Of a stretch of DNA of 64,000 nt, positions 1-64,000 are shown one piece after another (position 1 is the stretch's first letter; each line of letters opens with the position of its first letter). Origin of the DNA: Acetilactobacillus jinshanensis (lineage in GTDB: Bacteria > Bacillota > Bacilli > Lactobacillales > Lactobacillaceae). The position numbers and the translations under genes were made by a program. The stretch covers positions 1,054,001 to 1,118,000 of the forward strand of contig NZ_CP034726.1 in assembly GCF_004359375.1 (NCBI RefSeq), read 5' to 3'. The notes beneath the pieces were generated by a model. That model saw only the letters and a program-made list of their open reading frames with translations. It had not been told where the DNA came from and made no database searches.

Positions 1-105
1 ATTTATTGCGGAATAGTTCCTGGGCAAGTTGCTACCATTCAGGATAATTCTTAAATATAATGAAAACACTAATGAGTTATTTTGAAATAAAAGGTCTTAA
101 TATCC

Positions 106-996
106 ATGAACGAACCAAGTAAATTATTCTTATTATTTCTTAAATCAATTAATGCCCAGAAATTACTTTACGGTAGTCATACCTGGCAAAAAGAATTTTA
201 TGTCTTCTCGATTATGACGTGGGATGCTAAATATCATATGTCCAGCGCTAAAGTGGGTACACCTAAACAAATTCTGAATATCTTAAAACGGGACGTTCAG
301 AATGAAGCGTTCTTCAGTAATTCTAAAGATGCAAGCCTTAGGAATGGCGCAACCAAAGTATTACCAAGTGAAAAACAAGATGTAGATGAATTAAAAAAGT
401 CTGATCCCACTAATTTATGGGTGATAAGTTTTAATGATGAGCATATCGGGCCCAGTGAATTACACGAATTCAATCATCAAGATTTAGTGGAATATGAGAT
501 TTATCTTCGTAAACTGCAAAAAGAAAAAGCTAAGATAGCTAGACCCAAGCCAGAATCAACTAAACTGAATCTGCCAACTCAAATTTACAATAAATTAATT
601 AATATTGTCAGAGATCGAATCCCAAATGATCATTTAATTGACTGCCAAGATACGTCGGTTGGTGCAATTAACGACTTAATTCTAGGCTGTCAGCGTTACA
701 TTAAATATTACCAGAAACGCCAGATTAGACGGACATTGTATGATTATACGAACGTCAACATTGAATTATACGGACTCCAGCATATTCTAATGTGTTTAAA
801 ACGTTTAAATCACGCTCGGGTTCAAAATATTTACGAAGTCAACTGGAAAGCGTTAACCATTAAACCGTTAACGATTAACGATTTAAAGCATTATCTAAAT
901 CTTAATGATGATACTGTCCACAAATTTATTCAATGGATTCATGGTTCTAAAGTGGCTAAACAAGATGTGATGACTAATTTAAGTAGATTTAACTGA
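106..996 (+). CDS. hypothetical protein, 296 aa
   Basis: I do not recognise a family. The protein is soluble-looking, with no signal peptide or membrane segment. It is rich in Lys, Asn, Leu and Ile and ends in a helical C-terminal part (about residues 190-296) that could be a winged or helical DNA-binding fold, although no clear motif supports that. An AAAGG element lies about 10 nt before the ATG, and a TATAAT hexamer is present at 56-61. A strong terminator follows at once, so it appears to be monocistronic. IS copy 1 is inserted just downstream without disrupting it. The gene is confidently coding; its function is unknown. Confidence 0.7.
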   Translation: MNEPSKLFLLFLKSINAQKLLYGSHTWQKEFYVFSIMTWDAKYHMSSAKVGTPKQILNILKRDVQNEAFFSNSKDASLRNGATKVLPSEKQDVDELKKSDPTNLWVISFNDEHIGPSELHEFNHQDLVEYEIYLRKLQKEKAKIARPKPESTKLNLPTQIYNKLINIVRDRIPNDHLIDCQDTSVGAINDLILGCQRYIKYYQKRQIRRTLYDYTNVNIELYGLQHILMCLKRLNHARVQNIYEVNWKALTIKPLTINDLKHYLNLNDDTVHKFIQWIHGSKVAKQDVMTNLSRFN

Positions 997-1015
997 ATAA
1001 TATAATATACAAATA

Positions 1016-1047
1016 GGCGTTGATATTAATTTATCAACGTCTTTTTT
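1016..1047 (+). terminator. rho-independent terminator of the 106-996 gene
   Basis: An inverted repeat of the form GGCGTTGAT / ATCAACGTC with a 7-nt loop is followed by six T. Confidence 0.8.
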
Positions 1048-1134
1048 GTGCATTGTTAGCATGAGACACATTTTTCAATAATGTCTCATAAAAGCATTCT
1101 TCACAAGCTTTGCTTTATCGCTAAATTTACTTAC

Positions 1135-1340
1135 ATGAACTACTCGGCACTAAAGTACCGAGTTTCTAACTCAGCACCCTAAGTCTGTTCTTGGGAACGC
1201 CCGTGCTTATTCAGTACACAACTGTAGCGAAGTGTATTGAACAGAGGTAGAGTTGTTTGCCATGGCTTGTTCCAAGCCTAAATGCAGTATGTTAATACTG
1301 GCGTTCACATCTCTGTCTTGTTTAGTATGGCAATACGGAC
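1135..1340 (-). ncRNA. predicted omega RNA (reRNA) of TnpB copy 1
   Basis: In IS605 elements the 3' part of tnpB plus the right end is processed into the guide RNA that TnpB carries. Here the region runs from the end of tnpB through the right-end hairpin (1143-1162). The guide would be the flanking DNA read leftward from 1134 on the minus strand, starting GTAAGTAAATTTAGC. The 5' end is approximate. The assignment rests on family knowledge and on conservation with copy 2. Confidence 0.5.
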
Positions 1341-2466
1341 AAACAAAGCTACGAATGTTTAATGGCTTAGCACCCGTATTTTTGCCACAAGTATGACAAA
1401 TTCTACTAGTATTCTTAGGATTAACTAACTCTAGATGCTTGCCATACCATGCACACTTATAAGTCAGTAATGTCCTAAATCGATACCATGAAGCACAAGC
1501 GATGGCTCGAGCTAACTTGTGGTTATGTTGCATATCGGAGACCTTTAGGTCTTCAATTGCTATGAAATCATAGTGCTTAACTAGCCATGTGGTTAAAAAT
1601 TGTAAGTAATTGACTCGCTGATTTCTAATGTGATGATTAATTTTGGCTACTTCGTGTTTAGCTTTCTGATAGTTATGATATTCAACTAATGTCTTAACGT
1701 GATGGTTAGGCATCTTCTTTTGGAGATGTTTATTATATCTAATATCTTTGATTGCGCCATGTCTACGACGTGCTGACTTAATTTGCCACTTATGCTTTTT
1801 AGCTTCATTTGCTTTACTGTAATACTTAAAATTCCATTTCATGCCATTCGACAAAATAGCTAGGTCATCTAGTCCTACATCGATTCCGATTGCTTGGTCG
1901 GTCTTAGGTAATTGTACTTGGCTTTCGTACTCAACCGTAAGACTAGCCGAGTAATCTCCCGTGGAATCGTGCGTGACTGTGACTTGCTTGATTTTACCGA
2001 CTAATGGCTCATTGAAACGGACTCTGATATATCCTAATTTAGCTAATTTCAACACATGACTTTTGCCAATCTGCTTAGGGATACTAGTAGTCCGATAGGA
2101 CTGCTTGAAGTATTTCCGAGATTTGAACTTCGGAGCTTTAGCTCGATGCTGAAACAGGTTCTGATAAGATTGATACAAAATGCCTAATTCGCACTGCAGT
2201 GAACGGCTGTCCGAATATGCGAGCCATTTATATTTCTTTTTTAATGACTTTAATTGGTTGTATAAGTCATACTTACGAGGAAACTTGAGTGGCTTAGGAA
2301 TCGCTTTCTTAGCCATCTTATAGAGCTTCGCTCTATTCCATTTGCCTTTTTCAATCGCTAGAAAATGATTCCAAACAAAACGGATATCACCGAACTGCTG
2401 ACTAAGCCATGCCCGCTGGTCATGGTTAGGATATAATTTTGCTTTAATTCCTTTAGTGATTAACAT
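1207..2466 (-). CDS. tnpB: TnpB, RNA-guided nuclease of IS605 family, 419 aa
   Basis: This is an OrfB/TnpB protein, the transposon-encoded RNA-guided DNA nuclease related to Cas12. The RuvC triad is intact: Asp196 in GIDVGL, Glu305 in AIEDLKV and Asp386 in DRDVNAS. The zinc ribbon is present (Cys357-x2-Cys360 and Cys376-x2-Cys379). The length is normal for the family. The ATG start has a GGAGGTG site six nt upstream. It is transcribed away from tnpA. Its known role is to cut the empty donor site after excision, next to the transposon's target motif, so that the element is copied back. Compared with copy 2 it keeps a basic block at residues 43-80. Confidence 0.95.
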   Translation of the reverse strand: MLITKGIKAKLYPNHDQRAWLSQQFGDIRFVWNHFLAIEKGKWNRAKLYKMAKKAIPKPLKFPRKYDLYNQLKSLKKKYKWLAYSDSRSLQCELGILYQSYQNLFQHRAKAPKFKSRKYFKQSYRTTSIPKQIGKSHVLKLAKLGYIRVRFNEPLVGKIKQVTVTHDSTGDYSASLTVEYESQVQLPKTDQAIGIDVGLDDLAILSNGMKWNFKYYSKANEAKKHKWQIKSARRRHGAIKDIRYNKHLQKKMPNHHVKTLVEYHNYQKAKHEVAKINHHIRNQRVNYLQFLTTWLVKHYDFIAIEDLKVSDMQHNHKLARAIACASWYRFRTLLTYKCAWYGKHLELVNPKNTSRICHTCGKNTGAKPLNIRSFVCPYCHTKQDRDVNASINILHLGLEQAMANNSTSVQYTSLQLCTE

Positions 2467-2556
2467 TATTTCACCTCCTCAATACACTTATATTATACCA
2501 CATATGACTACAAATGTATTGGCTATAATGCTATTATGAATAGTATATAGTAGCTG

Positions 2557-2970
2557 ATGTATATGTTAGTTAGAAATCGTACCAATGTGCATAATCTGAA
2601 TTATCATTTAGTTTGGATTACTAAATATCGTAAAATGGTCTTTACTACTAAAGACCTGCGGTATGCTATGAAACGGATTATCCAATTTATTGCTGACAGT
2701 CACCATATCGTAATTCAAAAGATGGAAATCCTACCAGACCACATTCATATTCTGGTTAGTTTTCCGCCAGCTTACGCTGTATCTTCTGTGATTAAGACTT
2801 TTAAAGGCTTATCAGCTAGAATATGGTTCCAGCATTTTCCAGAGACTAAGAAAAAGCTATGGGGCGGGCACTTGTGGTCGCCCACATTCTATGCTGGCAC
2901 CGTTGGTGATATGTCTAGAAAAACGATTGAAAAATATATCAATAATCAATTAATCAATTATAAACGTTAA
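2557..2970 (+). CDS. tnpA: TnpA, Y1 HUH single-strand transposase, 137 aa
   Basis: IS200-type transposase acting as a dimer on single-stranded DNA, where it recognises the end hairpins. The metal-binding HUH motif is His62-Ile-His64 and the nucleophile is Tyr127 in the C-terminal helix (KYINNQ). A second ATG lies two codons in. By analogy with copy 2, where AGGAG sits 3 nt from the first ATG and 9 nt from the second, the second ATG may be the real start. Length and motifs are complete, so the gene is probably functional. Confidence 0.93.
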   Translation: MYMLVRNRTNVHNLNYHLVWITKYRKMVFTTKDLRYAMKRIIQFIADSHHIVIQKMEILPDHIHILVSFPPAYAVSSVIKTFKGLSARIWFQHFPETKKKLWGGHLWSPTFYAGTVGDMSRKTIEKYINNQLINYKR

Positions 2971-2973
2971 AAA

Positions 2974-3035
2974 GCCGTTGCTTAACGGTCATTCATCTCG
3001 GCACTAAAGTACCGAGTATTCTGACCCGCAACGGC
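2974..3035. repeat. left-end nested inverted repeats of IS copy 1
   Basis: An outer stem, GCCGTTGC (2974-2981) with GCAACGGC (3028-3035), encloses the shared 20-nt hairpin at 2997-3016. In copy 2 the outer stem is GTTGTTGC with GCAACAGC, so sequence has drifted while pairing is kept (one G-U). It lies just after the tnpA stop. Confidence 0.6.
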
Positions 3036-3042
3036 AAATTAG

Positions 3043-3496
3043 ATAAAGTATATAATTATTATATGGCACATTTAATTTAAAATAAGCTTAAATTTGTCGA
3101 TTTCGCCGATTGTACTTTAAGAGTTGAATAAGTAAATTGATTAAGGTACTTTTAATAATTCATTGCTATAATTAAATTTAATATTTAGTGAGAGTTTACT
3201 TCTAAAAGGAGTAAGCTCTTTTATTTTGCTAAAAATTAGAGAAATAAATGAAAATTTTATTGTAAGCGGATCAATCCCGCTATGAAAAATATAGTAAAGG
3301 CTTACATTAAGTAAGAAAGGTATTTACATTATTAAAATTTAGTGCTTTAATAAGGTCGTAACTGTATATAGGAGAGAAGAAAACAATTTTGTGAATATCA
3401 TTTTTAAATATCCATTAAATTGTAATTAAGTTAACTAAATTAACTGTTTAATATATATAAGTATGAGAAAAGCATTTGTTAAAGAGGCGTTTTTAA
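3043..3496. other. 454-bp non-coding stretch upstream of the adhesin
   Basis: AT-rich, with no convincing reading frame. It contains a plus-strand terminator-like hairpin (3191-3226) and a small GC-richer hairpin near 3268-3283 (GCGGATCAATCCCGC). The last ~130 bp presumably hold the adhesin promoter, but no strong -35/-10 pair stands out. Confidence 0.5.
3191..3226 (+). terminator. terminator-like hairpin
   Basis: GAGTTTACT pairs with AGTAAGCTC (one G-T) around a short loop, followed by TTTTATTTT. It would end transcripts arriving from the left, including tnpA read-through. Confidence 0.55.
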
Positions 3497-5191
3497 ATGT
3501 TATATAACAAGAAACAGTTTAGGAAGGCCAATGATAAAAAGGTCTTACACAAGATTGGTAAACATTGGGTAACCGTATCGGTTGCTATGTTAGCTATGTT
3601 GGGTGTAGGTGCTGCTATTAATACGGGCTCAGTCTCTCATGTTGAAACGGCAACGGCCGAAGCTCAGCCATCGATCGAAAAACAAGCTAAAGCTTTATTA
3701 GGTAATTTAGAAATTCATGCGGCACATGCGGATGCTACTAATTCCCAGTCTAATTCAGCTAATCAGCAAGCTAAAGCACCAGCATCAGCTACTGATAAAG
3801 AATTACAATCAGTATCTAATAGTGCTTTAAATAATGTGAGTTCAGCTTCTAGTTCTGCACCAAAGAGTGTAAGTTCAAGTGCATACGCAAAATCATCGAA
3901 TGATAGTACTTCTAATACGAAATCGAATAATGTCTCAGATGGTGGTAAACCTGCAACAAATAGTGACAATACTCCAGATAATTTAACCAATAAAGATGAA
4001 GCCTGGAAAAAACAGGGCGTTGTTTCAAATAAGCCTAATGCTGCTATGCAGAAGTATTTGAATTCACCAGCTGGTAAAGCTGGTGCTGAAGTTCTAAGTT
4101 CTGAAGTTAACCAGGTTAAGAAGCATGCTGGAGAGAACGGTAGTCAGTCTAATGCTACTATGAATACATTTAATGTTCCAAATAATAATAAGGCTTGGAA
4201 CTATGTAATGAATAGACAGAATTTATCGGCACAAGTATCAGATTCTATTTACCTTACTTATAAGGGTAAGGTAGTTCCTGCTTATTATAATAATAACGCA
4301 TTATACGATAGTAAAGGATCGTCTGATGACCCTGATAAGGGAGCTAATAAATTCATTTCATTACTAACGGCTATCGAAAATGTAGAGGTATCAGATATTA
4401 ATGAGCTCCTTCCTTCCGGTGATACCGTAACTAGCGATGCTATAAATAAAGAGCAATCAAATAATACTAATCTTCAATCTGCTTTGGGTGATTTGAGTGA
4501 TGGTAATACTTATCCTTATAATTATGGCCAACTTAATATCACTATTCCATTAGCAACGTATAATAATGCACCAAAGCCACCAAAAACTAAAGTACCATCA
4601 GATAAAGATTTTATTAACTATGTTGATCAATCAGGTAATGTGATTATGCCATTATATAAACAATCTGACGGTGGCCCCATAAATAAGTCTGATGCTGCCT
4701 TAAAAATGGCTTTCAATAATGGCGAATTAGCAACCTTACTTGATGACATGAACACTTTTAATAGCAGTGATCCTAAACCTGCTTTTAGTTCTGAAATAAA
4801 GACTCTGCAAGATGCAGGCGTTTTCCCTAAGAACTATACCACTACGGCAAGTGATTTAAATAATGCTATCTCTAAATTACACATCAAGAGTATAAGTAAC
4901 TCAGGTTATATAGATCTTAATCCGATTTCCTTCGGTTCTATTAAAGTGAATATTCCAGTATTTAAGACATATACAGGCACTGTTACATTTAAAGATGTTA
5001 CAAATGATGACAAGGTATTAACTGGCAGCACCAGTGATACTCAAACATTTTCTGATTTACCAAGTGATACAAGTAATGGAACTAATGTAAATGTTACTTT
5101 ACCAAAGGGCTATGTATTATCGAATAATCCTAAGAAGAATCAAACAACCGTTAACTTTACTTCTAATACAAAAATCAAACCATTGAGGTAA
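3497..5191 (+). CDS. adhesin fragment 1 (N-terminal, signal peptide)
   Basis: First 564 codons of the split adhesin, starting at an ATG after AAAGAGG. It ends at a TAA just after the A5 tract at 5170-5174. As written, the product would be secreted without its repeats or its wall-binding end. Confidence 0.7.
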   Translation: MLYNKKQFRKANDKKVLHKIGKHWVTVSVAMLAMLGVGAAINTGSVSHVETATAEAQPSIEKQAKALLGNLEIHAAHADATNSQSNSANQQAKAPASATDKELQSVSNSALNNVSSASSSAPKSVSSSAYAKSSNDSTSNTKSNNVSDGGKPATNSDNTPDNLTNKDEAWKKQGVVSNKPNAAMQKYLNSPAGKAGAEVLSSEVNQVKKHAGENGSQSNATMNTFNVPNNNKAWNYVMNRQNLSAQVSDSIYLTYKGKVVPAYYNNNALYDSKGSSDDPDKGANKFISLLTAIENVEVSDINELLPSGDTVTSDAINKEQSNNTNLQSALGDLSDGNTYPYNYGQLNITIPLATYNNAPKPPKTKVPSDKDFINYVDQSGNVIMPLYKQSDGGPINKSDAALKMAFNNGELATLLDDMNTFNSSDPKPAFSSEIKTLQDAGVFPKNYTTTASDLNNAISKLHIKSISNSGYIDLNPISFGSIKVNIPVFKTYTGTVTFKDVTNDDKVLTGSTSDTQTFSDLPSDTSNGTNVNVTLPKGYVLSNNPKKNQTTVNFTSNTKIKPLR

Positions 5192-7398
5192 AGCCAGGAC
5201 TTTCCACTGCAACTGATTTTATTCATTTTGTTGATGCATCAGATAACAAAACTGTTGGATCATTAATCTCAGATCAAACAGGTAATACAAATTCTGATGA
5301 CAGTAAAATAATTAATGCTATAAAGAACTCTAGCTCAATATCTGCTTTTTTAGGAGATACTGGTAGTATCTTTTCACATCCATCAGATTGGAAAGCCGAA
5401 TCTGCTAAGTTACAGCGTGATGGCATTTTACCAGATAAATATGAAATTAAAGCTGAAAACCTAAAGCCAGCTAATACGACTTTATCTGATTTACAAACAA
5501 AAGCATCTAACAACGATGAATCCGTTTATGGTAAAATTCAAGTTATTATTCCTGTGGAAGCATATCATGCCTTACCATATACCGGTAAAATTACTTTTAA
5601 AGTTCAAGGTAGCGATGGCATGAGCGACACCACTTTAGGAAGTGAACAATTCCGTAATTTAAAGGGCAATGTTACTGAAAATGCTGATCAGATTAAGTCA
5701 AATTTGTCACAACAAACAAAAAACGCATTAAACGGATACACATTACCATCTAGTGGCGTTAGCTTTAATAGTGATTATGTCTTTTCTGCAAATCAAAGTG
5801 ACAATCAAACCGTCTATGTTACTAGTCCAGTAACAACTGTTCATTTTAATGATATTTATGGTAATTCTGATGGAGTTGATACGCCTAGTGGTATATCCAC
5901 ACCGTTACCATCGGACCAACATCTCACAGGTGTAATTGGTAAATCTAAAGATGTCAATATAAGCAATAACAATTGGCAAATTGTTGATGGACAAGGGCAT
6001 CCAGTTACTACTTCTATATCAGAAGCTATCCAAACCAAACCCCATACAGTAAATTTAGATGTTGCACCTGTCTGGGATGGTATGACTTACGATTATAATA
6101 AGAATAATAATTCTATTGTATTTACAAGTACTCCGTACGGTACGATTAGTGATAATAATTCTGATGGCTTTTTGTCGCATGATATGAATACACCATTCCC
6201 TGTAAGTCTCTTAAAGTCAATTGAATTTAAGTCAGATGTTTCCTTTAATGGCGTTTCAGACCTATCATTTAATAACTTTTCTGATTTACAAACTGTTAAA
6301 TTTGATAATGTTAAAGATGCCTCAGATATTAAGACGATGTCTGGTATGTTTTATAGTGATCCAAGTTTACAATCTGTAGAATTTAATGGGTTAAATACGA
6401 CTGGTTTAACGGATATGCATCAAATGTTCTATAATGACCCAAGTTTAAATTCTGTAAACTTTGATTTAAATACAAAAAATGTAACTAATATGCAGAATGT
6501 ATTCTATGAACCAAATGGTACTACTTGGCAATCTAATGATTTACACATGCTAAATGCAATTAAATTTGGCCCTAATTTTAGTACGGCTGAAGCTAATACG
6601 ACGGATTTCTTCTCATCAGATCATGCTGGTTATATTAAAGTTGGTATAACCAATCCTTCAGTAACGGATTTACGTGGTGCAAATCATCAATATAATCCAG
6701 GCAAAACATTTTATAACGTTATTTCGGATAAGATGGCACCAACAAGTTATACTGATCCAAGAACTCATATAACACATACATGGAAAACATATAAAGATTT
6801 TTATACAACTACAAATCCATGGGTGTCTAAAGATCAACAACTAGTACAAGTAGATTATCCTGGATCATCATATACTCCAAATATGTATTGGTTTACTAAT
6901 CAATCAAATCCAAAGTCTACTTTATCAGAAACTATAAATTATAAACAAGGCAATACCCTTATTACTAGCAAGACGTTTAAATATGCAGGGACCTCAGATT
7001 TTAATTATTCTGTTCCATATTTAAACATGTTACTACAGTTTGTAAAACCAAATGCATATGTTCGTAATACAAAACCGGTAACTGGTAAATTTACTGTTAA
7101 TGGGCAAACCGATGTTCAGATTGGTGTTAATCCTACAACACCTGCTGGTAAGGGGGACATTGCTGTTTACTTTGTAGTACCTGTATCTGTTAGTCAACCA
7201 ACTGCATCTGATGCAAAGTCATCAGATGGTAAGTATATTAAATCATCAGATGGTAAGTATTATAAGATTGTATCCAATGGTATGCTATATGGAGCAGATA
7301 AGTCTGATAATCCTAACACACCGAGTGGCACGTCATTTGATATTAATTATGCTACTCGTACTATTAGTGGTGAACAATCCAGTACCACTAGCAACTAA
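5167..7398 (+). CDS. adhesin fragment 2 (middle, DUF285 repeats)
   Basis: Open frame from 5167 to the TAA at 7396-7398. The first in-frame start codon with downstream continuity is a GTG at 5554, but the coding sequence before it clearly matches the repeat module in fragment 1 (both contain a xxDFIxxVD... module), so the real connection is to fragment 1. There is no ribosome binding site. Confidence 0.6.
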   Translation, partial: YKNQTIEVKPGLSTATDFIHFVDASDNKTVGSLISDQTGNTNSDDSKIINAIKNSSSISAFLGDTGSIFSHPSDWKAESAKLQRDGILPDKYEIKAENLKPANTTLSDLQTKASNNDESVYGKIQVIIPVEAYHALPYTGKITFKVQGSDGMSDTTLGSEQFRNLKGNVTENADQIKSNLSQQTKNALNGYTLPSSGVSFNSDYVFSANQSDNQTVYVTSPVTTVHFNDIYGNSDGVDTPSGISTPLPSDQHLTGVIGKSKDVNISNNNWQIVDGQGHPVTTSISEAIQTKPHTVNLDVAPVWDGMTYDYNKNNNSIVFTSTPYGTISDNNSDGFLSHDMNTPFPVSLLKSIEFKSDVSFNGVSDLSFNNFSDLQTVKFDNVKDASDIKTMSGMFYSDPSLQSVEFNGLNTTGLTDMHQMFYNDPSLNSVNFDLNTKNVTNMQNVFYEPNGTTWQSNDLHMLNAIKFGPNFSTAEANTTDFFSSDHAGYIKVGITNPSVTDLRGANHQYNPGKTFYNVISDKMAPTSYTDPRTHITHTWKTYKDFYTTTNPWVSKDQQLVQVDYPGSSYTPNMYWFTNQSNPKSTLSETINYKQGNTLITSKTFKYAGTSDFNYSVPYLNMLLQFVKPNAYVRNTKPVTGKFTVNGQTDVQIGVNPTTPAGKGDIAVYFVVPVSVSQPTASDAKSSDGKYIKSSDGKYYKIVSNGMLYGADKSDNPNTPSGTSFDINYATRTISGEQSSTTSN

Positions 7399-10300
7399 GA
7401 AATATTTACAAAATTCAGCTAATTATAATGAATTTATTCCAGCTGGATATACTTTAGATGTGTCTAATTTAAGCACCCCATTACCAACTGTTGGTAAAGT
7501 ACCTACTTATTATACAAATAAGACTCAAAATGTATATGTTGTGGTTAATCCTATAGTTCATACAGCCATGGTTAAATATTGGTATTATGATGTTGATTCG
7601 CAAGGTAAGCTTAAGCCTAAGTTACTTAAATCTGATAGTGTTAACTTAGACCAACTAAAGAGTGAATTGCAAAAAAATGCTGTAACACATGTAAATAAAT
7701 CAGATGGGACTACTTATACTACTTATCAGCGTTATGAGTTCCCTGTTCATAATGCTGACGGGACAACGACAGAATGGTTATTACCCGCTGGTGGTGGATC
7801 CGATGACAGTGCTAATGATTACCCAAGTGATGTTAGTGATGCTGCATCACCAACAGGCAAGACACCTAATCCATATCAGCCAAATTCTGTTGGTGGTGTC
7901 TTTCCTGACATTGAAAATATTGAAACTGAAGAAAATAATCATTTTACACCTGGAAGTAAAAATGGTACTCCAACAACGCCAACATTAAACATTTATGGTG
8001 AAAAATTAGGTACTGTTAATTTTGAATTTGTTACTCCGTCACAAAATGGTGGGTCAGATGTTGTATTAACACCTACTATTCCATCAGATATAAATCGTTC
8101 TGATTTATCTGTTAATCCAAAAACGGGTATCATTTCAAGCACTGGTGTTATTGGTACCAGCCATGCACTAGATGGTAATGCTTATGATATTGATGGGACG
8201 TTGACACCATTTATGCCCAAAAATTATGCCACGTCAGATATATTCTATAATTCTCATCATTATGCATTAGATCATTACATTACTAATAGATCAGATGTAA
8301 CATTTGATAAGAATGATACTGATTCTAGTCAGCCTGCTGATAGTACATTTGACTATACTGAACATCCGCAGCTTGTAAAAGTACAAGTTACTAATTTAGA
8401 TCATTATCGTAGTACGATCTTTGTTAAGGTTATGGATGGTAAGAATAACATTGCCACTTATGATCCACAAAATCAATGGGATCAGAAGTTTGATATTGCT
8501 CCATATATGGCTGATGTTCTTGCTTCACCAGACTATACGTATGACAACACCGAATATGTAGAACCTAGTGGTAAGAAAGTCACATATGGCAATAACAATA
8601 TGTACTTTACTAACAGTAATCAGACAATCGTTATTAATGTGCACCATAATCCATATAATGGGACGATAAAACTGATGCATAATGGTCAGCAAGTTGGTTC
8701 TGACTTTACGTTTAATGGCTTAAGTGGTGATAGTGATACACCTGAAACTGTTCAGATCCCTAGTGATTATAAAGTTGCTAAAGGTTCTTCAGCTCATGTG
8801 GTACTTAATGTATCTAATCCTACACAAGTTGTTAACTTAACGAAGCTATATACTGGAACTATCAAATTAGTTGATAGTGCTACTCATAAGCAAGTTGGGT
8901 CTGATCAAGTATTCCCTGATTTACCAAGTGATAGGACGACTACAGAACCAGTTACATTACCAAGTGGTTATCAGTTAGCTCCAACTAATCCAGGATTGAC
9001 TGCACCTAATACAGCATTAATTAACTTTACTGCTAAGACTACTAGCCCTGTTGTTGTAAATGTTGTAAAGAATTCATCAAGTAGTACTACAACACCAACT
9101 ACGTATCCAGCAAAGATCGTATTTATGGATAATGGTACACAAGTTGGTAGTGATAATTATGGTGAACTGAGCAGTAAATATTCATCTACTAGATTAGTTA
9201 CCCCACCAAGTGGTTACACCTTAGCTAATAGCTCTGATAGTATTATTAACTTCAGTGTAAATAAGAAAACTATTCCGGTTGATGTTAACCAGATTACTAA
9301 CTACACAGGAATTATTAAGTTAATTGATAATGCTGGTAACCAAGTTGGCTCAGACCAGACGTTTACTAACTTACCAGTTGGTAATTTATATGAAGGTCGT
9401 AAATCAGGTAAGGAAACAACAACTGCAGAAACGGCACAGTTACCAAGTGATTATCAATTAGCTTCACCAAGTACTACGGCATTAGTCAAATTTGACTTTG
9501 ATCAATCAACGGCAGTGGTTCATGTTGCACCAAAATCAAAGTCCAGTACGTCAACAACACCTTCAACATATACTGGGACTGTTGACTTCATGGATAATGG
9601 TACACAAGTTGGTACACAAAGCATTTCTGGATTATCTGGTAATGTATCAAAACCTGCAAGTGCATTAACTTTGCCAAGTGGAGATGATTTAGTTGATCCA
9701 GCAGCTATCGTAAGTTTTACACCAAATAATGCGATGGCAACTGTTAATGTATACAACCAAAGTGAAGCCACTGATGCCACTAGTTATACCGGCATTATCA
9801 AATTAATTAATAATAATACTGGTGCGCAAGTTGGCTCTGATCAGGTATTTCCTAACTTATCAACAAATGATAATATGACTGAAATGGCTAGTATTCCTAG
9901 TGATTATCAGTTAACTCCTGGATTCAATGCGAGTGTTACCTTTAACTCAAAACAGGGTGGCACTGATACCCAAGAAGTTAAAGTTGTACCATTACGCACT
10001 ACAATCACGGTTTATTATGAAGATAGTATGAATGGCTTCCCAATTTATCCAGCTGGATTCCACCAAGGTTATAAAGGCCAGAAGTTCAATTTACAATTGT
10101 TCTTAAATGGTATTCCAAGTGATTACTACACAACACCTGTAGATACTATTTGGACGCCAAATAATAAGCCTGTTAGTGATTTTGATGAACAGAATCATAC
10201 AGTCTATGTCAAATTCCAGATGCGTAAGGGAACCATCAACATAATTTATGTTAATGCTAATGATCCAAGTAATGTAATAAGTCGTACATCTGTTATTGCA

Positions 10301-11449
10301 CCAGTATCAACGTTTACTCCGGATGGAACTGGCAGATATCCAACACCATTTGATGTGACTAAGTATGAATCTGGTTCAGATTTACCAAGTGGTTATGAAT
10401 TTGCTGGTAAAGTTATTAATAATACGTATCAGTTTAATAAAGGTACGCAAACGGTTGATGTCTATGTAAAGGCTGTTCCACAGCCAGCACCGTATGTTCC
10501 TGCACCAACTACCCCAGCTACTCCAGCTCCGCAAACTCATACAACTAAACCTGTTGCACAAGGAACGGAAACTAACTTAGGTGATCCTGTTCAGTATAAT
10601 GCTGGAACACGTAGTGATCCTGATATGGTTACTTATAAAGGTAAACAGTATCCAGTTCATTATGCTAATGGCATGAGTACGATTACCGTTAAGGTTCGTG
10701 TTCCTGTACGTAATAAACGTGGCAAAGTCGTTAAGAGACATGGCAAACCAGTTTACCGGTACAAGAGCAAGATCGTATCGACTAGTTTACCTGTACCGCA
10801 CACGATGACACCGAATACGATTCGTGCCGTTGATCAAATTGACTTTGATAAGCCTGCTAAGCATGTTTGGACTTCTAGAGGTTTAGATAACGCTTTGAAG
10901 GCCGCTGCTCCTGGTGAAATTGTAAGTTACTACGGCCATAAGTTTGCTAGAGTCAGTGTGCCAAATCATTTCCGTTACTTCTGGATAACTAAGGACACTT
11001 TAGCTCACTTACACATGACTAATATTGGTAATACTCGTAAGTTTGTTCAAGCTTTAAAGTCACATCACTTATTGACGATCTTTATTAACCGGATTTACGT
11101 AGCACATACTAAGAAAGCTAACTACGTTCGTTATGAGATTAAGCTTAATCATCATTATTACATGGTAACCGCTCGTGATGACTACGTACCGAATGCTTAC
11201 TGGCAGAAGAGCGACTTTAATGCTAAACGTGCTCACGCGGTTCGTGTAACTCATGAATGTGAGATGTACACAAGTCAACGTTATGGCAAGAAGACATTGA
11301 TCAAGCCAATTCATGTTGGCACCGTATTACATGTCAAGAAGGTTATCTTCATTGGTAAGCATGGCAAGAGTTTTGAACAAACTCGTCTGTTACTAACGAA
11401 TGGCAAATACGTAACTGCTAACAAGAACTTCGTTCAGATTATGAAATAA
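7370..11449 (+). CDS. adhesin fragment 3 (tandem repeats and C-terminal wall-binding domain)
   Basis: The frame is open from 7211, but only the part after about 7370 encodes adhesin-like sequence; what precedes it is an out-of-frame shadow of fragment 2. It carries the QVGSD repeats, the MucBP-like domains and the basic DUF5776-like tail ending in LTNGKYVTANKNFV. Confidence 0.65.
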   Translation: MNNPVPLATKKYLQNSANYNEFIPAGYTLDVSNLSTPLPTVGKVPTYYTNKTQNVYVVVNPIVHTAMVKYWYYDVDSQGKLKPKLLKSDSVNLDQLKSELQKNAVTHVNKSDGTTYTTYQRYEFPVHNADGTTTEWLLPAGGGSDDSANDYPSDVSDAASPTGKTPNPYQPNSVGGVFPDIENIETEENNHFTPGSKNGTPTTPTLNIYGEKLGTVNFEFVTPSQNGGSDVVLTPTIPSDINRSDLSVNPKTGIISSTGVIGTSHALDGNAYDIDGTLTPFMPKNYATSDIFYNSHHYALDHYITNRSDVTFDKNDTDSSQPADSTFDYTEHPQLVKVQVTNLDHYRSTIFVKVMDGKNNIATYDPQNQWDQKFDIAPYMADVLASPDYTYDNTEYVEPSGKKVTYGNNNMYFTNSNQTIVINVHHNPYNGTIKLMHNGQQVGSDFTFNGLSGDSDTPETVQIPSDYKVAKGSSAHVVLNVSNPTQVVNLTKLYTGTIKLVDSATHKQVGSDQVFPDLPSDRTTTEPVTLPSGYQLAPTNPGLTAPNTALINFTAKTTSPVVVNVVKNSSSSTTTPTTYPAKIVFMDNGTQVGSDNYGELSSKYSSTRLVTPPSGYTLANSSDSIINFSVNKKTIPVDVNQITNYTGIIKLIDNAGNQVGSDQTFTNLPVGNLYEGRKSGKETTTAETAQLPSDYQLASPSTTALVKFDFDQSTAVVHVAPKSKSSTSTTPSTYTGTVDFMDNGTQVGTQSISGLSGNVSKPASALTLPSGDDLVDPAAIVSFTPNNAMATVNVYNQSEATDATSYTGIIKLINNNTGAQVGSDQVFPNLSTNDNMTEMASIPSDYQLTPGFNASVTFNSKQGGTDTQEVKVVPLRTTITVYYEDSMNGFPIYPAGFHQGYKGQKFNLQLFLNGIPSDYYTTPVDTIWTPNNKPVSDFDEQNHTVYVKFQMRKGTINIIYVNANDPSNVISRTSVIAPVSTFTPDGTGRYPTPFDVTKYESGSDLPSGYEFAGKVINNTYQFNKGTQTVDVYVKAVPQPAPYVPAPTTPATPAPQTHTTKPVAQGTETNLGDPVQYNAGTRSDPDMVTYKGKQYPVHYANGMSTITVKVRVPVRNKRGKVVKRHGKPVYRYKSKIVSTSLPVPHTMTPNTIRAVDQIDFDKPAKHVWTSRGLDNALKAAAPGEIVSYYGHKFARVSVPNHFRYFWITKDTLAHLHMTNIGNTRKFVQALKSHHLLTIFINRIYVAHTKKANYVRYEIKLNHHYYMVTARDDYVPNAYWQKSDFNAKRAHAVRVTHECEMYTSQRYGKKTLIKPIHVGTVLHVKKVIFIGKHGKSFEQTRLLLTNGKYVTANKNFVQIMK

Positions 11450-11470
11450 ATTAAGAATTAAGATTTGATT

Positions 11471-11508
11471 AGAACTCGTTTCTGAAAAGAAGCGGGTTCT
11501 TTTTGTTT
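11471..11508 (+). terminator. terminator of the adhesin gene
   Basis: AGAACTCGTTTCT pairs with AGAAGCGGGTTCT (with G-T pairs), followed by TTTTTG. Confidence 0.75.
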
Positions 11509-11865
11509 GTGAAGCGTATTATGTCCCAACTTGGATGATTATTTATAATTCTTAACCTTTGAATTAAATGTGGATTATTTTATTCGCTTTTATGCTGATT
11601 TCGTATTGAAGATTAATTATTAATATTATATAGTATAGGCGTTATATAACATACTATGCCCGTAAACGTAATATATTATATTTGTATACTTGTACAGAAA
11701 AAGCTTCAAAATAAATTATTTATTTTGAAGCTTTTTTGTGTTCTAATTTAATAACATTATGTGATTTACAAATGTTTATTCCTAATTAGGAATGGCCTTT
11801 TAGTTTTGATGTTCTTAGAAAGCATGCTACATTATACTTAAATTATTGATAGAAACGTGATCTAA
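11509..11865. other. non-coding stretch with a possible short RNA
   Basis: No reading frame with a ribosome binding site is visible. TTGAAG near 11606 and TATATA near 11630 could be a weak promoter feeding a roughly 100-nt transcript ending at the strong hairpin at 11699-11738. This is only a suggestion. Confidence 0.3.
11699..11738 (+). terminator. strong bidirectional terminator
   Basis: AAAAGCTTCAAAATAAA pairs with TTTATTTTGAAGCTTTT almost perfectly around a 4-nt loop, with a T-run on the plus side and A-run on the other. Confidence 0.75.
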
Positions 11866-12183
11866 ATGCAACTCGATAAACAACCAATTATTAATGAATT
11901 AATGCAAACTCACAAATTTGGTAAAGTAACGTTTAACCGTGCTAAAGGTAAAAACAAGTGGAGCGTCTACTTGCGGCCGAAATCCGATACAAAGGGGGTT
12001 CATTTTCACATCAGCTACGTTGACGGGGGCTTCATGAGCCAGGACGAATTTCAATTACCGCATAAATCATACTTTAATTATGGTGTGGATCAACCCAGAT
12101 TAACACCCGTTAAGACACCTATGGATGCCATTCGACAGGTTGCTGGCCTGCTCAATAGTGGTTATAAGGTCAGAAAATTATAG
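11866..12183 (+). CDS. hypothetical protein, 105 aa
   Basis: Small soluble protein, no signal peptide or membrane helix, family unknown to me. It ends in a helical stretch (MDAIRQVAGLLNSGYKVRKL). No clear Shine-Dalgarno is visible before the ATG (GAAACGTGATCTAAATG), so expression may be weak. It converges with the 12226 gene on a shared terminator. Confidence 0.6.
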   Translation: MQLDKQPIINELMQTHKFGKVTFNRAKGKNKWSVYLRPKSDTKGVHFHISYVDGGFMSQDEFQLPHKSYFNYGVDQPRLTPVKTPMDAIRQVAGLLNSGYKVRKL

Positions 12184-12189
12184 TAAACA

Positions 12190-12222
12190 AAATGGGGATG
12201 CTATTTAGCATCCCCATTTTTA
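12190..12222. terminator. bidirectional terminator between convergent genes
   Basis: AAAATGGGGATGCTA pairs with TAGCATCCCCATTTT around a short loop, so it serves both strands. Confidence 0.85.
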
Positions 12223-12225
12223 GTA

Positions 12226-12591
12226 TTAAATTTCACCCAGTAACGAGCGTTGTAAAAAGGCTGTAAGTACTACGTCATCTAAAGTTAACTGCCGATAAGA
12301 TCGGCCGATCAATTGATGATTCAAATGATGTTCCTGAATAACAAAAAATTGTTGGGTCTTTGGAATTGACTGATTGAGTTGATCACCCATGATACTGGCA
12401 TCAATTGGATCCAAGCGATTTACGTAGTTACGGCTCAGAATATAATTATCGTTACCGAGATGATATTTATACGTAGGCGTATGCTTAACAATTGACGCTA
12501 AGCTCTGCATCCATTGTTGCGGTGTCAGATTAGGTGTGGATTTATCTAATTCACTTAGAAGCTGGTTAAGTTGTTGTGCTTTAGTGATAAT
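12226..12591 (-). CDS. hypothetical protein, about 121 aa, start uncertain
   Basis: Unknown soluble protein. The first ATG (12510) has no Shine-Dalgarno, and the frame stays open upstream with sensible helical sequence (KAQQLNQLLSELDKS). An AGAAGGA site lies at 12601-12607, after which the in-frame codons are CTG, ATA, CTT and ATT, with no ATG or GTG. I place the start at the ATT (12589-12591), 9 nt from the site. An ATA or CTG start, or a shorter ATG version of 94 aa, is possible. Confidence 0.5.
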   Translation of the reverse strand: MITKAQQLNQLLSELDKSTPNLTPQQWMQSLASIVKHTPTYKYHLGNDNYILSRNYVNRLDPIDASIMGDQLNQSIPKTQQFFVIQEHHLNHQLIGRSYRQLTLDDVVLTAFLQRSLLGEI

Positions 12592-12874
12592 AAGTATCAG
12601 TCCTTCTTTTCCATAATTCTAAGACGGTATTTAATGTAGCATAAATTAAAACTGGCGGCTATGTTGATTTTTAGGATTGTTGAGTGGATTGACTAACTTG
12701 GGCTTTTAGTGAAAGTATGTGAAATTTTGGTATTAAATTAGTGTCGAGTGCAATGGACTTTTTCTAGTTATTGTGAAATTGACTTTTTGAATTAATTGAA
12801 ATAAATTTTAATAATTTTTATTTATATTCGTGATATCTTAAAATTGAATTTGTTAACTTAGAGGAGATGCCGAT

Positions 12875-13240
12875 ATGCAACAGGATGCAGCAATTTTTGA
12901 CGTGATCATTAAGCGAGCGATGTCCAATACCCAGGGATGCATTAATAATTTAACGGATATTAACCGAGCCACCAGCGTTGGTGAAAAGGCTTGGCACGTT
13001 CATAAGTATACAGAGCCGTTAGCGACCGATCGAATGAATTTAGAAGAAGACCTACAATTAATTTCGAGCGTTGCTTCCGACATGAACGTTAAGATCTTTG
13101 GTAATGACCAGGATTATCAACAGTTAGACAAAATTATTCGGGCTTGGTCCAGCATTGATTGGGCTAACATCAAGCACGCTAGTATCGTGCCGTTTAAGAA
13201 CATTAAGAAATACCTAAAGCAAATTGAAATCCATTTGTGA
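12875..13240 (+). CDS. hypothetical protein, 121 aa
   Basis: Unknown family, soluble, acidic to neutral and mostly helical. It has a good ribosome binding site (AGAGGAGA, 7 nt before the ATG) and its own terminator, so it is a real single gene. Confidence 0.65.
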   Translation: MQQDAAIFDVIIKRAMSNTQGCINNLTDINRATSVGEKAWHVHKYTEPLATDRMNLEEDLQLISSVASDMNVKIFGNDQDYQQLDKIIRAWSSIDWANIKHASIVPFKNIKKYLKQIEIHL

Positions 13241-13266
13241 AATGTGAAATTGAATAATCTAAATTA

Positions 13267-13311
13267 AATTCCAGTTAATTAGACATAGTTCTCTAATTAA
13301 CGGGAATTTTT
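13267..13311 (+). terminator. terminator after the 12875 gene
   Basis: AATTCC-GTTAATTAGA pairs with TCTAATTAAC-GGAATT, followed by TTTTT. Confidence 0.8.
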
Positions 13312-13350
13312 GTCATTTTTAGACACAAGACCACTTGCTTTTTGTAACCA

Positions 13351-13363
13351 AATGATTATCATT
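13351..13363. promoter_or_regulatory. palindrome resembling a Fur/PerR-type half operator
   Basis: AATGATTATCATT is a perfect 13-bp palindrome. Fur-family boxes are built from GATAATGATTATC-like units, so a Fur, Zur or PerR regulator is possible. It lies upstream of the small reading frame at 13445. Confidence 0.3.
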
Positions 13364-13444
13364 AAAAGTGAACATAATAATATTATATAAATTATATGTT
13401 TCTAATAAGTAAATAAATGATTATTTATAGACAGGACGAGAGAA

Positions 13445-13546
13445 ATGCTGATGTTATTTAATAACTTTATGAATTTAAAGGATGAAATTAACTGGCAATC
13501 CTGTTTGATCCTAGAACTGAAAGATGAAGCAGGAGAATTAGATTGA
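13445..13546 (+). CDS. small peptide, 33 aa
   Basis: ATG preceded by GGACGAGAGAA. The peptide is amphipathic and acidic (MLMLFNNFMNLKDE followed by INWQSCLILELKDEAGELD). No family is recognised. A terminator follows 35 nt after the stop, which supports a discrete small transcript. Confidence 0.35.
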   Translation: MLMLFNNFMNLKDEINWQSCLILELKDEAGELD

Positions 13547-13580
13547 TGTCGATGTCATGAATCCATATCAAATGAGATTT

Positions 13581-13616
13581 AGGCATTGGCAAAGAATTTT
13601 TGCCATGCCTTTTTAT
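13581..13616 (+). terminator. strong terminator
   Basis: AGGCATTGGCAAA pairs with TTTGCCATGCCT, followed by a T-rich tail. It lies between the small reading frame and the aminotransferase gene. Confidence 0.75.
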
Positions 13617-13674
13617 TTATTATCCGTTTGATAATGGATGACCTTTGAATGATTGTGTAGGAAGGAAAATCATT

Positions 13675-14847
13675 ATGGATATGTCTAAACGAATGAATAA
13701 CTTTGCTAAATCATTAAGTACTGAAGATCCAATTGATGCGATGACGGCAGAATTTAACAAGATTCCTGGGATGATCACGTTAACCATTGGCGAACCAAAC
13801 TTTAACACGCCCGAACACATTAAGAAGGCCGCCATTAAAGCGATTGAAGATAACCATAGTCATTATCCAGACGTTCAGGGGGTTCCAGCATTAAGAAAAG
13901 CTACTGCGGACTTTATGCACGATAAATACGGCTTAAGTTATGATCCTAAAACGCAGGTCTTAGTTACTTTAGGTGTTACTGAAGCTATTCATGCAGTCTT
14001 TGCGTCGATCATTAATCCTGGTGATGATGTCATCATTCCAACTCCGGCATATCCATTCTATAAACCAAATGCTCAAGCCGTTGGCGCCCACGTAGTTGAA
14101 ATTGATACGTCTAAAGATAATTTCGTCCTAACACCACAACGATTAGAGGCAACGTTGAAACAGTATCCACACGCCAAAGCCTTAGTATTGAACTATCCAA
14201 ACAATCCGGTTGGCAATGTCTACAGTAAAGATCAGTTGACCGGTCTAGCTAAAGTTATTAAAAAGTACGGCATCTTCTGTGTTTGTGACGAAATTTACAG
14301 TGAATTAAGTTACGATAGTAAGCACGTTTCGATGGGCAACATCATCCCCGATCAGGCCATCGTTATGAACGGTGCCTCGAAATCATTCGCCATGACCGGT
14401 TGGCGAATTGGTTTAGTCTTTGGTCCCGCTCCGGTAATTCGGCAGATGAACGCCTTGAATTCATTTTTTACAAATGGAATTACCACTTGTGCTCAATACG
14501 CCGCAGCTGAAGGCTTTAAGAACGGCCGTGATGATGGCTTAAAGATGCGTGACGTTTACAAGAAGCGCCGTGACATCTTACGAGCCGGTCTAGATAAGGC
14601 TGGTTTTACCAGTCCAGAACCTGGTGGTGCTTTCTACATCTTCGCTAAAATCCCGAGTCAGTTCAACCAGAACAGTTTACAGTTCGCTAAGCAATTAGCT
14701 AAGGAAGCTCGAGTTGGCGCCATGCCGGGCTCGACCTTTGGCCCCGGTGGGGAAGGTCATTTACGGTTCTCTTATGCTACCAGCACTGATAACATCAGGA
14801 CCGCCGTTAAACGAATCCAGAAGTTTGTTAAATATCATCAGAAATAA
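13675..14847 (+). CDS. PLP-dependent class I/II aminotransferase
   Basis: Fold-type I aminotransferase of the AspB/PatA/aromatic aminotransferase group, about 390 residues, complete. The PLP lysine is in GASKSFAMTGWRIG, the PLP-phosphate and ring contacts fall in LNYPNNPVG and CDEIYSEL, and the substrate-carboxylate arginine is near HLRFSYA. I chose the ATG at 13675 because AGGAAGG lies 8 nt before it; an upstream in-frame ATG at 13645 has no such site. The reaction is amino-group transfer between an amino acid and a 2-oxo acid. Related lactobacillar enzymes act on aromatic or N-acetyl-diaminopimelate substrates, and the sequence does not settle which. Confidence 0.88.
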   Translation: MDMSKRMNNFAKSLSTEDPIDAMTAEFNKIPGMITLTIGEPNFNTPEHIKKAAIKAIEDNHSHYPDVQGVPALRKATADFMHDKYGLSYDPKTQVLVTLGVTEAIHAVFASIINPGDDVIIPTPAYPFYKPNAQAVGAHVVEIDTSKDNFVLTPQRLEATLKQYPHAKALVLNYPNNPVGNVYSKDQLTGLAKVIKKYGIFCVCDEIYSELSYDSKHVSMGNIIPDQAIVMNGASKSFAMTGWRIGLVFGPAPVIRQMNALNSFFTNGITTCAQYAAAEGFKNGRDDGLKMRDVYKKRRDILRAGLDKAGFTSPEPGGAFYIFAKIPSQFNQNSLQFAKQLAKEARVGAMPGSTFGPGGEGHLRFSYATSTDNIRTAVKRIQKFVKYHQK

Positions 14848-14888
14848 TCGATTGATTTAAGTTTAGTTAAGCACGTCTCCTAAATAAA

Positions 14889-14946
14889 AAGCGTCATCAT
14901 AATTATTAGTTGATCAAAAGACGAATAATTATGATGGCGTTTTTTA
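14889..14946. terminator. bidirectional terminator
   Basis: GCGTCATCATAATTATT pairs with AATAATTATGATGGCG, with a T-run on the plus side and A-run on the other, between convergent genes. Confidence 0.85.
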
Positions 14947-14969
14947 AGTATCTTAGCATTTACTGATTT

Positions 14970-15509
14970 TTAAAATGGTAGATTGTCTTCAGAGATTGGA
15001 ATTGGCTGATGACCAACATCTTTGTCACCATTATTGATCCATTTCTTCATGTGATTAATTTTAGCTTGATGACGTTTTGGATAGGTCTGGCGGTAGTGAT
15101 TAAGTTCTAAATTGACTAAGAAGACACGGGTCCCGAGTTGATATTTACGGGCTTGTTCGTAGCACATCTGTAAAGTGTCAAAGAACCATTCGTTAGCGTA
15201 ATGGGTCGTAACATAAGTATCCGCATGATTACGTCGACTAGTGTCCAGACTAATGTTAATGTTGTAACGGTCAGTACCGATGACGTTCCACGTGTAGTAA
15301 TAACGATTATGGCCAATCGAATTTGGTGAGATTTCAAGTGCTTCAAGAACGTAAGGATTAAGAAAATTTAAATTGGCGTTATGCACGACTTCCTGAAAGA
15401 CGATCCGTTGATGATGACATTTATCCATCAGGAGATTATATTGTGTTAGTAATTGATGCTCATTACTATATATAGTTTTTACATCGTTATCATTAGTCCA
15501 ATTTTCCAT
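14970..15509 (-). CDS. hypothetical protein, 179 aa
   Basis: Unknown soluble protein with many aromatic and His residues. The start is set at the ATG at 15509 (MENWTND), which follows AAAGCGGTG by 6 nt; the frame extends upstream to 15539 without a better site. The same AGAAAGCGGT context precedes the small membrane gene at 58213, so this site is used elsewhere in the genome. Confidence 0.6.
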   Translation of the reverse strand: MENWTNDNDVKTIYSNEHQLLTQYNLLMDKCHHQRIVFQEVVHNANLNFLNPYVLEALEISPNSIGHNRYYYTWNVIGTDRYNINISLDTSRRNHADTYVTTHYANEWFFDTLQMCYEQARKYQLGTRVFLVNLELNHYRQTYPKRHQAKINHMKKWINNGDKDVGHQPIPISEDNLPF

Positions 15510-15817
15510 GCAAAACACCGCTTTCTGTATTTTTATCATAGCTGATTTAATAGTAACTTGGTAGTAGCACAGGTAGTCCAGGTAGAGTGTAACAACACTA
15601 TATTTGGCATTAGTTATAAATTATATATAGTATGGTGATTAGATTACTTTGTTACATTCTTTGTAACAGAACGTAAATTTATTAGTAACGTTAGATTGTT
15701 CTAATCATTGATGTAGTAGTACATACAAAGAATTTAAATTAATTTTAAAATTCGCTTGACTTATTACAGATGTAACACTAATATTACAGATGTAATGAGA
15801 AACGGGAAGTGAACAAT
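15510..15817. other. regulatory intergenic region
   Basis: AT-rich spacer between divergent genes. Besides the promoter with paired palindromes at 15756-15795, it contains GTTACATTCTTTGTAAC (15651-15667), a related TTACA/TGTAA inverted repeat that may be a further operator. Confidence 0.45.
15756..15795 (+). promoter_or_regulatory. promoter overlapped by two cop-box-like operators
   Basis: TTGACT (15756-15761), 17-bp spacer and TAATAT (15779-15784). Two identical palindromes, TTACAGATGTAA, lie at 15764-15775 (in the spacer) and 15784-15795 (from the end of the -10), 20 bp or two helical turns apart. TACAnnTGTA is the known cop-box core bound by CopY/BlaI-family repressors. Repression of the secreted-protein gene downstream by such a regulator is inferred. 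Confidence 0.6.
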
Positions 15818-16270
15818 ATGTTTATGAAAAAGAATTTAATTAAAAAAATTTCAATGGTTGTAGCCAGCTTGGCTTTGATCATTCCGTTAGCTTCTGTTAA
15901 CGAAGCTTCAGTAAGTGCTCACCGTGTACATCACGCTAGAGTCGTTCGGGTTATGAAACGTAACAACAAGCGGGCTCATAAACATGTTGCGAAAGGGATG
16001 CGTTTAGGCGCAGCTGCTGCTTATAACGTTCGTGTTAACAAGGCTTTAAACCAGTTCCCAAAGAATAAAGTTTATAACCAGGGCTTCAATGATGCCTTAA
16101 ATGCTAAGGTTAACCACAGATTAGCTCACAACGCTAATTACGAAAAAGGTTACTTACAGATCATCGCTTTAGATAATTACACAGACCCAATGGGCAAACA
16201 GCTTCCAAAGCACTTAAGCAAGAGTGCTTTAAAGAGTGCTGCCGTTTATTACCAGGGTTGCATTTTATAA
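15818..16270 (+). CDS. secreted basic protein, about 150 aa
   Basis: The N-terminus is a clear Sec signal peptide: MFMKKNLIKKI, a hydrophobic core and an Ala-containing cleavage region near SVSAHR. The mature part is very basic and rich in His, Arg, Lys and Asn. No domain is recognised. The ATG at 15818 is preceded by CGGGAAG; a second ATG two codons later is possible. Control by a promoter with paired TTACAGATGTAA boxes suggests induction by a signal such as copper or cell-wall stress, which is inference. His-rich content would suit metal contact but proves nothing. Confidence 0.7.
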   Translation: MFMKKNLIKKISMVVASLALIIPLASVNEASVSAHRVHHARVVRVMKRNNKRAHKHVAKGMRLGAAAAYNVRVNKALNQFPKNKVYNQGFNDALNAKVNHRLAHNANYEKGYLQIIALDNYTDPMGKQLPKHLSKSALKSAAVYYQGCIL

Positions 16271-16298
16271 ATTAAGTTAAAAAGAATATCACATATAA

Positions 16299-16339
16299 AA
16301 ACATCTGATAATCGTTAATTGATTATCAGATGTTTTTTG
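16299..16339. terminator. bidirectional terminator
   Basis: ACATCTGATAATC pairs with GATTATCAGATGT around a short loop, with T-run and A-run flanks, between convergent genes. Confidence 0.85.
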
Positions 16340-16357
16340 TCGTTATCGTAAAGTAAT

Positions 16358-16801
16358 TTACTTTTTATTGTGTTCACGTTTCGTCTCTTCACCAATGATA
16401 TTGAGCATCGCTTGCTGGGCACTCATGTGATCTTTCTTGTGAGCACTAATGTTGAATTGCTTCATGGCTTCTGGATTCTTTTTTGAAGCCTGCTTAAATA
16501 AATTATTAAGCTGATTGGTGATTGGATTAGCGACTTTGGCGTAGCCGACTAACGGTTTCATGGCTTTTTGGACCTGCTTGAAAGTTGACTGGTTATGTTT
16601 GTTATCAACGATAAAGTCGTCCTTGCTGTCTAAGCCTTTAATTAATTTAGCAATCTGTTTAGCATTAGCATCTTTTTGATCGGATTTACCAGCAATCGCC
16701 ATCTTAAGTTTGTTTTTAATATCGGTAAAGCTCATTAATTTATTGATTTGAAAGTTATTCATGCTGACCTGTAAACGTTGCCAGCTGAGTTTATTAGTCA
16801 T
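16358..16801 (-). CDS. hypothetical protein, 147 aa
   Basis: Lys-rich helical soluble protein with no signal peptide or motif I recognise. AAAGGATTG lies about 10 nt before the ATG. It converges with the secreted-protein gene and is followed by their shared terminator. Confidence 0.6.
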   Translation of the reverse strand: MTNKLSWQRLQVSMNNFQINKLMSFTDIKNKLKMAIAGKSDQKDANAKQIAKLIKGLDSKDDFIVDNKHNQSTFKQVQKAMKPLVGYAKVANPITNQLNNLFKQASKKNPEAMKQFNISAHKKDHMSAQQAMLNIIGEETKREHNKK

Positions 16802-17040
16802 ATTTTAATCAATCCTTTTAACATTAAGCATTATGTTGATTATACAGTGTTAGCCACAATTAAATCAATAACCCAATTAGTTAGTAGTAATTCTCTGAAT
16901 AGAATCAGTAAAAAGACACAAACGATGTAGGAAACCAAAAGAATATCTAACGCCTTGTTAACTATAGTTAAGAATGAAAGGCGGATAGATATAGAAATCG
17001 TAAAAATAATACATATTATTTGTTTGAAAGGAGTAATATT

Positions 17041-17991
17041 ATGATTAAGCCACGTAAAGTAGTCTTAGTTGGTGATGGTGCCGTTGGTTCTTCATATGCA
17101 TACGCAATGATGAACCGAGGCCTTGGTGAAGAATTCCCAATCATTGATATCGTCAAAAACAAAGTTAAGGGTGATGTCATGGACTTAGAAGATGCCCAGG
17201 TCTTCACTGAACCTAAACACGTTTATTTCGGCACCTATAAAGATTGCAAAGATGCTGATATCGTTGTAATCACCGCCGGAACTCCTCAAAAGAAGGGTGA
17301 AACCCGTTTAGCTTTAGTTAGCCGTAACATGCACATCGTAGCTTCGATTGTTAAACCAGTTGTTCAATCTGGATTCAAAGGAATCTTCGTTGTTTCCGCT
17401 AACCCGGTTGATATTATTACCGCTGCAGTTCAGAAGTTATCTGGCTGGCCAAAGAACAAAGTCATTGGTACTGGTACTTCCTTAGATACCACCCGTCTTC
17501 AGGTTGCCTTAGGTAAGAAGTTACATTTAAACCCACAGAGCATTAACGCCTACATTATGGGTGAACATGGTGACTCTGAATTCGCTGACTTAGCCGAAGC
17601 TTCCGCTGGTAACCGTCCATTATTGAGCATGATCAAAGAAGCCGGCATCAGCAAAGATGAACTGACGAAATTAGTTGCTAAGGTTCGTAACAAGGCCTAC
17701 TACATAATTAATGCCAAAGGTGCTACCTACTATGGTGTTGCCGAAGCTTTGACCCGAATTTGTCAAGCCGTTCTTAAGAACGAAAACACCATTTTACCAA
17801 CCGATGCACCTTTGAATGGTGAATACGGTTTGAAAGACGTTTACATTGGTTCGCCAACCGTGATTAACGCTTCAGGAATTGCTAAAGTCATTCAGGTTCC
17901 TTTGAATGACCAAGAAGAAACTCTAATGAAGAAGTCTGCCGCAACCTTACGTAAAGTTGCTAAGAAGGGCATGGATTCATTAAAGAAGTAA
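17041..17991 (+). CDS. ldh: L-lactate dehydrogenase
   Basis: NAD-dependent reduction of pyruvate to L-lactate, the NADH-regenerating end step of fermentation. The Rossmann glycine motif is VGDGAVGSSYA and the active-site His is in GEHGDSE. The substrate Arg is in the mobile-loop ETRLALVSRN segment. At 316 aa it has the normal length. The start is the ATG at 17041, which follows GAAAGGAGTAATATT; the frame runs 21 nt further upstream without a site. It is monocistronic with its own terminator. Confidence 0.95.
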   Translation: MIKPRKVVLVGDGAVGSSYAYAMMNRGLGEEFPIIDIVKNKVKGDVMDLEDAQVFTEPKHVYFGTYKDCKDADIVVITAGTPQKKGETRLALVSRNMHIVASIVKPVVQSGFKGIFVVSANPVDIITAAVQKLSGWPKNKVIGTGTSLDTTRLQVALGKKLHLNPQSINAYIMGEHGDSEFADLAEASAGNRPLLSMIKEAGISKDELTKLVAKVRNKAYYIINAKGATYYGVAEALTRICQAVLKNENTILPTDAPLNGEYGLKDVYIGSPTVINASGIAKVIQVPLNDQEETLMKKSAATLRKVAKKGMDSLKK

Positions 17992-18039
17992 TCTGATCAA
18001 TAATCCTGAAATTTTCTTGACCATCAGCTAAACATCATT

Positions 18040-18084
18040 ATTAAATCCCTTACGTTAGTTAAATAACATAGGGGATTTAATTTT
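18040..18084 (+). terminator. terminator of ldh
   Basis: AAATCCCTTA pairs with TAGGGGATTT, followed by AATTTT. Confidence 0.7.
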
Positions 18085-18093
18085 ATGTCGTTA

Positions 18094-18123
18094 CAAAAGG
18101 CCCGCTATTGAATAGCGAGCCAT
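18094..18123 (-). terminator. terminator of the cytochrome-b5-like gene
   Basis: On the minus strand, GGCTCGCTATT pairs with AATAGCGGGCC, then TTTTG. Confidence 0.7.
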
Positions 18124-18142
18124 TTATTAATAATTATTAATC

Positions 18143-18382
18143 TTATTTATTCGGCTTAACTAATGTGCCAACGCACTTTAACCATTTTAAGACCTTAGTC
18201 TTATGCGGGGCGTGCTGAATGGCTTCGCTTAAGTCCGTTCCTGGCTTATGGCCATGGTGACTGCCCGTAGCCCATTGTTTAACGTGGGTGACGTCATAGA
18301 TCTTGCCATTAACGGCAACGTACATTTCAGGTTTGTCTTTACCGTTGTAATGCTTTAATTGAGCGGGGGTTAAACGTAACAT
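18143..18382 (-). CDS. cytochrome b5-like haem/steroid-binding domain protein, 79 aa
   Basis: A single compact Cyt-b5 domain: YVAVNGKIYDVT, a Trp-Gly-His-His segment (WATGSHHGHKPGTDLSEAI) and a C-terminal VGTLV strand. This matches the short single-domain proteins found across Firmicutes. Whether haem is bound is unclear, since only some ligand histidines can be aligned. It has an AGGAG site upstream (AAAGGAGC, about 10 nt), stands alone and is cytosolic. Confidence 0.75.
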   Translation of the reverse strand: MLRLTPAQLKHYNGKDKPEMYVAVNGKIYDVTHVKQWATGSHHGHKPGTDLSEAIQHAPHKTKVLKWLKCVGTLVKPNK

Positions 18383-18427
18383 ATAAAAGCTCCTTTAATC
18401 GTTAATAGTATTACATCTTAAAATTAG

Positions 18428-18458
18428 GCAAAAAGAAAAGCCAGTCAAAAGACTGACT
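18428..18458 (-). terminator. terminator of the tRNA-His/tRNA-Gln unit
   Basis: On the minus strand, GTCAGTC-TTTT-GACTGGC is followed by TTTTCTTTTT. Confidence 0.7.
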
Positions 18459-18476
18459 TACTTTAAAATAACCAAT

Positions 18477-18547
18477 TGGGCTAGCTGGGTTCGAACCAGC
18501 GCATCTCGGGATCAAAACCCGATGCCTTACCACTTGGCTATAGCCCA
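18477..18547 (-). tRNA. tRNA-Gln (UUG)
   Basis: Seven-base acceptor stem TGGGCTA / TAGCCCA, T-loop GGTTCGAACC and anticodon loop TTTTGAT with anticodon TTG. No CCA is encoded. It is transcribed after tRNA-His. Confidence 0.95.
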
Positions 18548-18556
18548 ATAACAAAG

Positions 18557-18631
18557 GGCCGTGTGTGGGACTCGAACCCACGCGTGCACGGGCCACAACC
18601 GTGTGTGTTGACCAACTTCACCAACACAGCC
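18557..18631 (-). tRNA. tRNA-His (GUG)
   Basis: Anticodon loop TTGTGGC with anticodon GTG. The acceptor stem can be extended to eight pairs by a 5' G opposite C73, the identity mark of tRNA-His. T-loop GGTTCGAGTCC. Confidence 0.95.
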
Positions 18632-18666
18632 ATAATGTTATCAGCGATATCTCGTTGACATTTATT

Positions 18667-18694
18667 ATCTTACCGCATCTACAGTATTTGTCAA
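18667..18694 (-). promoter_or_regulatory. promoter of the tRNA-His/tRNA-Gln unit
   Basis: On the minus strand TTGACA (18694-18689), 16-bp spacer, TAAGAT (18672-18667), about 35 nt ahead of tRNA-His. Confidence 0.75.
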
Positions 18695-18772
18695 ATCAGG
18701 GCAATCCGCAATTTATAAATTCATGGGTTCGTAGTATTATTAGGGTAGCTGAATAAATAGAAAGGGATTTAA

Positions 18773-18952
18773 ATGCAAGATCCAAAATTTACCTCACAAA
18801 GTTTATTAGCAATTGCGTTTGTAATGTGGGTTTTAACCGCATTATTCTGGCTCATTTATCTTTATAAGAGTCATAACGGAATTATTTTACCCATCGTCAT
18901 CACCATCTTTGCGGTATGCACTACGGGAATGTATTTAAACGAAACTAAGTAA
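18773..18952 (+). CDS. small membrane protein, 59 aa
   Basis: The ATG at 18773 follows GAAAGGGATTTAA. Two hydrophobic segments (about residues 11-30 and 38-53) are separated by a short Lys/His loop, giving a two-pass hairpin protein with both ends on the same side. No family is recognised. It sits between the divergent tRNA promoter and proC. Confidence 0.65.
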   Translation: MQDPKFTSQSLLAIAFVMWVLTALFWLIYLYKSHNGIILPIVITIFAVCTTGMYLNETK

Positions 18953-19058
18953 TATGTTTTGATAAATTGATGCATGCATATTAACATACTAAGTACGTGT
19001 TTATCACAAATTTTAATCGGATAAGAATTTCAACTTGAATTAAGGAGTCGAATTTTTT

Positions 19059-19835
19059 ATGAAAATCGGTATTCTCGGTGTCGGTAACATGGGCAAGGCC
19101 ATCATTGAAGGTCTTAAAAACGTGTACGACGCTAAAGATATCTACGCAATGAATCCAGTTAATCCAAAGGTAGCGGCTTTTCAATCTAAGATTGGTTTTA
19201 ATTTATACAGCCAATATGTAGATTTAGAAAAGAACCATTTGGATGTTTTGATCGTAACAACACCTGCTCCGATTACGGTTCAGATTTTAAGTCACTTTAC
19301 TGATTTATCATCTGACACCATTATTATTTCGGCAGCAGCTGGTGTTAAGATCGTTTCGCTTAAACAGGCATTACCGAATAACCCGATCGCTGAGATTATT
19401 CCTAATATCCCGGTAACGGTTAATCGTGGGACAATTGGTGCCACCCTAAGTGATTTAACCGAAAAACAGCAGGAAGTCACCGTGAAGTTACTCAGTTCGT
19501 TGGGTGACGTCATTCCGGTTCACGAATATCAGTTGCCGATCATCGGCACTTTAAGTGGTTGTGGTCCGGCATTTGTTGATGTCTTCATGGATGCCATGGG
19601 GGATGCGGCCGTTGAAAACGGCTTGAACCGTCACATTGCTCATAAGGTCATCGCTAGCATGGTTGCCGGTAGTGGTAGCATGCTTTATCAGTCTAACCAT
19701 GGCCCAGCCTATTTAAAGGACTTGGTTACTTCTCCTGGTGGCTCTACCATTAAAGGTGTCAACATGCTGGAACGCTGTAATTTCCGCCGAGCGGTCATTG
19801 ACGCCGTTAATAAAGCAAATGACTATAATCGATAA
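19059..19835 (+). CDS. proC: pyrroline-5-carboxylate reductase
   Basis: Last step of proline synthesis, reducing pyrroline-5-carboxylate with NAD(P)H. The N-terminal Rossmann motif is GILGVGNMGKAI, and the C-terminal dimerisation and signature region is DLVTSPGGSTIKGVNMLE. At 258 aa it is normal. A TAAGGAG site sits 10 nt before the ATG. It is followed 21 bp later by lemA, possibly in one transcript. Confidence 0.93.
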   Translation: MKIGILGVGNMGKAIIEGLKNVYDAKDIYAMNPVNPKVAAFQSKIGFNLYSQYVDLEKNHLDVLIVTTPAPITVQILSHFTDLSSDTIIISAAAGVKIVSLKQALPNNPIAEIIPNIPVTVNRGTIGATLSDLTEKQQEVTVKLLSSLGDVIPVHEYQLPIIGTLSGCGPAFVDVFMDAMGDAAVENGLNRHIAHKVIASMVAGSGSMLYQSNHGPAYLKDLVTSPGGSTIKGVNMLERCNFRRAVIDAVNKANDYNR

Positions 19836-19856
19836 TTTATTTTGAGGTGATTAATC

Positions 19857-20441
19857 ATGGTAATTGGAATTATTATTGCCATCGTAGTAATTATTATTTT
19901 AGCCTGGGTCCTAATCTATAACCGATTAGTTCATGCTCAGACCGATACGGATAACGCCTGGAGCCAGATCGATGTTCAGCTTCAGCGACGTAACGATTTA
20001 ATTCCTAACTTAGTCAACACCGTTAAGGGTTACGCTAATTATGAAAGTAATACCTTACAAAAGGTTATTAAGTATCGTGGTCAGATGGTTCACATCGATC
20101 CAAATAGCAGTAAATCAGGTGTTACTCGTCAGCAGATGATGAACATCAGTAATCAGTTGACCGGTGCTTTAAAGAGTTTATTCGCCGTTAGTGAACGTTA
20201 CCCAGATTTAAAAGCTAACGAAAACTTTAAGCAGTTAATGGCTGAATTAACCAACACTGAAAACAAAATTGCTTATGCTCGTCAGCTATACAATCAAGTC
20301 ATTGCTCGTTACAACGCTATGATCCGGACTTTCCCGAACAACTTAGTTGCTGGTAGTAAATTTACTAAACGTGACTACTTAAAGGCTCCGGAAAGCGCTA
20401 AAGCCGTTCCGAACGTTCATTTCGGTGACTTCAAGAATTAA
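19857..20441 (+). CDS. lemA: LemA family protein
   Basis: Membrane-anchored helical bundle protein. An N-terminal transmembrane helix (residues 2-24) is followed by the family signature NAWSQIDVQLQRRNDLIPNLVNTVKGYANYE and a C-terminal helical domain with YNAMIRTFPNN. At 194 aa it has the usual size. The direct neighbour is htpX, a pairing that is common in lactobacilli; the molecular role of LemA is not established. Confidence 0.93.
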   Translation: MVIGIIIAIVVIIILAWVLIYNRLVHAQTDTDNAWSQIDVQLQRRNDLIPNLVNTVKGYANYESNTLQKVIKYRGQMVHIDPNSSKSGVTRQQMMNISNQLTGALKSLFAVSERYPDLKANENFKQLMAELTNTENKIAYARQLYNQVIARYNAMIRTFPNNLVAGSKFTKRDYLKAPESAKAVPNVHFGDFKN

Positions 20442-20506
20442 ACTAATTACAGAATAAAACTAGGTCGTAGTGATGGCTACGGCTTTTCTTTTTAGGAAGT
20501 GATATC

Positions 20507-21469
20507 GTGCTATTTGATCAGATTCGATCCAATAAACGTAAGACCGTCTTGATCATGATCTGTTTTTTACTAATCGTTGATCTTTTCGGAGGCCTCGTTG
20601 GCTGGTTCGTCGGTGCTAACTCTGGTGAAGGGAGTACCGGAATCGTTCAGACGATTATTAAGGCTTGCCTTTGGACATTCGTGATTTGCGTCATTTACAT
20701 TCTCATCATGATGAGTCAGTCGATTAACGTTGTGATGGCGATGAACCACGGTCAGGAGATCAAGAGTGAGAAGCAAGCACCGGTCTTGTGGAATGCTGTT
20801 TCGAACATGGCAATTGCCGCTAATTTACCGATGCCAAGGGTCTTCATTATTAAGGATCCATCACCCAACGCGTTTTCGACCGGTAATAGCCCCAAAAATT
20901 CGGCAATCGGAGCCACGACGGGGCTATTGAATATGATGGACCAGTACGAAGTCGAAGGCGTTATCGGCCACGAAATGAGCCATATTAAAGACCGTGATAC
21001 CGAAGTTGAAACGGTTGGGGTTGCTTTGACCGCTTTATTTGCTTTTCTAGGTGGCTTCCTTTGGCGAATTACCTGGGATGCCAGCTGGTTTGACTGGGGT
21101 GACGATGACGATCGGGATGACAATGATAGTCATGGTGTCTTGATCGTGATTGGGCTTGGTTTGGCCGTCCTTAGTTGGATCTGTTCCGGTTTGAGTTACT
21201 TAGGTCAAATGGCTTTATCTCGAAACCGAGAATACTTAGCCGACGCCGGTAGTGTTGATTTAACCCGTAATCCGGACGAAATCATTCGAGCTTTAAAAGC
21301 TTTAAGGCATCGACCGTCGATGAAAGCGGCTAACCCTGCCAGTAATTCGTTATTCATCGTTAATCCGCATAAGCCGAAACATCATTGGTCAATCGCCAAT
21401 CTCTTTGATACTCATCCACCGTTGGATAAAAGGATCGAACGATTGGAACGCATGAAGTACCAGGAGTGA
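20507..21469 (+). CDS. htpX: HtpX, membrane zinc metalloprotease (M48B)
   Basis: Quality-control protease of the cytoplasmic membrane that cuts misfolded membrane proteins. The zinc motif is HEMSH (EGVIGHEMSHIKD), with the third ligand Glu in NREYLADAGS. There are four hydrophobic segments, two N-terminal and two flanking an Asp-rich loop (WGDDDDRDDNDS). The GTG start follows AGGAAGTGATATC. At 320 aa it is complete, and the operon with lemA suggests shared membrane-stress expression. Confidence 0.94.
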   Translation: MLFDQIRSNKRKTVLIMICFLLIVDLFGGLVGWFVGANSGEGSTGIVQTIIKACLWTFVICVIYILIMMSQSINVVMAMNHGQEIKSEKQAPVLWNAVSNMAIAANLPMPRVFIIKDPSPNAFSTGNSPKNSAIGATTGLLNMMDQYEVEGVIGHEMSHIKDRDTEVETVGVALTALFAFLGGFLWRITWDASWFDWGDDDDRDDNDSHGVLIVIGLGLAVLSWICSGLSYLGQMALSRNREYLADAGSVDLTRNPDEIIRALKALRHRPSMKAANPASNSLFIVNPHKPKHHWSIANLFDTHPPLDKRIERLERMKYQE

Positions 21470-21487
21470 TTTAATCAAATAGTAAGT

Positions 21488-21543
21488 AAAAAATACTCGA
21501 TAGTTATCGGATGTTAAATCTAATGATTATCGAGTATTTTTAT
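21488..21543 (+). terminator. terminator after htpX
   Basis: AAATACTCGATA pairs with TATCGAGTATTT, then TTATT. Confidence 0.75.
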
Positions 21544-21614
21544 TCTTCTCTTATCGGAATTTCTCTTAAAAACAAATTTTATAGAGAGATTAACTATCTA
21601 TTTTTATTTAATTT

Positions 21615-21815
21615 TCATAGCTGGTTCATTGAGTCTGAAATGTTGGTGATTACTTTTTCAACGTGATTTGTGTTGTCTGTCTTATTATGAGGATTACTAA
21701 GGCCTAACAGGTCGTCTGCCAAATTTTCAGCGGACAGCATATAGCTGAACGGTTTCTTGATCATAAATAGGGCAACAACAATGAGTAATAAGAATCCAGC
21801 CAGCATAATTTCCAC
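21615..21815 (-). CDS. small membrane-anchored protein, 66 aa
   Basis: One N-terminal transmembrane helix (about residues 4-20) and a polar Asn/Asp-rich tail. The GTG at 21815 is 10 nt from AAAGGA; the next ATG is too far from that site. Function unknown. Confidence 0.55.
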   Translation of the reverse strand: MEIMLAGFLLLIVVALFMIKKPFSYMLSAENLADDLLGLSNPHNKTDNTNHVEKVITNISDSMNQL

Positions 21816-21956
21816 GATTAATCAATCCTTTCAGAAGGTCTTTTAATTATATGGCCTTATTATATCAATATAAATTAACTTTATCATTATATTTTGCTAA
21901 ATTAACGATAAAAGTATAGATATATTAAAACAAATTAAATTAATTTAATAATTATG

Positions 21957-21984
21957 TTGACAATAAACGAATAACGTATATAAT
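21957..21984 (+). promoter_or_regulatory. promoter of two-peptide operon A
   Basis: TTGACA (21957-21962), 16-bp spacer, TATAAT (21979-21984). The preceding ATTATG is also found before the operon B promoter, so the promoters are homologous. Confidence 0.8.
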
Positions 21985-22057
21985 CATAATTGTAAAGAGA
22001 AATATGAATCTAGTTGATAGATGCATATGAAAAGCTCTTTAGAAGGAGGCTACTCCA

Positions 22058-22189
22058 ATGCAAAAGACTAAACATATTCATCATGTCCATGTGGGCATGA
22101 GTGAAATTGTAAATTCATTATTTATTGATCGTCAATCTTGTATTTGGAAGTTGTCCCGAAGTCTAGAAGTCGGGATGACGAATAGCTAA
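22058..22189 (+). CDS. operon A first peptide, 43 aa
   Basis: The ATG at 22058 follows AGAAGGAGG. The peptide starts MQKTKHIHHVHVG and has one Cys (residue 28) in SCIWK. It is paralogous to the 39-aa peptide at 26307: both begin [MV]QKTxH and share an I-x-x-S...C[IV]xK pattern. The site GGAG is followed by a 4-nt loop and CTCC, a mini-hairpin that would hide the ribosome binding site and that is conserved in operon B. Function unknown. Confidence 0.6.
   Translation: MQKTKHIHHVHVGMSEIVNSLFIDRQSCIWKLSRSLEVGMTNS
22154..22175 (+). promoter_or_regulatory. intercistronic hairpin of operon A
   Basis: TCCCGA pairs with TCGGGA over a 10-nt loop, between the two peptide genes just before the second ribosome binding site. 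An unrelated sequence forms a hairpin at the same place in operon B (26392-26417). Confidence 0.5.
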
Positions 22190-22201
22190 GGAGATTTTAT
22201 T

Positions 22202-22408
22202 ATGATGAACACGTTAGAACTATCTAAGAAGTGGTTTGCTAAAGGTGCGATGAACTTATCTAAGTTCTCTGCTATGTTCCGTTCATCTATGATGAATAAA
22301 CCAAAGATGTTTGACGACTTTGCTGGTAATCGATTAATTAATGATAAAGTCGCCTTGCCCCTTGGTCCAACCACGTTAAAGTCTCTGGACGCTTCATTAA
22401 AGTCTTGA
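22202..22408 (+). CDS. operon A second peptide, 68 aa
   Basis: ATGATG start, with TAAGGAG about 9 nt upstream of the first ATG. The product is a cationic peptide with an amphipathic N-terminal half (LSKKWFAKGAMNLSKF). It sits 12 bp after the first peptide gene. A hairpin (AAGTCT / AGACTT, 22400-22420) wraps the stop codon, as in operon B. No known bacteriocin leader (double Gly) or signal peptide is present. Function unknown. Confidence 0.6.
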   Translation: MMNTLELSKKWFAKGAMNLSKFSAMFRSSMMNKPKMFDDFAGNRLINDKVALPLGPTTLKSLDASLKS

Positions 22409-22487
22409 AATGTAAGACTTTCCGCCAATCCGATAATCGTAAATGTTCACTTATCGAAATTATTGATCCCGTTCATAAATGAAACAA

Positions 22488-22533
22488 AAATCCAGTTCTA
22501 ATCTAATTTTGGATTAGAGCTGGATTTTTTGTT
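22488..22533 (+). terminator. terminator of operon A
   Basis: AATCCAGTTCTAATC pairs with GATTAGAGCTGGATT, followed by TTTTT. Confidence 0.85.
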
Positions 22534-22549
22534 TTGCTTGAAGATTAAA

Positions 22550-22867
22550 TTATTTAGTAATCTTTTTGATGAAGTCTAAAGCTTTTTGACGACTTGGATT
22601 TTCGCTGTCTAAGCGGAATTCTTCGTTGTGTAAAGCCTGCATAGCTTCACTGTTTAAGAATTTAACGATCTGGTCACGTTTAGATGCGTCTAAAGCTGCG
22701 ACCAAGGTTAAGAATACGTTTAAACTTTCGTAAAGACCAACGTCATAGTTCATGTGACGACTGGTGAATAACGGGTTGATCTTTGGATCTAGATGATGCT
22801 GATCCAAGTAACCCTTGATGATGGGCATGAATTGACTGCCCTTTGGACTAGTTGGTTGTGCTTCCAT
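22550..22867 (-). CDS. hypothetical protein, 105 aa
   Basis: Soluble helical protein, family unknown. GAGGAG lies about 12 nt before the ATG. It is convergent with operon A and could share its terminator. It is 66 bp from the amino acid transporter gene on the same strand. Confidence 0.55.
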   Translation of the reverse strand: MEAQPTSPKGSQFMPIIKGYLDQHHLDPKINPLFTSRHMNYDVGLYESLNVFLTLVAALDASKRDQIVKFLNSEAMQALHNEEFRLDSENPSRQKALDFIKKITK

Positions 22868-22933
22868 ACTATAGTTTCACTCCTCTAGATTGGATACTTT
22901 AATTATAACTGATTTGCGTATCCTTTCACAATC

Positions 22934-24367
22934 CTAGACGTTGCCTGAAATGGCAATTTGCCCCGTTACCAAGGCGTATACACCAAAGATTGCGGTAATT
23001 ACGATTAATATTGCGACCCAGCGTTCCCAGGTCTTAAAGACCTTTTGTCTATGATTATCATGCTTCTGTAAGTACACGTAACAGGGAATGCCTAACGCGA
23101 ATAGCCATGCCGATAATAGCCAATAAGTAAGGCCCGTTGCGTAGACAATCCATGCGGAATAGGTCGAAGCAATAATCCCAATTATGATGTTGCGGGTTCG
23201 GTGATTAGTGTGATCACCAATCAATGAATATTTAAGCTGATAAACTGCCGAGAAGGTGTACGGAATCATGACCATTGAACTCGCAATTGAATACATGAAA
23301 TTGTAGGCACGTGGTGTAATTAAGAAGCTAAACATGAAGATTTCCACGCAAACGTCGGTAATGATTAACGAATTAATCGGTGAGTTATGGTGATTCGTTT
23401 TACTGAACAGTTTTGGGAAAGTGCCATGGATCGAAGCAATGTAAGGAACATGACCGGCAAACATTGTCCAGTCTAGCAGGGCACTCACTAAGGCGACCAC
23501 AATTCCGGCATTAATGACGATGGCTCCCCAGGGGCCAACCAATTGCTTTAGAATCGATGCCATGGCTGGTTGTCTGAGATGAGATAACTGTAAACGACTC
23601 ATGACCCCAAACGATAGCAATGTCATAAGCATGTACAGTAGGATCATTGAACTGATGCCTAGGATCGTGGCTAAGCCAACGTCTTTTCGGTGCTTAGCTC
23701 TTCCGGAAAAGATCACGGCACCTTCAATTCCGGTAAAGGTCCAGACCATGACTAGCATGGTACTTTTAACCTGGCGCATGACATCACCGAACTGAAATTT
23801 TCCGGTAGGTGTATACCAGAAATCATGCTCAAAAATATGTAGTTTGAACGATAGGAAAACGATAATCAAGAATAAGATGATTGGAATAATCTTCGCAATT
23901 GTCACGACGATGTTAACGAAGGATGCCGATTTAATCCCGTGCAGGATCATAAAATGGCATCCCCACAGCATAATTGACCCCAGAATAATCGACGGCCAAT
24001 TTTGGCCGTTACCAAAGACCGGTAAGAAATAGCCTAGGGCACTCATACATAGAGTAATATAACCAACGTTACCTAACCAAGCTGATAGCCAGTACCCCCA
24101 AGCGGCATTAAAGCCCATGTATTTACCAAATCCAGCTTCAGCATAGCTATAAATTCCAGCGTTTAGATCCGGACGCTTAGTTACTAGATTCTGAAAGCAC
24201 AGGGCTAAACTGCCCATTCCGATTCCAGTGATTAACCAACTGATGGAGACGGCACCTGCACCGGCTCCTGTTGCGACATCGTGCATTAGATTAAAGATTC
24301 CACCAGCGATGATCGATCCAATCACCAGACAGGTGAGTTCCGTTAATCCGAGGCGATTACTTTTCAT
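22934..24367 (-). CDS. APC-superfamily amino acid antiporter (basic amino acid/polyamine type)
   Basis: A 477-aa membrane protein with about 12-13 transmembrane helices. The first helix carries GSIIAGGIFN, the unwound substrate-site motif of APC transporters, and WTFTGIEGAVIFSGRA matches the family's helix-6 region. Closest in style to arginine/ornithine antiporters of the ArcD group, although no arginine deiminase genes are present in the window. It is divergent from the NADH oxidase gene at 24570. The exact substrate is not determined. Confidence 0.85.
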   Translation of the reverse strand: MKSNRLGLTELTCLVIGSIIAGGIFNLMHDVATGAGAGAVSISWLITGIGMGSLALCFQNLVTKRPDLNAGIYSYAEAGFGKYMGFNAAWGYWLSAWLGNVGYITLCMSALGYFLPVFGNGQNWPSIILGSIMLWGCHFMILHGIKSASFVNIVVTIAKIIPIILFLIIVFLSFKLHIFEHDFWYTPTGKFQFGDVMRQVKSTMLVMVWTFTGIEGAVIFSGRAKHRKDVGLATILGISSMILLYMLMTLLSFGVMSRLQLSHLRQPAMASILKQLVGPWGAIVINAGIVVALVSALLDWTMFAGHVPYIASIHGTFPKLFSKTNHHNSPINSLIITDVCVEIFMFSFLITPRAYNFMYSIASSMVMIPYTFSAVYQLKYSLIGDHTNHRTRNIIIGIIASTYSAWIVYATGLTYWLLSAWLFALGIPCYVYLQKHDNHRQKVFKTWERWVAILIVITAIFGVYALVTGQIAISGNV

Positions 24368-24569
24368 TATAAACAGGTCATTCCTTTATTCTCGACAGAT
24401 TTTGAAACATTCGTTATTTTAACATTATTCAATGGGTATTAACGAGGGTGAATTTAAATCATTCCCGAAATAATCAAGTCAAATATAATATCCACGGAGC
24501 GAGAATTTGTTAAAATGATAATGAAGTTAGAATGAGTTTAATCTAGAAAGCAAAAAGAAGGTTACTGTT

Positions 24570-25928
24570 ATGAAATTTATCGTTGTTGGATCATCACATG
24601 GTGGTTACGAAGCAGTCCGTCAGATTTTAATGAGTAAACCTGACGCTGACATTCAATGGTACGAAAAGACCAACTTTATTTCATTCCTATCTTGTGGGAT
24701 GCAGACCTATTTAGAAGGAATTGCTAAGCACGTTAATTCTATTAGTTATGCCACCCCTGAATGGGCCAAAAAACACGGTGTCCACGTCTTCATTCAGCAG
24801 GAAATCACTAAGATTGATCCAAAGGCTCATAAAGTTCACGTTGTTGATCATAAGACTGGCAAAGAACGTGACGAATCTTATGATAAACTGATCTTAAGCT
24901 GTGGTGCCGATCCTAACAAGTTACCTGTACCAGGTAGTAATTTGAAAGGTATCTACGCAATGCGTGGTCGTGACTGGGCCATTAAGCTTAAAGAAGCAAC
25001 CGTTAACCCAGCAATTAAGAACGTTGCCATCATCGGTGGTGGTTACATTGGTATCGAAGCTGCCGAAGTCTTCGCTAAGGCTGGTATGCACGTTACCTTG
25101 ATTGACCGCAACAAGCGGCTTTTAGGTAACTACTTGGATCATGAATACACCGGGATGTTAACTGACGAAATGGAAACCCATAACGTTAACGTTCAGATGG
25201 AACAATCCGCGGCCAAGTTTATCGGTAAAAACGGCCACGTTACTGCCGTTAAATCTGAAATGGGTACTTACCCAGCTGACTTAGTTATTGAATCCGCTGG
25301 TATTAAGCCAAATACCAAGTGGTTAAAAGGTGTTGTTGACTTAACTCCACGTGGCTTAGTTAAAGTTGACGATTACATGCAGACTAGTCAGCCTGACATC
25401 TACTGTGTTGGTGATGCAACTACCGTTCGTTATGCACCGACGGGTAAGACCGCTCGAATTGCTTTAGCCACTAACGCTCGTCGTGGTGGCCGTTTTGCCG
25501 TTATGAACGCTTTAGGTGCTCACAAGAAAGTTCCTGCAGTTTCTGGTTCCAGTGCATTACATGTCTTCAGTTACCAATTTGCATCAACCGGTGTTAAGCA
25601 GGACAGCGCTGCTCACTTTGGCATTAACGCTAAGTCAACTTTCGTTGTTGATACTTATCGTCCAAAGTTCGTACCAAACAAAGCAGGTAACGCCAAGGTT
25701 TACTTCAAGTTAACTTACGATCCACAGACGATGCGTGTCTTAGGTGGCCAGGTAATGTCCAAGATGAACGAAACTGGCGACATCAACGTCATTTCATTAG
25801 CTATTCAGCAGCACTTAACCGTCATGGACTTAGCTTACTGTGACTTCTTCTTCCAGCCAGGCTTTGACCGTCCATGGAACATCTTGAACGTGGTTGCTCA
25901 AAAAGCTTTACGTGAAAATAATAAGTAA
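24570..25928 (+). CDS. FAD-dependent NADH oxidase / CoA-disulfide reductase family, paralog 1
   Basis: Class II flavoprotein disulfide reductase fold: N-terminal FAD motif VVGSSHGGYEA, redox Cys42 in SFLSCGMQ, the NAD motif VAIIGGGYIGIEAAE, FAD motif DIYCVGDATTV and the C-terminal dimerisation domain. Such enzymes in lactobacilli reduce O2 to water with NADH and so regenerate NAD. At 452 aa it is complete. The second paralog is at 40608; this one is more divergent at the N-terminus (SSHGG rather than the usual CTHAG). An AGAAGG site lies 9 nt upstream of the ATG. Confidence 0.88.
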   Translation: MKFIVVGSSHGGYEAVRQILMSKPDADIQWYEKTNFISFLSCGMQTYLEGIAKHVNSISYATPEWAKKHGVHVFIQQEITKIDPKAHKVHVVDHKTGKERDESYDKLILSCGADPNKLPVPGSNLKGIYAMRGRDWAIKLKEATVNPAIKNVAIIGGGYIGIEAAEVFAKAGMHVTLIDRNKRLLGNYLDHEYTGMLTDEMETHNVNVQMEQSAAKFIGKNGHVTAVKSEMGTYPADLVIESAGIKPNTKWLKGVVDLTPRGLVKVDDYMQTSQPDIYCVGDATTVRYAPTGKTARIALATNARRGGRFAVMNALGAHKKVPAVSGSSALHVFSYQFASTGVKQDSAAHFGINAKSTFVVDTYRPKFVPNKAGNAKVYFKLTYDPQTMRVLGGQVMSKMNETGDINVISLAIQQHLTVMDLAYCDFFFQPGFDRPWNILNVVAQKALRENNK

Positions 25929-26210
25929 AGGTCGTTAATTAACTTAATTTTGAACACATCGCAGATGCTGAAACGAACATCATTAGGAATCCAAAGTCAT
26001 GTACAGTTAATAATGTCTGGTGAGGTAAGCATGTATTAGTAATTGTTATTATTATGTTGCTTAGTTTGTTAGGCGTTCAAAAGGCACTCACCCATAGTTG
26101 GTCGAGTGCCTTTTTTGGTACTGTATTTAATGAATAAAGGAACTAAAAGTAATCATTATATTAAATACTTTCTGTTTATTAAACTAATTTAAAATATTTT
26201 ATATATTATG
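25929..26210. other. non-coding stretch before operon B
   Basis: No reading frame is supported. It contains a terminator (26079-26116) and AT-rich sequence leading into the operon B promoter. The stretch free of coding sequence extends to the GTG at 26307. Confidence 0.5.
26079..26116 (+). terminator. strong terminator
   Basis: AAAAGGCACTC pairs with GAGTGCCTTTTTT around a 14-nt loop. It lies 150 bp after the NADH oxidase gene. Confidence 0.8.
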
Positions 26211-26239
26211 TTGACAAAACTATAAATAAGTTATATAAC
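26211..26239 (+). promoter_or_regulatory. promoter of two-peptide operon B
   Basis: TTGACA (26211-26216), 17-bp spacer, TATAAC (26234-26239), preceded by ATTATG as in operon A. Confidence 0.75.
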
Positions 26240-26306
26240 ATAACCGTAAGCTGAAATCGGGGTTGACTAGATTTCACTTACGAGATCCATAAAGGAGATG
26301 GCTCCA

Positions 26307-26426
26307 GTGCAAAAGACAGAACATATGCCCGTCCGAAAGGACAAAGACGCGATTTTAAGTTCAATTTCATGTAATGATTTTTGTGTTCGGAAGCCAGTCC
26401 GCTACAGCGGGGTGGCTGATCAGTAA
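26307..26426 (+). CDS. operon B first peptide, 39 aa
   Basis: GTG start after AAAGGAG. The peptide begins VQKTEHMPV and has Cys22 and Cys26. It is paralogous to the 43-aa peptide at 22058 (see there). The ribosome binding site again lies in a mini-hairpin, GGAG-ATGG-CTCC (26294-26305), with the same stem but a different loop from operon A. Confidence 0.55.
   Translation: MQKTEHMPVRKDKDAILSSISCNDFCVRKPVRYSGVADQ
26392..26417 (+). promoter_or_regulatory. intercistronic hairpin of operon B
   Basis: AGCCA-GT-CCGC pairs with GCGG-GG-TGGCT over the loop TACA. It occupies the same position as the operon A hairpin, with a different sequence. Confidence 0.5.
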
Positions 26427-26439
26427 GGAGTTGAGTATT

Positions 26440-26574
26440 ATGTTAAAGAATAATGCTTTGTTAAACGGTACGTCTTCATTAGCACGAGCTTCTGCGTCAG
26501 CGTTCGGCAACGCATCCATTAAGGAACGATTGCTGATCGGCGGCAAACAGATGCTCGCTGGTGGGGCCGTCTAA
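26440..26574 (+). CDS. operon B second peptide, 44 aa
   Basis: The ATG at 26440 follows TAAGGAG by 9 nt. An in-frame upstream ATG at 26374 overlaps the first peptide gene and has no site, so I reject it. The peptide is Ala/Ser/Leu/Gly-rich and cationic (ASASAFGNASIKERLLIGGKQ) and ends GGAV. A hairpin CTAACT / AGTTAG (26571-26588) covers the stop, matching operon A. Function unknown. Confidence 0.55.
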   Translation: MLKNNALLNGTSSLARASASAFGNASIKERLLIGGKQMLAGGAV

Positions 26575-26901
26575 CTCCTGAAAGTTAGTTGCCTCCTATA
26601 CAATTACAATGAATAAACATTTAAGTGTGATAAGTAGTACGATCGCACCATGTGTGGATATTCTTTACGGAATTACTATGAATCGTTTTTAACTTCAATA
26701 ATTAATCTCGTTCAGAATTTAAGAAAGGGCGTCCAAGTAAGTTGGGCGCTCTTTTTTAGTTGGTTGATAAAATGGCGTTAATTTGCAAACATTATTTTAA
26801 TATTTCATAATATTATTAATATATTTTAAATAATTATCTGATATTTATATTTAATAGTTTATTATTATAAGTGTAAACAATATCACGAAAGGGAGATAAA
26901 A
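26575..26901 (+). other. 3' region of operon B and leader promoter region
   Basis: It holds the stop-codon hairpin, about 130 nt of untranslated RNA, the terminator at 26722-26757 and then a very AT-rich stretch in front of the leader peptide. A possible -10 (TATAAG) lies near 26874, without a good -35. Confidence 0.4.
26722..26757 (+). terminator. terminator of operon B
   Basis: AAAGGGCGTCCAA pairs with TTGGGCGCTCTTT (with G-U pairs), then a T-run. Confidence 0.75.
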
Positions 26902-26985
26902 ATGCTTAAACGAGTCAATGTTAACGTTGTCGTCTTAGTGCATACATTATTTCTAAAACGCTCGTGCGCTCAACAGCCTATTTAA
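26902..26985 (+). CDS. leader peptide of an attenuator, 27 aa
   Basis: The ATG follows AAAGGGAG by 8 nt. The peptide is MLKRVNVNVVVLVHTLFLK plus RSCAQQPI: six valines and two asparagines fall in codons 5-13, ahead of the first attenuator arm (26961-26967), which overlaps the end of the leader gene. This is the classic layout of an amino-acid-sensing leader. Confidence 0.6.
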   Translation: MLKRVNVNVVVLVHTLFLKRSCAQQPI

Positions 26986-27097
26986 GTATCTTTACATAAT
27001 CGTTCTGCACGAGTGATAACAATCGTGTGGAATCACATCATCGTTAATAAACTACGTATATAATGCCTCACGATTGTTATGAATTGTGAGGCTTTTT
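26961..27097 (+). promoter_or_regulatory. transcription attenuator with mutually exclusive stems
   Basis: Arm 1 CTCGTGC (26961-26967) pairs with arm 2 GCACGAG (27007-27013). Arm 2' ATAACAATCGTG (27016-27027) pairs perfectly with arm 3 CACGATTGTTAT (27069-27080). Arm 3' GCCTCAC (27065-27071) pairs with arm 4 GTGAGGC (27086-27092), followed by T5. So 1:2 and 3:4 (terminator) compete with 2:3 (antiterminator), as in trp-type attenuation. Ribosome stalling at the Val/Asn codons of the leader should favour read-through. Confidence 0.65.
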
Positions 27098-27119
27098 AAG
27101 TATCCACATACATAGTCAT

Positions 27120-27839
27120 ATGAGGCCTCGTATGACATCTTATAATGTTGATTATATTTATTTGGTTTTGAACAGAGAGGAACCTTTATATGTCAAAAGT
27201 TATGTCCCAAAGGTTAATGTCTCAAACGTAAATAATGTATCAAAATTCAATGTTGCTTCCATGCTGCACATGGTTAACCTGGTCAAGAATCTATCTAACA
27301 AGATGAATGTAGTTAGCGCCAACGTTAATTCTATCAAGCATAAAATTGACGTTAGTGATGTTAACGTCGTCCATGTTATGAACGTTGTTAGAAACTTAGA
27401 CGTTGTTAAGAACGTCGTAGCCGTTAAGGTCGTTCGTGCTCTTGAAAATGCCGTAGTTGCTAACAAAGCTGATGCTGTAAGCGTTAAGTTATTATCTAGC
27501 GTTGATCACGTTGCCGCTAATATGAATGATGTCCGTGTTAACTTAGTTAATATGGTATTAAGCGACGTCAAGATGATCAGTGCCGATGTTGACTCTGTTA
27601 ACTACGTTTATAATTCCAAGAGTGTTAACTTACGTGAAATCCGCAACATCAAGGTTAGCGTTGCTGCCATGAAGAGCGCTATTAAGAACATCAAAGTTAT
27701 CGTAAGTAACAGTGTTGTTGTTATGAACAGAATGTTAGATTACACCACCATGATTTTAGATAACCGTGGAGTATCTAAGAAGGTCGTTGATTTAGTTGAC
27801 CAGCTTCAGGTTAACATTGATCGTCGTGTTAATTATTAA
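27120..27839 (+). CDS. Val/Asn-rich helical protein of unknown function, about 200-239 aa
   Basis: Roughly a fifth of the residues are Val and many are Asn, in runs such as NVVHVMNVVRNLDVVKNVVAVKVV. Hydrophobic residues recur at helix spacing, so a long amphipathic helix bundle is likely. It has no signal peptide or membrane segment. Codon choice (GTT, AAC, CGT, TTA) resembles that of its neighbours. The start is unclear: ATGs at 27120 and 27132 lack a site, while AGAGAGGA (27174-27181) points to an ATG at 27190 that is out of frame and would join only if one base were missing near 27222-27228. It is controlled by the attenuator upstream and followed by tRNA-Val. Confidence 0.6.
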   Translation: MRPRMTSYNVDYIYLVLNREEPLYVKSYVPKVNVSNVNNVSKFNVASMLHMVNLVKNLSNKMNVVSANVNSIKHKIDVSDVNVVHVMNVVRNLDVVKNVVAVKVVRALENAVVANKADAVSVKLLSSVDHVAANMNDVRVNLVNMVLSDVKMISADVDSVNYVYNSKSVNLREIRNIKVSVAAMKSAIKNIKVIVSNSVVVMNRMLDYTTMILDNRGVSKKVVDLVDQLQVNIDRRVNY

Positions 27840-27861
27840 TTTTTTATTAGCTTCAATAGGC

Positions 27862-27888
27862 TTGATGCGTCAGTCATGTGTGTTATAA
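27862..27888 (+). promoter_or_regulatory. promoter of tRNA-Val
   Basis: TTGATG, 16-bp spacer, TATAAT, about 15 nt before the tRNA. Confidence 0.7.
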
Positions 27889-27900
27889 TTAGTGTGTCTT

Positions 27901-27973
27901 GGAGGATTAGCTCAGTTGGGAGAGCATCTGCCTTACAAGCAGGAGGTCATTGGTTCGAGCCCGATATCCTCCA
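27901..27973 (+). tRNA. tRNA-Val (UAC)
   Basis: Acceptor GGAGGAT / ATCCTCC with A73, D-arm AGCTCAGTTGGGAGAGC, anticodon loop CTTACAA with anticodon TAC and T-arm GGTTCGAGCC. It has its own promoter and lies 61 bp after the Val-rich gene. Confidence 0.96.
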
Positions 27974-28042
27974 TATTTTGTTATAACTTAAGCAATGCAT
28001 TATTAAAGGTTAGTCCCTTTGGTTATGCATTTAATCCATCAA

Positions 28043-28072
28043 AGAGAGCGCCTAAAACGACGCTCTTTTTTA
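28043..28072 (+). terminator. terminator after tRNA-Val
   Basis: AGAGCG pairs with CGCTCT around a 10-nt loop, then TTTTTT. Confidence 0.75.
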
Positions 28073-28118
28073 GTTTTATCAAATAATTTATAAAGTTAAG
28101 TATTACAATATAAAATAT

Positions 28119-28142
28119 GTTTATAAATCAATAATTATAAAC
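28119..28142. promoter_or_regulatory. inverted repeat upstream of the RNA candidate
   Basis: GTTTATAA (28119-28126) and TTATAAAC (28135-28142), 8 bp apart: a possible regulator site upstream of the transcript at 28180. Confidence 0.3.
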
Positions 28143-28179
28143 AAAATCAACACATATAACGAAATTATATATTATAATG

Positions 28180-28372
28180 TTTGGTGATGAGATATTGTGC
28201 AAACAATCACAAGTTGTCATCTTCATTAAATCTTCGTCCTAGTTATTTACCATGTCCTGAATTATTGTTTGTGCAATTCTCATTGCCAGCATAATGCTTT
28301 GGCGTAAATAAATATCTTCCACAAATTTATACCCCGATTAATGAGCGTCCGATTAATCATCGGGCGTTTTTA
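28180..28372 (+). ncRNA. candidate structured small RNA, about 190 nt
   Basis: TATAAT at 28173-28178 precedes a long imperfect hairpin. ATGAG (28187-28191) pairs with CTCAT (28279-28283), and ATTGTGCAAACAAT (28194-28207) pairs with ATTGTTTGTGCAAT (28264-28277) with two G-U pairs. A second hairpin, GCCAGC-ATAAT-GCTTTGGC, lies at 28285-28303, and a terminator (CGTCCGA / TCGGGCG plus T-run) ends at 28372. No reading frame is supported. Size and rod shape recall 6S RNA, but I see no sequence match and do not claim it. Confidence 0.5.
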
Positions 28373-28413
28373 TTGTGTGGGGTAAACATTTAACTTTTAA
28401 ATAGACCATACGA

Positions 28414-28442
28414 TTGACATAATTAGATACTTACGATATATT
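28414..28442 (+). promoter_or_regulatory. promoter of the antitoxin RNA
   Basis: Near-consensus TTGACA (28414-28419), 17-bp spacer, TATATT (28437-28442). Confidence 0.85.
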
Positions 28443-28448
28443 AAAAGT

Positions 28449-28513
28449 GCAGAGAGATTAGAACAAACGTGTGAATGTTTTTTACCTGTTGCCAATTGGT
28501 AACAGGTTTTTTT
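28449..28513 (+). ncRNA. antitoxin RNA of an Fst-type type I toxin-antitoxin system, about 65 nt
   Basis: The transcript starts about 7 nt after the -10 and ends at the perfect hairpin ACCTGTTGCCAA / TTGGTAACAGGT (28484-28507) plus T-run. Its first 32 nt are a near copy of the plus-strand sequence at 28630-28665, so it is complementary to the toxin mRNA start region. The ~65-nt length equals that of RNA II of the pAD1 par system. Confidence 0.75.
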
Positions 28514-28515
28514 AT

Positions 28516-28547
28516 CAAAAAAGGGCATGGATATTAACCACGCCCTT
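28516..28547 (-). terminator. terminator of the toxin mRNA
   Basis: On the minus strand, AAGGGCGTGG pairs with CCATGCCCTT, then a T6 run. It faces the antitoxin terminator. Confidence 0.75.
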
Positions 28548-28550
28548 AAG

Positions 28551-28670
28551 TTAATTCTTATGGTGGGAATGGCGCTTCATCCAATTAGTGATTATAAAAT
28601 ACGCTAAATTGGAAATTAAGCCCAAGACTGCAGAGAAAATTAGAACTATAAACGTATGAATGTTTATCAC
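28551..28670 (-). CDS. Fst/Ldr-like type I toxin, 36-39 aa membrane peptide
   Basis: Short peptide with one transmembrane helix (FIVLIFSAVLGLISNLAYF), then NWMKRHSHHKN. The W-x-KR charged tail after a single helix is the hallmark of the Fst family. The start is ambiguous: GTG at 28670 lies inside the AGAGGTG site itself, while that site is 6 nt from an in-frame ATT (28661). Its predicted mRNA runs from about 28710 to 28520, near the ~210 nt of RNA I in par. Such toxins disturb the membrane when the antitoxin RNA fades. Confidence 0.75.
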   Translation of the reverse strand: MINIHTFIVLIFSAVLGLISNLAYFIITNWMKRHSHHKN

Positions 28671-28763
28671 CTCTTTTGCTATCAAGTAGCTGGGACAAAA
28701 AGATGTAGCCTAACAAAATAATCTTATCATAATTAAAGATGATTGAATATCTGTTATTCTATA

Positions 28764-28850
28764 GGTGAACATCAAGACAGTTAATCACCGTGGCAAGTTG
28801 GTTACTTGCTGAAAGATTAAAGAATGGCGCTTTTAAGCATCTTTCTTTTT
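28764..28850 (+). ncRNA. candidate small RNA, about 87 nt, divergent from the toxin
   Basis: Three consecutive hairpins: GGTGA (28764) / TCACC (28785), GCAAGT (28793) / ACTTGC (28804) and a terminator GAAAGAT (28811) / ATCTTTC (28839) with T5. No reading frame. The promoter is weak (TATTCT near 28756). It could be a further regulator of the toxin locus or an independent RNA. Confidence 0.4.
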
Positions 28851-28867
28851 ACCATAAGAAATAAAAC

Positions 28868-28912
28868 AAAAAGAGATCCCTAAATAATTAATCATTTAAG
28901 GATCTCTTTTTA
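28868..28912. terminator. bidirectional terminator
   Basis: AAAAAGAGATCC pairs with GGATCTCTTTTT; inner TAAAT/ATTTA extends the stem. It ends the 28958 gene on the minus strand. Confidence 0.8.
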
Positions 28913-28957
28913 TAGTATTATGTATTCTTGATTACGGAATACTTGATTAATCAAAGA

Positions 28958-29314
28958 TTACTTTTTAGCGCTTTTTAAGTAGTCTTTGAGCTGACTTACG
29001 ATACTCTTACATACTTTGTCGATCTGTGGAGTATACGTGTTCATTGATGATGCGTATACAGCAAATGTATTAACGTAATTGATTAATGCATGAGCATAAT
29101 CAGGGGTATCTAAATCCTGACGATTGTTTAAGTCTAATTTGTTGTCCTTTTGAATAGCATCGTTAATATCGGCTAAATTAGTGATACCAGGGGTATCTAA
29201 ATGCTTTTGGTCACCAGCGCTGTTACTCTTGACGTAATCTTGGACCTTCATAACCTGATGAAGTACTTTAACTTCGGGTTTAGAGAACGTAGCCACGCTA
29301 CCAGAAATTTGCAT
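28958..29314 (-). CDS. hypothetical protein, 118 aa
   Basis: Unknown soluble protein. I moved the start to the ATG at 29314 (MQISGSVATF), 6 nt after AAGGAGGG; the frame extends to 29365 without a site. It lies 50 bp downstream of the pyruvate oxidase gene on the same strand and may be cotranscribed. A GGATTATAATCC palindrome at 29336-29347 could instead serve its own promoter. Confidence 0.6.
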   Translation of the reverse strand: MQISGSVATFSKPEVKVLHQVMKVQDYVKSNSAGDQKHLDTPGITNLADINDAIQKDNKLDLNNRQDLDTPDYAHALINYVNTFAVYASSMNTYTPQIDKVCKSIVSQLKDYLKSAKK

Positions 29315-29364
29315 ACAATTCCCTCCTTGTGGAAATGGATTATAATCCAATTCATATTTTCTCA

Positions 29365-31149
29365 CTAATGGCGCTGCTTCGCAACTTGTGCAAGTAATTC
29401 TGGCAGTGATTTCAGTGATTTCCCGTTATATTTAGCAAAAAATTGATGTAAATCAGATTGATTGTCACAGACTTCGATGAATTTACCGTTTTGTTTGTGG
29501 ATATGCAGTTTTTTCATCGGTAGGGCACGTTGATCAGATATGACAATGTTGAGTAGGATTGGCTGACCATTTTGGGTAACCCGTTTAGCAAGATCAAAGG
29601 TGTGAGCTAATTGACTAAATTGAGTTATCGTAATTGCTTTAACACCCATCCCTTTAGCAATCATTGCAAAATCTTGACCAGTTAATTTAACACCAAAATA
29701 TTTCATCGATAAATCAGCTTGCTGACTCTTGATGTAGCTAGTGGAATTATTAGACGTCACACCGTTAATGATTGGTAAATGGTATTTGCGTTCGGTAACT
29801 AAATCCTGCATGACCATCGAAAAGGCACCATCACCAGCAATACTAAAGACTTGTCGATGCGGATACGATAGTTTAGCGGCGATCGCACCAGGGATGCTGC
29901 ATCCCATCGTGGCAAAATGCGCTGAAAAGACGAGCTGATTATTAGTGCCCATTTTTAAATAGCGAAAACTGTTGACGGTATTGTCACCAATGTCGACTGA
30001 AAAGATCGTTTTATCATTCGCGATTCGGTTGATCTGATGATAGACCTGTGTGGGTAAAATTGGGTTAGTCTTTTTAATGGCTAGATGATGACGATATTGA
30101 TTTTCGTTTTGAATGTCCTTAATTACGGATGAATAGTAGAGTTGGTGAATAGTGTGAACGCTAGTCTTAAGGACAGCCTTGATGAATTCGGTTGGATCAG
30201 CCCAAATGCCTAAATCTAACGGATGATGATAACCGAGACAGTTTTGGCGTCGGTCAACCTGAATAAATTTAAAGGGATGCTTATCATAATAGCGATGTGA
30301 CAGGGCGAATTCACTTCCAAGACTGATTACCAAGTCGGTCGTGTCCATTAGCTCATTGGCAACTTTTGACGTGATTCGGTTGCCAGTCCCTAGATCAGTA
30401 ACTTCACCAGGAATTAATCCTTTTGCCGTACCATCGATCATGATTGGAATCTGTAATTGTTGTGATAATTTAACCAGTAACTTCCCACTGTCACCGATTT
30501 GTTTACCAACGTGAAAAACGGGGTGCTTCGCTTGTTTTACCATTTTCAAGAATTGATTAATGATTTGCGGAAATATTTTTGGATAACTTGGTTTAACAAT
30601 AGTATGCGGAGCTGAACTATATTTACGGTCGGGAATTTTAACGAAGCCTAAGTCGTTAGGGATGATCACTACAGCGACACTTTGATGTTGATAAGCTTCC
30701 CGGATTGCTCGGTCGACAACGTGGGGAAGACTCTGAGCGTTCATCACAATCCGGTCATAACAGGCCACATTACTGAAGATTGGAGCTTCCGGAAATTCTT
30801 GAAAATAATCGTAATTGAGATTATCGCTGTTGGCCTGGCCAACGATCGCTAATACTGGAACGTGATCTTCCTTTGCGTCGTATAAACCATTTAGCATATT
30901 AACGGCACCGGGACCAGCAGAGCCAAAAGCGACCCCGATGTGATGCGTTAATTTAGCCTGAGCTGAAGCCGCCAGGGCACCGACTTGTTCATGACGAACT
31001 TGAATGAAGTTGATGCGTTGATGTTCATAATTTAAAGCATTCATTAATGAATTTAGGGATCCGGCGGGATAACCAAAGAGGTCTTTAACGCGCCACGATT
31101 CCAAAACATGAAGCATGGCAACGTCTGCCGGAATCAGGTTTGTACTCAT
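29365..31149 (-). CDS. pox: pyruvate oxidase (ThDP/FAD enzyme)
   Basis: Converts pyruvate, phosphate and O2 to acetyl phosphate, CO2 and H2O2. The architecture is that of ThDP enzymes: the N-terminal Pyr domain has the cofactor-activating Glu in VRHEQVGALAA, the middle FAD-type domain has DGTAKGLIPG, and the C-terminal PP domain has the metal motif GDGAFSMVM...SNNS. I start at the ATG at 31149, 7 nt after GGGAGG; the frame runs 36 nt further. Acetolactate synthase-type activity cannot be fully excluded. IS copy 2 abuts the gene 38 bp upstream and has probably replaced part of its promoter. Confidence 0.85.
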   Translation of the reverse strand: MSTNLIPADVAMLHVLESWRVKDLFGYPAGSLNSLMNALNYEHQRINFIQVRHEQVGALAASAQAKLTHHIGVAFGSAGPGAVNMLNGLYDAKEDHVPVLAIVGQANSDNLNYDYFQEFPEAPIFSNVACYDRIVMNAQSLPHVVDRAIREAYQHQSVAVVIIPNDLGFVKIPDRKYSSAPHTIVKPSYPKIFPQIINQFLKMVKQAKHPVFHVGKQIGDSGKLLVKLSQQLQIPIMIDGTAKGLIPGEVTDLGTGNRITSKVANELMDTTDLVISLGSEFALSHRYYDKHPFKFIQVDRRQNCLGYHHPLDLGIWADPTEFIKAVLKTSVHTIHQLYYSSVIKDIQNENQYRHHLAIKKTNPILPTQVYHQINRIANDKTIFSVDIGDNTVNSFRYLKMGTNNQLVFSAHFATMGCSIPGAIAAKLSYPHRQVFSIAGDGAFSMVMQDLVTERKYHLPIINGVTSNNSTSYIKSQQADLSMKYFGVKLTGQDFAMIAKGMGVKAITITQFSQLAHTFDLAKRVTQNGQPILLNIVISDQRALPMKKLHIHKQNGKFIEVCDNQSDLHQFFAKYNGKSLKSLPELLAQVAKQRH

Positions 31150-31187
31150 ATCTTTTCCTCCCAATGTTATAATTACTGTTGTCAATT

Positions 31188-31390
31188 ATGAACTACTCGG
31201 TACTAAAGTACCGAGTTTCTAGCTTAGCACCTTACGTACCTGTTCTTGGGAACGCTCGTGCTTATTCAACACACAACTGTAGAGAAGTATCTTGAACAGA
31301 GGTAGAGTTGTTAGCCATGGCTTGTTCCAAGCCTAAATGCAGTATATTAATACTGGCATTCACATCTCTGTCTTGTTTAGTATGGCAATA
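31188..31390 (-). ncRNA. predicted omega RNA (reRNA) of TnpB copy 2
   Basis: By family rule the 3' end of tnpB plus the right end forms the scaffold, and the guide is the flanking DNA on the minus strand from 31187, starting AATTGACAACAGTAA. This is the pox 5' leader. Confidence 0.45.
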
Positions 31391-32407
31391 CTGGCAAACG
31401 AAGCTACGAATATCCAGTGGCTTTACGCCCGTGTTTTTACCACAAGTATGACAAATACGGCTAGTATCCTTAGGATTAACTAGCTCGAGATGCTTACCAT
31501 ACCATACACACTTATAGGCTAATAATGTCCTAAAGTGATACCACGAAGCACAGGCAATCGCCCGAGCTAGTCTATGATTATGTTGCATATTAGAGACTTT
31601 TAGGTCTTCGATTGCTATGAAATCATAATGCTTTACTAGCCATGTGGTTAGAATTTGTAGATAATTAATCCGTTGATTCTTTATATGACGGTTAATTTTA
31701 GCTACTTCACGCTTTGCTTTCTGATAGTTATGATATTCAACTAAAGTTTTGACGTGATGGTTAGGCATCTTCTTCTGGAGATGCTGATTATATCGAATAT
31801 CCTTAATGGCATCACGTCTACGCCTAGCTGATAGGATTTGCCATTTGTGCTTTCTAGCTTCATTTGCTTTATTGTAATATTTAAAGTTCCATTTCATATC
31901 AGTAGATAAGATAGCGAGGTTGCTTAATCCTACATCAATTCCAATTGCTTGATTCGTCTTCGGCAATGATACTTGGTTCTCGTATTCTACCGTAAGACTT
32001 GCGACGTAGTCTCCAGTGGAGTCATGTGTGACTGTGACCTGTTTAATCTTACCGACTAGTGGTTGATTGAAATGGACTTTCATATATCCTAACTTAGCCA
32101 ATTTTAATACGTGTGGCTTATTAATCTGTTTGGGAATACTGGTAGTCCGATAGGACTGCTTATAATATTTCTTAGACTTGAACTTTGGCGCTTTGGAACG
32201 GTGCTGAAACAGATTCTGATACGACTGGTACAAGATGCCTAGTTCACATTGAAGCGAACGGCTGTCAGCATAACTAAGCCACTTAGCTTTTTCAATCGCT
32301 AAGAAGTGGTTCCAGATGAACCGAATGTCTCCGAGCTGTTGGTTTAGCCACGTTTGTTGGTATTGATTAGGATACAACTTTGCTTTAATTCCTTTTGTAA
32401 TTAACAT
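31262..32407 (-). CDS. tnpB: TnpB with an internal 38-residue deletion, 381 aa
   Basis: Homolog of the copy 1 TnpB; RuvC residues (GIDVGL, AIEDLKV, DRDVNAS) and both CxxC pairs are intact. It lacks the basic segment at residues 43-80 of copy 1, with the junction at Lys-Trp in both, so the loss is in frame. That segment belongs to the N-terminal REC/wedge part that handles TAM and guide duplex, so nuclease activity may be reduced or altered. The start is the ATG at 32407 after GGAGGTG; a GTG 9 nt upstream lies inside that site. Confidence 0.9.
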   Translation of the reverse strand: MLITKGIKAKLYPNQYQQTWLNQQLGDIRFIWNHFLAIEKAKWLSYADSRSLQCELGILYQSYQNLFQHRSKAPKFKSKKYYKQSYRTTSIPKQINKPHVLKLAKLGYMKVHFNQPLVGKIKQVTVTHDSTGDYVASLTVEYENQVSLPKTNQAIGIDVGLSNLAILSTDMKWNFKYYNKANEARKHKWQILSARRRRDAIKDIRYNQHLQKKMPNHHVKTLVEYHNYQKAKREVAKINRHIKNQRINYLQILTTWLVKHYDFIAIEDLKVSNMQHNHRLARAIACASWYHFRTLLAYKCVWYGKHLELVNPKDTSRICHTCGKNTGVKPLDIRSFVCQYCHTKQDRDVNASINILHLGLEQAMANNSTSVQDTSLQLCVE

Positions 32408-32498
32408 TATTTTCACCTCCTTAATGCACTTATATTATATCACATATGACTGTTAATATATCAGATAGAATGCTATTATTACCAGTGTATAGGAGCTG

Positions 32499-32912
32499 AT
32501 GTATATGTTAGTTAAAAATCGTACTAATGTGCATAATCTCAATTACCATTTAGTTTGGATCACCAAATATCGTAAGATGGTATTTACTACTAAAGACCTA
32601 CAGCATGCTATGAAACGAATTATTAAGTTTATTGCTGATAATCATCACATCGTAATTCAAAAGATAGAGGTCTTACCAGACCATATTCATGTATTGGTCA
32701 GTTTTCCACCAGCTGATGCTATTTCATCTGTTATTAAAACTTTTAAAGGCTTATCCGCTAGGATATGGTTTCAGCAATTTCCAGAAACTAAGAAGAAGCT
32801 ATGGAGCGGTCATTTATGGTCACCTACATTTTATGCAGGTACCGTTGGTGACATGTCTAGAAAAATGATTGAGAAATATATTAACAATCAATTAATTAAC
32901 TATAAACGTTAA
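32499..32912 (+). CDS. tnpA: TnpA, Y1 HUH transposase, 137 aa
   Basis: Close homolog of the copy 1 transposase with His62-Ile-His64 and Tyr127 intact. AGGAG lies 3 nt from the first ATG and 9 nt from the second (two codons later), so translation may start at the second. Confidence 0.93.
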   Translation: MYMLVKNRTNVHNLNYHLVWITKYRKMVFTTKDLQHAMKRIIKFIADNHHIVIQKIEVLPDHIHVLVSFPPADAISSVIKTFKGLSARIWFQQFPETKKKLWSGHLWSPTFYAGTVGDMSRKMIEKYINNQLINYKR

Positions 32913-33004
32913 AAAGTTGTTGCTTAACGTTTATTTATCTCGGTATTGAAGTACCGAGTATTCTGAATTGCAACAGCAGAACTAGATAAAAAGGATGATC
33001 GTCA

Positions 33005-33211
33005 ATGGACATAGAAACCGTGAAAAAAGCTAAAAAAATTATTCGGGATATGAATGTTCCCAACAAGAAATTTAAAACGCAGTGTCATTTACGTAAATCA
33101 GCAATTTCCAAGCTCCGTCATCACGAAATCTCCGTTCGGATGCTGGATTCGAAGATCGTTGAAAAATTAGCTGATTTTTACGATAAATGTAAGGAACACG
33201 GTAAATTATAA
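33005..33211 (+). CDS. small putative HTH protein, 68 aa
   Basis: Basic helical protein with a segment (LRKSAISKLRHHEISVRMLDSKIVEKLADFYD) whose spacing resembles a helix-turn-helix of the XRE or phage-repressor type; this is a weak resemblance. AAAAGGATGATCGTCA precedes the ATG. It is 2 bp from the next gene, so they form an operon. IS copy 2 ends 19 bp upstream. Confidence 0.55.
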   Translation: MDIETVKKAKKIIRDMNVPNKKFKTQCHLRKSAISKLRHHEISVRMLDSKIVEKLADFYDKCKEHGKL

Positions 33212-33213
33212 TC

Positions 33214-33780
33214 ATGAGCAAGAAGATTTTTTTATACGGGCCACAAACGTCGGGTAAAACGACTCGACTTCTACGACTTATCAAGCATGATCACGGTCGA
33301 GATATCCTGATGTCAGGTGAAGACAAAGGCCAAGTTAATAACGGTCATGAAGTCTGCGACATAACTCTACGTGTCCCTGAGAAATGGGATCAGAAATCGT
33401 TAAACCGCTTTAAACAACAGGCTAAGGAACAATTTCCCGTTAATCACGTTTTAGTTGACGGGGCACAATTTTTATCCAAGCAACAGTTGGTTCAATTAAC
33501 AGATATTTTTAATGACATTGATCCGACGGTGCCGATTATTTTTGCGGGATGCCAGTATTACATTGCGACACTTGGTCGGACCGATGATGAAATTCCAACC
33601 AGTAAATTTTTAATGACGTGGTGTGACGTTACAATGCCGGTCGATCGAAAGTGTGATTTTTGTCAGCGGACTGCAACTCGTTTATTTATCAACGGCTTTA
33701 AGAAATTGCCAGGTAATAAAATGATGGCTGTTGATCCACATTTGGTCTGCAATGTTCATTATTTAAAGTTCAAATCATAA
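33214..33780 (+). CDS. thymidine-kinase-like (TK1 family) protein with altered catalytic motif
   Basis: TK1-type fold: P-loop GPQTSGKT, Walker-B-like VLVDGAQFL, FAGCQYYIATLGRT (lasso and base-contact region) and a C-terminal zinc site CDFC...C-x2-H. Family enzymes phosphorylate thymidine with ATP. In them the Walker B motif reads DEAQF or DEIQF and the Glu is the catalytic base; here it is Gly (codon GGG, one transition from GAG). At 188 aa it has the usual length. The protein may be inactive or have another role. Confidence 0.75.
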   Translation: MSKKIFLYGPQTSGKTTRLLRLIKHDHGRDILMSGEDKGQVNNGHEVCDITLRVPEKWDQKSLNRFKQQAKEQFPVNHVLVDGAQFLSKQQLVQLTDIFNDIDPTVPIIFAGCQYYIATLGRTDDEIPTSKFLMTWCDVTMPVDRKCDFCQRTATRLFINGFKKLPGNKMMAVDPHLVCNVHYLKFKS

Positions 33781-33855
33781 ATAAACATTAATAAACATTA
33801 AAATAGCATTGATTTCGTTCAAATTAATGCTATTATCTACTTGTTAATTAAATAA

Positions 33856-34011
33856 CTACCGAAATTAGGTCTTGGCGTTTGCTGAGACTTCGAAGCAATC
33901 TTTAGTGTATCAAGTTACACAATTTCTTACTTCGTTAAGTGTGAGGGCTTAATTTCTAGAGATGAAATTAAGCCCATTTTTCATGCTTTTTTAAGGTACC
34001 AATTTCGGTAG
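33856..34011 (+). promoter_or_regulatory. structured leader or paired operator upstream of purA
   Basis: CTACCGAAATT (33856-33866) is an exact inverted copy of AATTTCGGTAG (34001-34011), extended by GGT/ACC. Between them lie small hairpins (GTCT...AGAC near 33870-33889; GTGTA...TACAC near 33905-33920) and a terminator (33945-33981). It could be an RNA closing stem, or two inverted boxes for a DNA-binding regulator, since the core is near the PurBox pattern. Confidence 0.5.
33945..33981 (+). terminator. terminator in front of purA
   Basis: GGGCTTAATTTC pairs with GAAATTAAGCCC, then ATTTTT. It lies 58 bp before the purA start codon, so it either ends an upstream transcript or is a regulated attenuator. 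Confidence 0.75.
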
Positions 34012-34038
34012 GTGATTTATATTGAGAGGTCTTTATTT

Positions 34039-35334
34039 ATGTCATCTATTGTAGTTATTGGTAGTCAATGGGGCGACGAAGGAAAAGGTAAAATTACCGA
34101 TTTCCTTAGTTCAAAAGCCAACATCATTGCCCGGTTTTCGGGTGGTGACAATGCCGGCCACACCATCGCCACAAACGGGAAACACATCCACCTATCATTA
34201 ATTCCCTCAGGGGTTTTATATCCGGATAAATTAGGTGTCCTCGGTAATGGCATGGTAATTAATCCCAAGTCGTTATTGCACGAGATTCACTACTTACGTC
34301 AGAACGGCATCCCGGTTCACAATCTCCGAATCTCTAACCGAGCCCAGGTATTAATGCCATATCACATCTTATTCGATCATTTACAGGAATCGTTGAAAGG
34401 CCAGAAGATCGGGACGACCGGTAAAGGAATTGGCCCAGCTTATATGGATAAATTAGAACGAATTGGCATCCGCATGGCTGATTTGATTGATAAACCAGTC
34501 TTCGCTCAGAAATTAAAGCAAGCTTTAAAGATTAAAAACATTATTTTAACTAAAGTGTTTAATCGTAAGCCGCTTGATTTTGATTCAATGTTTAAAGAAT
34601 ATTATCACTATGGCCAGATCATTAAACCGTTCGTCTGTGATACGTCTTACTTAATTAATCATGCCTTAGATGAAGGCAAGCACGTTCTCTTTGAAGGCGC
34701 TCAAGGATCAATGCTAGATATTGATCATGGGACCTATCCATTCGTTACTTCATCGAATACGGTTGCTGGTAATGCCGCCGTGGGTTCTGGAATTGGTCCT
34801 AATCGCATTAACCGTATTGTCGGGGTATGTAAAGCATATACATCCCGTGTTGGTGACGGTCCGTTCCCAACGGAACTGCATAATCAGGTCTCTGATCACA
34901 TCAGACATGCGGCTCATGAATATGGCGTTGTCACCGGCCGTCCACGTCGTTTAGGCTGGTTAGACATTGTCGTTCTGAAACATGCCGTTCGAATCTCAGG
35001 GATTACGGATCTGTCATTGAACTGTTTAGATGCCTTATCAGGTATCGGTGACATTAAAGTTTGTGTTGGTTATCGATACCATGGCAAGCGAATTGATAAT
35101 TATCCAGCTAATAACCGGGTCCTGGAAGAATGCCAGCCGATCTATAAAGTTTTCCCAGGATGGGATGAAGACATTACTTGTTGCACGACGGTTGCTGAAT
35201 TACCAAAGAATGCTCGGAACTATCTAGAATCAGTATCAAAGATGGTCGGTGTTCCGTTAGATACGTTTGCCGTTGGTGCTAGCCGTGATCACACGCATAT
35301 CTTGAAGAACGTTTGGCAGGAGGCCGATAAATAA
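34039..35334 (+). CDS. purA: adenylosuccinate synthetase
   Basis: Joins IMP and aspartate with GTP, the first committed step to AMP. The N-terminal GTP loop [11 protein letters not shown] and the IMP site GRPRRLGW are present. Length 431 aa, normal. The start is the ATG at 34039 (MSSIVVIG), 8 nt after GAGAGGT; the frame extends 27 nt upstream. Its stop overlaps the purB start by 1 nt, so the two are translationally coupled. Confidence 0.96.
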
Positions 35335-36629
35335 TGATCGATCGATATACAAGACCTGAAATGGGAGCCATTTGGACTTTACATCATCAGTATCAAACCT
35401 GGTTGATGGTTGAAATTGCCGTTGACGAAGGTTGGGCTAAATTAGGCAAGATTCCGAAAAGTGACGTCGAAAAAATTAAGAAGAACGCATCGTTTACTGA
35501 TGAAGAAATCGCTAAGATTGAAGCCGTTACCCATCATGACATGGTGGCTTTTACCCGTGACGTTTCAAAATCACTTGGACCTGAACGGAAATGGATCCAT
35601 TACGGTGTCACTAGCACCGATATTGAAGATACAGCTTACGGGATCCGCTATAAAGAAGCTAACAAAATCTTAATGAAAGATCTGTTAACCTTGAAGCATA
35701 CAATTGCTGAAAAGGCCCTCAAATATAAAAATACCGTGATGATCGGCCGAACCCACGGGGTTCATGCTGAACCGATTACGTTCGGTTTGAAGTTGGCCCG
35801 TTGGTATTCCATGATGAAACGAAACTTGAAACGTTTTAAATTTGCTTCAAAGGAAGTTGAAGCCGGTGAAGTTTCCGGTGCCGTTGGTACCTTTGCTAAC
35901 GTGCCACCGCAGGTCGAGGCCTACGTTTGCCATAAATTTGGTTTACGGGCTCAGGAAATTACCAGTCAGATTTTACCTCGTGATCTGCACGCTGATTACA
36001 TCAGTACACTGGGCTTAATTGCCACGACGTTAGAAGACTTTGCGACTGAAATCCGCAGTCTGCAGCGAACCGAAATCCATGAAGTTGAAGAACACTTTGC
36101 CCCAGGTCAAAAAGGATCCAGTGCCATGCCGCACAAACGAAACCCAGTCGCTGATGAAAACATCTGTGGCTTAGCCAGAGTGGTCCGTGGCCACATCATT
36201 TCTGCTTATGAAGACGTTCCGTTATGGCATGAACGTGACATCTCACATTCAAGTGTTGAACGAATCATCATGCCTGACACCACGATCCTGTTAGACTTTA
36301 TGCTTCACCGCTTTAATCATATTCTAAGTAATCTAACTGTTTTCTCGAAACGGATGAAACAGAACATGAACATCACGCATGGTTTAATTTACAGCCAGCG
36401 GTTCTTATTGAAATTGATTAATACCGGGATGACCCGTGAACAGGCCTACGATTTAGTTCAACCGTTAACGGCCAAGTCGTGGACAAAGGGGATTTCGTTT
36501 AAGAAACTTGTTGAAAATAATCCAGTGATTCGAAAACGGTTATCCCAAGCTGATATCGATGATGCGTTTGATTATCATTACCACTTGCGTTACGTCAACT
36601 ACATCTTCCATCGGGTTGGCTTGGATTAA
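35334..36629 (+). CDS. purB: adenylosuccinate lyase
   Basis: Cleaves adenylosuccinate to AMP and fumarate, and SAICAR in IMP synthesis. The fumarase-superfamily signature GSSAMPHKRNP is present, with the catalytic His in GRTHGVHAEP. 431 aa, complete. AGGAGG lies 9 nt before the ATG, inside purA. Confidence 0.96.
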   Translation: MIDRYTRPEMGAIWTLHHQYQTWLMVEIAVDEGWAKLGKIPKSDVEKIKKNASFTDEEIAKIEAVTHHDMVAFTRDVSKSLGPERKWIHYGVTSTDIEDTAYGIRYKEANKILMKDLLTLKHTIAEKALKYKNTVMIGRTHGVHAEPITFGLKLARWYSMMKRNLKRFKFASKEVEAGEVSGAVGTFANVPPQVEAYVCHKFGLRAQEITSQILPRDLHADYISTLGLIATTLEDFATEIRSLQRTEIHEVEEHFAPGQKGSSAMPHKRNPVADENICGLARVVRGHIISAYEDVPLWHERDISHSSVERIIMPDTTILLDFMLHRFNHILSNLTVFSKRMKQNMNITHGLIYSQRFLLKLINTGMTREQAYDLVQPLTAKSWTKGISFKKLVENNPVIRKRLSQADIDDAFDYHYHLRYVNYIFHRVGLD

Positions 36630-36656
36630 TCGTTAAGTGTTAAGAAGGCTTAATAA

Positions 36657-37214
36657 ATGTGTATGATGGTAAAAAAGAATAGTAACCCAATTCAAAAAGT
36701 ATTATATCGTCCAGAACAGTTACAGCAGCGCTGTGCTCAGTTAGGTCGTCAAATCACCCGTGATTATCAGGGTAAACATCCGTTGGTCGTTGGTGTCTTA
36801 ACGGGTGCTATGGTCTTTATGACTGACCTGATCCGTCAGATTAAGTTGCCAATTCAAATCGATTTCGTTGACGCCTCTAGTTACTTTAACGGCACCCAGT
36901 CAACCGGAAAAGTAAAACTGGTTAAAGATACTACTGCACCCGTTAAAGGTCGGGATGTTTTGATTGTTGAAGACATGATCGATAGTGGCCACACGTTGAA
37001 ATTCTTAAAGCATCATTTTATGGAGCTAGGCGCTAAATCAGTTCAGATTTGTGTATTATTGGATAAACCTCAACGTCGGGAAGTATCAGTTGATACTGAC
37101 TACGTCGGTTTTAAGATTCCAAACGTCTTTATCGTTGGCTACGGGATCGATTACCAGCAGCGTTTCCGTAATCTTCCGTACGTTGCGGCATTATCACCGT
37201 TATTCTATAAATAA
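36657..37214 (+). CDS. hpt: hypoxanthine phosphoribosyltransferase
   Basis: Salvages hypoxanthine and guanine with PRPP. The PRPP-binding motif is VLIVEDMIDSGHTL and the base site includes DYVGFKIPN. At 185 aa it is normal. AGAAGG lies 8 nt before the ATG. It is third in the purA-purB-hpt cluster, 27 bp after purB, and joins AMP formation with salvage. Confidence 0.93.
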   Translation: MCMMVKKNSNPIQKVLYRPEQLQQRCAQLGRQITRDYQGKHPLVVGVLTGAMVFMTDLIRQIKLPIQIDFVDASSYFNGTQSTGKVKLVKDTTAPVKGRDVLIVEDMIDSGHTLKFLKHHFMELGAKSVQICVLLDKPQRREVSVDTDYVGFKIPNVFIVGYGIDYQQRFRNLPYVAALSPLFYK

Positions 37215-37283
37215 TAAGAAATTTTTGTTCAGTTATTGACGTAATCATGTAAAATTGGTATTCTATAGTCACACACATAGTAA

Positions 37284-37354
37284 TTGCCTATATAATGCCA
37301 AGATGTGGTTGGTCAGTTTCTACCCGGAACCGTATAAGTCCGGACTATAAGCAA
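37284..37354 (+). promoter_or_regulatory. purine riboswitch, predicted guanine/hypoxanthine class
   Basis: It matches the purine aptamer: P1 TTGC-TATA / TATA-GCAA, then ATAATG, P2 with loop GTTGGTCAG, the joining TTTCTACC, P3 CCGGA... and the closing GACTATA. The position that distinguishes ligands is C (GACTAT), as in guanine-type switches, rather than U as in adenine ones. It is followed by a terminator, so it should act as an OFF switch. Confidence 0.88.
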
Positions 37355-37367
37355 AAGAAATTGAAAG

Positions 37368-37405
37368 ACACTTGATTTGTATAGACACGGATCAAGTGTT
37401 TTTTT
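37368..37405 (+). terminator. riboswitch-controlled terminator
   Basis: ACACTTGAT pairs with ATCAAGTGT, then T7. It lies 13 nt after the aptamer. Confidence 0.8.
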
Positions 37406-37463
37406 GTTTTTTATACTTTTTGATCAACCTGAAGCAATTACAACTTCAGGGAGGAACTTTGTT

Positions 37464-38726
37464 TTGGAAAGCAAATATTCAGCTAATCAAAAGTGGACGG
37501 TTGCGTCCACTGCTTTAGGTTCATCGTTAGAAGGAATGGACGTCATGTTCATCTCGTTCGCAATGACGCCAATTATTACCCAGTTGCACATCAGTGGTGC
37601 CGCCGGTGGAATGATGAGTTCAGTTACTAATATCGGGATGCTGCTTGGTGCACTGATTTTCGGGATGCTAGCTGACGCTTTTGGTCGAGTTAGAGTGTTT
37701 ACCTACACGTTATCAATCGTTGCCTTAGCGACTGGTTTAATGTACTTTGCTAACAACATTTACTTTATTTACCTGTTACGATTCTTAACCGGAATTGGAA
37801 CCGGTGGTGAATACGGAACCGGTGTTACGTTGGTAATGGAAAACTTTAATCATCGGAAGCACGTTGCCACGTTATTATCATACGTTCAGGTCTTTGGTGA
37901 AACGGGTGCCATATTAGCTGCCGTAATTTCATCAATGGTCTTAGCTAATTACAGCTGGCACGTCTTATTCCTATTCGGTTTAATCCCAATCGTTCTAGCA
38001 TTCTTCGTTCGTTTGAACTTAAAGGAAAATCCAAAGTTCGTTCATAATGCTAAAGCATTAAAAAAGACCCATCAGAAACGGGTCCCGTTCAGTCGATTAT
38101 TCGCAACGCCAAAGATTGCTTGGCAGACAATCGCCATTATTATGATGGTGGTCGTTGAAGCCGCTGGATACTATGGTGTCTTAAACTGGATGCCATCGAT
38201 CATGCAGCAAAAGTTACACATTAGTATTACTAAATCATCACTTTGGATGATCGTTACCATCGTGGGAATTTCACTTGGGATGGTCGTCTTCAGTAAGATC
38301 ATGGATAAGTGGGGACCACGCTGGGCCTTCACCATTTTCTTAGTCGGTGCCGCAATCTTCATGTACACCATCGTCATGGCCAATAACGGGATTACTTTAT
38401 TGATTGCCAGTACCTTAGTTGGTTTCTTTGCTGGAGCTACCTACACCGGTTTTGGTGTCATCGTTAGTAAGTTATACCCAATGAACATCCGAGTCACTGC
38501 TAATAGCTTCATCATGAGTTGCGGTAAAGCAATTGGTGGATTCTCACCAGTCGTTATCGGTTACCTAATGGATCATTATTCATTAATGGCTATCGTGGTC
38601 TTCTTATCGGTGTTATACGTAATTAGCTTATTCGCAATGTTATCGATTAAGAACTTACGAAGTAAGAAAGCACTCAATAAACCAGCAGCCATTAATAAAG
38701 ATTTAGTTAACGATATTAACAACTAA
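37464..38726 (+). CDS. MFS transporter under purine riboswitch control
   Basis: Twelve-helix major facilitator of the metabolite:H+ symporter type: GMLADAFGRVRVF (loop 2-3 motif) and RFLTGIGTGGEYG in helix 4. Length 420 aa. I chose TTG at 37464, 9 nt after GGGAGG, because the upstream frame lies in the terminator. The guanine-type riboswitch and purine neighbours suggest purine base or nucleoside uptake, though this transporter group is better known for aromatic acids and similar solutes. The substrate is therefore inferred from context only. Confidence 0.85.
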   Translation: MESKYSANQKWTVASTALGSSLEGMDVMFISFAMTPIITQLHISGAAGGMMSSVTNIGMLLGALIFGMLADAFGRVRVFTYTLSIVALATGLMYFANNIYFIYLLRFLTGIGTGGEYGTGVTLVMENFNHRKHVATLLSYVQVFGETGAILAAVISSMVLANYSWHVLFLFGLIPIVLAFFVRLNLKENPKFVHNAKALKKTHQKRVPFSRLFATPKIAWQTIAIIMMVVVEAAGYYGVLNWMPSIMQQKLHISITKSSLWMIVTIVGISLGMVVFSKIMDKWGPRWAFTIFLVGAAIFMYTIVMANNGITLLIASTLVGFFAGATYTGFGVIVSKLYPMNIRVTANSFIMSCGKAIGGFSPVVIGYLMDHYSLMAIVVFLSVLYVISLFAMLSIKNLRSKKALNKPAAINKDLVNDINN

Positions 38727-38748
38727 AATTTAATAACGTAAATGATTC

Positions 38749-38777
38749 GGGAGCTTGAATTTTTCAAGCTCTTTTTA
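38749..38777 (+). terminator. terminator of the MFS gene
   Basis: GAGCTTGAA pairs with TTCAAGCTC, then TTTTT. Confidence 0.8.
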
Positions 38778-38779
38778 TT

Positions 38780-38944
38780 TTACGAAAATGAGTGGCAGAT
38801 CGTCAGCATGATGGCGTATAGGATACCAATGCCTAGTAATAGGCCAACCGTGCGAAAAGACCAGATATTGTGATTATAAGCAATATGAACAATAAAGCAG
38901 GCAAATATAATTGTGCAGATGATTAGTAAGATAAAGGCTAACAT
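38780..38944 (-). CDS. small membrane protein, 54 aa
   Basis: The ATG follows GGGAGGTG by 6 nt. Two hydrophobic helices (about 2-21 and 32-48) are separated by a polar turn (NHNIWSFRT). It is convergent with the MFS gene. Family unknown. Confidence 0.6.
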   Translation of the reverse strand: MLAFILLIICTIIFACFIVHIAYNHNIWSFRTVGLLLGIGILYAIMLTICHSFS

Positions 38945-39042
38945 CGTATGCACCTCCCATGAGTATTATATGATAGATGAAGTTGGAGGGGGATGCATGT
39001 TGCTTTGGGTGGTGAGGGATGGTGATTGTATAACCAGATACA

Positions 39043-39073
39043 AAAAAAGACCTTCTGTTTTGACACAGGAGGC
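39043..39073 (-). terminator. terminator of the tsaC operon
   Basis: On the minus strand, AGGCCTCCTGT pairs with ACAGAAGGTCT (one mismatch), then T7. Confidence 0.7.
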
Positions 39074-39079
39074 CTGGAA

Positions 39080-39265
39080 TTAGTTATTAATAAAGATGGC
39101 GAGTAAATCTGCACCAATGAAAATCATTAAGTTCATAATAAACGACATCGGGACAAAGTGATTAAAGATCGCAAGAATAATCAAAATCATAATTGATTTA
39201 ACTAAGATATTGATTTTATTAAACTTTTCCCTGTCAGAATTCCCTTTTCTTAGAATAAAAATCAC
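39080..39265 (-). CDS. small membrane protein coupled to tsaC, 61 aa
   Basis: Charged N-terminus, then two hydrophobic segments. The GTG start overlaps the tsaC stop in GTGA, so translation is coupled. The start context AGGTGATTTTTATTC closely matches the one at 57957. Function unknown. Confidence 0.55.
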   Translation of the reverse strand: MIFILRKGNSDREKFNKINILVKSIMILIILAIFNHFVPMSFIMNLMIFIGADLLAIFINN

Positions 39266-40293
39266 CTATGGAGAATAACCTTTTCAAAATACATCTTGTT
39301 AGCTGAATTATTTAAGCGGTCCATATAACCTTCACTGATGCCTTTATCAGGAAAGGCCTGAACCATAATGTATTTAACAGCTGGAATTTCATCAAAGTAA
39401 CGTAAACCACCAAAGAAACGACGATCGGCATCCTTAATGCCTTTACCTAAACGATAAGGATTAACGGTGCTTGGGAATTTAACGTTCTTCAAGACATCAT
39501 CAGTCGCCATAACACCAACCCGGAATTCCTGATTGTTAGCCCATTTAGCAACATCTGGCCATTCATTTTTATTAACGATTAAAACGGGACTGGATGTTGC
39601 GTAGTGACGTAACTTAGAACTGGGGTCGGTATCACGAATTACAGATGGATGTAACTTAGTAATATCTTGAACTTTACTACCAATTGTGTCTTCTAACTGT
39701 TGGATACTAACGGTTCCCGGGCGTAAAACTAACGGAATGTCACGAGTCATATCAACTACCGTGGAATCAATTCCAATGTCACATTCGCCACCGTCAATAA
39801 TCCCGGCAATTTTACCGTTCATATCGTGCATCACGTGTTGTGGTAATGTTGGACTTGGTTTACCCGAAATATTGCCAGATGGTCCAACAATTGGGACACC
39901 GGCTTTACGAATTAAATCCAGGGTAATCTTGGTGTCAGGATCACGGAAAGCAATCGTTCGTAAGCCACCATTAATTACTGACGAAAGGGTACCCGGCTTT
40001 AACGGCAGGATAATTGTTAACGGGCCAGGCCAGAAGCGTTTAATCAACTTCTTAGCTGCATCTGAGATCTTAGTCGTGTACTTTTTGACCATATCTAATC
40101 CATCAACGGTAACGTTTAACGGGTTGTTACGAGGACGGTGCTTAACAGCAAAGACCTTTTTAACGGCTTCCGGATTAGTGGCATCAGCACCGACACCATA
40201 CACGGTTTCGGTAGGAAATGCCACGACTTGACCATTTTGAATATCCTTTGCCGCTAAATCAATTTGATTAGTTGAATAAATACGGGTTTTCAT
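39262..40293 (-). CDS. ywlC: threonylcarbamoyl-AMP synthase (Sua5/YwlC type)
   Basis: Makes threonylcarbamoyl-AMP for the t6A modification of ANN-decoding tRNAs. The N-terminal YrdC domain shows FPTETVYGVGADA and the substrate-site segments HRPRNNPL and GPSGNISGKPSPT, and a C-terminal Sua5 domain follows, giving 343 aa. The start is the ATG at 40293 (MKTRIYST), 10 nt after AAGGA. It is first in a two-gene unit with the small membrane protein. Confidence 0.92.
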   Translation of the reverse strand: MKTRIYSTNQIDLAAKDIQNGQVVAFPTETVYGVGADATNPEAVKKVFAVKHRPRNNPLNVTVDGLDMVKKYTTKISDAAKKLIKRFWPGPLTIILPLKPGTLSSVINGGLRTIAFRDPDTKITLDLIRKAGVPIVGPSGNISGKPSPTLPQHVMHDMNGKIAGIIDGGECDIGIDSTVVDMTRDIPLVLRPGTVSIQQLEDTIGSKVQDITKLHPSVIRDTDPSSKLRHYATSSPVLIVNKNEWPDVAKWANNQEFRVGVMATDDVLKNVKFPSTVNPYRLGKGIKDADRRFFGGLRYFDEIPAVKYIMVQAFPDKGISEGYMDRLNNSANKMYFEKVILHR

Positions 40294-40607
40294 TAGATTA
40301 TCATCCTTCAATATCGATAACTAGTTTTAGCTAAGTTAATAATAGCAGAGATGAACAGAATAAGCACCTTTAATCGGATTGAGCATGTGAAACGGCCTTG
40401 ATATTTAGTGAAATGACCAGAATGAAAACGATTGTACACGATATAATATGTTGTAATCATTCTTCACACTGAATTGTTGATTTATTAGTGATTAGAAAGA
40501 TATATCTTACAAGAGCAATTCTTATGATTTATGAATAGAAAGCGCTATCATGAAAATGGTTGATGAAATGGATGATAATTCATAAGAGTTTGTGAAGTGT
40601 GATAATT
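40294..40607. other. divergent promoter region between tsaC and the NADH oxidase gene
   Basis: 314 bp without a supported gene. It contains a candidate catabolite element (40537-40550) and a TATAAT (near 40443) in the NADH oxidase direction. Confidence 0.45.
40537..40550. promoter_or_regulatory. candidate CcpA cre site
   Basis: AGAAAGCGCTATCA differs from the cre pattern TGWAANCGNTNWCA by one outer base. Its position upstream of a NAD-regenerating oxidase fits carbon control. Confidence 0.45.
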
Positions 40608-41966
40608 ATGAAAGTGATCATTGTTGGTTGTACCCATGCCGGTACGTATGCTGCTAGTACAATTTTAAGAGAACATCCAGGTACTCAAGTCACGATTTAT
40701 GAACGTAACGATACCGTATCATTCCTGTCATGTGGGATTGCTTTATGGTTAGATAAAAAGATTGCTAACCCAAAAGGTCTATTCTATTCCAGTCCTCAGC
40801 AATTAGAAAAACAGGGCGCTAAAGTTGAAATCAACCACGACGTTCAAAATATCGATACTAAGAATAAGGTTGTTACCGTTAAGAACCTTAAAACCGGTAA
40901 AGTTGCTAAAGACCACTACGATAAATTAGTTATGTCGACTGGTTCCAGACCGTTTATTCCACCGATCGAAGGTGTCAAGAATCCAAACGTTTACCTATGT
41001 AAGAGTTGGAACGATGCCAAGCGAATCTTTAACAAGATGAAGACCACGAAACGAATTACCGTGATTGGTTGTGGAATGATCGGTGCTGAATTAGCTGATT
41101 CATTCTCTAACCAAGGTAATAAAGTCTACTTAATCGATCAAGGTTCTCGTCCGTTAGGCAAGTACTTTGACAAGCGCTTTACTGATATCATTACCAAGAG
41201 TTATGAAGCTCATAACGTTACCTTAGCAATGAACCAGCAAGTTAAGAAGATTAGTGGTAACGGGCCCGTTATCGTAACCACTAGTGACGGTAGCCAATTT
41301 AAGTCTGACATCGTAATCCTTTGTGTTGGCTTCCGTCCAAATGCACAATTATTAGATGGCAAGGTTAAGATGATCCGTGGTACCATCGTTACCAACCGTT
41401 ACATGCAGTCATCTGACCCTAATATCTTTGCTGCCGGTGATTGTTCAATGATTTACTATAACCCAACTAAATCATTATTCTATGCACCATTGGCTACCAA
41501 CGCCGTCCGTCAAGGTCTCTTAGTTGGTAAGAACATCGTTGAACCAACCGTTCGATACATGGGTACCCAAGCATCATCTGGTTTAAAGCTTTATGACCGA
41601 ACCATCGTTGCTTCAGGTATGAACATGGGTATGGCTAAGAAGTTCCACATGAACGTTCACCAGGTAGTTGCTGAAACTAACTACCGTCCATCATTCATGC
41701 CAACGACTGCACCAGTCTTAATGTCATTGGTATATGATCCTAAGACCCGTCGGATCTTAGGTGGTGCCTTCATGTGTAAACATGATGTTTCAATGGCCGC
41801 CAACGCATTATCAATCTTGATTCAAAATGACAACACAATTGATCAGTTGGCAATGGTCGATATGCTATTCCAGCCTTACTTCGATGCTCCATTCAACTAC
41901 ATGAACATCTTAGGTCAGGTTGCTGTAGCTCATGAAGATAAGCTTAAAAAAGAAAACAACAAGTAA
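40608..41966 (+). CDS. nox: H2O-forming NADH oxidase, paralog 2
   Basis: Flavoenzyme reducing O2 with NADH. It has VVGCTHAGTYAA-type FAD binding (here IIVGCTHAGTYA), redox Cys42 in SFLSCGIA, NAD motif VIGCGMIGAELAD and FAD motif NIFAAGDCSMI. It is closer to classical lactobacillar Nox than the 24570 paralog. The start is the ATG at 40608, 9 nt after GAAGTG; the frame runs 9 nt upstream. Monocistronic, with a strong terminator. Confidence 0.92.
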   Translation: MKVIIVGCTHAGTYAASTILREHPGTQVTIYERNDTVSFLSCGIALWLDKKIANPKGLFYSSPQQLEKQGAKVEINHDVQNIDTKNKVVTVKNLKTGKVAKDHYDKLVMSTGSRPFIPPIEGVKNPNVYLCKSWNDAKRIFNKMKTTKRITVIGCGMIGAELADSFSNQGNKVYLIDQGSRPLGKYFDKRFTDIITKSYEAHNVTLAMNQQVKKISGNGPVIVTTSDGSQFKSDIVILCVGFRPNAQLLDGKVKMIRGTIVTNRYMQSSDPNIFAAGDCSMIYYNPTKSLFYAPLATNAVRQGLLVGKNIVEPTVRYMGTQASSGLKLYDRTIVASGMNMGMAKKFHMNVHQVVAETNYRPSFMPTTAPVLMSLVYDPKTRRILGGAFMCKHDVSMAANALSILIQNDNTIDQLAMVDMLFQPYFDAPFNYMNILGQVAVAHEDKLKKENNK

Positions 41967-41982
41967 CCATTAGATAAATCCA

Positions 41983-42029
41983 TAAACTAAAAAGTCGAAT
42001 GATTTTTAAATCATCCGACTTTTTAGTTT
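41983..42029. terminator. bidirectional terminator
   Basis: AAACTAAAAAGTCG-ATGATTT pairs with AAATCAT-CGACTTTTTAGTTT. Confidence 0.85.
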
Positions 42030-42054
42030 GTTTAAATTAATTTGAAATTCAAAA

Positions 42055-42657
42055 CTATTTACCGAAGAATCGACGCCAGAATTTCTTATGACGCGACTTC
42101 TTTTTGGCCTTTTTAGTTTTCTTAGCCTGAGTCTGTTTAGCTTTCTGCTGAGCTTGCTTGGACGGCTTTTTCTTTTTATCATCTTTGGGTTTAGTAATTT
42201 TACCAATACTGGATAAATTCTTGTTATTGAAAGCCAAGACGTTATCTTTAGTATTCTTAGTTGATACATGGGTTAACTTCTTAACCCGGTGCTTTAAGGT
42301 CTTGTTTTCAGCTTCGGTTGATAATTGAAGCTGCTGTTGCTGATCCAACAGTTTAGTCAGTTTTTTAATGGTCTGATCCTGACTCTTGATCATATGGCTT
42401 TGTTCTAATGCCCGATCACGAAAGACTTTTAGAACGATGGCCTTATCGCGATGGTTAGAAACCTGACTATGATGGGCGTGATGCGGGGCTGCTTTTGTCT
42501 GAGCGATCAATTTACATCCCTCATCATTAATCATAATTTTATTGCCTTGTTTTTTGGTGTACTTATCACGGAAGTCAGGAATGTGGTTCATTCTTACTTC
42601 GACAGTCGGTCGGCTGATCTTAAGTTGGCTAGCCAGCTGTTTGATAGTCAAATCCAT
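42055..42657 (-). CDS. HTH protein with coiled coil and Lys-rich tail, DUF536-like
   Basis: The N-terminal ~50 residues form a helix-turn-helix (MDLTIKQLASQLKISRPTVE), as in DUF536/replication-associated proteins. A coiled coil follows at about 95-135 (IKKLTKLLDQQQQLQL), then a very basic tail ending HKKFWRRFFGK. Such proteins are found near plasmid partition or replication genes; here it stands on the chromosome. The start is the ATG at 42657 after GAGTGG. The tail could bind DNA, RNA or the membrane. Confidence 0.65.
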   Translation of the reverse strand: MDLTIKQLASQLKISRPTVEVRMNHIPDFRDKYTKKQGNKIMINDEGCKLIAQTKAAPHHAHHSQVSNHRDKAIVLKVFRDRALEQSHMIKSQDQTIKKLTKLLDQQQQLQLSTEAENKTLKHRVKKLTHVSTKNTKDNVLAFNNKNLSSIGKITKPKDDKKKKPSKQAQQKAKQTQAKKTKKAKKKSRHKKFWRRFFGK

Positions 42658-42705
42658 ACAATCCACTCGATTCTGATCTGAAATTCATAAATTATTATAC
42701 CATAC

Positions 42706-42843
42706 TTATTTAACGTGATTTCGGTAGCAGTAACAATGACGATGGTGGCTATCATTGGTACATTTACTTTGGCTGCGTTTCATTTTGCGCAAGACCTGAT
42801 CAGCGGTTAATTTCCGTTTCTGATTCTTTTTAATTTTCGTCAT
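42706..42843 (-). CDS. small Cys/His-rich basic protein, 45 aa
   Basis: The ATG follows GGTGGTG by 7 nt. The N-half is Lys/Arg-rich (TKIKKNQKRK) and the C-half has KCTNDSHHRHCYCYRNH, three Cys and several His within 16 residues: a possible metal site. No known family. Confidence 0.45.
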   Translation of the reverse strand: MTKIKKNQKRKLTADQVLRKMKRSQSKCTNDSHHRHCYCYRNHVK

Positions 42844-42908
42844 ATCTAATCACCACCATATAACCTATGGTATACTAAAAAGCAGCTTTTATTTAGGGAG
42901 AAATCAAA

Positions 42909-43478
42909 TTGGCTTTACGTGCAACGCATATTTTCTTATCAGAAGCCTTGGTCAGTGGGTGTTTATACATTACTAAACAGCCGATGCCAGTTGACATCGT
43001 CAGTGTCTTAGGGACATGGTTCGGTGTCCAGTTACCCGATATTGACACTGGCGAAACCCCGATTAACCGAAAATTAGGCTTCATTGGTAAAATGATTGGT
43101 AAAATGTTCAAGCACCGCACCTGGACGCATTCAATTTGGGCTGTGATTATAATGTTTGGGCTGGCGATGTTTTTACCGGTCCCAGCATCATTTAATGCCG
43201 CACCGATGAATTATCTACGTTTGTTGTACATTATGATTGCCGTCGGCTACCTGCTTCATCTATTTGAAGACATGTTTTCGGTGCAGGGGATTTGCTGGTT
43301 CTATCCGTTTCAAAAGTTTCAGCGTTCTCGAATGGGTCATCTATACAAGCGTCGTAAGCACTGGAATCCATTATTATATCGAACCGGCGGTTACGAAGAG
43401 TTATTCATTCGTTATGTCTCATTCGTAATCATGATTTATTTCTTCCTAAAAATTTTCATCGAGAATTATTTAAAGTAG
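42909..43478 (+). CDS. YdjM/DUF457-type membrane-bound metal-dependent hydrolase
   Basis: Membrane protein with conserved acidic and His motifs: LPDIDTGETPINRK, HRTWTHS and HLFEDMFSVQGI, plus several helices. Family members are predicted hydrolases of unclear substrate. TTG start with GGGAG 8 nt upstream. 189 aa. It is followed 7 bp later by an unknown gene, likely the same transcript. Confidence 0.8.
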   Translation: MALRATHIFLSEALVSGCLYITKQPMPVDIVSVLGTWFGVQLPDIDTGETPINRKLGFIGKMIGKMFKHRTWTHSIWAVIIMFGLAMFLPVPASFNAAPMNYLRLLYIMIAVGYLLHLFEDMFSVQGICWFYPFQKFQRSRMGHLYKRRKHWNPLLYRTGGYEELFIRYVSFVIMIYFFLKIFIENYLK

Positions 43479-43485
43479 TGATTTA

Positions 43486-43896
43486 ATGTATAAAATTAAT
43501 CTAAATGCTAAGTCTGGCCTTACTAATTTAAAAAGCCTAATCAATGAGTGGAATGACGGTACTAAATCATCCGTCTCCGTTGTACTCATTAAGATTAGCG
43601 AAGCTTTTACGATGTATCATCAGGTCAGTCCTGCCAATTTAACGGTTCGTCATCAAAAATGGACCGGACAACATCCTATCATCGTTAATGATTTAGATAC
43701 CCATAATAACGTTGTTTTAGTTCTGAACACTAACGGTATAATTCTTCATTATTACATAATCGATGACCGGGGTCATCTAAAATTACACGATGATTTAAGC
43801 AAGGTTGCTCCTAAAAATGTACATGAGGAATACCTGGATTATTTCTACTGCATCGCTAAAAATATTGAGAGTTGCGTTAAGACTAGGGAGTCGTAG
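43486..43896 (+). CDS. hypothetical protein, 136 aa
   Basis: Soluble protein, family unknown, with two Cys near the C-terminus. It follows the DUF457 gene by 7 bp without a strong ribosome binding site, so it may depend on coupling. Confidence 0.55.
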   Translation: MYKINLNAKSGLTNLKSLINEWNDGTKSSVSVVLIKISEAFTMYHQVSPANLTVRHQKWTGQHPIIVNDLDTHNNVVLVLNTNGIILHYYIIDDRGHLKLHDDLSKVAPKNVHEEYLDYFYCIAKNIESCVKTRES

Positions 43897-43934
43897 TATT
43901 CGTAGTATAATGACTCAATGGGAGCAATGATTTG

Positions 43935-45314
43935 ATGAAAAAAAATAAACCAGAGTTGAAACGAAGCCTTAGCGTCAATAAAATGCAGATGATCGCGTTA
44001 GGTGGTGCCATCGGGGTTGGCCTGTTTATGGGTTCCGCTTCGACGATTGACTGGACGGGGCCGTCGGTGTTAATTGACTATGCCATTGCCGGACTCACGT
44101 TGTATCTGATTATGCGGGCAATGGGTGAAATGCTATACGTTCATCCCGTTACCGGATCGTTTTCAGACTTTGCCAGTATGTATATGCACCCGGTCTTTGG
44201 TTATCTTACCGCTTGGAGCAACATCTTTGAGTGGGTTATGATTGGCATGAGTGAAGTGATTGCGATTGGTAGTTACTGTCGTTTTTGGTGGCCAAGTTTA
44301 CCAGGGTGGATTCCAGGACTAATTGCGATTACCTTCTTGTGTAGCATTAACCTAATTTCGGTGAAATCATACGGTGATTTCGAATACTGGTTCTCGTTTA
44401 TTAAAGTTCTGACCATTATCTTGATGATCATTGCCGGATTTGGAATGATCTTTTTTGGCTTTGGCAACGGCATGCACCCGATCGGCATTAGCAACCTTTG
44501 GCGATACGGTTTCTTTGCCGGTGGTTTGAAGGGCTTTTTCTTTGCCTTTTCAATCGTCTTAGCTTCCTATCAAGGGATTGAATTTATTGGCATTACCGCC
44601 GGTGAGGCTAAGGATCCCCAGCATTCAATTGTCAAAGCAATCCAGTCCACGATTTGGCGAATTTTAATCTTTTACATTGGTGCAATCTTTGTCATCGTCT
44701 GTATTTATCCATGGAACAAATTAAACGCCATGGATTCACCATTCGTTGAAACGTTTGCTAAGTTAGGCATCACCGTAGCTGCCGGAATTATTAATTTTGT
44801 CGTTTTAACGGCGGCATTGTCCGGTTGTAACTCTGGAATTTATAGTACTAGCCGCATGGCATACATCTTAGCTAAAAAGGGTGAGTTATCACCGAAGTTT
44901 AGCCACCTTAATCGACATGGAGTGCCATACGTAGCGGTAATCGCCGTTTCATTAGGAATCTTCGTTGGCGTCATCTTAAACGTAATTTTACCAATGCTCG
45001 TTAACAATGGTGGCAAGATCTTTGTGATGGTTTATAGTTCAAGTGTTCTACCAGGAATGGTACCGTGGGCCGTAATTTTAATTAGCCAAATGCGGTTCCG
45101 ACAGATTGAGCCTCAATCATTAAGTCACCATCCGTTTAAGATGCCGTTTTCGCCGTACAGTAATTACATGGCGTTGTTACTTCTGGCAATTACGTTAGTC
45201 TTTATGGCGTTAAATCCGACTACTCAGATTCCGTTAGCAATCGGAGTCGTATTTCTAGTTTTAATGACTGTAATCTACTTTACCCGTTACGATAAAAAGA
45301 TATCTAAAAATTAA
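43935..45314 (+). CDS. amino acid permease (APC superfamily, AAT family)
   Basis: Twelve helices. The first carries GGAIGVGLFMGSA, the helix-1 substrate motif, and AGLTLYLIMRAMGEM and FEWVMIGMSEVIAIG fit the AAT family (AnsP, CycA, proline and GABA permeases). The start is the ATG at 43935, about 10 nt after GGGAG; a TTG directly before it is in frame. 459 aa. The substrate is not determined. Confidence 0.88.
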   Translation: MKKNKPELKRSLSVNKMQMIALGGAIGVGLFMGSASTIDWTGPSVLIDYAIAGLTLYLIMRAMGEMLYVHPVTGSFSDFASMYMHPVFGYLTAWSNIFEWVMIGMSEVIAIGSYCRFWWPSLPGWIPGLIAITFLCSINLISVKSYGDFEYWFSFIKVLTIILMIIAGFGMIFFGFGNGMHPIGISNLWRYGFFAGGLKGFFFAFSIVLASYQGIEFIGITAGEAKDPQHSIVKAIQSTIWRILIFYIGAIFVIVCIYPWNKLNAMDSPFVETFAKLGITVAAGIINFVVLTAALSGCNSGIYSTSRMAYILAKKGELSPKFSHLNRHGVPYVAVIAVSLGIFVGVILNVILPMLVNNGGKIFVMVYSSSVLPGMVPWAVILISQMRFRQIEPQSLSHHPFKMPFSPYSNYMALLLLAITLVFMALNPTTQIPLAIGVVFLVLMTVIYFTRYDKKISKN

Positions 45315-45319
45315 AAATT

Positions 45320-45351
45320 AAAAGGAACTCAAAATATTGAGTTCCTTTTGT
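45320..45351. terminator. bidirectional terminator
   Basis: AAAAGGAACTCAA pairs with TTGAGTTCCTTTT. Confidence 0.85.
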
Positions 45352-45370
45352 TTATCTTCAAATGATTAAA

Positions 45371-45853
45371 TTAGCGATAACGTTTATTTTTATACTTAGG
45401 CTGGGTTTCCTGAACGATATGGCAGGCTTCCTGAGCTTCTTTAGCCGAGCTAAGGGCCACTTTAGATTTAGAATCATCATGTAATGACAGAAGTTGAATC
45501 GCCATCTGGATCATGTGCTCAGGAGTAATTCCTTTATGTAACGCGATCTTAAATGGAACGGTAATTGCACCGCCAAAGATTTTAACTTTATCACTCATGC
45601 GATCATAAGAAATGATGTAACCCACGTGATCATATTTACTGGTGGGGCATTTTTGTAAAGCTGCTTCAACTAATTTTAGGGCTTGCTGACTTTGTTTGTC
45701 GTTATCAAGTGATAACAAATTACAGGCAATCTGCATTAAATATGCAGGGGTAAAGCCCATCTGCTGAGCCTTTTTTAACGAAATGGATTTAATGCCGTCA
45801 ATTAACTTAACGACGTTGGCTAAACGATCGTAGAGGATTACCTGATTAGTCAT
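45371..45853 (-). CDS. two-repeat protein of unknown function, 160 aa
   Basis: The protein is an internal duplication: residues ~4-70 and ~76-142 align, each with [VI]I-YDR...VK[LI]-G-I-[ST]-[VL]-KxAxxxGxTPxxx[ML]xQ[IM]AxxLLSLxxDxxS. The first half is less conserved around the loops. The C-terminus is basic. No known domain. AGGAGG lies 7-8 nt before the ATG. It is downstream of the 45872 membrane gene on the same strand by 18 bp. Confidence 0.6.
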   Translation of the reverse strand: MTNQVILYDRLANVVKLIDGIKSISLKKAQQMGFTPAYLMQIACNLLSLDNDKQSQQALKLVEAALQKCPTSKYDHVGYIISYDRMSDKVKIFGGAITVPFKIALHKGITPEHMIQMAIQLLSLHDDSKSKVALSSAKEAQEACHIVQETQPKYKNKRYR

Positions 45854-45871
45854 TAAAATTCCTCCTGAAGT

Positions 45872-46204
45872 TTATTTATACTGCTTTTTATTAAATTTAC
45901 GGAGCATTTCATGCTTTAATTTGTATTGTTTTGCTTGGTAGTGGCTGACGTAATCCTGGTGCTTAACCACCGTTTCAGGCGATAACATTGCGAACGAAAA
46001 AACGAGCAACAACCTCGTGAATAACATCCGAATGTCGAAATAGCTCTGTTTCCAATTGTGGGGCTTAGATAATAAGTAAGCCAAAAGGCACTTGGCCGTA
46101 GCCGCAAGGAATTCTAGAAGCCATAAAAACAGGTTGATTATGGCAAATCCAATTATGGCGATGAGCGCAAGTGATAGGAGACTGATAGTAGTCATGGTAA
46201 TCAT
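45872..46204 (-). CDS. small membrane protein, 110 aa
   Basis: One long or two adjacent N-terminal hydrophobic segments (residues 5-35), another near 62-80, and a basic tail. Start ATG at 46204 or the in-frame ATG at 46195, which is better spaced from AGG. Function unknown; probably cotranscribed with the two-repeat protein. Confidence 0.5.
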   Translation of the reverse strand: MITMTTISLLSLALIAIIGFAIINLFLWLLEFLAATAKCLLAYLLSKPHNWKQSYFDIRMLFTRLLLVFSFAMLSPETVVKHQDYVSHYQAKQYKLKHEMLRKFNKKQYK

Positions 46205-46336
46205 CCTGGTTCTGATCTATTTTTCTACTATTACTTATTATTTATGATAACATAAAATATTAATATTAAGAATTTTCAGACGGCTAATAACATAGTAAAA
46301 TAAAGACAGATATTATTTCATAGAAAGGTTTTTATA

Positions 46337-46762
46337 ATGAATCAATTACCGTTTACTGATGAAGAAATTAAAGGCGTTGACTACCGTTTAAGTAACGACA
46401 TTCCGGTCAAGGTATTTCGTGATAACGAGGACAAATACTATCGCTTGGGCTTCTACATTTTAGAAGAAGTTTCAATTGGAACTCAATTCCCACACATTAC
46501 CTTTGACTTAACTAAAAATCAAAAGGGCTATCGCTTAACTGATCATGGTTACGCCCACAAAGTCTTCGGCGATTTATTGAATTTTAAACCAATTCAATTT
46601 TATCAGCAACGTTTAGGCATTGGTTATGATCCAGAAAAGGCTTGCTTCTACATTCAGATGCCGTTATTAAATAGCGTTGAAGCCTATACCCATCGCATTC
46701 TGGAATTAATGACCCAGATCAAAACGATTGCTGACCTTAAGCAACGGAATTTATTAAAATAA
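46337..46762 (+). CDS. hypothetical protein, 141 aa
   Basis: Soluble alpha/beta protein. YRLTDHGYAHKVFGDLL recalls DUF1828-like N-terminal sequences (which read as a 'display off' strand), but the match is too weak to name. AGAAAGG precedes the ATG. Terminator downstream. Confidence 0.55.
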   Translation: MNQLPFTDEEIKGVDYRLSNDIPVKVFRDNEDKYYRLGFYILEEVSIGTQFPHITFDLTKNQKGYRLTDHGYAHKVFGDLLNFKPIQFYQQRLGIGYDPEKACFYIQMPLLNSVEAYTHRILELMTQIKTIADLKQRNLLK

Positions 46763-46767
46763 TAAAA

Positions 46768-46804
46768 AATCGGGCTGGATTTATAATCTAGCCCGATTAA
46801 TTTT
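46768..46804. terminator. bidirectional terminator
   Basis: AATCGGGCTGGAT pairs with ATCTAGCCCGATT, then TTTT; it also serves the lipoprotein gene on the other strand. Confidence 0.8.
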
Positions 46805-46820
46805 ATCTTAAACGATTTAA

Positions 46821-47324
46821 TTACTTAAATTGATTAGTGGTTACACTACCGTTATGAGCGGAGTAGATTAACTTATTACTTGGGCTCATGATATTCAGGG
46901 TCAATGACTTATCCTTTAACTGATGTGATAAGGTCTTGGATGTTTTTGTCATACCATCAGTAAGTTCATTCCAGAATTTATTGGCTTGACCGTTGCCCTG
47001 TTGGGCATATTGAACCATCTGCTGCATTTGGCTACCCTTTAAAGATAGGGTGATCGTATTACCGGTACTCTTAACGCTACCAATCTTCTTATAATTATTA
47101 TTCATTTGGTTAGTAACGTTATGAATGGCTCGTTTACGTTGTTCATTGTTAAGTGTGTTCTGACTATCATCAGAAAAGTAATTTCCGGAAGGTAACGTGT
47201 TATCTTCTTTACTTACTTTTTTCTGTTCGGCAGCCTGACGCTGTTGATTGTTTTGACAAGCGGCTAACGTGAATAGGCATAAGACCGCTACAATTCCTGT
47301 ACTAATTTTGCGAAACAATTTCAT
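46821..47324 (-). CDS. lipoprotein, 167 aa
   Basis: Signal peptide with lipobox LAAC (Cys23), so it is exported and lipid-anchored. The mature part is Asn/Gln-rich at first (QNNQQRQAAEQ) and then a compact domain. No domain name is recognised. AGGAGAATAA lies upstream. It is divergent from the polymerase gene. Confidence 0.75.
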   Translation of the reverse strand: MKLFRKISTGIVAVLCLFTLAACQNNQQRQAAEQKKVSKEDNTLPSGNYFSDDSQNTLNNEQRKRAIHNVTNQMNNNYKKIGSVKSTGNTITLSLKGSQMQQMVQYAQQGNGQANKFWNELTDGMTKTSKTLSHQLKDKSLTLNIMSPSNKLIYSAHNGSVTTNQFK

Positions 47325-47413
47325 ATATCTATTATTCTCCTTTGTGGATCTATTTTTAATTTTATCATGCGCAGCAACCTGATGAAAACTTATTTAATAA
47401 GGGGGCTTAATCT

Positions 47414-50400
47414 ATGGCTTATCATTACCGCATCTTTGATAACATTTTTGATATTGAATCCGTCAATAATCTTTTTATTGATACCCATTATTTTGTAGCT
47501 CAGCATCGGATCGAAATCTTTTATCTAAGTGGTGTGAAAGGCGCTGAAGACTTTGATCATGAGATTAAGCCCGGAAAATCAATTGCCGATGTGATCCGTC
47601 ACCGAATTTTACAGACGTTACCCGAATTACGCCTGGATAAATCGTTGCAGATTAACTTCTATAATTTAAAAAATGTTGCTAATCTAAAGCGCTACTTTAA
47701 ATTATATGGTGTTGCAACTAATGCAACCGCGGCTTTAGCATATATGAATAATAAAGGCCAGATCTTACCACCGTCCCAGTATGACGCTCGGCGTTATTAC
47801 GGTGGGAATTCCATCAATCTCGTTCATCATACCAAGCCCGTTAACATTAAAGAATACAATGATGATTTGGCTTCTTATGCTGATAATCCTTATAAGGATA
47901 TCCCCGGCGCCTATAACATTAACTTTAAGTATTATCCTGTTAAGCGAACTGATCCAGGGTTTAACCCGATTCGTTACGGGCATGGCGAAATGATTGGCTA
48001 TAACTCTGCTGATTATGATCTAGTAATGATTGCGCATTTCTTGGGTAGTTTAATTGAGGTCCCGGTCGTTCGTGCGGTTCTTAATGAAATTCGTAAAAAC
48101 AGTAAAAAGTCAAGAGTTCATTGGCCAAGAAGAACGATTAAAGCCGATGCTGAGAAATTAAATGCAATTCTGCAACCGAAATTTATGCGTGATTTCAATA
48201 ATCTGTTATTTAGTTCTCAATATCGTCAGAACATGGTTCAAGCGTTGATTAAGCATGATGGCCAGACCTATTTCAAACGAATTGAAACGGTACCGTGGTA
48301 CATTTATAAAGGTTGGAAGCAGACTAATCGTTACTTAGACATCTCAGACCTTAACCGTCGGGTTTCGTTAAAACGAATTGAAGCTGCGATGGGCATGCAG
48401 ATTAATGAATCGTTACCCGAGATTGAAAAGGGTAAACGTGGCGTTAAGAATGTGGATGAACTGGCTGACTTTATCTCGTATAATTTGAATGACGTGTATG
48501 CGACCCGGTTAACCTTCAAGTTGCCGGTTTACCAGGATGCGCTAACGTTACGGGAAATCCTATTAAAGAAGTTTCCAGCTTTAATTTATAGTTATGATCC
48601 GAAGAAAGTAACTCGTGAAAAGGCAACCCCTAAAGACGTAATGATTGCACCTGATAATCTTCGCTTCACGCGACTGAATTCCGATTTTAGTTCAGCTCAA
48701 TTCATCATTAATGTAATTGCGCCGTATCATGCGATGAAGGACATTCCTGGGTTAAATTATCTTTACCCGGACCCACGAGTTCTCAAGATCTTACATCAAG
48801 AACATCCCCATGATCCATATTTACCTGAATATCCCGTTAACGTCCTTGATAACACAATGCGATGGGCTCGTGAACAGGACCGTAAGTATCATACGGGCGG
48901 TTCCATCGCCAGAAACTTTTTCCATGTGTACGTCGTTTATCTAATTATGCAATATCACAACGTCAATCCTGATCTCTGTGATCCTAAGACGGGAATTAGT
49001 AAACATGAAAAAAGGAATGATCTTGATGGTGTTCCGCGCTGGATTAGTCCTTACATGAAGATCAAACCGTATTTACGGTCAAAGAACATGGACATGCCAT
49101 ACATTAAAAAAGATGGTAAACCCAGTTCTTGCATGGTCACCTTTAGCATCGGTGGAATTCACGGCCTGGAATTTAACCAAAAGAAGTATCTCGAAGACGT
49201 TCGACACTGGAAAAAGATGAAACATCTTCAAGATTTAATGAAACAGTCATTTGGTGCTGACCAAAAGGGTGCCGAAAGGATTGGTTCCACGTTTATTATT
49301 AAAAATCGTGGTCAGATTATTGCAACCCGACCGTACGTGAAAGGGACTATTCATGGTGCTCAGTGGCGAACTTTAGAGCCACCACACCTATTGCGAAAGT
49401 TATCCCATTCAGATCGGTATGTGATCCGAAAACGGTACGCTTATATTGCGGTCGATTCGTGCCAACACGAAGATTTTAGTGGATATTACCCAATGCTAAT
49501 TTCCCGATTGGGTTCGTTTTGGCCACATGATCAACCAACGGACATGTACCGGCATTTGTACATCGAACGATTACATTTAAAGCATCAGTTACGTAAGTAC
49601 ACTAAACATTCACCGCAGTGGGAAAAGATCAATCTTCAGCAGAAATTGCGTAAATTATTATTAAATGCTGGATCTGGTGTTGGTGCGGGTTCATTTACTA
49701 ATAATCTACGTATGAACAATGCTATTATCTCTATGCGGATCATTGGCCAGCTCTTTGCCTGGAGAATTGGTGAAGCTGAAACTTTAGCTGGCGGCCGGGT
49801 CCCCTCAACCAACACCGATGGTATGTACGTCATGGACGTTAGTAAAAAGACGAATGACAAAGTACTATTTGATAACGTTAAAGCCATGATGCTGGACATC
49901 ATCCCATCACCGTTGTATCGATTCGTCTCAAAAGACACAAACAACCGGGTCGAAGTAGAAAAACATGGTAATAAACCCGTATTAACTGAAGCGAACGGGG
50001 CAACCTTGCGAAGTTGGCAGGGACCGACACCCAGTAATCACTTAAGTCATCCCGCAGTGGCTGATTGGGCATTAGCTAATTATTTGGCATACCATGGAAA
50101 GAATCCCAGCACAGAACCATTTGATGAACATGCTGTCATGAAGGATCTAGAGAAGATGCACATGGCAATTCTATCCAAAGATAAGTATGTGCATGCTCTG
50201 CAGATGTTTCAGTGGATTATTATGGGTAATCAAACTAAACATCGGTACCTATTTTTACAACGAGCTAAATGGAATGTTGAAACGCATCAGTGGCAGTTGG
50301 TCGGCTTCAATCAGTTACCACGAACCAATCGGGTTTTCTTAATTAAAAACGATTTACATGGAATTGATCATTTCATTAAGATTGCTACGAAACAAGAAAA

Positions 50401-50662
50401 AAAGAGTGACGTTAATCACTCTTCTGATCCGTATACTGAACAAGTCTTAAAAGGCCATGATGATCCACTTGATAAATATCATGAGTATGGTAAAGTCATC
50501 AAAGTAACTGATATGCCGGAGCATCAAAACGTCTATTTAAATGGGAAACGACTTCGTTTCTACAATCAGCAGATGCGCTGGTGGCTATATCAGCATTTAG
50601 ACATTCATGCCTACATGAAATTCGTTGAAGTTAAATTCAATACGTCATGGCGAAACAAATAA
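47414..50662 (+). CDS. orphan family-B-like DNA polymerase, 1082 aa
   Basis: Exonuclease motifs: Exo I FDIES (Asp13, Glu15), Exo II GYNSADYDL (Asn197, Asp202) and Exo III YNLNDVYAT (Asp360). Polymerase motifs: A HEDFSGYYP (Asp687), B-like KLLLNAGSGVGAG (Lys747) and C NTDG (Asn800-Thr-Asp802). Motif C normally reads DTD; the first Asp is Asn, while the second, the main metal ligand, is kept. The stretch between Exo III and motif A (about 325 residues) is much longer than usual, as in polymerases with inserted domains. Such enzymes occur in phages and plasmids. Here no other phage gene adjoins it. AAGGGGGC is a good ribosome binding site. Confidence 0.7.
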   Translation: MAYHYRIFDNIFDIESVNNLFIDTHYFVAQHRIEIFYLSGVKGAEDFDHEIKPGKSIADVIRHRILQTLPELRLDKSLQINFYNLKNVANLKRYFKLYGVATNATAALAYMNNKGQILPPSQYDARRYYGGNSINLVHHTKPVNIKEYNDDLASYADNPYKDIPGAYNINFKYYPVKRTDPGFNPIRYGHGEMIGYNSADYDLVMIAHFLGSLIEVPVVRAVLNEIRKNSKKSRVHWPRRTIKADAEKLNAILQPKFMRDFNNLLFSSQYRQNMVQALIKHDGQTYFKRIETVPWYIYKGWKQTNRYLDISDLNRRVSLKRIEAAMGMQINESLPEIEKGKRGVKNVDELADFISYNLNDVYATRLTFKLPVYQDALTLREILLKKFPALIYSYDPKKVTREKATPKDVMIAPDNLRFTRLNSDFSSAQFIINVIAPYHAMKDIPGLNYLYPDPRVLKILHQEHPHDPYLPEYPVNVLDNTMRWAREQDRKYHTGGSIARNFFHVYVVYLIMQYHNVNPDLCDPKTGISKHEKRNDLDGVPRWISPYMKIKPYLRSKNMDMPYIKKDGKPSSCMVTFSIGGIHGLEFNQKKYLEDVRHWKKMKHLQDLMKQSFGADQKGAERIGSTFIIKNRGQIIATRPYVKGTIHGAQWRTLEPPHLLRKLSHSDRYVIRKRYAYIAVDSCQHEDFSGYYPMLISRLGSFWPHDQPTDMYRHLYIERLHLKHQLRKYTKHSPQWEKINLQQKLRKLLLNAGSGVGAGSFTNNLRMNNAIISMRIIGQLFAWRIGEAETLAGGRVPSTNTDGMYVMDVSKKTNDKVLFDNVKAMMLDIIPSPLYRFVSKDTNNRVEVEKHGNKPVLTEANGATLRSWQGPTPSNHLSHPAVADWALANYLAYHGKNPSTEPFDEHAVMKDLEKMHMAILSKDKYVHALQMFQWIIMGNQTKHRYLFLQRAKWNVETHQWQLVGFNQLPRTNRVFLIKNDLHGIDHFIKIATKQEKKSDVNHSSDPYTEQVLKGHDDPLDKYHEYGKVIKVTDMPEHQNVYLNGKRLRFYNQQMRWWLYQHLDIHAYMKFVEVKFNTSWRNK

Positions 50663-50664
50663 GG

Positions 50665-50886
50665 CTATTTTTCACCTTTAACGTAACGACGGTAAAAGAG
50701 TAACGGGTCATCGTAGCTATCAACGGTGTCGAGATCCAGATCATTGATGACCTCGGCTTCTTCCTTGGCTAGTTCCCGTTTGTCTTTATCACTGTTTTTT
50801 AAATGAGGATCTTTTCGGTACTGAGCTTCTTCACAGCCCATCCAGCGTAAGATCCATTCCTTTTCACTGTGTGATAATTTATTCAT
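50665..50886 (-). CDS. hypothetical protein, 73 aa
   Basis: Acidic helical protein with a Trp-rich start (KEWILRWMGC) and FYRRYVKGEK at the end. The ribosome binding site is weak. It is convergent with the polymerase gene, with only 2 bp between the stops. No family. Confidence 0.5.
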   Translation of the reverse strand: MNKLSHSEKEWILRWMGCEEAQYRKDPHLKNSDKDKRELAKEEAEVINDLDLDTVDSYDDPLLFYRRYVKGEK

Positions 50887-50920
50887 TATTAAATCAAGCT
50901 TTCTAAAAGAGGTTATTATT

Positions 50921-51145
50921 ATGGAATGTGGATTAATCCAAGAATTAATTGATGCTCATAACATCGTTGATCAATCCAACGGTTTGGATGACGTAATTGC
51001 GTCACAGGGTAATCAAAAGTTTACCATTAAAGACTGGTTTCTTAAGCATGGTGCCGTAATGCATCAGCTGCATTTAACACCAGAAAACATTACCTATGCT
51101 TTAGTTAATAAAAGAATCAATCAAGCAATGGCTGATCTGTTCTAA
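50921..51145 (+). CDS. hypothetical protein, 74 aa
   Basis: Small soluble protein, family unknown, AGAGG about 7 nt before the ATG. Stop codons of this and the next gene are adjacent on opposite strands. Confidence 0.5.
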   Translation: MECGLIQELIDAHNIVDQSNGLDDVIASQGNQKFTIKDWFLKHGAVMHQLHLTPENITYALVNKRINQAMADLF

Positions 51146-51535
51146 TTATAAGTGTTGTTTCATAATCTGATCTAGTGAAGTCAGAAAGTTAATCATATCT
51201 TGAATCCGTTGAACCAATAGTTTGGCATTATCGCCCGGGAATTGGCAAGTGTAGAATTCATTACCAGAAACGTCCACGTTATATTTAATCATCTGTTGAT
51301 GAAGCTGACGACTGATTTCACCAGGGTGGCTAAAGGCATTCCCGTTATTAGTGGTTCCGTTGTCGGTCAGCGTATCAAATTTTGGCCCTTTCTTCAGGAT
51401 TAATCCCGTTTGAGCATAGGTCGTTCGTTCAAGTGCTGGAATTGAGATTTCCCACATTTTACGTGGTACCAATGATGTAATAATCGCTTGGTACTTTTTA
51501 CGGAGCGTATTGAAGCTAATTTTAAGTTCTATCAT
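51146..51535 (-). CDS. hypothetical protein, 129 aa
   Basis: Unknown soluble protein with a central Gly/Asn-rich loop (TDNGTTNNGNAFSHPG) and a helical C-terminus. No clear site or motif. Confidence 0.5.
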   Translation of the reverse strand: MIELKISFNTLRKKYQAIITSLVPRKMWEISIPALERTTYAQTGLILKKGPKFDTLTDNGTTNNGNAFSHPGEISRQLHQQMIKYNVDVSGNEFYTCQFPGDNAKLLVQRIQDMINFLTSLDQIMKQHL

Positions 51536-51659
51536 AACAACGCCTGATTTCTAGTTTTCATTCTACAATAAATTCCAGTCTGGAGCGAAACCAGTGGCTT
51601 GTTATCAAGGATAATGGTTGGTATAATGCAATTACTGATATGAAAGGGAAGGTTTTAGT

Positions 51660-51938
51660 ATGGTTAATAAATCCGAATTACTTTCTAGTATGGTCAAAAA
51701 GACCGGCTTAACTAAGAAAGATGCTACCAAGGCATTAGATGCTTTTGTAGCAACTGTTAAAGACAGCTTAGCTAAGGGCCAGGGCATTCGATTAATCGGT
51801 TTCGGTAGTTTTACCGTTCGTCATCGAGCCGCCCGTAAAGGTCGTAACCCACAAACCGGTAAGGCCATTAAAATTTCTGCACGTAATGTACCCGCCTTTA
51901 AAGCTGGCAAAGGCTTAAAGGATAACGTTAATAAGTAA
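51660..51938 (+). CDS. hup: DNA-binding protein HU
   Basis: Histone-like nucleoid protein: N-terminal helices with KSELLSSMVKKTGLTKKDA, then the signature GFGSFTVRHRAARKGRNPQTG, the DNA-contact arm. 92 aa. TATAAT near 51622 and GGGAAGG at the start suggest strong expression. Confidence 0.96.
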   Translation: MVNKSELLSSMVKKTGLTKKDATKALDAFVATVKDSLAKGQGIRLIGFGSFTVRHRAARKGRNPQTGKAIKISARNVPAFKAGKGLKDNVNK

Positions 51939-51961
51939 TTAATATTACATTTGATTAATCT

Positions 51962-52006
51962 TAGGGGACAGCAGTGTGGTATAACATTGCGGTCCTTTAT
52001 TTTATT
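51962..52006 (+). terminator. terminator of hup
   Basis: GGGGACAGCAGTGT pairs with AACATTGCGGTCCTT, then T-rich sequence. Confidence 0.65.
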
Positions 52007-52023
52007 TTTAGGAGGCTTTTTCT

Positions 52024-52512
52024 ATGGATTTAAGTTTTGATAATAATACCACCTTAAATTTAGGTGATGCCACAGCTGACCATAGTGTCGTTGTATTTGC
52101 TAATTTAGGTTGCCCATGGTGCAAGCGCTGGTTCGTTAATAACTGGGCTGCCATGATGAAAGACGTTCAGGAACACAAGTTATCTGCTCATTTAAAGTTC
52201 TTGAATAAGCCAAAACAGCCATTACATAATGGTAACGTTGCTAACGGTTTTGTTGATTACAACAATCCTGATGATGGTGCTTTATTCGTTAAGAACGTTT
52301 ACAAGCATCAAGACATCTTAGATAACTTAACTAACGATAAAGATGTCGTTAACTTTTTAAAGACTCAGCTCAATGCTAAGCCCATCGTTAGTTCTAAAGC
52401 TAAGGACAAGATTAAATCTGAAGCTAAGAACAGTGGCGTTACATCTGTACCAACCATTTTCTTCGATGGTGTTAAGCACCCAGATAGTGGTTGGAACTTA
52501 CCACAAATGTAA
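52024..52512 (+). CDS. thioredoxin-fold thiol:disulfide oxidoreductase, DsbA-like
   Basis: Active-site C30-Pro-Trp-C33 and the cis-Pro motif SVPTIFF. There is no signal peptide, so it acts in the cytosol. At 162 aa it fits the FrnE/YjbH-like or DsbA-like group. GGAGG precedes the ATG by 9 nt. Its stop abuts that of the HAD gene on the other strand. Confidence 0.85.
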   Translation: MDLSFDNNTTLNLGDATADHSVVVFANLGCPWCKRWFVNNWAAMMKDVQEHKLSAHLKFLNKPKQPLHNGNVANGFVDYNNPDDGALFVKNVYKHQDILDNLTNDKDVVNFLKTQLNAKPIVSSKAKDKIKSEAKNSGVTSVPTIFFDGVKHPDSGWNLPQM

Positions 52513-53142
52513 TTAAAATAATTTTAAAATATCCCGTGGCTGCTTAAAGCAGTAACGGTATTGAGTGAAATGGACTTTTGGATCAGCGCCCCAGCCGGCG
52601 ATGCCGAAGTCCATTTTTGCGTTTTTAGCGGCATTCATATCAACTAAGGCATCCCCAATGTACAACGCATGCTTAGGATTGATACCCATTTGGTTGACAG
52701 CATGCAGTAAGGGTTCTGGCTCTGGTTTATGATATGGAATTGTGTCTGCGGTAACGGCTGTCCAAATCTTCTTCATGAATGGATAGGCGTTTAATAATTC
52801 ATTAACTTCTTGATCACCACCAGAAGTCACGATTGCGATTCCTGGTAATGTTTTTTGGTTAAGGCTTTTAAAGACATGCGAAATCCCCTTAAAAAGAACT
52901 GGTTTTAAATTTAGCCGAGCTTTTTCGTTTAAGTATTCCATTTCAAATTGATCCTGAAGTGATTCAGGAATTCTTAGATATTTAAAAGCTCGATCTAAAG
53001 TCATCGAAAACGTCTTCTTAAGTTGTTCAACGGATATCGGTTTATTATGTATTGCTAAAACGTTCGTCATCACTTTGGCGTAGGGCGGAAAGCTATCAAT
53101 TAAAGTTCCGTCAATATCAAATAGAATCGCTTGGTACTGCAT
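52513..53142 (-). CDS. HAD-superfamily phosphatase, phosphoglycolate phosphatase/PpaX-like
   Basis: Motif I DIDGTLIDS, motif II VTSGG, and motif IV GDALVDMNAAKNA, with the Lys in HKPEPEPL. 209 aa with the four-helix cap. Such enzymes hydrolyse small phosphoesters; the substrate is not fixed by sequence. Confidence 0.88.
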   Translation of the reverse strand: MQYQAILFDIDGTLIDSFPPYAKVMTNVLAIHNKPISVEQLKKTFSMTLDRAFKYLRIPESLQDQFEMEYLNEKARLNLKPVLFKGISHVFKSLNQKTLPGIAIVTSGGDQEVNELLNAYPFMKKIWTAVTADTIPYHKPEPEPLLHAVNQMGINPKHALYIGDALVDMNAAKNAKMDFGIAGWGADPKVHFTQYRYCFKQPRDILKLF

Positions 53143-53232
53143 ATTTTTAACTCCTTTATTTAAGTCACATCGTAAGGGAAATTAACTTTATGGTAAAATA
53201 AAACTATATCATTGTGAAAGGATGAAATAATT

Positions 53233-53418
53233 GTGCTTTCAACTGAAGCTAAGAACGGCTTGAATTATCATGGTGTCACTACCCACCACAATTGGAAGGG
53301 TGAAACGCACCATAATTTAAAGCATCCCAAACATAGCCATAAAGTATTAACCACAATCATCGTAATCGTTATTCTAGCAACTATTATTGTAGGCTTAGCT
53401 ATGAGTGCCTACTATTAA
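53233..53418 (+). CDS. small His-rich membrane-anchored protein, 61 aa
   Basis: The N-terminal half is rich in His (HHNWKGETHHNLKHPKHSHK) and the C-terminal half is one transmembrane helix. GTG start, about 10 nt after AAAGGA. The His cluster might bind metal; function unknown. A 75-aa gene follows 28 bp later. Confidence 0.5.
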   Translation: MLSTEAKNGLNYHGVTTHHNWKGETHHNLKHPKHSHKVLTTIIVIVILATIIVGLAMSAYY

Positions 53419-53445
53419 TATTTAATAAGAAAGAATGCATATTAA

Positions 53446-53673
53446 ATGCCTGCTGAAGATTTATACAAATTAATTTTACAAAACGTTAGTACGTTAGACC
53501 CGGGCGACGCCATCTTTGAACTGAAACAGTTAAATAAAATGACTCAGATTAACTTTGATAAAGAAATTGATTTATTAAGTGATCCAGACGTTACCGGTAA
53601 ACCAAACGTTCTTAAACAAGTTAATGAAATGATTACTAAGCAATTTACCGCTTGGCAAAAACAGAATCAATAA
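53446..53673 (+). CDS. hypothetical protein, 75 aa
   Basis: Acidic helical small protein, no family recognised. Directly upstream of the glyA promoter region. AGAAAGA sits about 12 nt before the ATG. Confidence 0.5.
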   Translation: MPAEDLYKLILQNVSTLDPGDAIFELKQLNKMTQINFDKEIDLLSDPDVTGKPNVLKQVNEMITKQFTAWQKQNQ

Positions 53674-53682
53674 TAATCCTGT

Positions 53683-53704
53683 AATTTATAATTAATTATA
53701 AATT
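53683..53704. promoter_or_regulatory. 22-bp perfect palindrome upstream of glyA
   Basis: AATTTATAATT / AATTATAAATT without a spacer. It could be a regulator site or a weak terminator-like hairpin of the gene before. Confidence 0.35.
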
Positions 53705-53739
53705 ATTAATAAAATGACAAAGACGGAGGTCATTATTAA

Positions 53740-54981
53740 GTGAGATACGATTATAAGAAGGCTGATCCCAAATTATGGGGTGCCATTGCGAACGAAGAAA
53801 AACGTCAACAGAACACTATTGAATTAATTGCGTCTGAAAACATCGTTTCAAATGCGGTCCGTGCCGCACAAGGCTCGGTATTAACTAATAAGTATGCTGA
53901 AGGTTATCCTGGCCATCGTTATTACGGTGGTTGTCAGTATATTGACCAAGTTGAACAATTAGCAATCGATCGTGCCAAGAAATTATTCCATGCCGAATAC
54001 GCTAACGTTCAGCCATATTCAGGTACTGAAGCAAACTTGGAAACCTATGCTGCGTTTCTTAAGCGTGGTGACGGGATCTTAAGTATGTCACTTAACGCTG
54101 GTGGCCACATCAGTCATGGCGCGCCATTTAGTCAAGCCGGCCATTTATATGACGTTCATTTTTATGGCTTGGATCCAAAGACGGAACGGATTAATTATGA
54201 TCAAGTTGCTAAATTAGCTAAGAAGTACCAACCAAAGTTAATCATTGCGGGTGCTTCTGCTTATAGTCGAATCATTGATTGGAAGAAATTCAGAAAGATT
54301 GCCGATGCTGTTGGTGCTTACTTAATGGTCGACATGGCTCATATTGCGGGATTAGTTGCCACCGGCTTACATCCCAGTCCAATCGGTATTGCTGACGTTG
54401 TCACGACAACTACCCATAAAACCTTACGTGGTCCGCGTGGTGGTATGATCTTATCCCAAGCTAAATATGCTAAACGGATTAATCATGCTGTATTCCCACG
54501 TTACCAGGGCGGTCCGTTAGAGCACGTTATCGCTGGTAAAGCCGCTATGTTATACGAAGACCTACAGCCTGAATACAAGCAGTATTGTAAGCAGATCATC
54601 AAGAACGCGCAGGCAATGGCCGAAGTCTTTAATAATGATTCACAGGTCCGAGTCATTTCCGGTGGTACAGATAATCATTTAATGATCCTCGATCTTCGTA
54701 AGACTAATTTAACTGGTAACGATCTTCAGAATAAATTAGACTCCGTTAACATTACAACTAATAAGGAAGTTATTCCAAATGACCCACGTGGACCTGTTGA
54801 AACCAGTGGCTTACGTTTAGGAACACCCGCGATTACATCTCGTGGCTTTAAAGAAGCCGATGCTGCAGAAGTCGCCAAGTTAATCCTAACGGTAATTCAT
54901 CATTTTAACGATGCTTCCGCTTTGAGCAATGTTAAAAAACAAGTTCATCAATTAACCAGTCAGCATCCAATTCACGATTAA
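53740..54981 (+). CDS. glyA: serine hydroxymethyltransferase
   Basis: PLP enzyme interconverting serine and glycine and loading one-carbon units on tetrahydrofolate. The PLP Lys is in [14 protein letters not shown], and the start reads [22 protein letters not shown]. 413 aa, complete. GTG start after GGAGG. folD follows 12 bp later. Confidence 0.96.
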
Positions 54982-54993
54982 TAGGGCGATTAG

Positions 54994-55857
54994 ATGGCAA
55001 CGTTAATTGATGGTCGAAAGCTTGCTAGAAAAGTTAACCAAAATACTCGAAAGCAAGTTAATTTGTTAAAGCAACACGATATCATACCTGAATTAGCTGT
55101 AATCATGGTTGGTGAGAATCCCGCTAATTTATTGTACGTTCACATGAAAGATCGGATGGCAAAACGATTAGGGATTAAATCAATTGTTAATCATTTGTCA
55201 GATTCGATTACTCAGGTTCAATTAATTCAGATTATTCATAAGTATAATCGTGATCCTAAGATTAACGGAATTTTAGTTCAATCACCATTGCCAAAGCACA
55301 TTAACGAACAATTAATTGATTACCAGATTGATCCTAAGAAAGATGTTGATGGCTTTAATCCCGTTAACATGGGTCGATTGTTTCTAAATGAACCTGGATT
55401 TTATCCAGTTGCTTGTACGCCGTTAGGTATTATACGATTATTGAAAGAATATCGTGTCCGACTTAAAGGGCAAAATGTTGTTATTATTGGAGCTAGCCAA
55501 ATCGTTGGCCGACCGTTATTAGGATTGATGATTAACGCTAATGCATCGGTAACGGTATTGAATGTTTTTACCAAAAATTTAGCAAGATATACTAAATCAG
55601 CTGACATAATTATCTCAGCAACTGGTCAAGTTAATTTGTTAAATGGCTCAGACGTTAAACCTGGTTGTACCATTATTGACGTTGGTGAAAATCATGATGC
55701 TAATGGTAAGTTAGTTGGTGACGTCAATTTTGCTAATGCTGAAAAAGTTGCTGGTAAAATCACACCGGTACCTGGCGGCGTCGGGCCAATGACGATTGCC
55801 ATGTTGATGCAGCAAACCGTTAAATTGTGTAAGTGGCATCATAATTTACTGAAATGA
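54994..55857 (+). CDS. folD: bifunctional methylenetetrahydrofolate dehydrogenase/cyclohydrolase
   Basis: Oxidises 5,10-methylene-THF and opens it to 10-formyl-THF, the donor for purine synthesis. ILVQSPLPKHI, DGFNPVNMGRL, the NADP motif GASQIVGRPL and TPVPGGVGPMTIAMLM are present. 287 aa. AGGGCGATTAG is a modest site. It forms a one-carbon pair with glyA; the integrase gene follows 6 bp later. Confidence 0.95.
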   Translation: MATLIDGRKLARKVNQNTRKQVNLLKQHDIIPELAVIMVGENPANLLYVHMKDRMAKRLGIKSIVNHLSDSITQVQLIQIIHKYNRDPKINGILVQSPLPKHINEQLIDYQIDPKKDVDGFNPVNMGRLFLNEPGFYPVACTPLGIIRLLKEYRVRLKGQNVVIIGASQIVGRPLLGLMINANASVTVLNVFTKNLARYTKSADIIISATGQVNLLNGSDVKPGCTIIDVGENHDANGKLVGDVNFANAEKVAGKITPVPGGVGPMTIAMLMQQTVKLCKWHHNLLK

Positions 55858-55863
55858 TTAGAG

Positions 55864-56997
55864 ATGAATCATGAGTTGAAGTACTTTTATTTAAAAACTA
55901 ATAAAGGCATCTTTTACTACCATCAAAATGGGAAACGCTGTTATGGATACCGAATCACTTATTTTGACGCTAATCATAAACGCCATGAAAAAAGTAAACG
56001 TGGCTTTAGTACCAGTCGTGACGCATTACAAGCTCAACGAAAAGCTAATCGATATGTTGAAAGTATGACAACTCATGATTATACGGTTGCTCAATGGTGT
56101 CAACAATTTCTCATCACCATTAAACCAATTCGTAAAGTAACAACGTATTATAATTACAAACGTTTATTAGACGAAGACATTATTCCATATGTTGGTAACG
56201 TTAAATTGGTTGACTTACGAATGAATACTTATGAAAATCAATGCATTAGTAAATTATATCAACGTGGCTTATCTCGCAAAACGATTGTTAATGCTAACGC
56301 ACGTTTTCAAACGGTAATTAATTCTGCCGTTAAAAATCAGTTCCTAAAAATCAATCCAATTGCACACGCAATATTATCTAATCGAAATCAACGACCGCGT
56401 AAGATGATTATGAATGATGAGCAATTAAAGAAGTTCAATCAAAATATAAAGCATCATTCGTTATTAGTTCAAGTGATTTTTGAAACGTTAGAACATACTG
56501 GAATGCGATTGGGAGAATTATTGGGGTTATCGTGGAACGATGTTGATCTTAATAAACGAATTGTTAAAATTCGTCACACACGAGATAATTTTGGATTACG
56601 CCGACCCAAAACTAGTCATAGTATTCGAACGTTTGCGATTAATCCGCAGTTAAATGACTTGCTAAAAAAATACGCCATATATTGCAAAAAACATTTTCAT
56701 TTGGATAGTCCATTAATTATCCGAGGGAAGCATGGTAAGCCATTACGTCCAAATATGGTTCCAGTTAAACTGAAGCAATTATTAGATGAATGCGGATTAA
56801 GTAAAATGAAAGGTAGATTTACACCGCATTCATTTCGTCATATGTTTGCAAGTCGATTGATTTCGCATGGTGTAAATATCATTATGGTGTCTAAAATATT
56901 GGGTCATGCAAACCCAGATATTACGATGAAGATTTATGCTCAGTCAGCACCAAATCAAATTGCCGATATTTATAATGCTGAAAAGCATATTAAATAG
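55864..56997 (+). CDS. int: tyrosine recombinase / phage-type integrase
   Basis: An N-terminal AP2-like arm-binding region and SAM-like core-binding domain (about 70-165) are followed by the catalytic domain with Arg in HTGMRLGELLGL, Lys region near IRHTRDN, His-x-x-Arg in TPHSFRHMFAS, GHANPDITMKIY with the Tyr nucleophile. 377 aa, all residues present. It sits 6 bp after folD, as if in the operon. No excisionase, repressor or structural phage gene adjoins, so it is an orphan of a former mobile element. Confidence 0.88.
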   Translation: MNHELKYFYLKTNKGIFYYHQNGKRCYGYRITYFDANHKRHEKSKRGFSTSRDALQAQRKANRYVESMTTHDYTVAQWCQQFLITIKPIRKVTTYYNYKRLLDEDIIPYVGNVKLVDLRMNTYENQCISKLYQRGLSRKTIVNANARFQTVINSAVKNQFLKINPIAHAILSNRNQRPRKMIMNDEQLKKFNQNIKHHSLLVQVIFETLEHTGMRLGELLGLSWNDVDLNKRIVKIRHTRDNFGLRRPKTSHSIRTFAINPQLNDLLKKYAIYCKKHFHLDSPLIIRGKHGKPLRPNMVPVKLKQLLDECGLSKMKGRFTPHSFRHMFASRLISHGVNIIMVSKILGHANPDITMKIYAQSAPNQIADIYNAEKHIK

Positions 56998-56999
56998 TC

Positions 57000-57080
57000 A
57001 AAACATCATTTTGTTGTTGATGTGGGATATATGTGGGACGTAATTTTAGAAATCATGTATAATTCCTATGCTATTAGTAA
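57000..57080. repeat. direct repeats after the integrase gene, possible attachment or arm sites
   Basis: GATGTGGGATATATGTGGGACG (near 57019-57040) contains two copies of ATGTGGGA. Such short repeats next to an integrase often mark arm sites or the attachment core. I could not find the partner copy. Confidence 0.35.
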
Positions 57081-57087
57081 TTATAAA

Positions 57088-57135
57088 AAGACTAGTGATT
57101 AACATATAGTTAATCACTAGTCTTAATATATTTTT
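57088..57135. terminator. bidirectional terminator after the integrase gene
   Basis: AAGACTAGTGATTAAC pairs with GTTAATCACTAGTCTT around a short loop, then T-rich sequence. Confidence 0.8.
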
Positions 57136-57154
57136 TATAGACAAGAATAAAATA

Positions 57155-57200
57155 AAAATCCTGATTCACATCAAATTCATGGAATTAGGATTTTTTTATA
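57155..57200. terminator. second terminator, facing both strands
   Basis: AAAATCCTGATTC pairs with GGAATTAGGATTTT (G-T pairs), then TTTT. It ends the minus-strand 57217 gene. Confidence 0.7.
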
Positions 57201-57216
57201 TCTAATATATTAAATG

Positions 57217-57501
57217 CTATCTCATCGTTCGATCCAATATCTTCATCTGATCATAGACAACGTATGAGATACACCAAGCAGTTAAAATAATTAAAACTAA
57301 GAACAACGGAATTAACAAGAAAATATTATGGATAAACGCAATTCCCAATGATTCTAAAAATAAGCCTACCGTTAACGTAACGTCTAACTTGGCTCGTAAA
57401 CCATGATGAATATCGTACGTGATGTAACGAATCACGTTAAAGATCCATAATAAATCCATAATTCCAATATCAAATTGCATCAAAGAAAGAAAAGCTGACA
57501 T
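57217..57501 (-). CDS. small membrane protein, 94 aa
   Basis: Three hydrophobic segments (about 12-26, 42-58 and 62-80). The family is unknown to me. The ribosome binding site is weak (AAGAAAAGAATGG). Confidence 0.55.
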   Translation of the reverse strand: MSAFLSLMQFDIGIMDLLWIFNVIRYITYDIHHGLRAKLDVTLTVGLFLESLGIAFIHNIFLLIPLFLVLIILTAWCISYVVYDQMKILDRTMR

Positions 57502-57540
57502 AGATTTTGGTTACTTCCATTCTTTTCTTTTGATTAGTAC

Positions 57541-57957
57541 TTATCTGACGTCAAAGTTCGATAACATCTTACGACGTTTATGAGAAACCTTATTTTCATA
57601 TAATGACGATAAATTATCTTTATCAGTCGTCTTCATTGGACTAACTCGGAAATGGTCATCGATTGCCAATAACGTGTTGGCAGTCTTTGCTGGATGAGCT
57701 GATAACCAATCTAACGGATCAGTAATCCCAAACTTTTGCGGTGTTAGATGATGATCATTTAACGCGTTTAAAATCCAAGCAAAATGGTATAAATTAGTTA
57801 GATAATCTTGACCAACGACAGCATCAAGGCTGGGCTGCGGACTTAACATGTAAATATATTCACGATTAGCTTTCGAATTATGTTCGATGATTCCGACCAT
57901 GGTTGATTGATTAGCGTCATGGTATGTTAATGAATAGAATTTCTGAATAAAAATCAC
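57541..57957 (-). CDS. hypothetical protein, about 138 aa, start uncertain
   Basis: Soluble protein, family unknown. The strongest site is AGGGTG, and in frame after it lie GTG (57957, inside the site), ATT, TTT, ATT; the frame also extends to a TTG at 57972 without a site. The start could be the GTG, or the second ATT with a 6-nt spacing. The context nearly repeats the 39265 start (GGTGATTTTTATTC). Confidence 0.5.
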   Translation of the reverse strand: MIFIQKFYSLTYHDANQSTMVGIIEHNSKANREYIYMLSPQPSLDAVVGQDYLTNLYHFAWILNALNDHHLTPQKFGITDPLDWLSAHPAKTANTLLAIDDHFRVSPMKTTDKDNLSSLYENKVSHKRRKMLSNFDVR

Positions 57958-58021
57958 CCTGTTGTTTTTCAAATTCGGTTAAAAGTAATTACATTAATAA
58001 TTATATCACGTTAAATTAAAA

Positions 58022-58213
58022 TTAATGAACCTTCCGAAATAAAAAGACCATTAATACAGCTACTAACAGAATAATGATAACACTAACAATATTTAGGTCA
58101 TTAATTAACATAATTCCTAAAGCTAGTGATAAAAGAATTAATAATGCAACGATACCCAGTATACATAGATGATAAAAAAAGATGATCCATCGTATTAATC
58201 TGGATTGATGCAT
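58022..58213 (-). CDS. small two-helix membrane protein, 63 aa
   Basis: Two long hydrophobic segments (about 8-32 and 38-58) with basic ends. AGAAAGCGGT 5 nt before the ATG. Unknown function. Confidence 0.6.
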   Translation of the reverse strand: MHQSRLIRWIIFFYHLCILGIVALLILLSLALGIMLINDLNIVSVIIILLVAVLMVFLFRKVH

Positions 58214-58318
58214 AATATACCGCTTTCTAAATTATAAACAAAATTCGGTCTACTTAACTATTCATTAATATTATATAATATTAGTAGGAAATAAAAACGT
58301 AACGAGAGAAGAAATTAT

Positions 58319-59548
58319 ATGCTGATTGATGTATCGATAGTAATCTTGGTAAGTGTCCTTTATTATCTAACTTGTAGCCTATCAAGAATTCTTAACTTAA
58401 TTGGTGGGGTCTTATTGGTTTACCTACTGTGCTGGGCCGTTGGTGTTAACGTAGCACATGAAGCCCTGGTGTCTGAAATTGAATTTGTCGTCATCGTAAT
58501 CGTCATTAATGTTTGGATGGCGATTCACAGTCATAACTTAATTGACGAAAGTAAAACTTCTCGAATGAGTAAATTTCACCATCATCATAGTAACCATGTT
58601 TATGCCACTCGAAATCGTCTGAATAATTTTCATCTAAAAGGTATTAGTGATCACTTTAAAGCGACCCCAGAAGTATATTTACAGACGATAAAGACCCAGC
58701 TTGATAAAATTAATAAATACGTCAGTCAGCATAGTGATTATAATCAATTTAATCAGTTAATAAAATCACTTCAGGTCATTCAAGCTGAAATTGATGACAT
58801 TAATTATCATTTAGATTTACCAATGCAGGTTAACTTCCCGCACGGATTAAAACGACTAATTCATCAATATTATATAATTCTTCATGAATATCACGTTGAA
58901 GAAAAAGCTCGTAATCAAGAAATGATAATCGCTGATGTTTTTAGTCACGGTGCTAAAAATCCGGCTAAGAAAAACGTCTTCTTACACGTAAATTTACGGT
59001 TCCCCTACCAACGTTTAATTCATGACCGAATTACTCATCAAATCGATCTCTTGGTTATTAACTCAAAAGGTGTTTTTGCATTTACGTTATTGGATAACGT
59101 TGCCAACCCATTGATCGTTAATCGAAACGATGAAATTGCCAGTGGCGACATTAAGTCAAAACGCTATCATAATTTACAATCGGTTATTAATTTAAAGAAT
59201 GAACTAAACGTTAACTACGATGCCGTTGAAGATTTAATTCCGCATCATATTAACGTCATACCACGAGTCGGTGTAATTTGTACCGATCCTAAAGTGACAA
59301 TTCAATTAAAGGATCCAAAGTTTAAGATGATTAAGCCTCAGCAGATTGATTCGTTAATGGCAAAACTTCCAGAAGTCTTAACACCTGGTCAAGTCCACGA
59401 TGTTGCAAATGCCTTTCGTGACTGCTTTACACGAAGTAAAAAGTATGAATGGCACGTCTTTGACACCCGAACCCAATCCATTATTTCAAGCTTGCTATGG
59501 TATCAAGATCAAGTTAAATCGCTTGATCATAAGTTAATTGGTTATTAA
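58319..59548 (+). CDS. NERD-like domain membrane protein, 409 aa
   Basis: Two N-terminal transmembrane helices (about 5-40 and 55-70) with a His cluster (FHHHHSNH), a helical linker (residues 105-195), then a C-terminal domain like nuclease-related NERD domains: HQIDLLVINSKGVFAF matches QIDxxVIxxxGIF. NERD enzymes continue with an E-x-K motif; here the place reads TLLDN, so catalytic residues seem lost. Function unknown. Confidence 0.55.
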   Translation: MLIDVSIVILVSVLYYLTCSLSRILNLIGGVLLVYLLCWAVGVNVAHEALVSEIEFVVIVIVINVWMAIHSHNLIDESKTSRMSKFHHHHSNHVYATRNRLNNFHLKGISDHFKATPEVYLQTIKTQLDKINKYVSQHSDYNQFNQLIKSLQVIQAEIDDINYHLDLPMQVNFPHGLKRLIHQYYIILHEYHVEEKARNQEMIIADVFSHGAKNPAKKNVFLHVNLRFPYQRLIHDRITHQIDLLVINSKGVFAFTLLDNVANPLIVNRNDEIASGDIKSKRYHNLQSVINLKNELNVNYDAVEDLIPHHINVIPRVGVICTDPKVTIQLKDPKFKMIKPQQIDSLMAKLPEVLTPGQVHDVANAFRDCFTRSKKYEWHVFDTRTQSIISSLLWYQDQVKSLDHKLIGY

Positions 59549-59570
59549 ACATTTATTAATATAATTATGG

Positions 59571-59597
59571 AGTCGCTAAATTATTAGCGACTTTTTA
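59571..59597 (+). terminator. terminator of the NERD-like gene
   Basis: AGTCGCTAA pairs with TTAGCGACT, then TTTTATTT. Confidence 0.8.
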
Positions 59598-59604
59598 TTT
59601 ACCC

Positions 59605-59760
59605 TTATTCATTAAATTTTTGACGTAATTTATCAATTAATCGATCATCAAAAATCTTACAAGCTTTACTAGCATAAGATTGCTTCTGATCCTGGATTGC
59701 CCAGATGATTAATAACTTCGCTTCCTGTCGACTTAGTTGAAGTGTGACTGATTTTCGCAT
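59605..59760 (-). CDS. small helical protein, 51 aa
   Basis: The ATG is preceded by AAGAAGG. A basic helical peptide (RKSVTLQLSRQEAKLLIIWAIQDQ... KLRQKFNE) that is soluble and of unknown family. Confidence 0.5.
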   Translation of the reverse strand: MRKSVTLQLSRQEAKLLIIWAIQDQKQSYASKACKIFDDRLIDKLRQKFNE

Positions 59761-59785
59761 TATAAAACCTTCTTAGTTTAGGATA

Positions 59786-59822
59786 CAAAAAGAGCGCTGT
59801 CGTTTTGGGCGGTGCTCTTTTT
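59786..59822. terminator. bidirectional terminator
   Basis: AAAAAGAGCGCTGTC pairs with GGCGGTGCTCTTTTT (one or two G-U pairs). Confidence 0.75.
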
Positions 59823-59846
59823 GAATATTAATTATGGCAAATGAAT

Positions 59847-60285
59847 TTATTTAATGTTGATGTTGTGGCCATCATTTTGCTTAGAGGCTTGCTTTGGTAA
59901 GTTAACCTTTAATAGACCCCCCATCATACTTGGCACTGATCTTACTAAAGTTAACGTTTGGTAAGTAAAATGCACGAGCAACGTTGCTGTTAGAACGTTC
60001 TTTACGGAGGACACGGCCTTTGTTGTTCTTAGTTTCACGGTGCATGTTATGAGTAGCTTCAATTCGTAAAGTATTATTACGGTAATCCATGTGAATACTG
60101 CTCTTCTTGAAGCCTGGTAATTCAGCGGTTACGTGATAAGCTTTACCATCATCAGTAACATCGGTTCGCATGTTGTTAGCCATCTTTGGCATTGATTCAA
60201 CCATGCTTCGGCCTAAGTTACCGAAGAAGTTATTCATTGGTTCATCAAAATCATCATTAAATGGGTCCATTAAATCGTTACTCAT
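59847..60285 (-). pseudogene. hsp20: Hsp20 small heat-shock protein, frameshifted at a G6 tract
   Basis: Alpha-crystallin domain chaperone that holds unfolded proteins. It starts MSNDLMDPFND with AGGAGGAATC upstream. TAELPGFKKSSIHMDY and the beta strands are present to ISAKYDGG, where the frame goes to SIKG and stops at 59902. If the six-base G tract (plus-strand C at 59917-59922) had five, the frame would read GGLLKVNLPKQ and end at 59847, the normal C-terminal strand of Hsp20. So it is a one-base insertion, real or an assembly error. Confidence 0.85.
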
Positions 60286-60385
60286 AATGATTCCTCCTTA
60301 ACTTAAACAAACTATTAACTCTGGAGGCCTACCTCAGCTTCCATAATCAATACTAAATATAAGCAGGGAAGAGTCAACGATCGTG

Positions 60386-61252
60386 TCAATCCTTGTCAAA
60401 ATCTTTAATCCACCCGAGGGCAAGGGCTTTAGCACCCAAATGAGTACCTATGGCGGGTCCAAAGAAGCTCTGTTCAATTTTCATGTCTGGGTACATTGAT
60501 TGGATATGCTTAGCCCGGAAGTTACCGCCCTGTGGGTCGTTAGCGTTAAAAACGGTGGCTCGAATTGGGTAATCAGCAGCTTTGACTTTTTCGGCAAAAA
60601 TCTGTTCGGTTCGCTTTAAAGCACGTTTACGGGATCTAATTTTCTGAAAAGCCACAATCTTATCGGTCTTGTTATCAAAGGTTAATAACGGTTTAATGCG
60701 AAGAAGACTACCGATAAATCCGGATGCGTTCGATAAACGACCACCCTTTACCAAGTTCTTCAAATCATCCACAACGAAGACTTCGTCAATCGTGGATCGT
60801 AAATCGTCAAGTCGTTTTAAAATGTCTTTAACGGATTTACCAGCATGGGCCATTCTAGCGGCAACAATTGCTAAATCACCCATTAATCTAACGGTGATGT
60901 GTGAATCGTAAGGGATGACCTTAATGTTCTTGATGGTTGGCGCAATGGCACAAATCTGACGGTACATCCCCGAAATCGTACTAGCCAAATGAATACTAAT
61001 CACGTTATCGTACCCTTCGGCAGCCAACTTATTATAAGTCTTAATAATCATTCCAGTTGGTGATTCTGAGGTGCTTGGTAATGTCGTCGAAGCTTTTAAC
61101 TTGCGATAGAACGTTTGATTATCAATGTCAATTCCTTCTCGGTAACTTTTACCGTCCATGTTGATCAAGAGCGGGATTACCGTAATGTGGTACTTATCAC
61201 ACTCGGCTCGTGATAAATATGCTGAACTGTCGGTAACGATTGCGGTTTTCAT
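60386..61252 (-). CDS. DegV family fatty-acid-binding protein
   Basis: Binds fatty acids for the FakA kinase (FakB role). It opens TAIVTDSSAYLS, with STTLPSTSESP (ligand Ser), a central GRLSNASGFIGSLLRIKP and the C-terminal FGPAIGTHLGAKALALGW. 288 aa, complete. Monocistronic. Confidence 0.92.
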   Translation of the reverse strand: MKTAIVTDSSAYLSRAECDKYHITVIPLLINMDGKSYREGIDIDNQTFYRKLKASTTLPSTSESPTGMIIKTYNKLAAEGYDNVISIHLASTISGMYRQICAIAPTIKNIKVIPYDSHITVRLMGDLAIVAARMAHAGKSVKDILKRLDDLRSTIDEVFVVDDLKNLVKGGRLSNASGFIGSLLRIKPLLTFDNKTDKIVAFQKIRSRKRALKRTEQIFAEKVKAADYPIRATVFNANDPQGGNFRAKHIQSMYPDMKIEQSFFGPAIGTHLGAKALALGWIKDFDKD

Positions 61253-61369
61253 TTAATCAAAAATCCCCTTTGATAACCTTATTATAAGATTATTATAACA
61301 TTTAATGGTATCTGATTTATACGAATTTTGTTATAATTAGTCTGTAACCTTTTAGTTAGGAGTGATTGG

Positions 61370-63085
61370 ATGTCCTTTGACGGTGCGTTTACACACGCAA
61401 TGGCTGCGGAATTAACGAAAGAACTCGTTGGTGGCCGAATTTCAAAAATTAATCAGCCGTATCCCAACGAAGTAATTATGGTGGTTCGAACGAATCATCA
61501 CAATTATCCATTATTATTGTCAGCTAACCCAACCTATTCACGTGTTCAGATTACCCAGGTGCCATACGTTAATCCACCGGTTCCAACACCGTTCACGATG
61601 ACACTGCGAAAGTATTTACAGAGTGGTCATCTAACCCGGATCCAGCAGATGACTAACGACCGGGTTCTTCGTTTCCACATCTGGTCACGCAATGAACTAG
61701 GAGATTTACAACACCTGATCTTAATTGACGAAATCATGGGGCGAAACAGTAATATCATCTTAGTGGACGCCAGTGATATGACGATTATCGATGCATCCCG
61801 TCGAATCAGTAAAAACAAGGATCGTTATCGTCAAATTTTACCAGGCTTTAAATACGTTCAGCCACCAAAACAGACATCTCTTAATCCCTTTACGTTCGAT
61901 CAATACGATCAACTAAAGGTTCTGATGGACAAATACCCCAACCAGAATGTATTAGCAAAGCATCTTCAGCATTTCATCCAGGGCCTAGGACGTTCCACAG
62001 CTCGTGACCTAGCTTGGTGGCTTCATCAACCAGGTGACCTTAAGTCACAGTTTCAGAAGTTCTTTAATTACTTCAATCATCCGGAACCGGTACTGGTTAA
62101 AAACGCTAAGGGTAAAACTAGCTTTTCAGTTTATCCTTTCCGCCACCAGGAAGTCATCAAGAAGTTTCCTGATTTAAGTCAACTATTGGACTATTATTAT
62201 CAGACCCGGGCTCAACGTGACCGAGTTCGTGAAAAAGGTGCCGTTCTGATTAAAGTCGCCCGGAACGAATTAAAGAAAAATCAACGCAAACAAAAGAAAT
62301 TAAAGAAAACGTACTACTCCAGTAAACACGCCAACGAATATAAGCATAAAGGTGAAATCTTAACTACTTATATGTATAAGGTTAAAACTGGGATGAGCAA
62401 CGTTAAATTACCGGATTTTTACCATCCCGGTAAAACCGTTGACATTAAATTGTCTTACGACCGCACCCCATCCGAAAATGCTCAGTGGTACTTCAAGCAA
62501 TACCGTAAAAAGCAGCATGCCGGTGTCTACGCTAAGCAACAGACTAAAGAAGCTAAAGTTAACGTTAACTATTTTCAAAATATCCTGGACCAGATCCAAC
62601 TTTCTAAACCCAGTGATTTAGACGACATTAAACTAGAACTTCAGCAGGAAGGCTACCTTAAAGATCACCAAAATAATCAAAAAGGGCATTCTAAGAAACG
62701 TCGCCATAAGGTCAGCAAACCTGAACGCTTCATTTCTGATGATGGCACCCCAATCTACGTTGGTAAAAACAACCTTCAAAATGATCATTTAACTAAATCA
62801 GCTGATAAACGTGACACCTGGATGCACACCAAACAAATTCATGGTTCGCACGTCATTGTTCAATCGATCAAACCCAGTCAAAAAACGTTAACGCAAGCTG
62901 CATTACTAGCTGCGTACTTCTCTAAAGGTCGCGAATCATCCAACGTTCCCGTTGACTATACCTTAGTTAAACACGTTAAAAAGCCAAACGGTGGTAAACC
63001 AGGCTTCGTAATCTATCGTCATCAACACACCCTATTTGTAACGCCGAAAGCATCCGTCATTAAACACTTACGGCAGAATAAATAA
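61370..63085 (+). CDS. rqcH: RqcH / NEMF-family ribosome quality control protein (FbpA)
   Basis: Binds stalled 50S subunits and adds alanine tails to the stuck chain. The N-terminal NFACT-N domain (MSFDGAFTHAMAAEL...GRISKINQP), a DEIMGRNSNIILVD segment, a central coiled coil rich in Lys (about 300-330) and a C-terminal NFACT-R domain (GTPIYVGKNNLQND...DTWMHTKQIHGSHVI). 571 aa, normal length. TTAGGAG sits upstream of the ATG. Confidence 0.95.
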   Translation: MSFDGAFTHAMAAELTKELVGGRISKINQPYPNEVIMVVRTNHHNYPLLLSANPTYSRVQITQVPYVNPPVPTPFTMTLRKYLQSGHLTRIQQMTNDRVLRFHIWSRNELGDLQHLILIDEIMGRNSNIILVDASDMTIIDASRRISKNKDRYRQILPGFKYVQPPKQTSLNPFTFDQYDQLKVLMDKYPNQNVLAKHLQHFIQGLGRSTARDLAWWLHQPGDLKSQFQKFFNYFNHPEPVLVKNAKGKTSFSVYPFRHQEVIKKFPDLSQLLDYYYQTRAQRDRVREKGAVLIKVARNELKKNQRKQKKLKKTYYSSKHANEYKHKGEILTTYMYKVKTGMSNVKLPDFYHPGKTVDIKLSYDRTPSENAQWYFKQYRKKQHAGVYAKQQTKEAKVNVNYFQNILDQIQLSKPSDLDDIKLELQQEGYLKDHQNNQKGHSKKRRHKVSKPERFISDDGTPIYVGKNNLQNDHLTKSADKRDTWMHTKQIHGSHVIVQSIKPSQKTLTQAALLAAYFSKGRESSNVPVDYTLVKHVKKPNGGKPGFVIYRHQHTLFVTPKASVIKHLRQNK

Positions 63086-63106
63086 CAACTAAATAACCGT
63101 AAAAAT

Positions 63107-63145
63107 AAATCCTGTTTTGATTATCAATATCAAAACGGGATTTTA
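63107..63145. terminator. bidirectional terminator
   Basis: AAATCCTGTTTTGAT pairs with ATCAAAACGGGATTT, then TTAG; between convergent genes. Confidence 0.8.
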
Positions 63146-63156
63146 GTTTAGTTCAA

Positions 63157-64000
63157 TTAAAGTAACGTTAATCTTGCACCCACGGCATGATTATTATTAA
63201 ACTTCGGCTTTAGATGAGGCTTAACAACCGACAATTGTTTAAACGGAAACGTATCGGTCATTTTAGCAGGCAAAACTTTAAGTCGTTTGAAGATGCTGAC
63301 AAACTGAGCAGGCGTTAGTTGATGAGTATATAACTGAATCAAAGCTCTGATCCAGTTAACGTTAGAAATTTGATTTAAGAAGACGGTTTCAGTGGTTCGC
63401 AACGGTCGAATTCCTACTAACGAATAACCATTTGGACCGGTCTTAAATAAGACCTGGACCAAGCCCTTCCAATTCGATTGATTAATGACGTGGATCGCCT
63501 GATGTTTTAAGGTATGGAGCAATTTGTCATCGTTAATCTGAAACGGCTTGATCTCGTTGACGTATTTAAGTTCCGAATGGAACCGGCTAATTAATTTCAT
63601 CGGTGTAATCAACTGTTGCTGGTGCGTTGAAACGAAGAAGTCTAAGCCGACACTAGCTCGTTTCGGGATCGTGACACCGGTCTTCTGGTCAGGCGGTAAA
63701 ATAATGGCTTGATCTGGGAAACGCCGGGTCAACTGGCGAAGTAAAAAGTGACGGTTCCCTGGAACCACGATCAACTGGGGCTTTTCCAGATGAATAATAT
63801 CGGTGATGTTACCAAGCTGAACGGGCTCGATATATTGCTTATCACTAATGCGTGGGATTAAGGAAACAGCATTTGGATTGTTATTAATAATGATTGTCTT
63901 GAAGCCGAGTTTATGCATCTGAATTAGAGTTTCAGCGGTGTAATAATCAGCCGATGTATTTGGTCCTAACTGATTACCGCCTCGACCGATGACCAATGCC
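63157..64000 (-). CDS. carbamoyl-phosphate synthase large-subunit-like protein, partial and degenerate
   Basis: The visible part is like the second half of CarB: a pre-ATP-grasp domain (VIGRGGNQLGP..., then IIINNNPNAVSLIPRISDKQYIEP) followed by a short, diverged remnant of the ATP-grasp domain. The usual active-site signature E-V-N-P-R-A-S-R near the end is VGIRPLRT, and much of the ATP-grasp domain is missing. The gene runs off the window at 64000 on the minus strand, so the 5' end and the first half are not visible; a TTG at 63996 is not a credible start. It may be an inactive carB relic or a new-function paralog. Confidence 0.65.
   Translation of the reverse strand, partial: ALVIGRGGNQLGPNTSADYYTAETLIQMHKLGFKTIIINNNPNAVSLIPRISDKQYIEPVQLGNITDIIHLEKPQLIVVPGNRHFLLRQLTRRFPDQAIILPPDQKTGVTIPKRASVGLDFFVSTHQQQLITPMKLISRFHSELKYVNEIKPFQINDDKLLHTLKHQAIHVINQSNWKGLVQVLFKTGPNGYSLVGIRPLRTTETVFLNQISNVNWIRALIQLYTHQLTPAQFVSIFKRLKVLPAKMTDTFPFKQLSVVKPHLKPKFNNNHAVGARLTLL

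Follow-up and report, generated by a model that had tools for sequence, protein, structure and literature searches.

The leader region and its surroundings

The window is the whole stretch of 64,000 nucleotides analysed here (positions 1,054,001 to 1,118,000 of contig NZ_CP034726.1 of Acetilactobacillus jinshanensis), and all coordinates are counted from its first nucleotide. A short leader ORF in the window is followed by a set of RNA arms, an intrinsic terminator, an open frame for a valine-rich orphan protein (P0002) and a tRNA-Val gene (Table 1). No terminator-like site was found between the orphan frame and the tRNA gene. A small ORF at 26440–26574 (MLKNNALLNGTSSLARASASAFGNASIKERLLIGGKQMLAGGAV), behind a Shine–Dalgarno (SD)-like stretch, had no Pfam match at E 1. 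Elsewhere in the window, a short hydrophobic peptide on the minus strand at 28400–28700 faces a strong promoter-like site (28414–28442) and a terminator on the plus strand, an arrangement that we take to resemble a type I toxin–antitoxin locus. Adjoining TnpB-like and TnpA-like frames at 31262–32912 presumably belong to an IS200/IS605-type element, and a purine riboswitch at 37268–37367 scored 55.1 bits against a cut-off of 37. For two window proteins, the best plasmid matches are in Nicoliella spurrieriana (51.9% and 64.9% identity); the 18 further matches listed are from lactobacilli or enterococci, as would suit a member of the Lactobacillaceae.

Table 1. Features of the leader region and the adjoining genes in the window.
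Feature	Position	Strand	Remark
Leader-peptide Shine–Dalgarno, AGGGAGA	26890..26896	+	5 nt ahead of ATG 26902
Leader peptide, 27 codons + stop	26902..26985	+	ATG 26902, stop 26983–26985; product MLKRVNVNVVVLVHTLFLKRSCAQQPI
Control codons, 6 Val within residues 5–13	26914..26940	+	
Arm A, CGCTCGTGCG, within leader ORF	26959..26968	+	Partner 27006–27015; 1/300 shuffles as good
Arm B	27003..27015	+	Partner A via 27006–27015 or C via 27003–27012
Arm C	27016..27032	+	Partner B via 27023–27032 or D via 27016–27027
Arm D	27069..27080	+	Partner C (antiterminator, 12 bp) or E (terminator)
D:E intrinsic terminator with T-run	27065..27097	+	Stem 27065–27092, 11 pairs in terminator scan
Val-rich orphan protein, open frame (P0002)	27120..27839	+	
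tRNA-Val, anticodon TAC	27900..27974	+	60 nt past orphan ORF; promoter-like site 27862–27889

The leader has an SD sequence, an ATG and a run of Val codons. The sequence-only reading had described 27 codons with VNVNVVVLV at residues 5–13 and called this a valine/asparagine leader. Both the position and the reading of the ORF were confirmed, and the valine run stands, but Asn, with two codons, is probably not a signal here. Asn-rich leaders are present elsewhere in the genome (L053 and L086). For the window leader alone, the enrichment of Val had a p-value of 0.009, or 0.19 when corrected for 20 residues, which is not significant; the statistical significance is carried by the class of 25 elements described below. 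All six Val codons lie >14 nt upstream of arm A, the last one starting 21 nt before the arm, with 18 nt in between. With the footprint usually attributed to a stalled ribosome, a ribosome held at these codons should therefore leave arm A free. Arm A lies 15–24 nt before the leader stop, and with the same footprint a ribosome that has reached the stop would cover only part of it, which counts against the five-arm switch proposed below.

Arrangement of the RNA arms

The region 26880–27110 had a better predicted fold than any of its 200 dinucleotide shuffles (z = −3.79). Three stems had been read from the sequence as 1:2, 2:3 and 3:4 of a textbook trp-type attenuator, and all three are present. 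The first, here A:B, pairs CGCTCGTGCG (26959–26968) with TGCACGAGTG (27006–27015), a match equalled by one of 300 mononucleotide shuffles; the second, C:D, is a perfect 12-bp stem between ATAACAATCGTG (27016–27027) and CACGATTGTTAT (27069–27080); the third is the D:E terminator with its T-run. The four-arm logic itself did not hold up. In such an attenuator, a ribosome on the Val codons would cover arm 1 and thereby free 2:3 to form against 3:4. However, the 1:2 and 2:3 stems are adjacent (27006–27015 and 27016–27027) and have no base in common, and are therefore not alternatives. Moreover, with the usual ribosome footprint, the Val codons are too far upstream for the stalled ribosome to cover arm 1.

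An overlapping third stem is thus needed, which gives five arms (A–E). The candidate is a B:C hairpin, 27003–27012 with 27023–27032, in which 10 of 10 positions pair, two of them as G-U, when the sequence is read by the alignment columns. B:C was absent from the minimum-energy fold of 26880–27110, and its weak prediction in the window, like the existence of the named stems, suits a four-arm switch. The same hairpin, however, is conserved and covaries across 27 sequences, and we consider the four-arm alternative very unlikely. The leader, the terminator, amino-acid-specific attenuation and C:D exclusive of D:E remain from the original proposal; the further competing stems are A:B and the added B:C, which is weakly predicted in the window.

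A class of 25 related elements in the genome

Covariance models were built from three leaders (R1), from 16 (R2) and from 27 sequences (R3; 22 from the same genome and five from other genera); the E-values of these searches are rough. With R3, 25 elements were found in the genome at E ≤ 1e-4, every one of them with a leader ORF: the window element, L008, L009, L044–L056, L074–L078, L086, L097, L138 and L139. The R3 alignment contains 22 of the 25 (all but L056, L138 and L139), and the alignment A6 is without L056, L094, L138 and L139. The first match beyond the threshold, L100 (1.1e-4), lacks a leader and is a gene-end terminator, as were most of the weaker leaderless matches that were read; some other weaker matches are antisense copies. 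L098, L106 and L141 were left outside the class, having degenerate arms or no clear leader. Aminotransferase and BCAT-like genes lie behind the degenerate elements L098 and L106 and are apparently frameshifted, hinting at assembly indels or real decay.

The leader ORFs of the class have a purine-rich, SD-like stretch ahead of them and end near the arms. The SD-like stretches are uneven, with weak ones in L047, L050, L051 and L074; for L074, another frame also offers a candidate leader. The control-codon runs are of Val, Ile, Ala, Trp, Ser, Asp, Asn, Arg, Phe, His or Tyr. A residue was enriched at the 0.05 level after 20-fold correction in 13 of the 25 leaders; L054 has no clear control residue, and L097, assigned to Asp, is enriched most strongly in Leu. 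Among the 24 elements with an assigned residue, 154 of 180 control codons are >14 nt upstream of arm A. The spacing from A to B is tighter (sd 7.3) than that from the stop codon to B (sd 13.2). In 14 of the 25 leaders, some residues are encoded by codons other than the commonest synonym in the window genes. GTC is used for Val (22/48, against a background of 23%), GCG for Ala (13/23, against 9%) and CGA for Arg (18/30, against 25%); the commonest synonyms are kept for Ile (ATT, 50/62), Asn (AAT, 31/39) and Asp (GAT, 14/20).

Twenty-two of the 25 elements lie ahead of known or look-alike genes for amino-acid or peptide uptake, biosynthesis or charging, the other three being the orphan genes. 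Twenty downstream proteins were compared with NCBIfam at E ≤ 1e-20, and 18 matched. Above the family cut-offs, an Asn leader precedes an asparaginyl-tRNA synthetase (549.7 bits, cut-off 414), an Asp leader a PEP carboxylase (466.4, cut-off 146.05), a Tyr leader a DAHP synthase (408.5, cut-off 335) and an Arg leader an ABC transporter with a polar-amino-acid permease domain (L144/L076; 97.4, cut-off 42.2). The best families fell below the cut-off for a ThrP-like permease behind a Ser leader, a GltP-like symporter behind an Asp leader, class I aminotransferases behind Ala and Phe leaders, APC amino-acid permeases behind Val, Ile, Trp and Asn leaders, and Opp4A-like peptide-binding proteins behind Ile, Arg, His and Val/Leu leaders. 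The same was true of an ornithine/aspartate-type aminotransferase that follows the Arg leader of L139 behind a small ORF, and of a PGDH-like protein behind L054. At this threshold, no NCBIfam match was found for the first gene behind L055 (102 aa; a permease-like frame is next) or for the MFS-like protein behind the Tyr leader of L077. The genes downstream of L051 and L052 are Opp-like by eye. The leader residue thus agrees with the target gene for many members; the window target is an orphan protein.

We considered the possibility that these elements are riboswitches or protein-binding elements that act independently of leader translation, since the similar Rfam trpB motif has been proposed as a riboswitch (PMC11109978). 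However, all 25 elements have a leader ORF, the residue run varies with the gene while the arms stay constant, and no Rfam family scored above its cut-off over any of the 25. This makes such an element highly improbable. The presence of 24 more such elements in the genome, and of leaders in other genera, gives good support to the reading as an amino-acid-specific, ribosome-mediated transcription attenuator, and on this comparative evidence the window element is a real attenuator, one of a large family in the same genome.

Covariation of the stems

In an alignment of 16 sequences from the genome, 96.2% of the cells of B:C and D:E were paired and 14 of 20 pairs had changed on both sides; for C:D, the values were 99.1% and five of seven. 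With 27 sequences (22 from this genome, five from other genera), they were 96.5% and 17 of 20 for B:C and D:E, and 96.8% and six of seven for C:D. None of 500 shuffles reached any of the covariation scores, and sliding the partners reduced pairing to 30–48%. Because B:C and D:E are part of the models that retrieved the members, and the alignment columns were set by hand, these counts favour the structure. C:D was not part of the R2 or R3 models and is thus the more independent test. The A:B stem was assessed element by element: three or fewer of 300 mononucleotide shuffles were as good in 15 of the 25 elements, and the weakest were L047 (47 shuffles as good), L139 (40), L077 (34), L078 (33) and L044 (26).

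Pairing kept in relatives had been put forward as a check on the sequence-only reading. No orthologue of the locus was found outside the genome in the contigs and family genomes searched; the arms are, however, kept and covarying in the paralogous elements of the same genome and in elements of relatives ahead of other genes.

Proposed switch and folding tests

We consider it probable that the window element is a five-arm leader-peptide transcription attenuator, most likely sensing charged tRNA-Val and one of 25 relatives in the genome. When Val-tRNA is short, a ribosome translating the leader would stall at the Val codons upstream of arm A. A:B would then form, leaving arm C free to pair with arm D; C:D would block the D:E terminator, and transcription would continue into the orphan gene, the presumed target. 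When Val-tRNA is plentiful, the ribosome would run over arm A, B:C and D:E would form and transcription would stop.

Folding was predicted for RNAs halted before arm E, with arm A either free or masked. The pairing of arm D with upstream sequence was higher with arm A free in 18 of the 25 elements, equal in six and lower in one. In the window, it was 0.71 in either state, and arm B showed a downstream pairing of 0.07 when arm A was masked. When arm E was included, a free arm A did not lower the terminator: it was lower in three of the 25 elements, equal in 19 and higher in three. The three increases (L008, 0.53 vs. 0.01; L047, 0.80 vs. 0.03; L086, 0.81 vs. 0.51) are opposite to the model. Since the terminator does not respond to arm A in these predictions, the switch, if real, would be kinetic. 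By these folding predictions, other elements exemplify the switch better than the one in the window.

The orphan protein and its paralogues

The gene behind the leader had been called non-biosynthetic, and this was borne out: its product is an orphan protein with 54 Val among 219 residues (25%). For comparison, the mean and maximum contents in 37 other window ORFs are 7.2% and 10.8% for Val, and 7.6% and 11.7% for Ile. Two paralogues of P0002 lie in the same 1.62-Mb genome, each with an upstream leader, similar arms and a terminator, and this set of three paralogous orphan genes, all with the same kind of leader and arms, supports the five-arm reading. The L008 protein has 126 Ile among 354 residues (36%), with two Val and two Leu, and the L009 protein 30 Ile and 19 Val among 211. 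The leaders are of Val in the window and L008 and of Ile in L009. The rule that the leader residue is the main residue of the protein fails at L008, where a Val leader precedes an Ile-rich protein, and the opposite rule, with the sensed residue avoided in the protein, holds for L008 alone. No tRNA gene was found at the L008 and L009 loci. Hydrophobic periodicity peaked at 105° in the window protein, 100° in L009 and 120° in L008 (a three-residue repeat), values that would suit helices, and a single-sequence AlphaFold prediction was all helix with a pLDDT of 45.8.

No homologue was found with P0002 in genome contigs or plasmids, nor with the alignment A1 in genome or viral contigs, in searches from which records very near the source genome may have been excluded. 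The genus has no further genome. Among 201 family genomes, P0002 matched only its own. A1 matched eight of 397, of which the seven others (E 2.6e-4 to 9.9e-4, inside long frames) were taken as chance. Pfam gave no match for L008 or L009 and the PDB none for A1; a BLOC1_2 match to the window protein was discounted at 18.3 bits against a cut-off of 33.4.

In both paralogues, the starting ATG is preceded by an SD-like sequence. The equivalent ATG in the window (27190, behind GAGAGGAA) is in another frame, which reads MSKVMSQRLMSQT and then stops after 13 codons; the window gene may be broken, frameshifting or misassembled. This mismatch, together with the weakness of B:C in the predicted ensemble, would fit a relic, in which a duplicated leader-and-arm unit sits before a decaying orphan gene and has lost its use. 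However, the sequence for all four helices is present, and the frame is open for ≈214 codons and keeps residues in common with the paralogues. L098 and L106 are also apparently frameshifted, so that assembly errors are possible. We regard a relic as distinctly unlikely.

Making a Val-rich protein during a shortage of Val looks self-defeating, and this counts against the five-arm reading as proposed. If the trio had the same arms but an opposite or weakened polarity, the composition of the orphan proteins would be explained: read-through would be favoured when Val or Ile is plentiful, as a test of sufficiency. In these three elements, arm A starts so far before the leader stop that a ribosome finishing the leader would leave it largely free. 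Relative to the stop, the arm begins at −24 in the window, −33 in L008 and −36 in L009, compared to −18 to +8 in 20 of the 22 other elements. The predicted folding of the window is insensitive to arm A, and the L008 terminator is likelier with arm A free. However, a Trp leader (L046, −37) and an Arg leader (L050, −27) ahead of transport genes have the same geometry, and the A-to-B spacing of the trio is inside the range of the other elements. Opposite polarity is thus an unlikely alternative, but one with some weight.

With the polarity of the five-arm model retained, the trio might represent a branched-chain amino-acid response whose regulated product, probably a helical protein, is tuned to one branched-chain residue. 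Such an ORF could serve as a sink or, through its hungry codons, as an alarm that amplifies the starvation signal. The derepressed ORF's codons for the scarce residue would hold ribosomes with uncharged tRNA, perhaps involving the adjacent tRNA-Val gene at the window locus. We consider this doubtful.

Occurrence in relatives

At E ≤ 0.001, R2 matched seven of 150 relatives, including the source genome, with at least 20 matches in the latter and two or fewer in any other (up to 25 candidates per genome). R3 at E ≤ 1e-4 matched 16 of 397 family genomes, again including the source genome, which had at least nine matches; the others had at most three each, antisense matches included (best nine candidates per genome). 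In the order, three of 295 genomes matched R3, one being the source (best 13 candidates per genome). Of 14 relative loci from the R3 family search, ten had a leader, L124 had none, and L123, L132 and L133 were ambiguous; no leader was seen at L146.

Sixteen loci with leaders were read, spread over seven other genera of the same family. Eight have runs of Tyr, Phe or Trp, and the rest are of Val, Ile, Leu, Ser or His. By eye, the genes behind the aromatic runs are presumably aminotransferases (RYYYFWFFHKHL), DAHP synthase (SYYYYQPR), shikimate dehydrogenase (YYYYWFMK) and transketolase-like genes (YYYYWFF). In L127, L129 and L130, the geometry differs, the leader stop being 77–85 nt from arm B. 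In another family of the order, an FYYFWFF leader (L145) precedes what is by eye an aminotransferase gene. As judged from these searches, this kind of element is not confined to the source genome, whereas its expansion is seen only there.

Comparison with known systems

T-boxes (RF00230) cause antitermination upon amino-acid shortage by sensing tRNA directly. In the proposed model, the present class would likewise act on shortage, but via leader translation. No T-box match was found in the window. Besides the attenuators, the genome yielded 26 T-box matches (E ≤ 0.001), and five genes have an attenuator and a T-box in tandem upstream. The T-box follows the attenuator in L050 (L109), L051 (L108) and L076 (L144), and precedes it in L077 and L138; four of these five T-boxes are below the Rfam cut-off of 93 bits, at 68–89. 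The Leu/phe leader RF01743, a presumed peptide attenuator, gave no match in the window at E 10 and none at the other loci at the thresholds used. It is a cis-regulatory leader RNA of Lactococcus lactis, in the Lactobacillales (PMC2864571).

The trpB motif (RF04312) is presented as a strong riboswitch candidate for which an attenuator was not ruled out (PMC11109978). There, the right shoulder of a hairpin is also the antiterminator and is followed by a terminator, which resembles B:C, C:D and D:E of the class, but the arm sequences differ. The window had no match to RF04312 at E 10, and the best scores among class members, 35.2 bits for L074 in the same genome and 39.3 for L089 in a relative, were below the cut-off of 59. 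Among 120 genomes searched, 70 had RF04312 matches at E ≤ 0.01, 16 of them above the cut-off. Twelve of the 13 matches with the lowest E-values (L110–L121) were inspected, and all 12 have an SD-preceded short ORF just upstream that carries one or two Trp codons towards its end, e.g., TWQNWRR; only visual inspection showed pairing between the end of this ORF and the hairpin. This suggests, from the upstream ORFs, that the trpB motif is itself a Trp leader-peptide attenuator.

In the available parts of the literature, leader attenuators in Firmicutes are described for single pathways, and T-boxes are the common device in the Lactobacillales (PMC9413887, PMC2864571, PMC2965389, PMC11109978). His leader attenuators of some Firmicutes (PMC9413887, PMC2965389) and a Leu-rich attenuator of S. 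aureus (PMC5794164) are Gram-positive leader-peptide attenuators like those of the class, but as far as those texts were available they serve single pathways, and the accessible parts of these three papers describe no genome-wide set with shared arms. No published account of such a class was recognised in the literature searched, which mostly excluded subscription journals. In a group where T-boxes are usual, this genome carries 25 ribosome-mediated attenuators that share one design and cover eleven amino acids. The leader peptide can therefore be read as a label for what the transporters and enzymes act on, while the Val- and Ile-rich orphan proteins pose a question of their own.

The trp, his, ilv and leu attenuators of Proteobacteria consist of a short leader with control codons, mutually exclusive stems and an intrinsic terminator, and are amino-acid-specific. 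The class described here has these features in common with them, but has five arms, most of its control codons upstream of arm A and a different parity, and re-uses one arm design for many amino acids in one genome.
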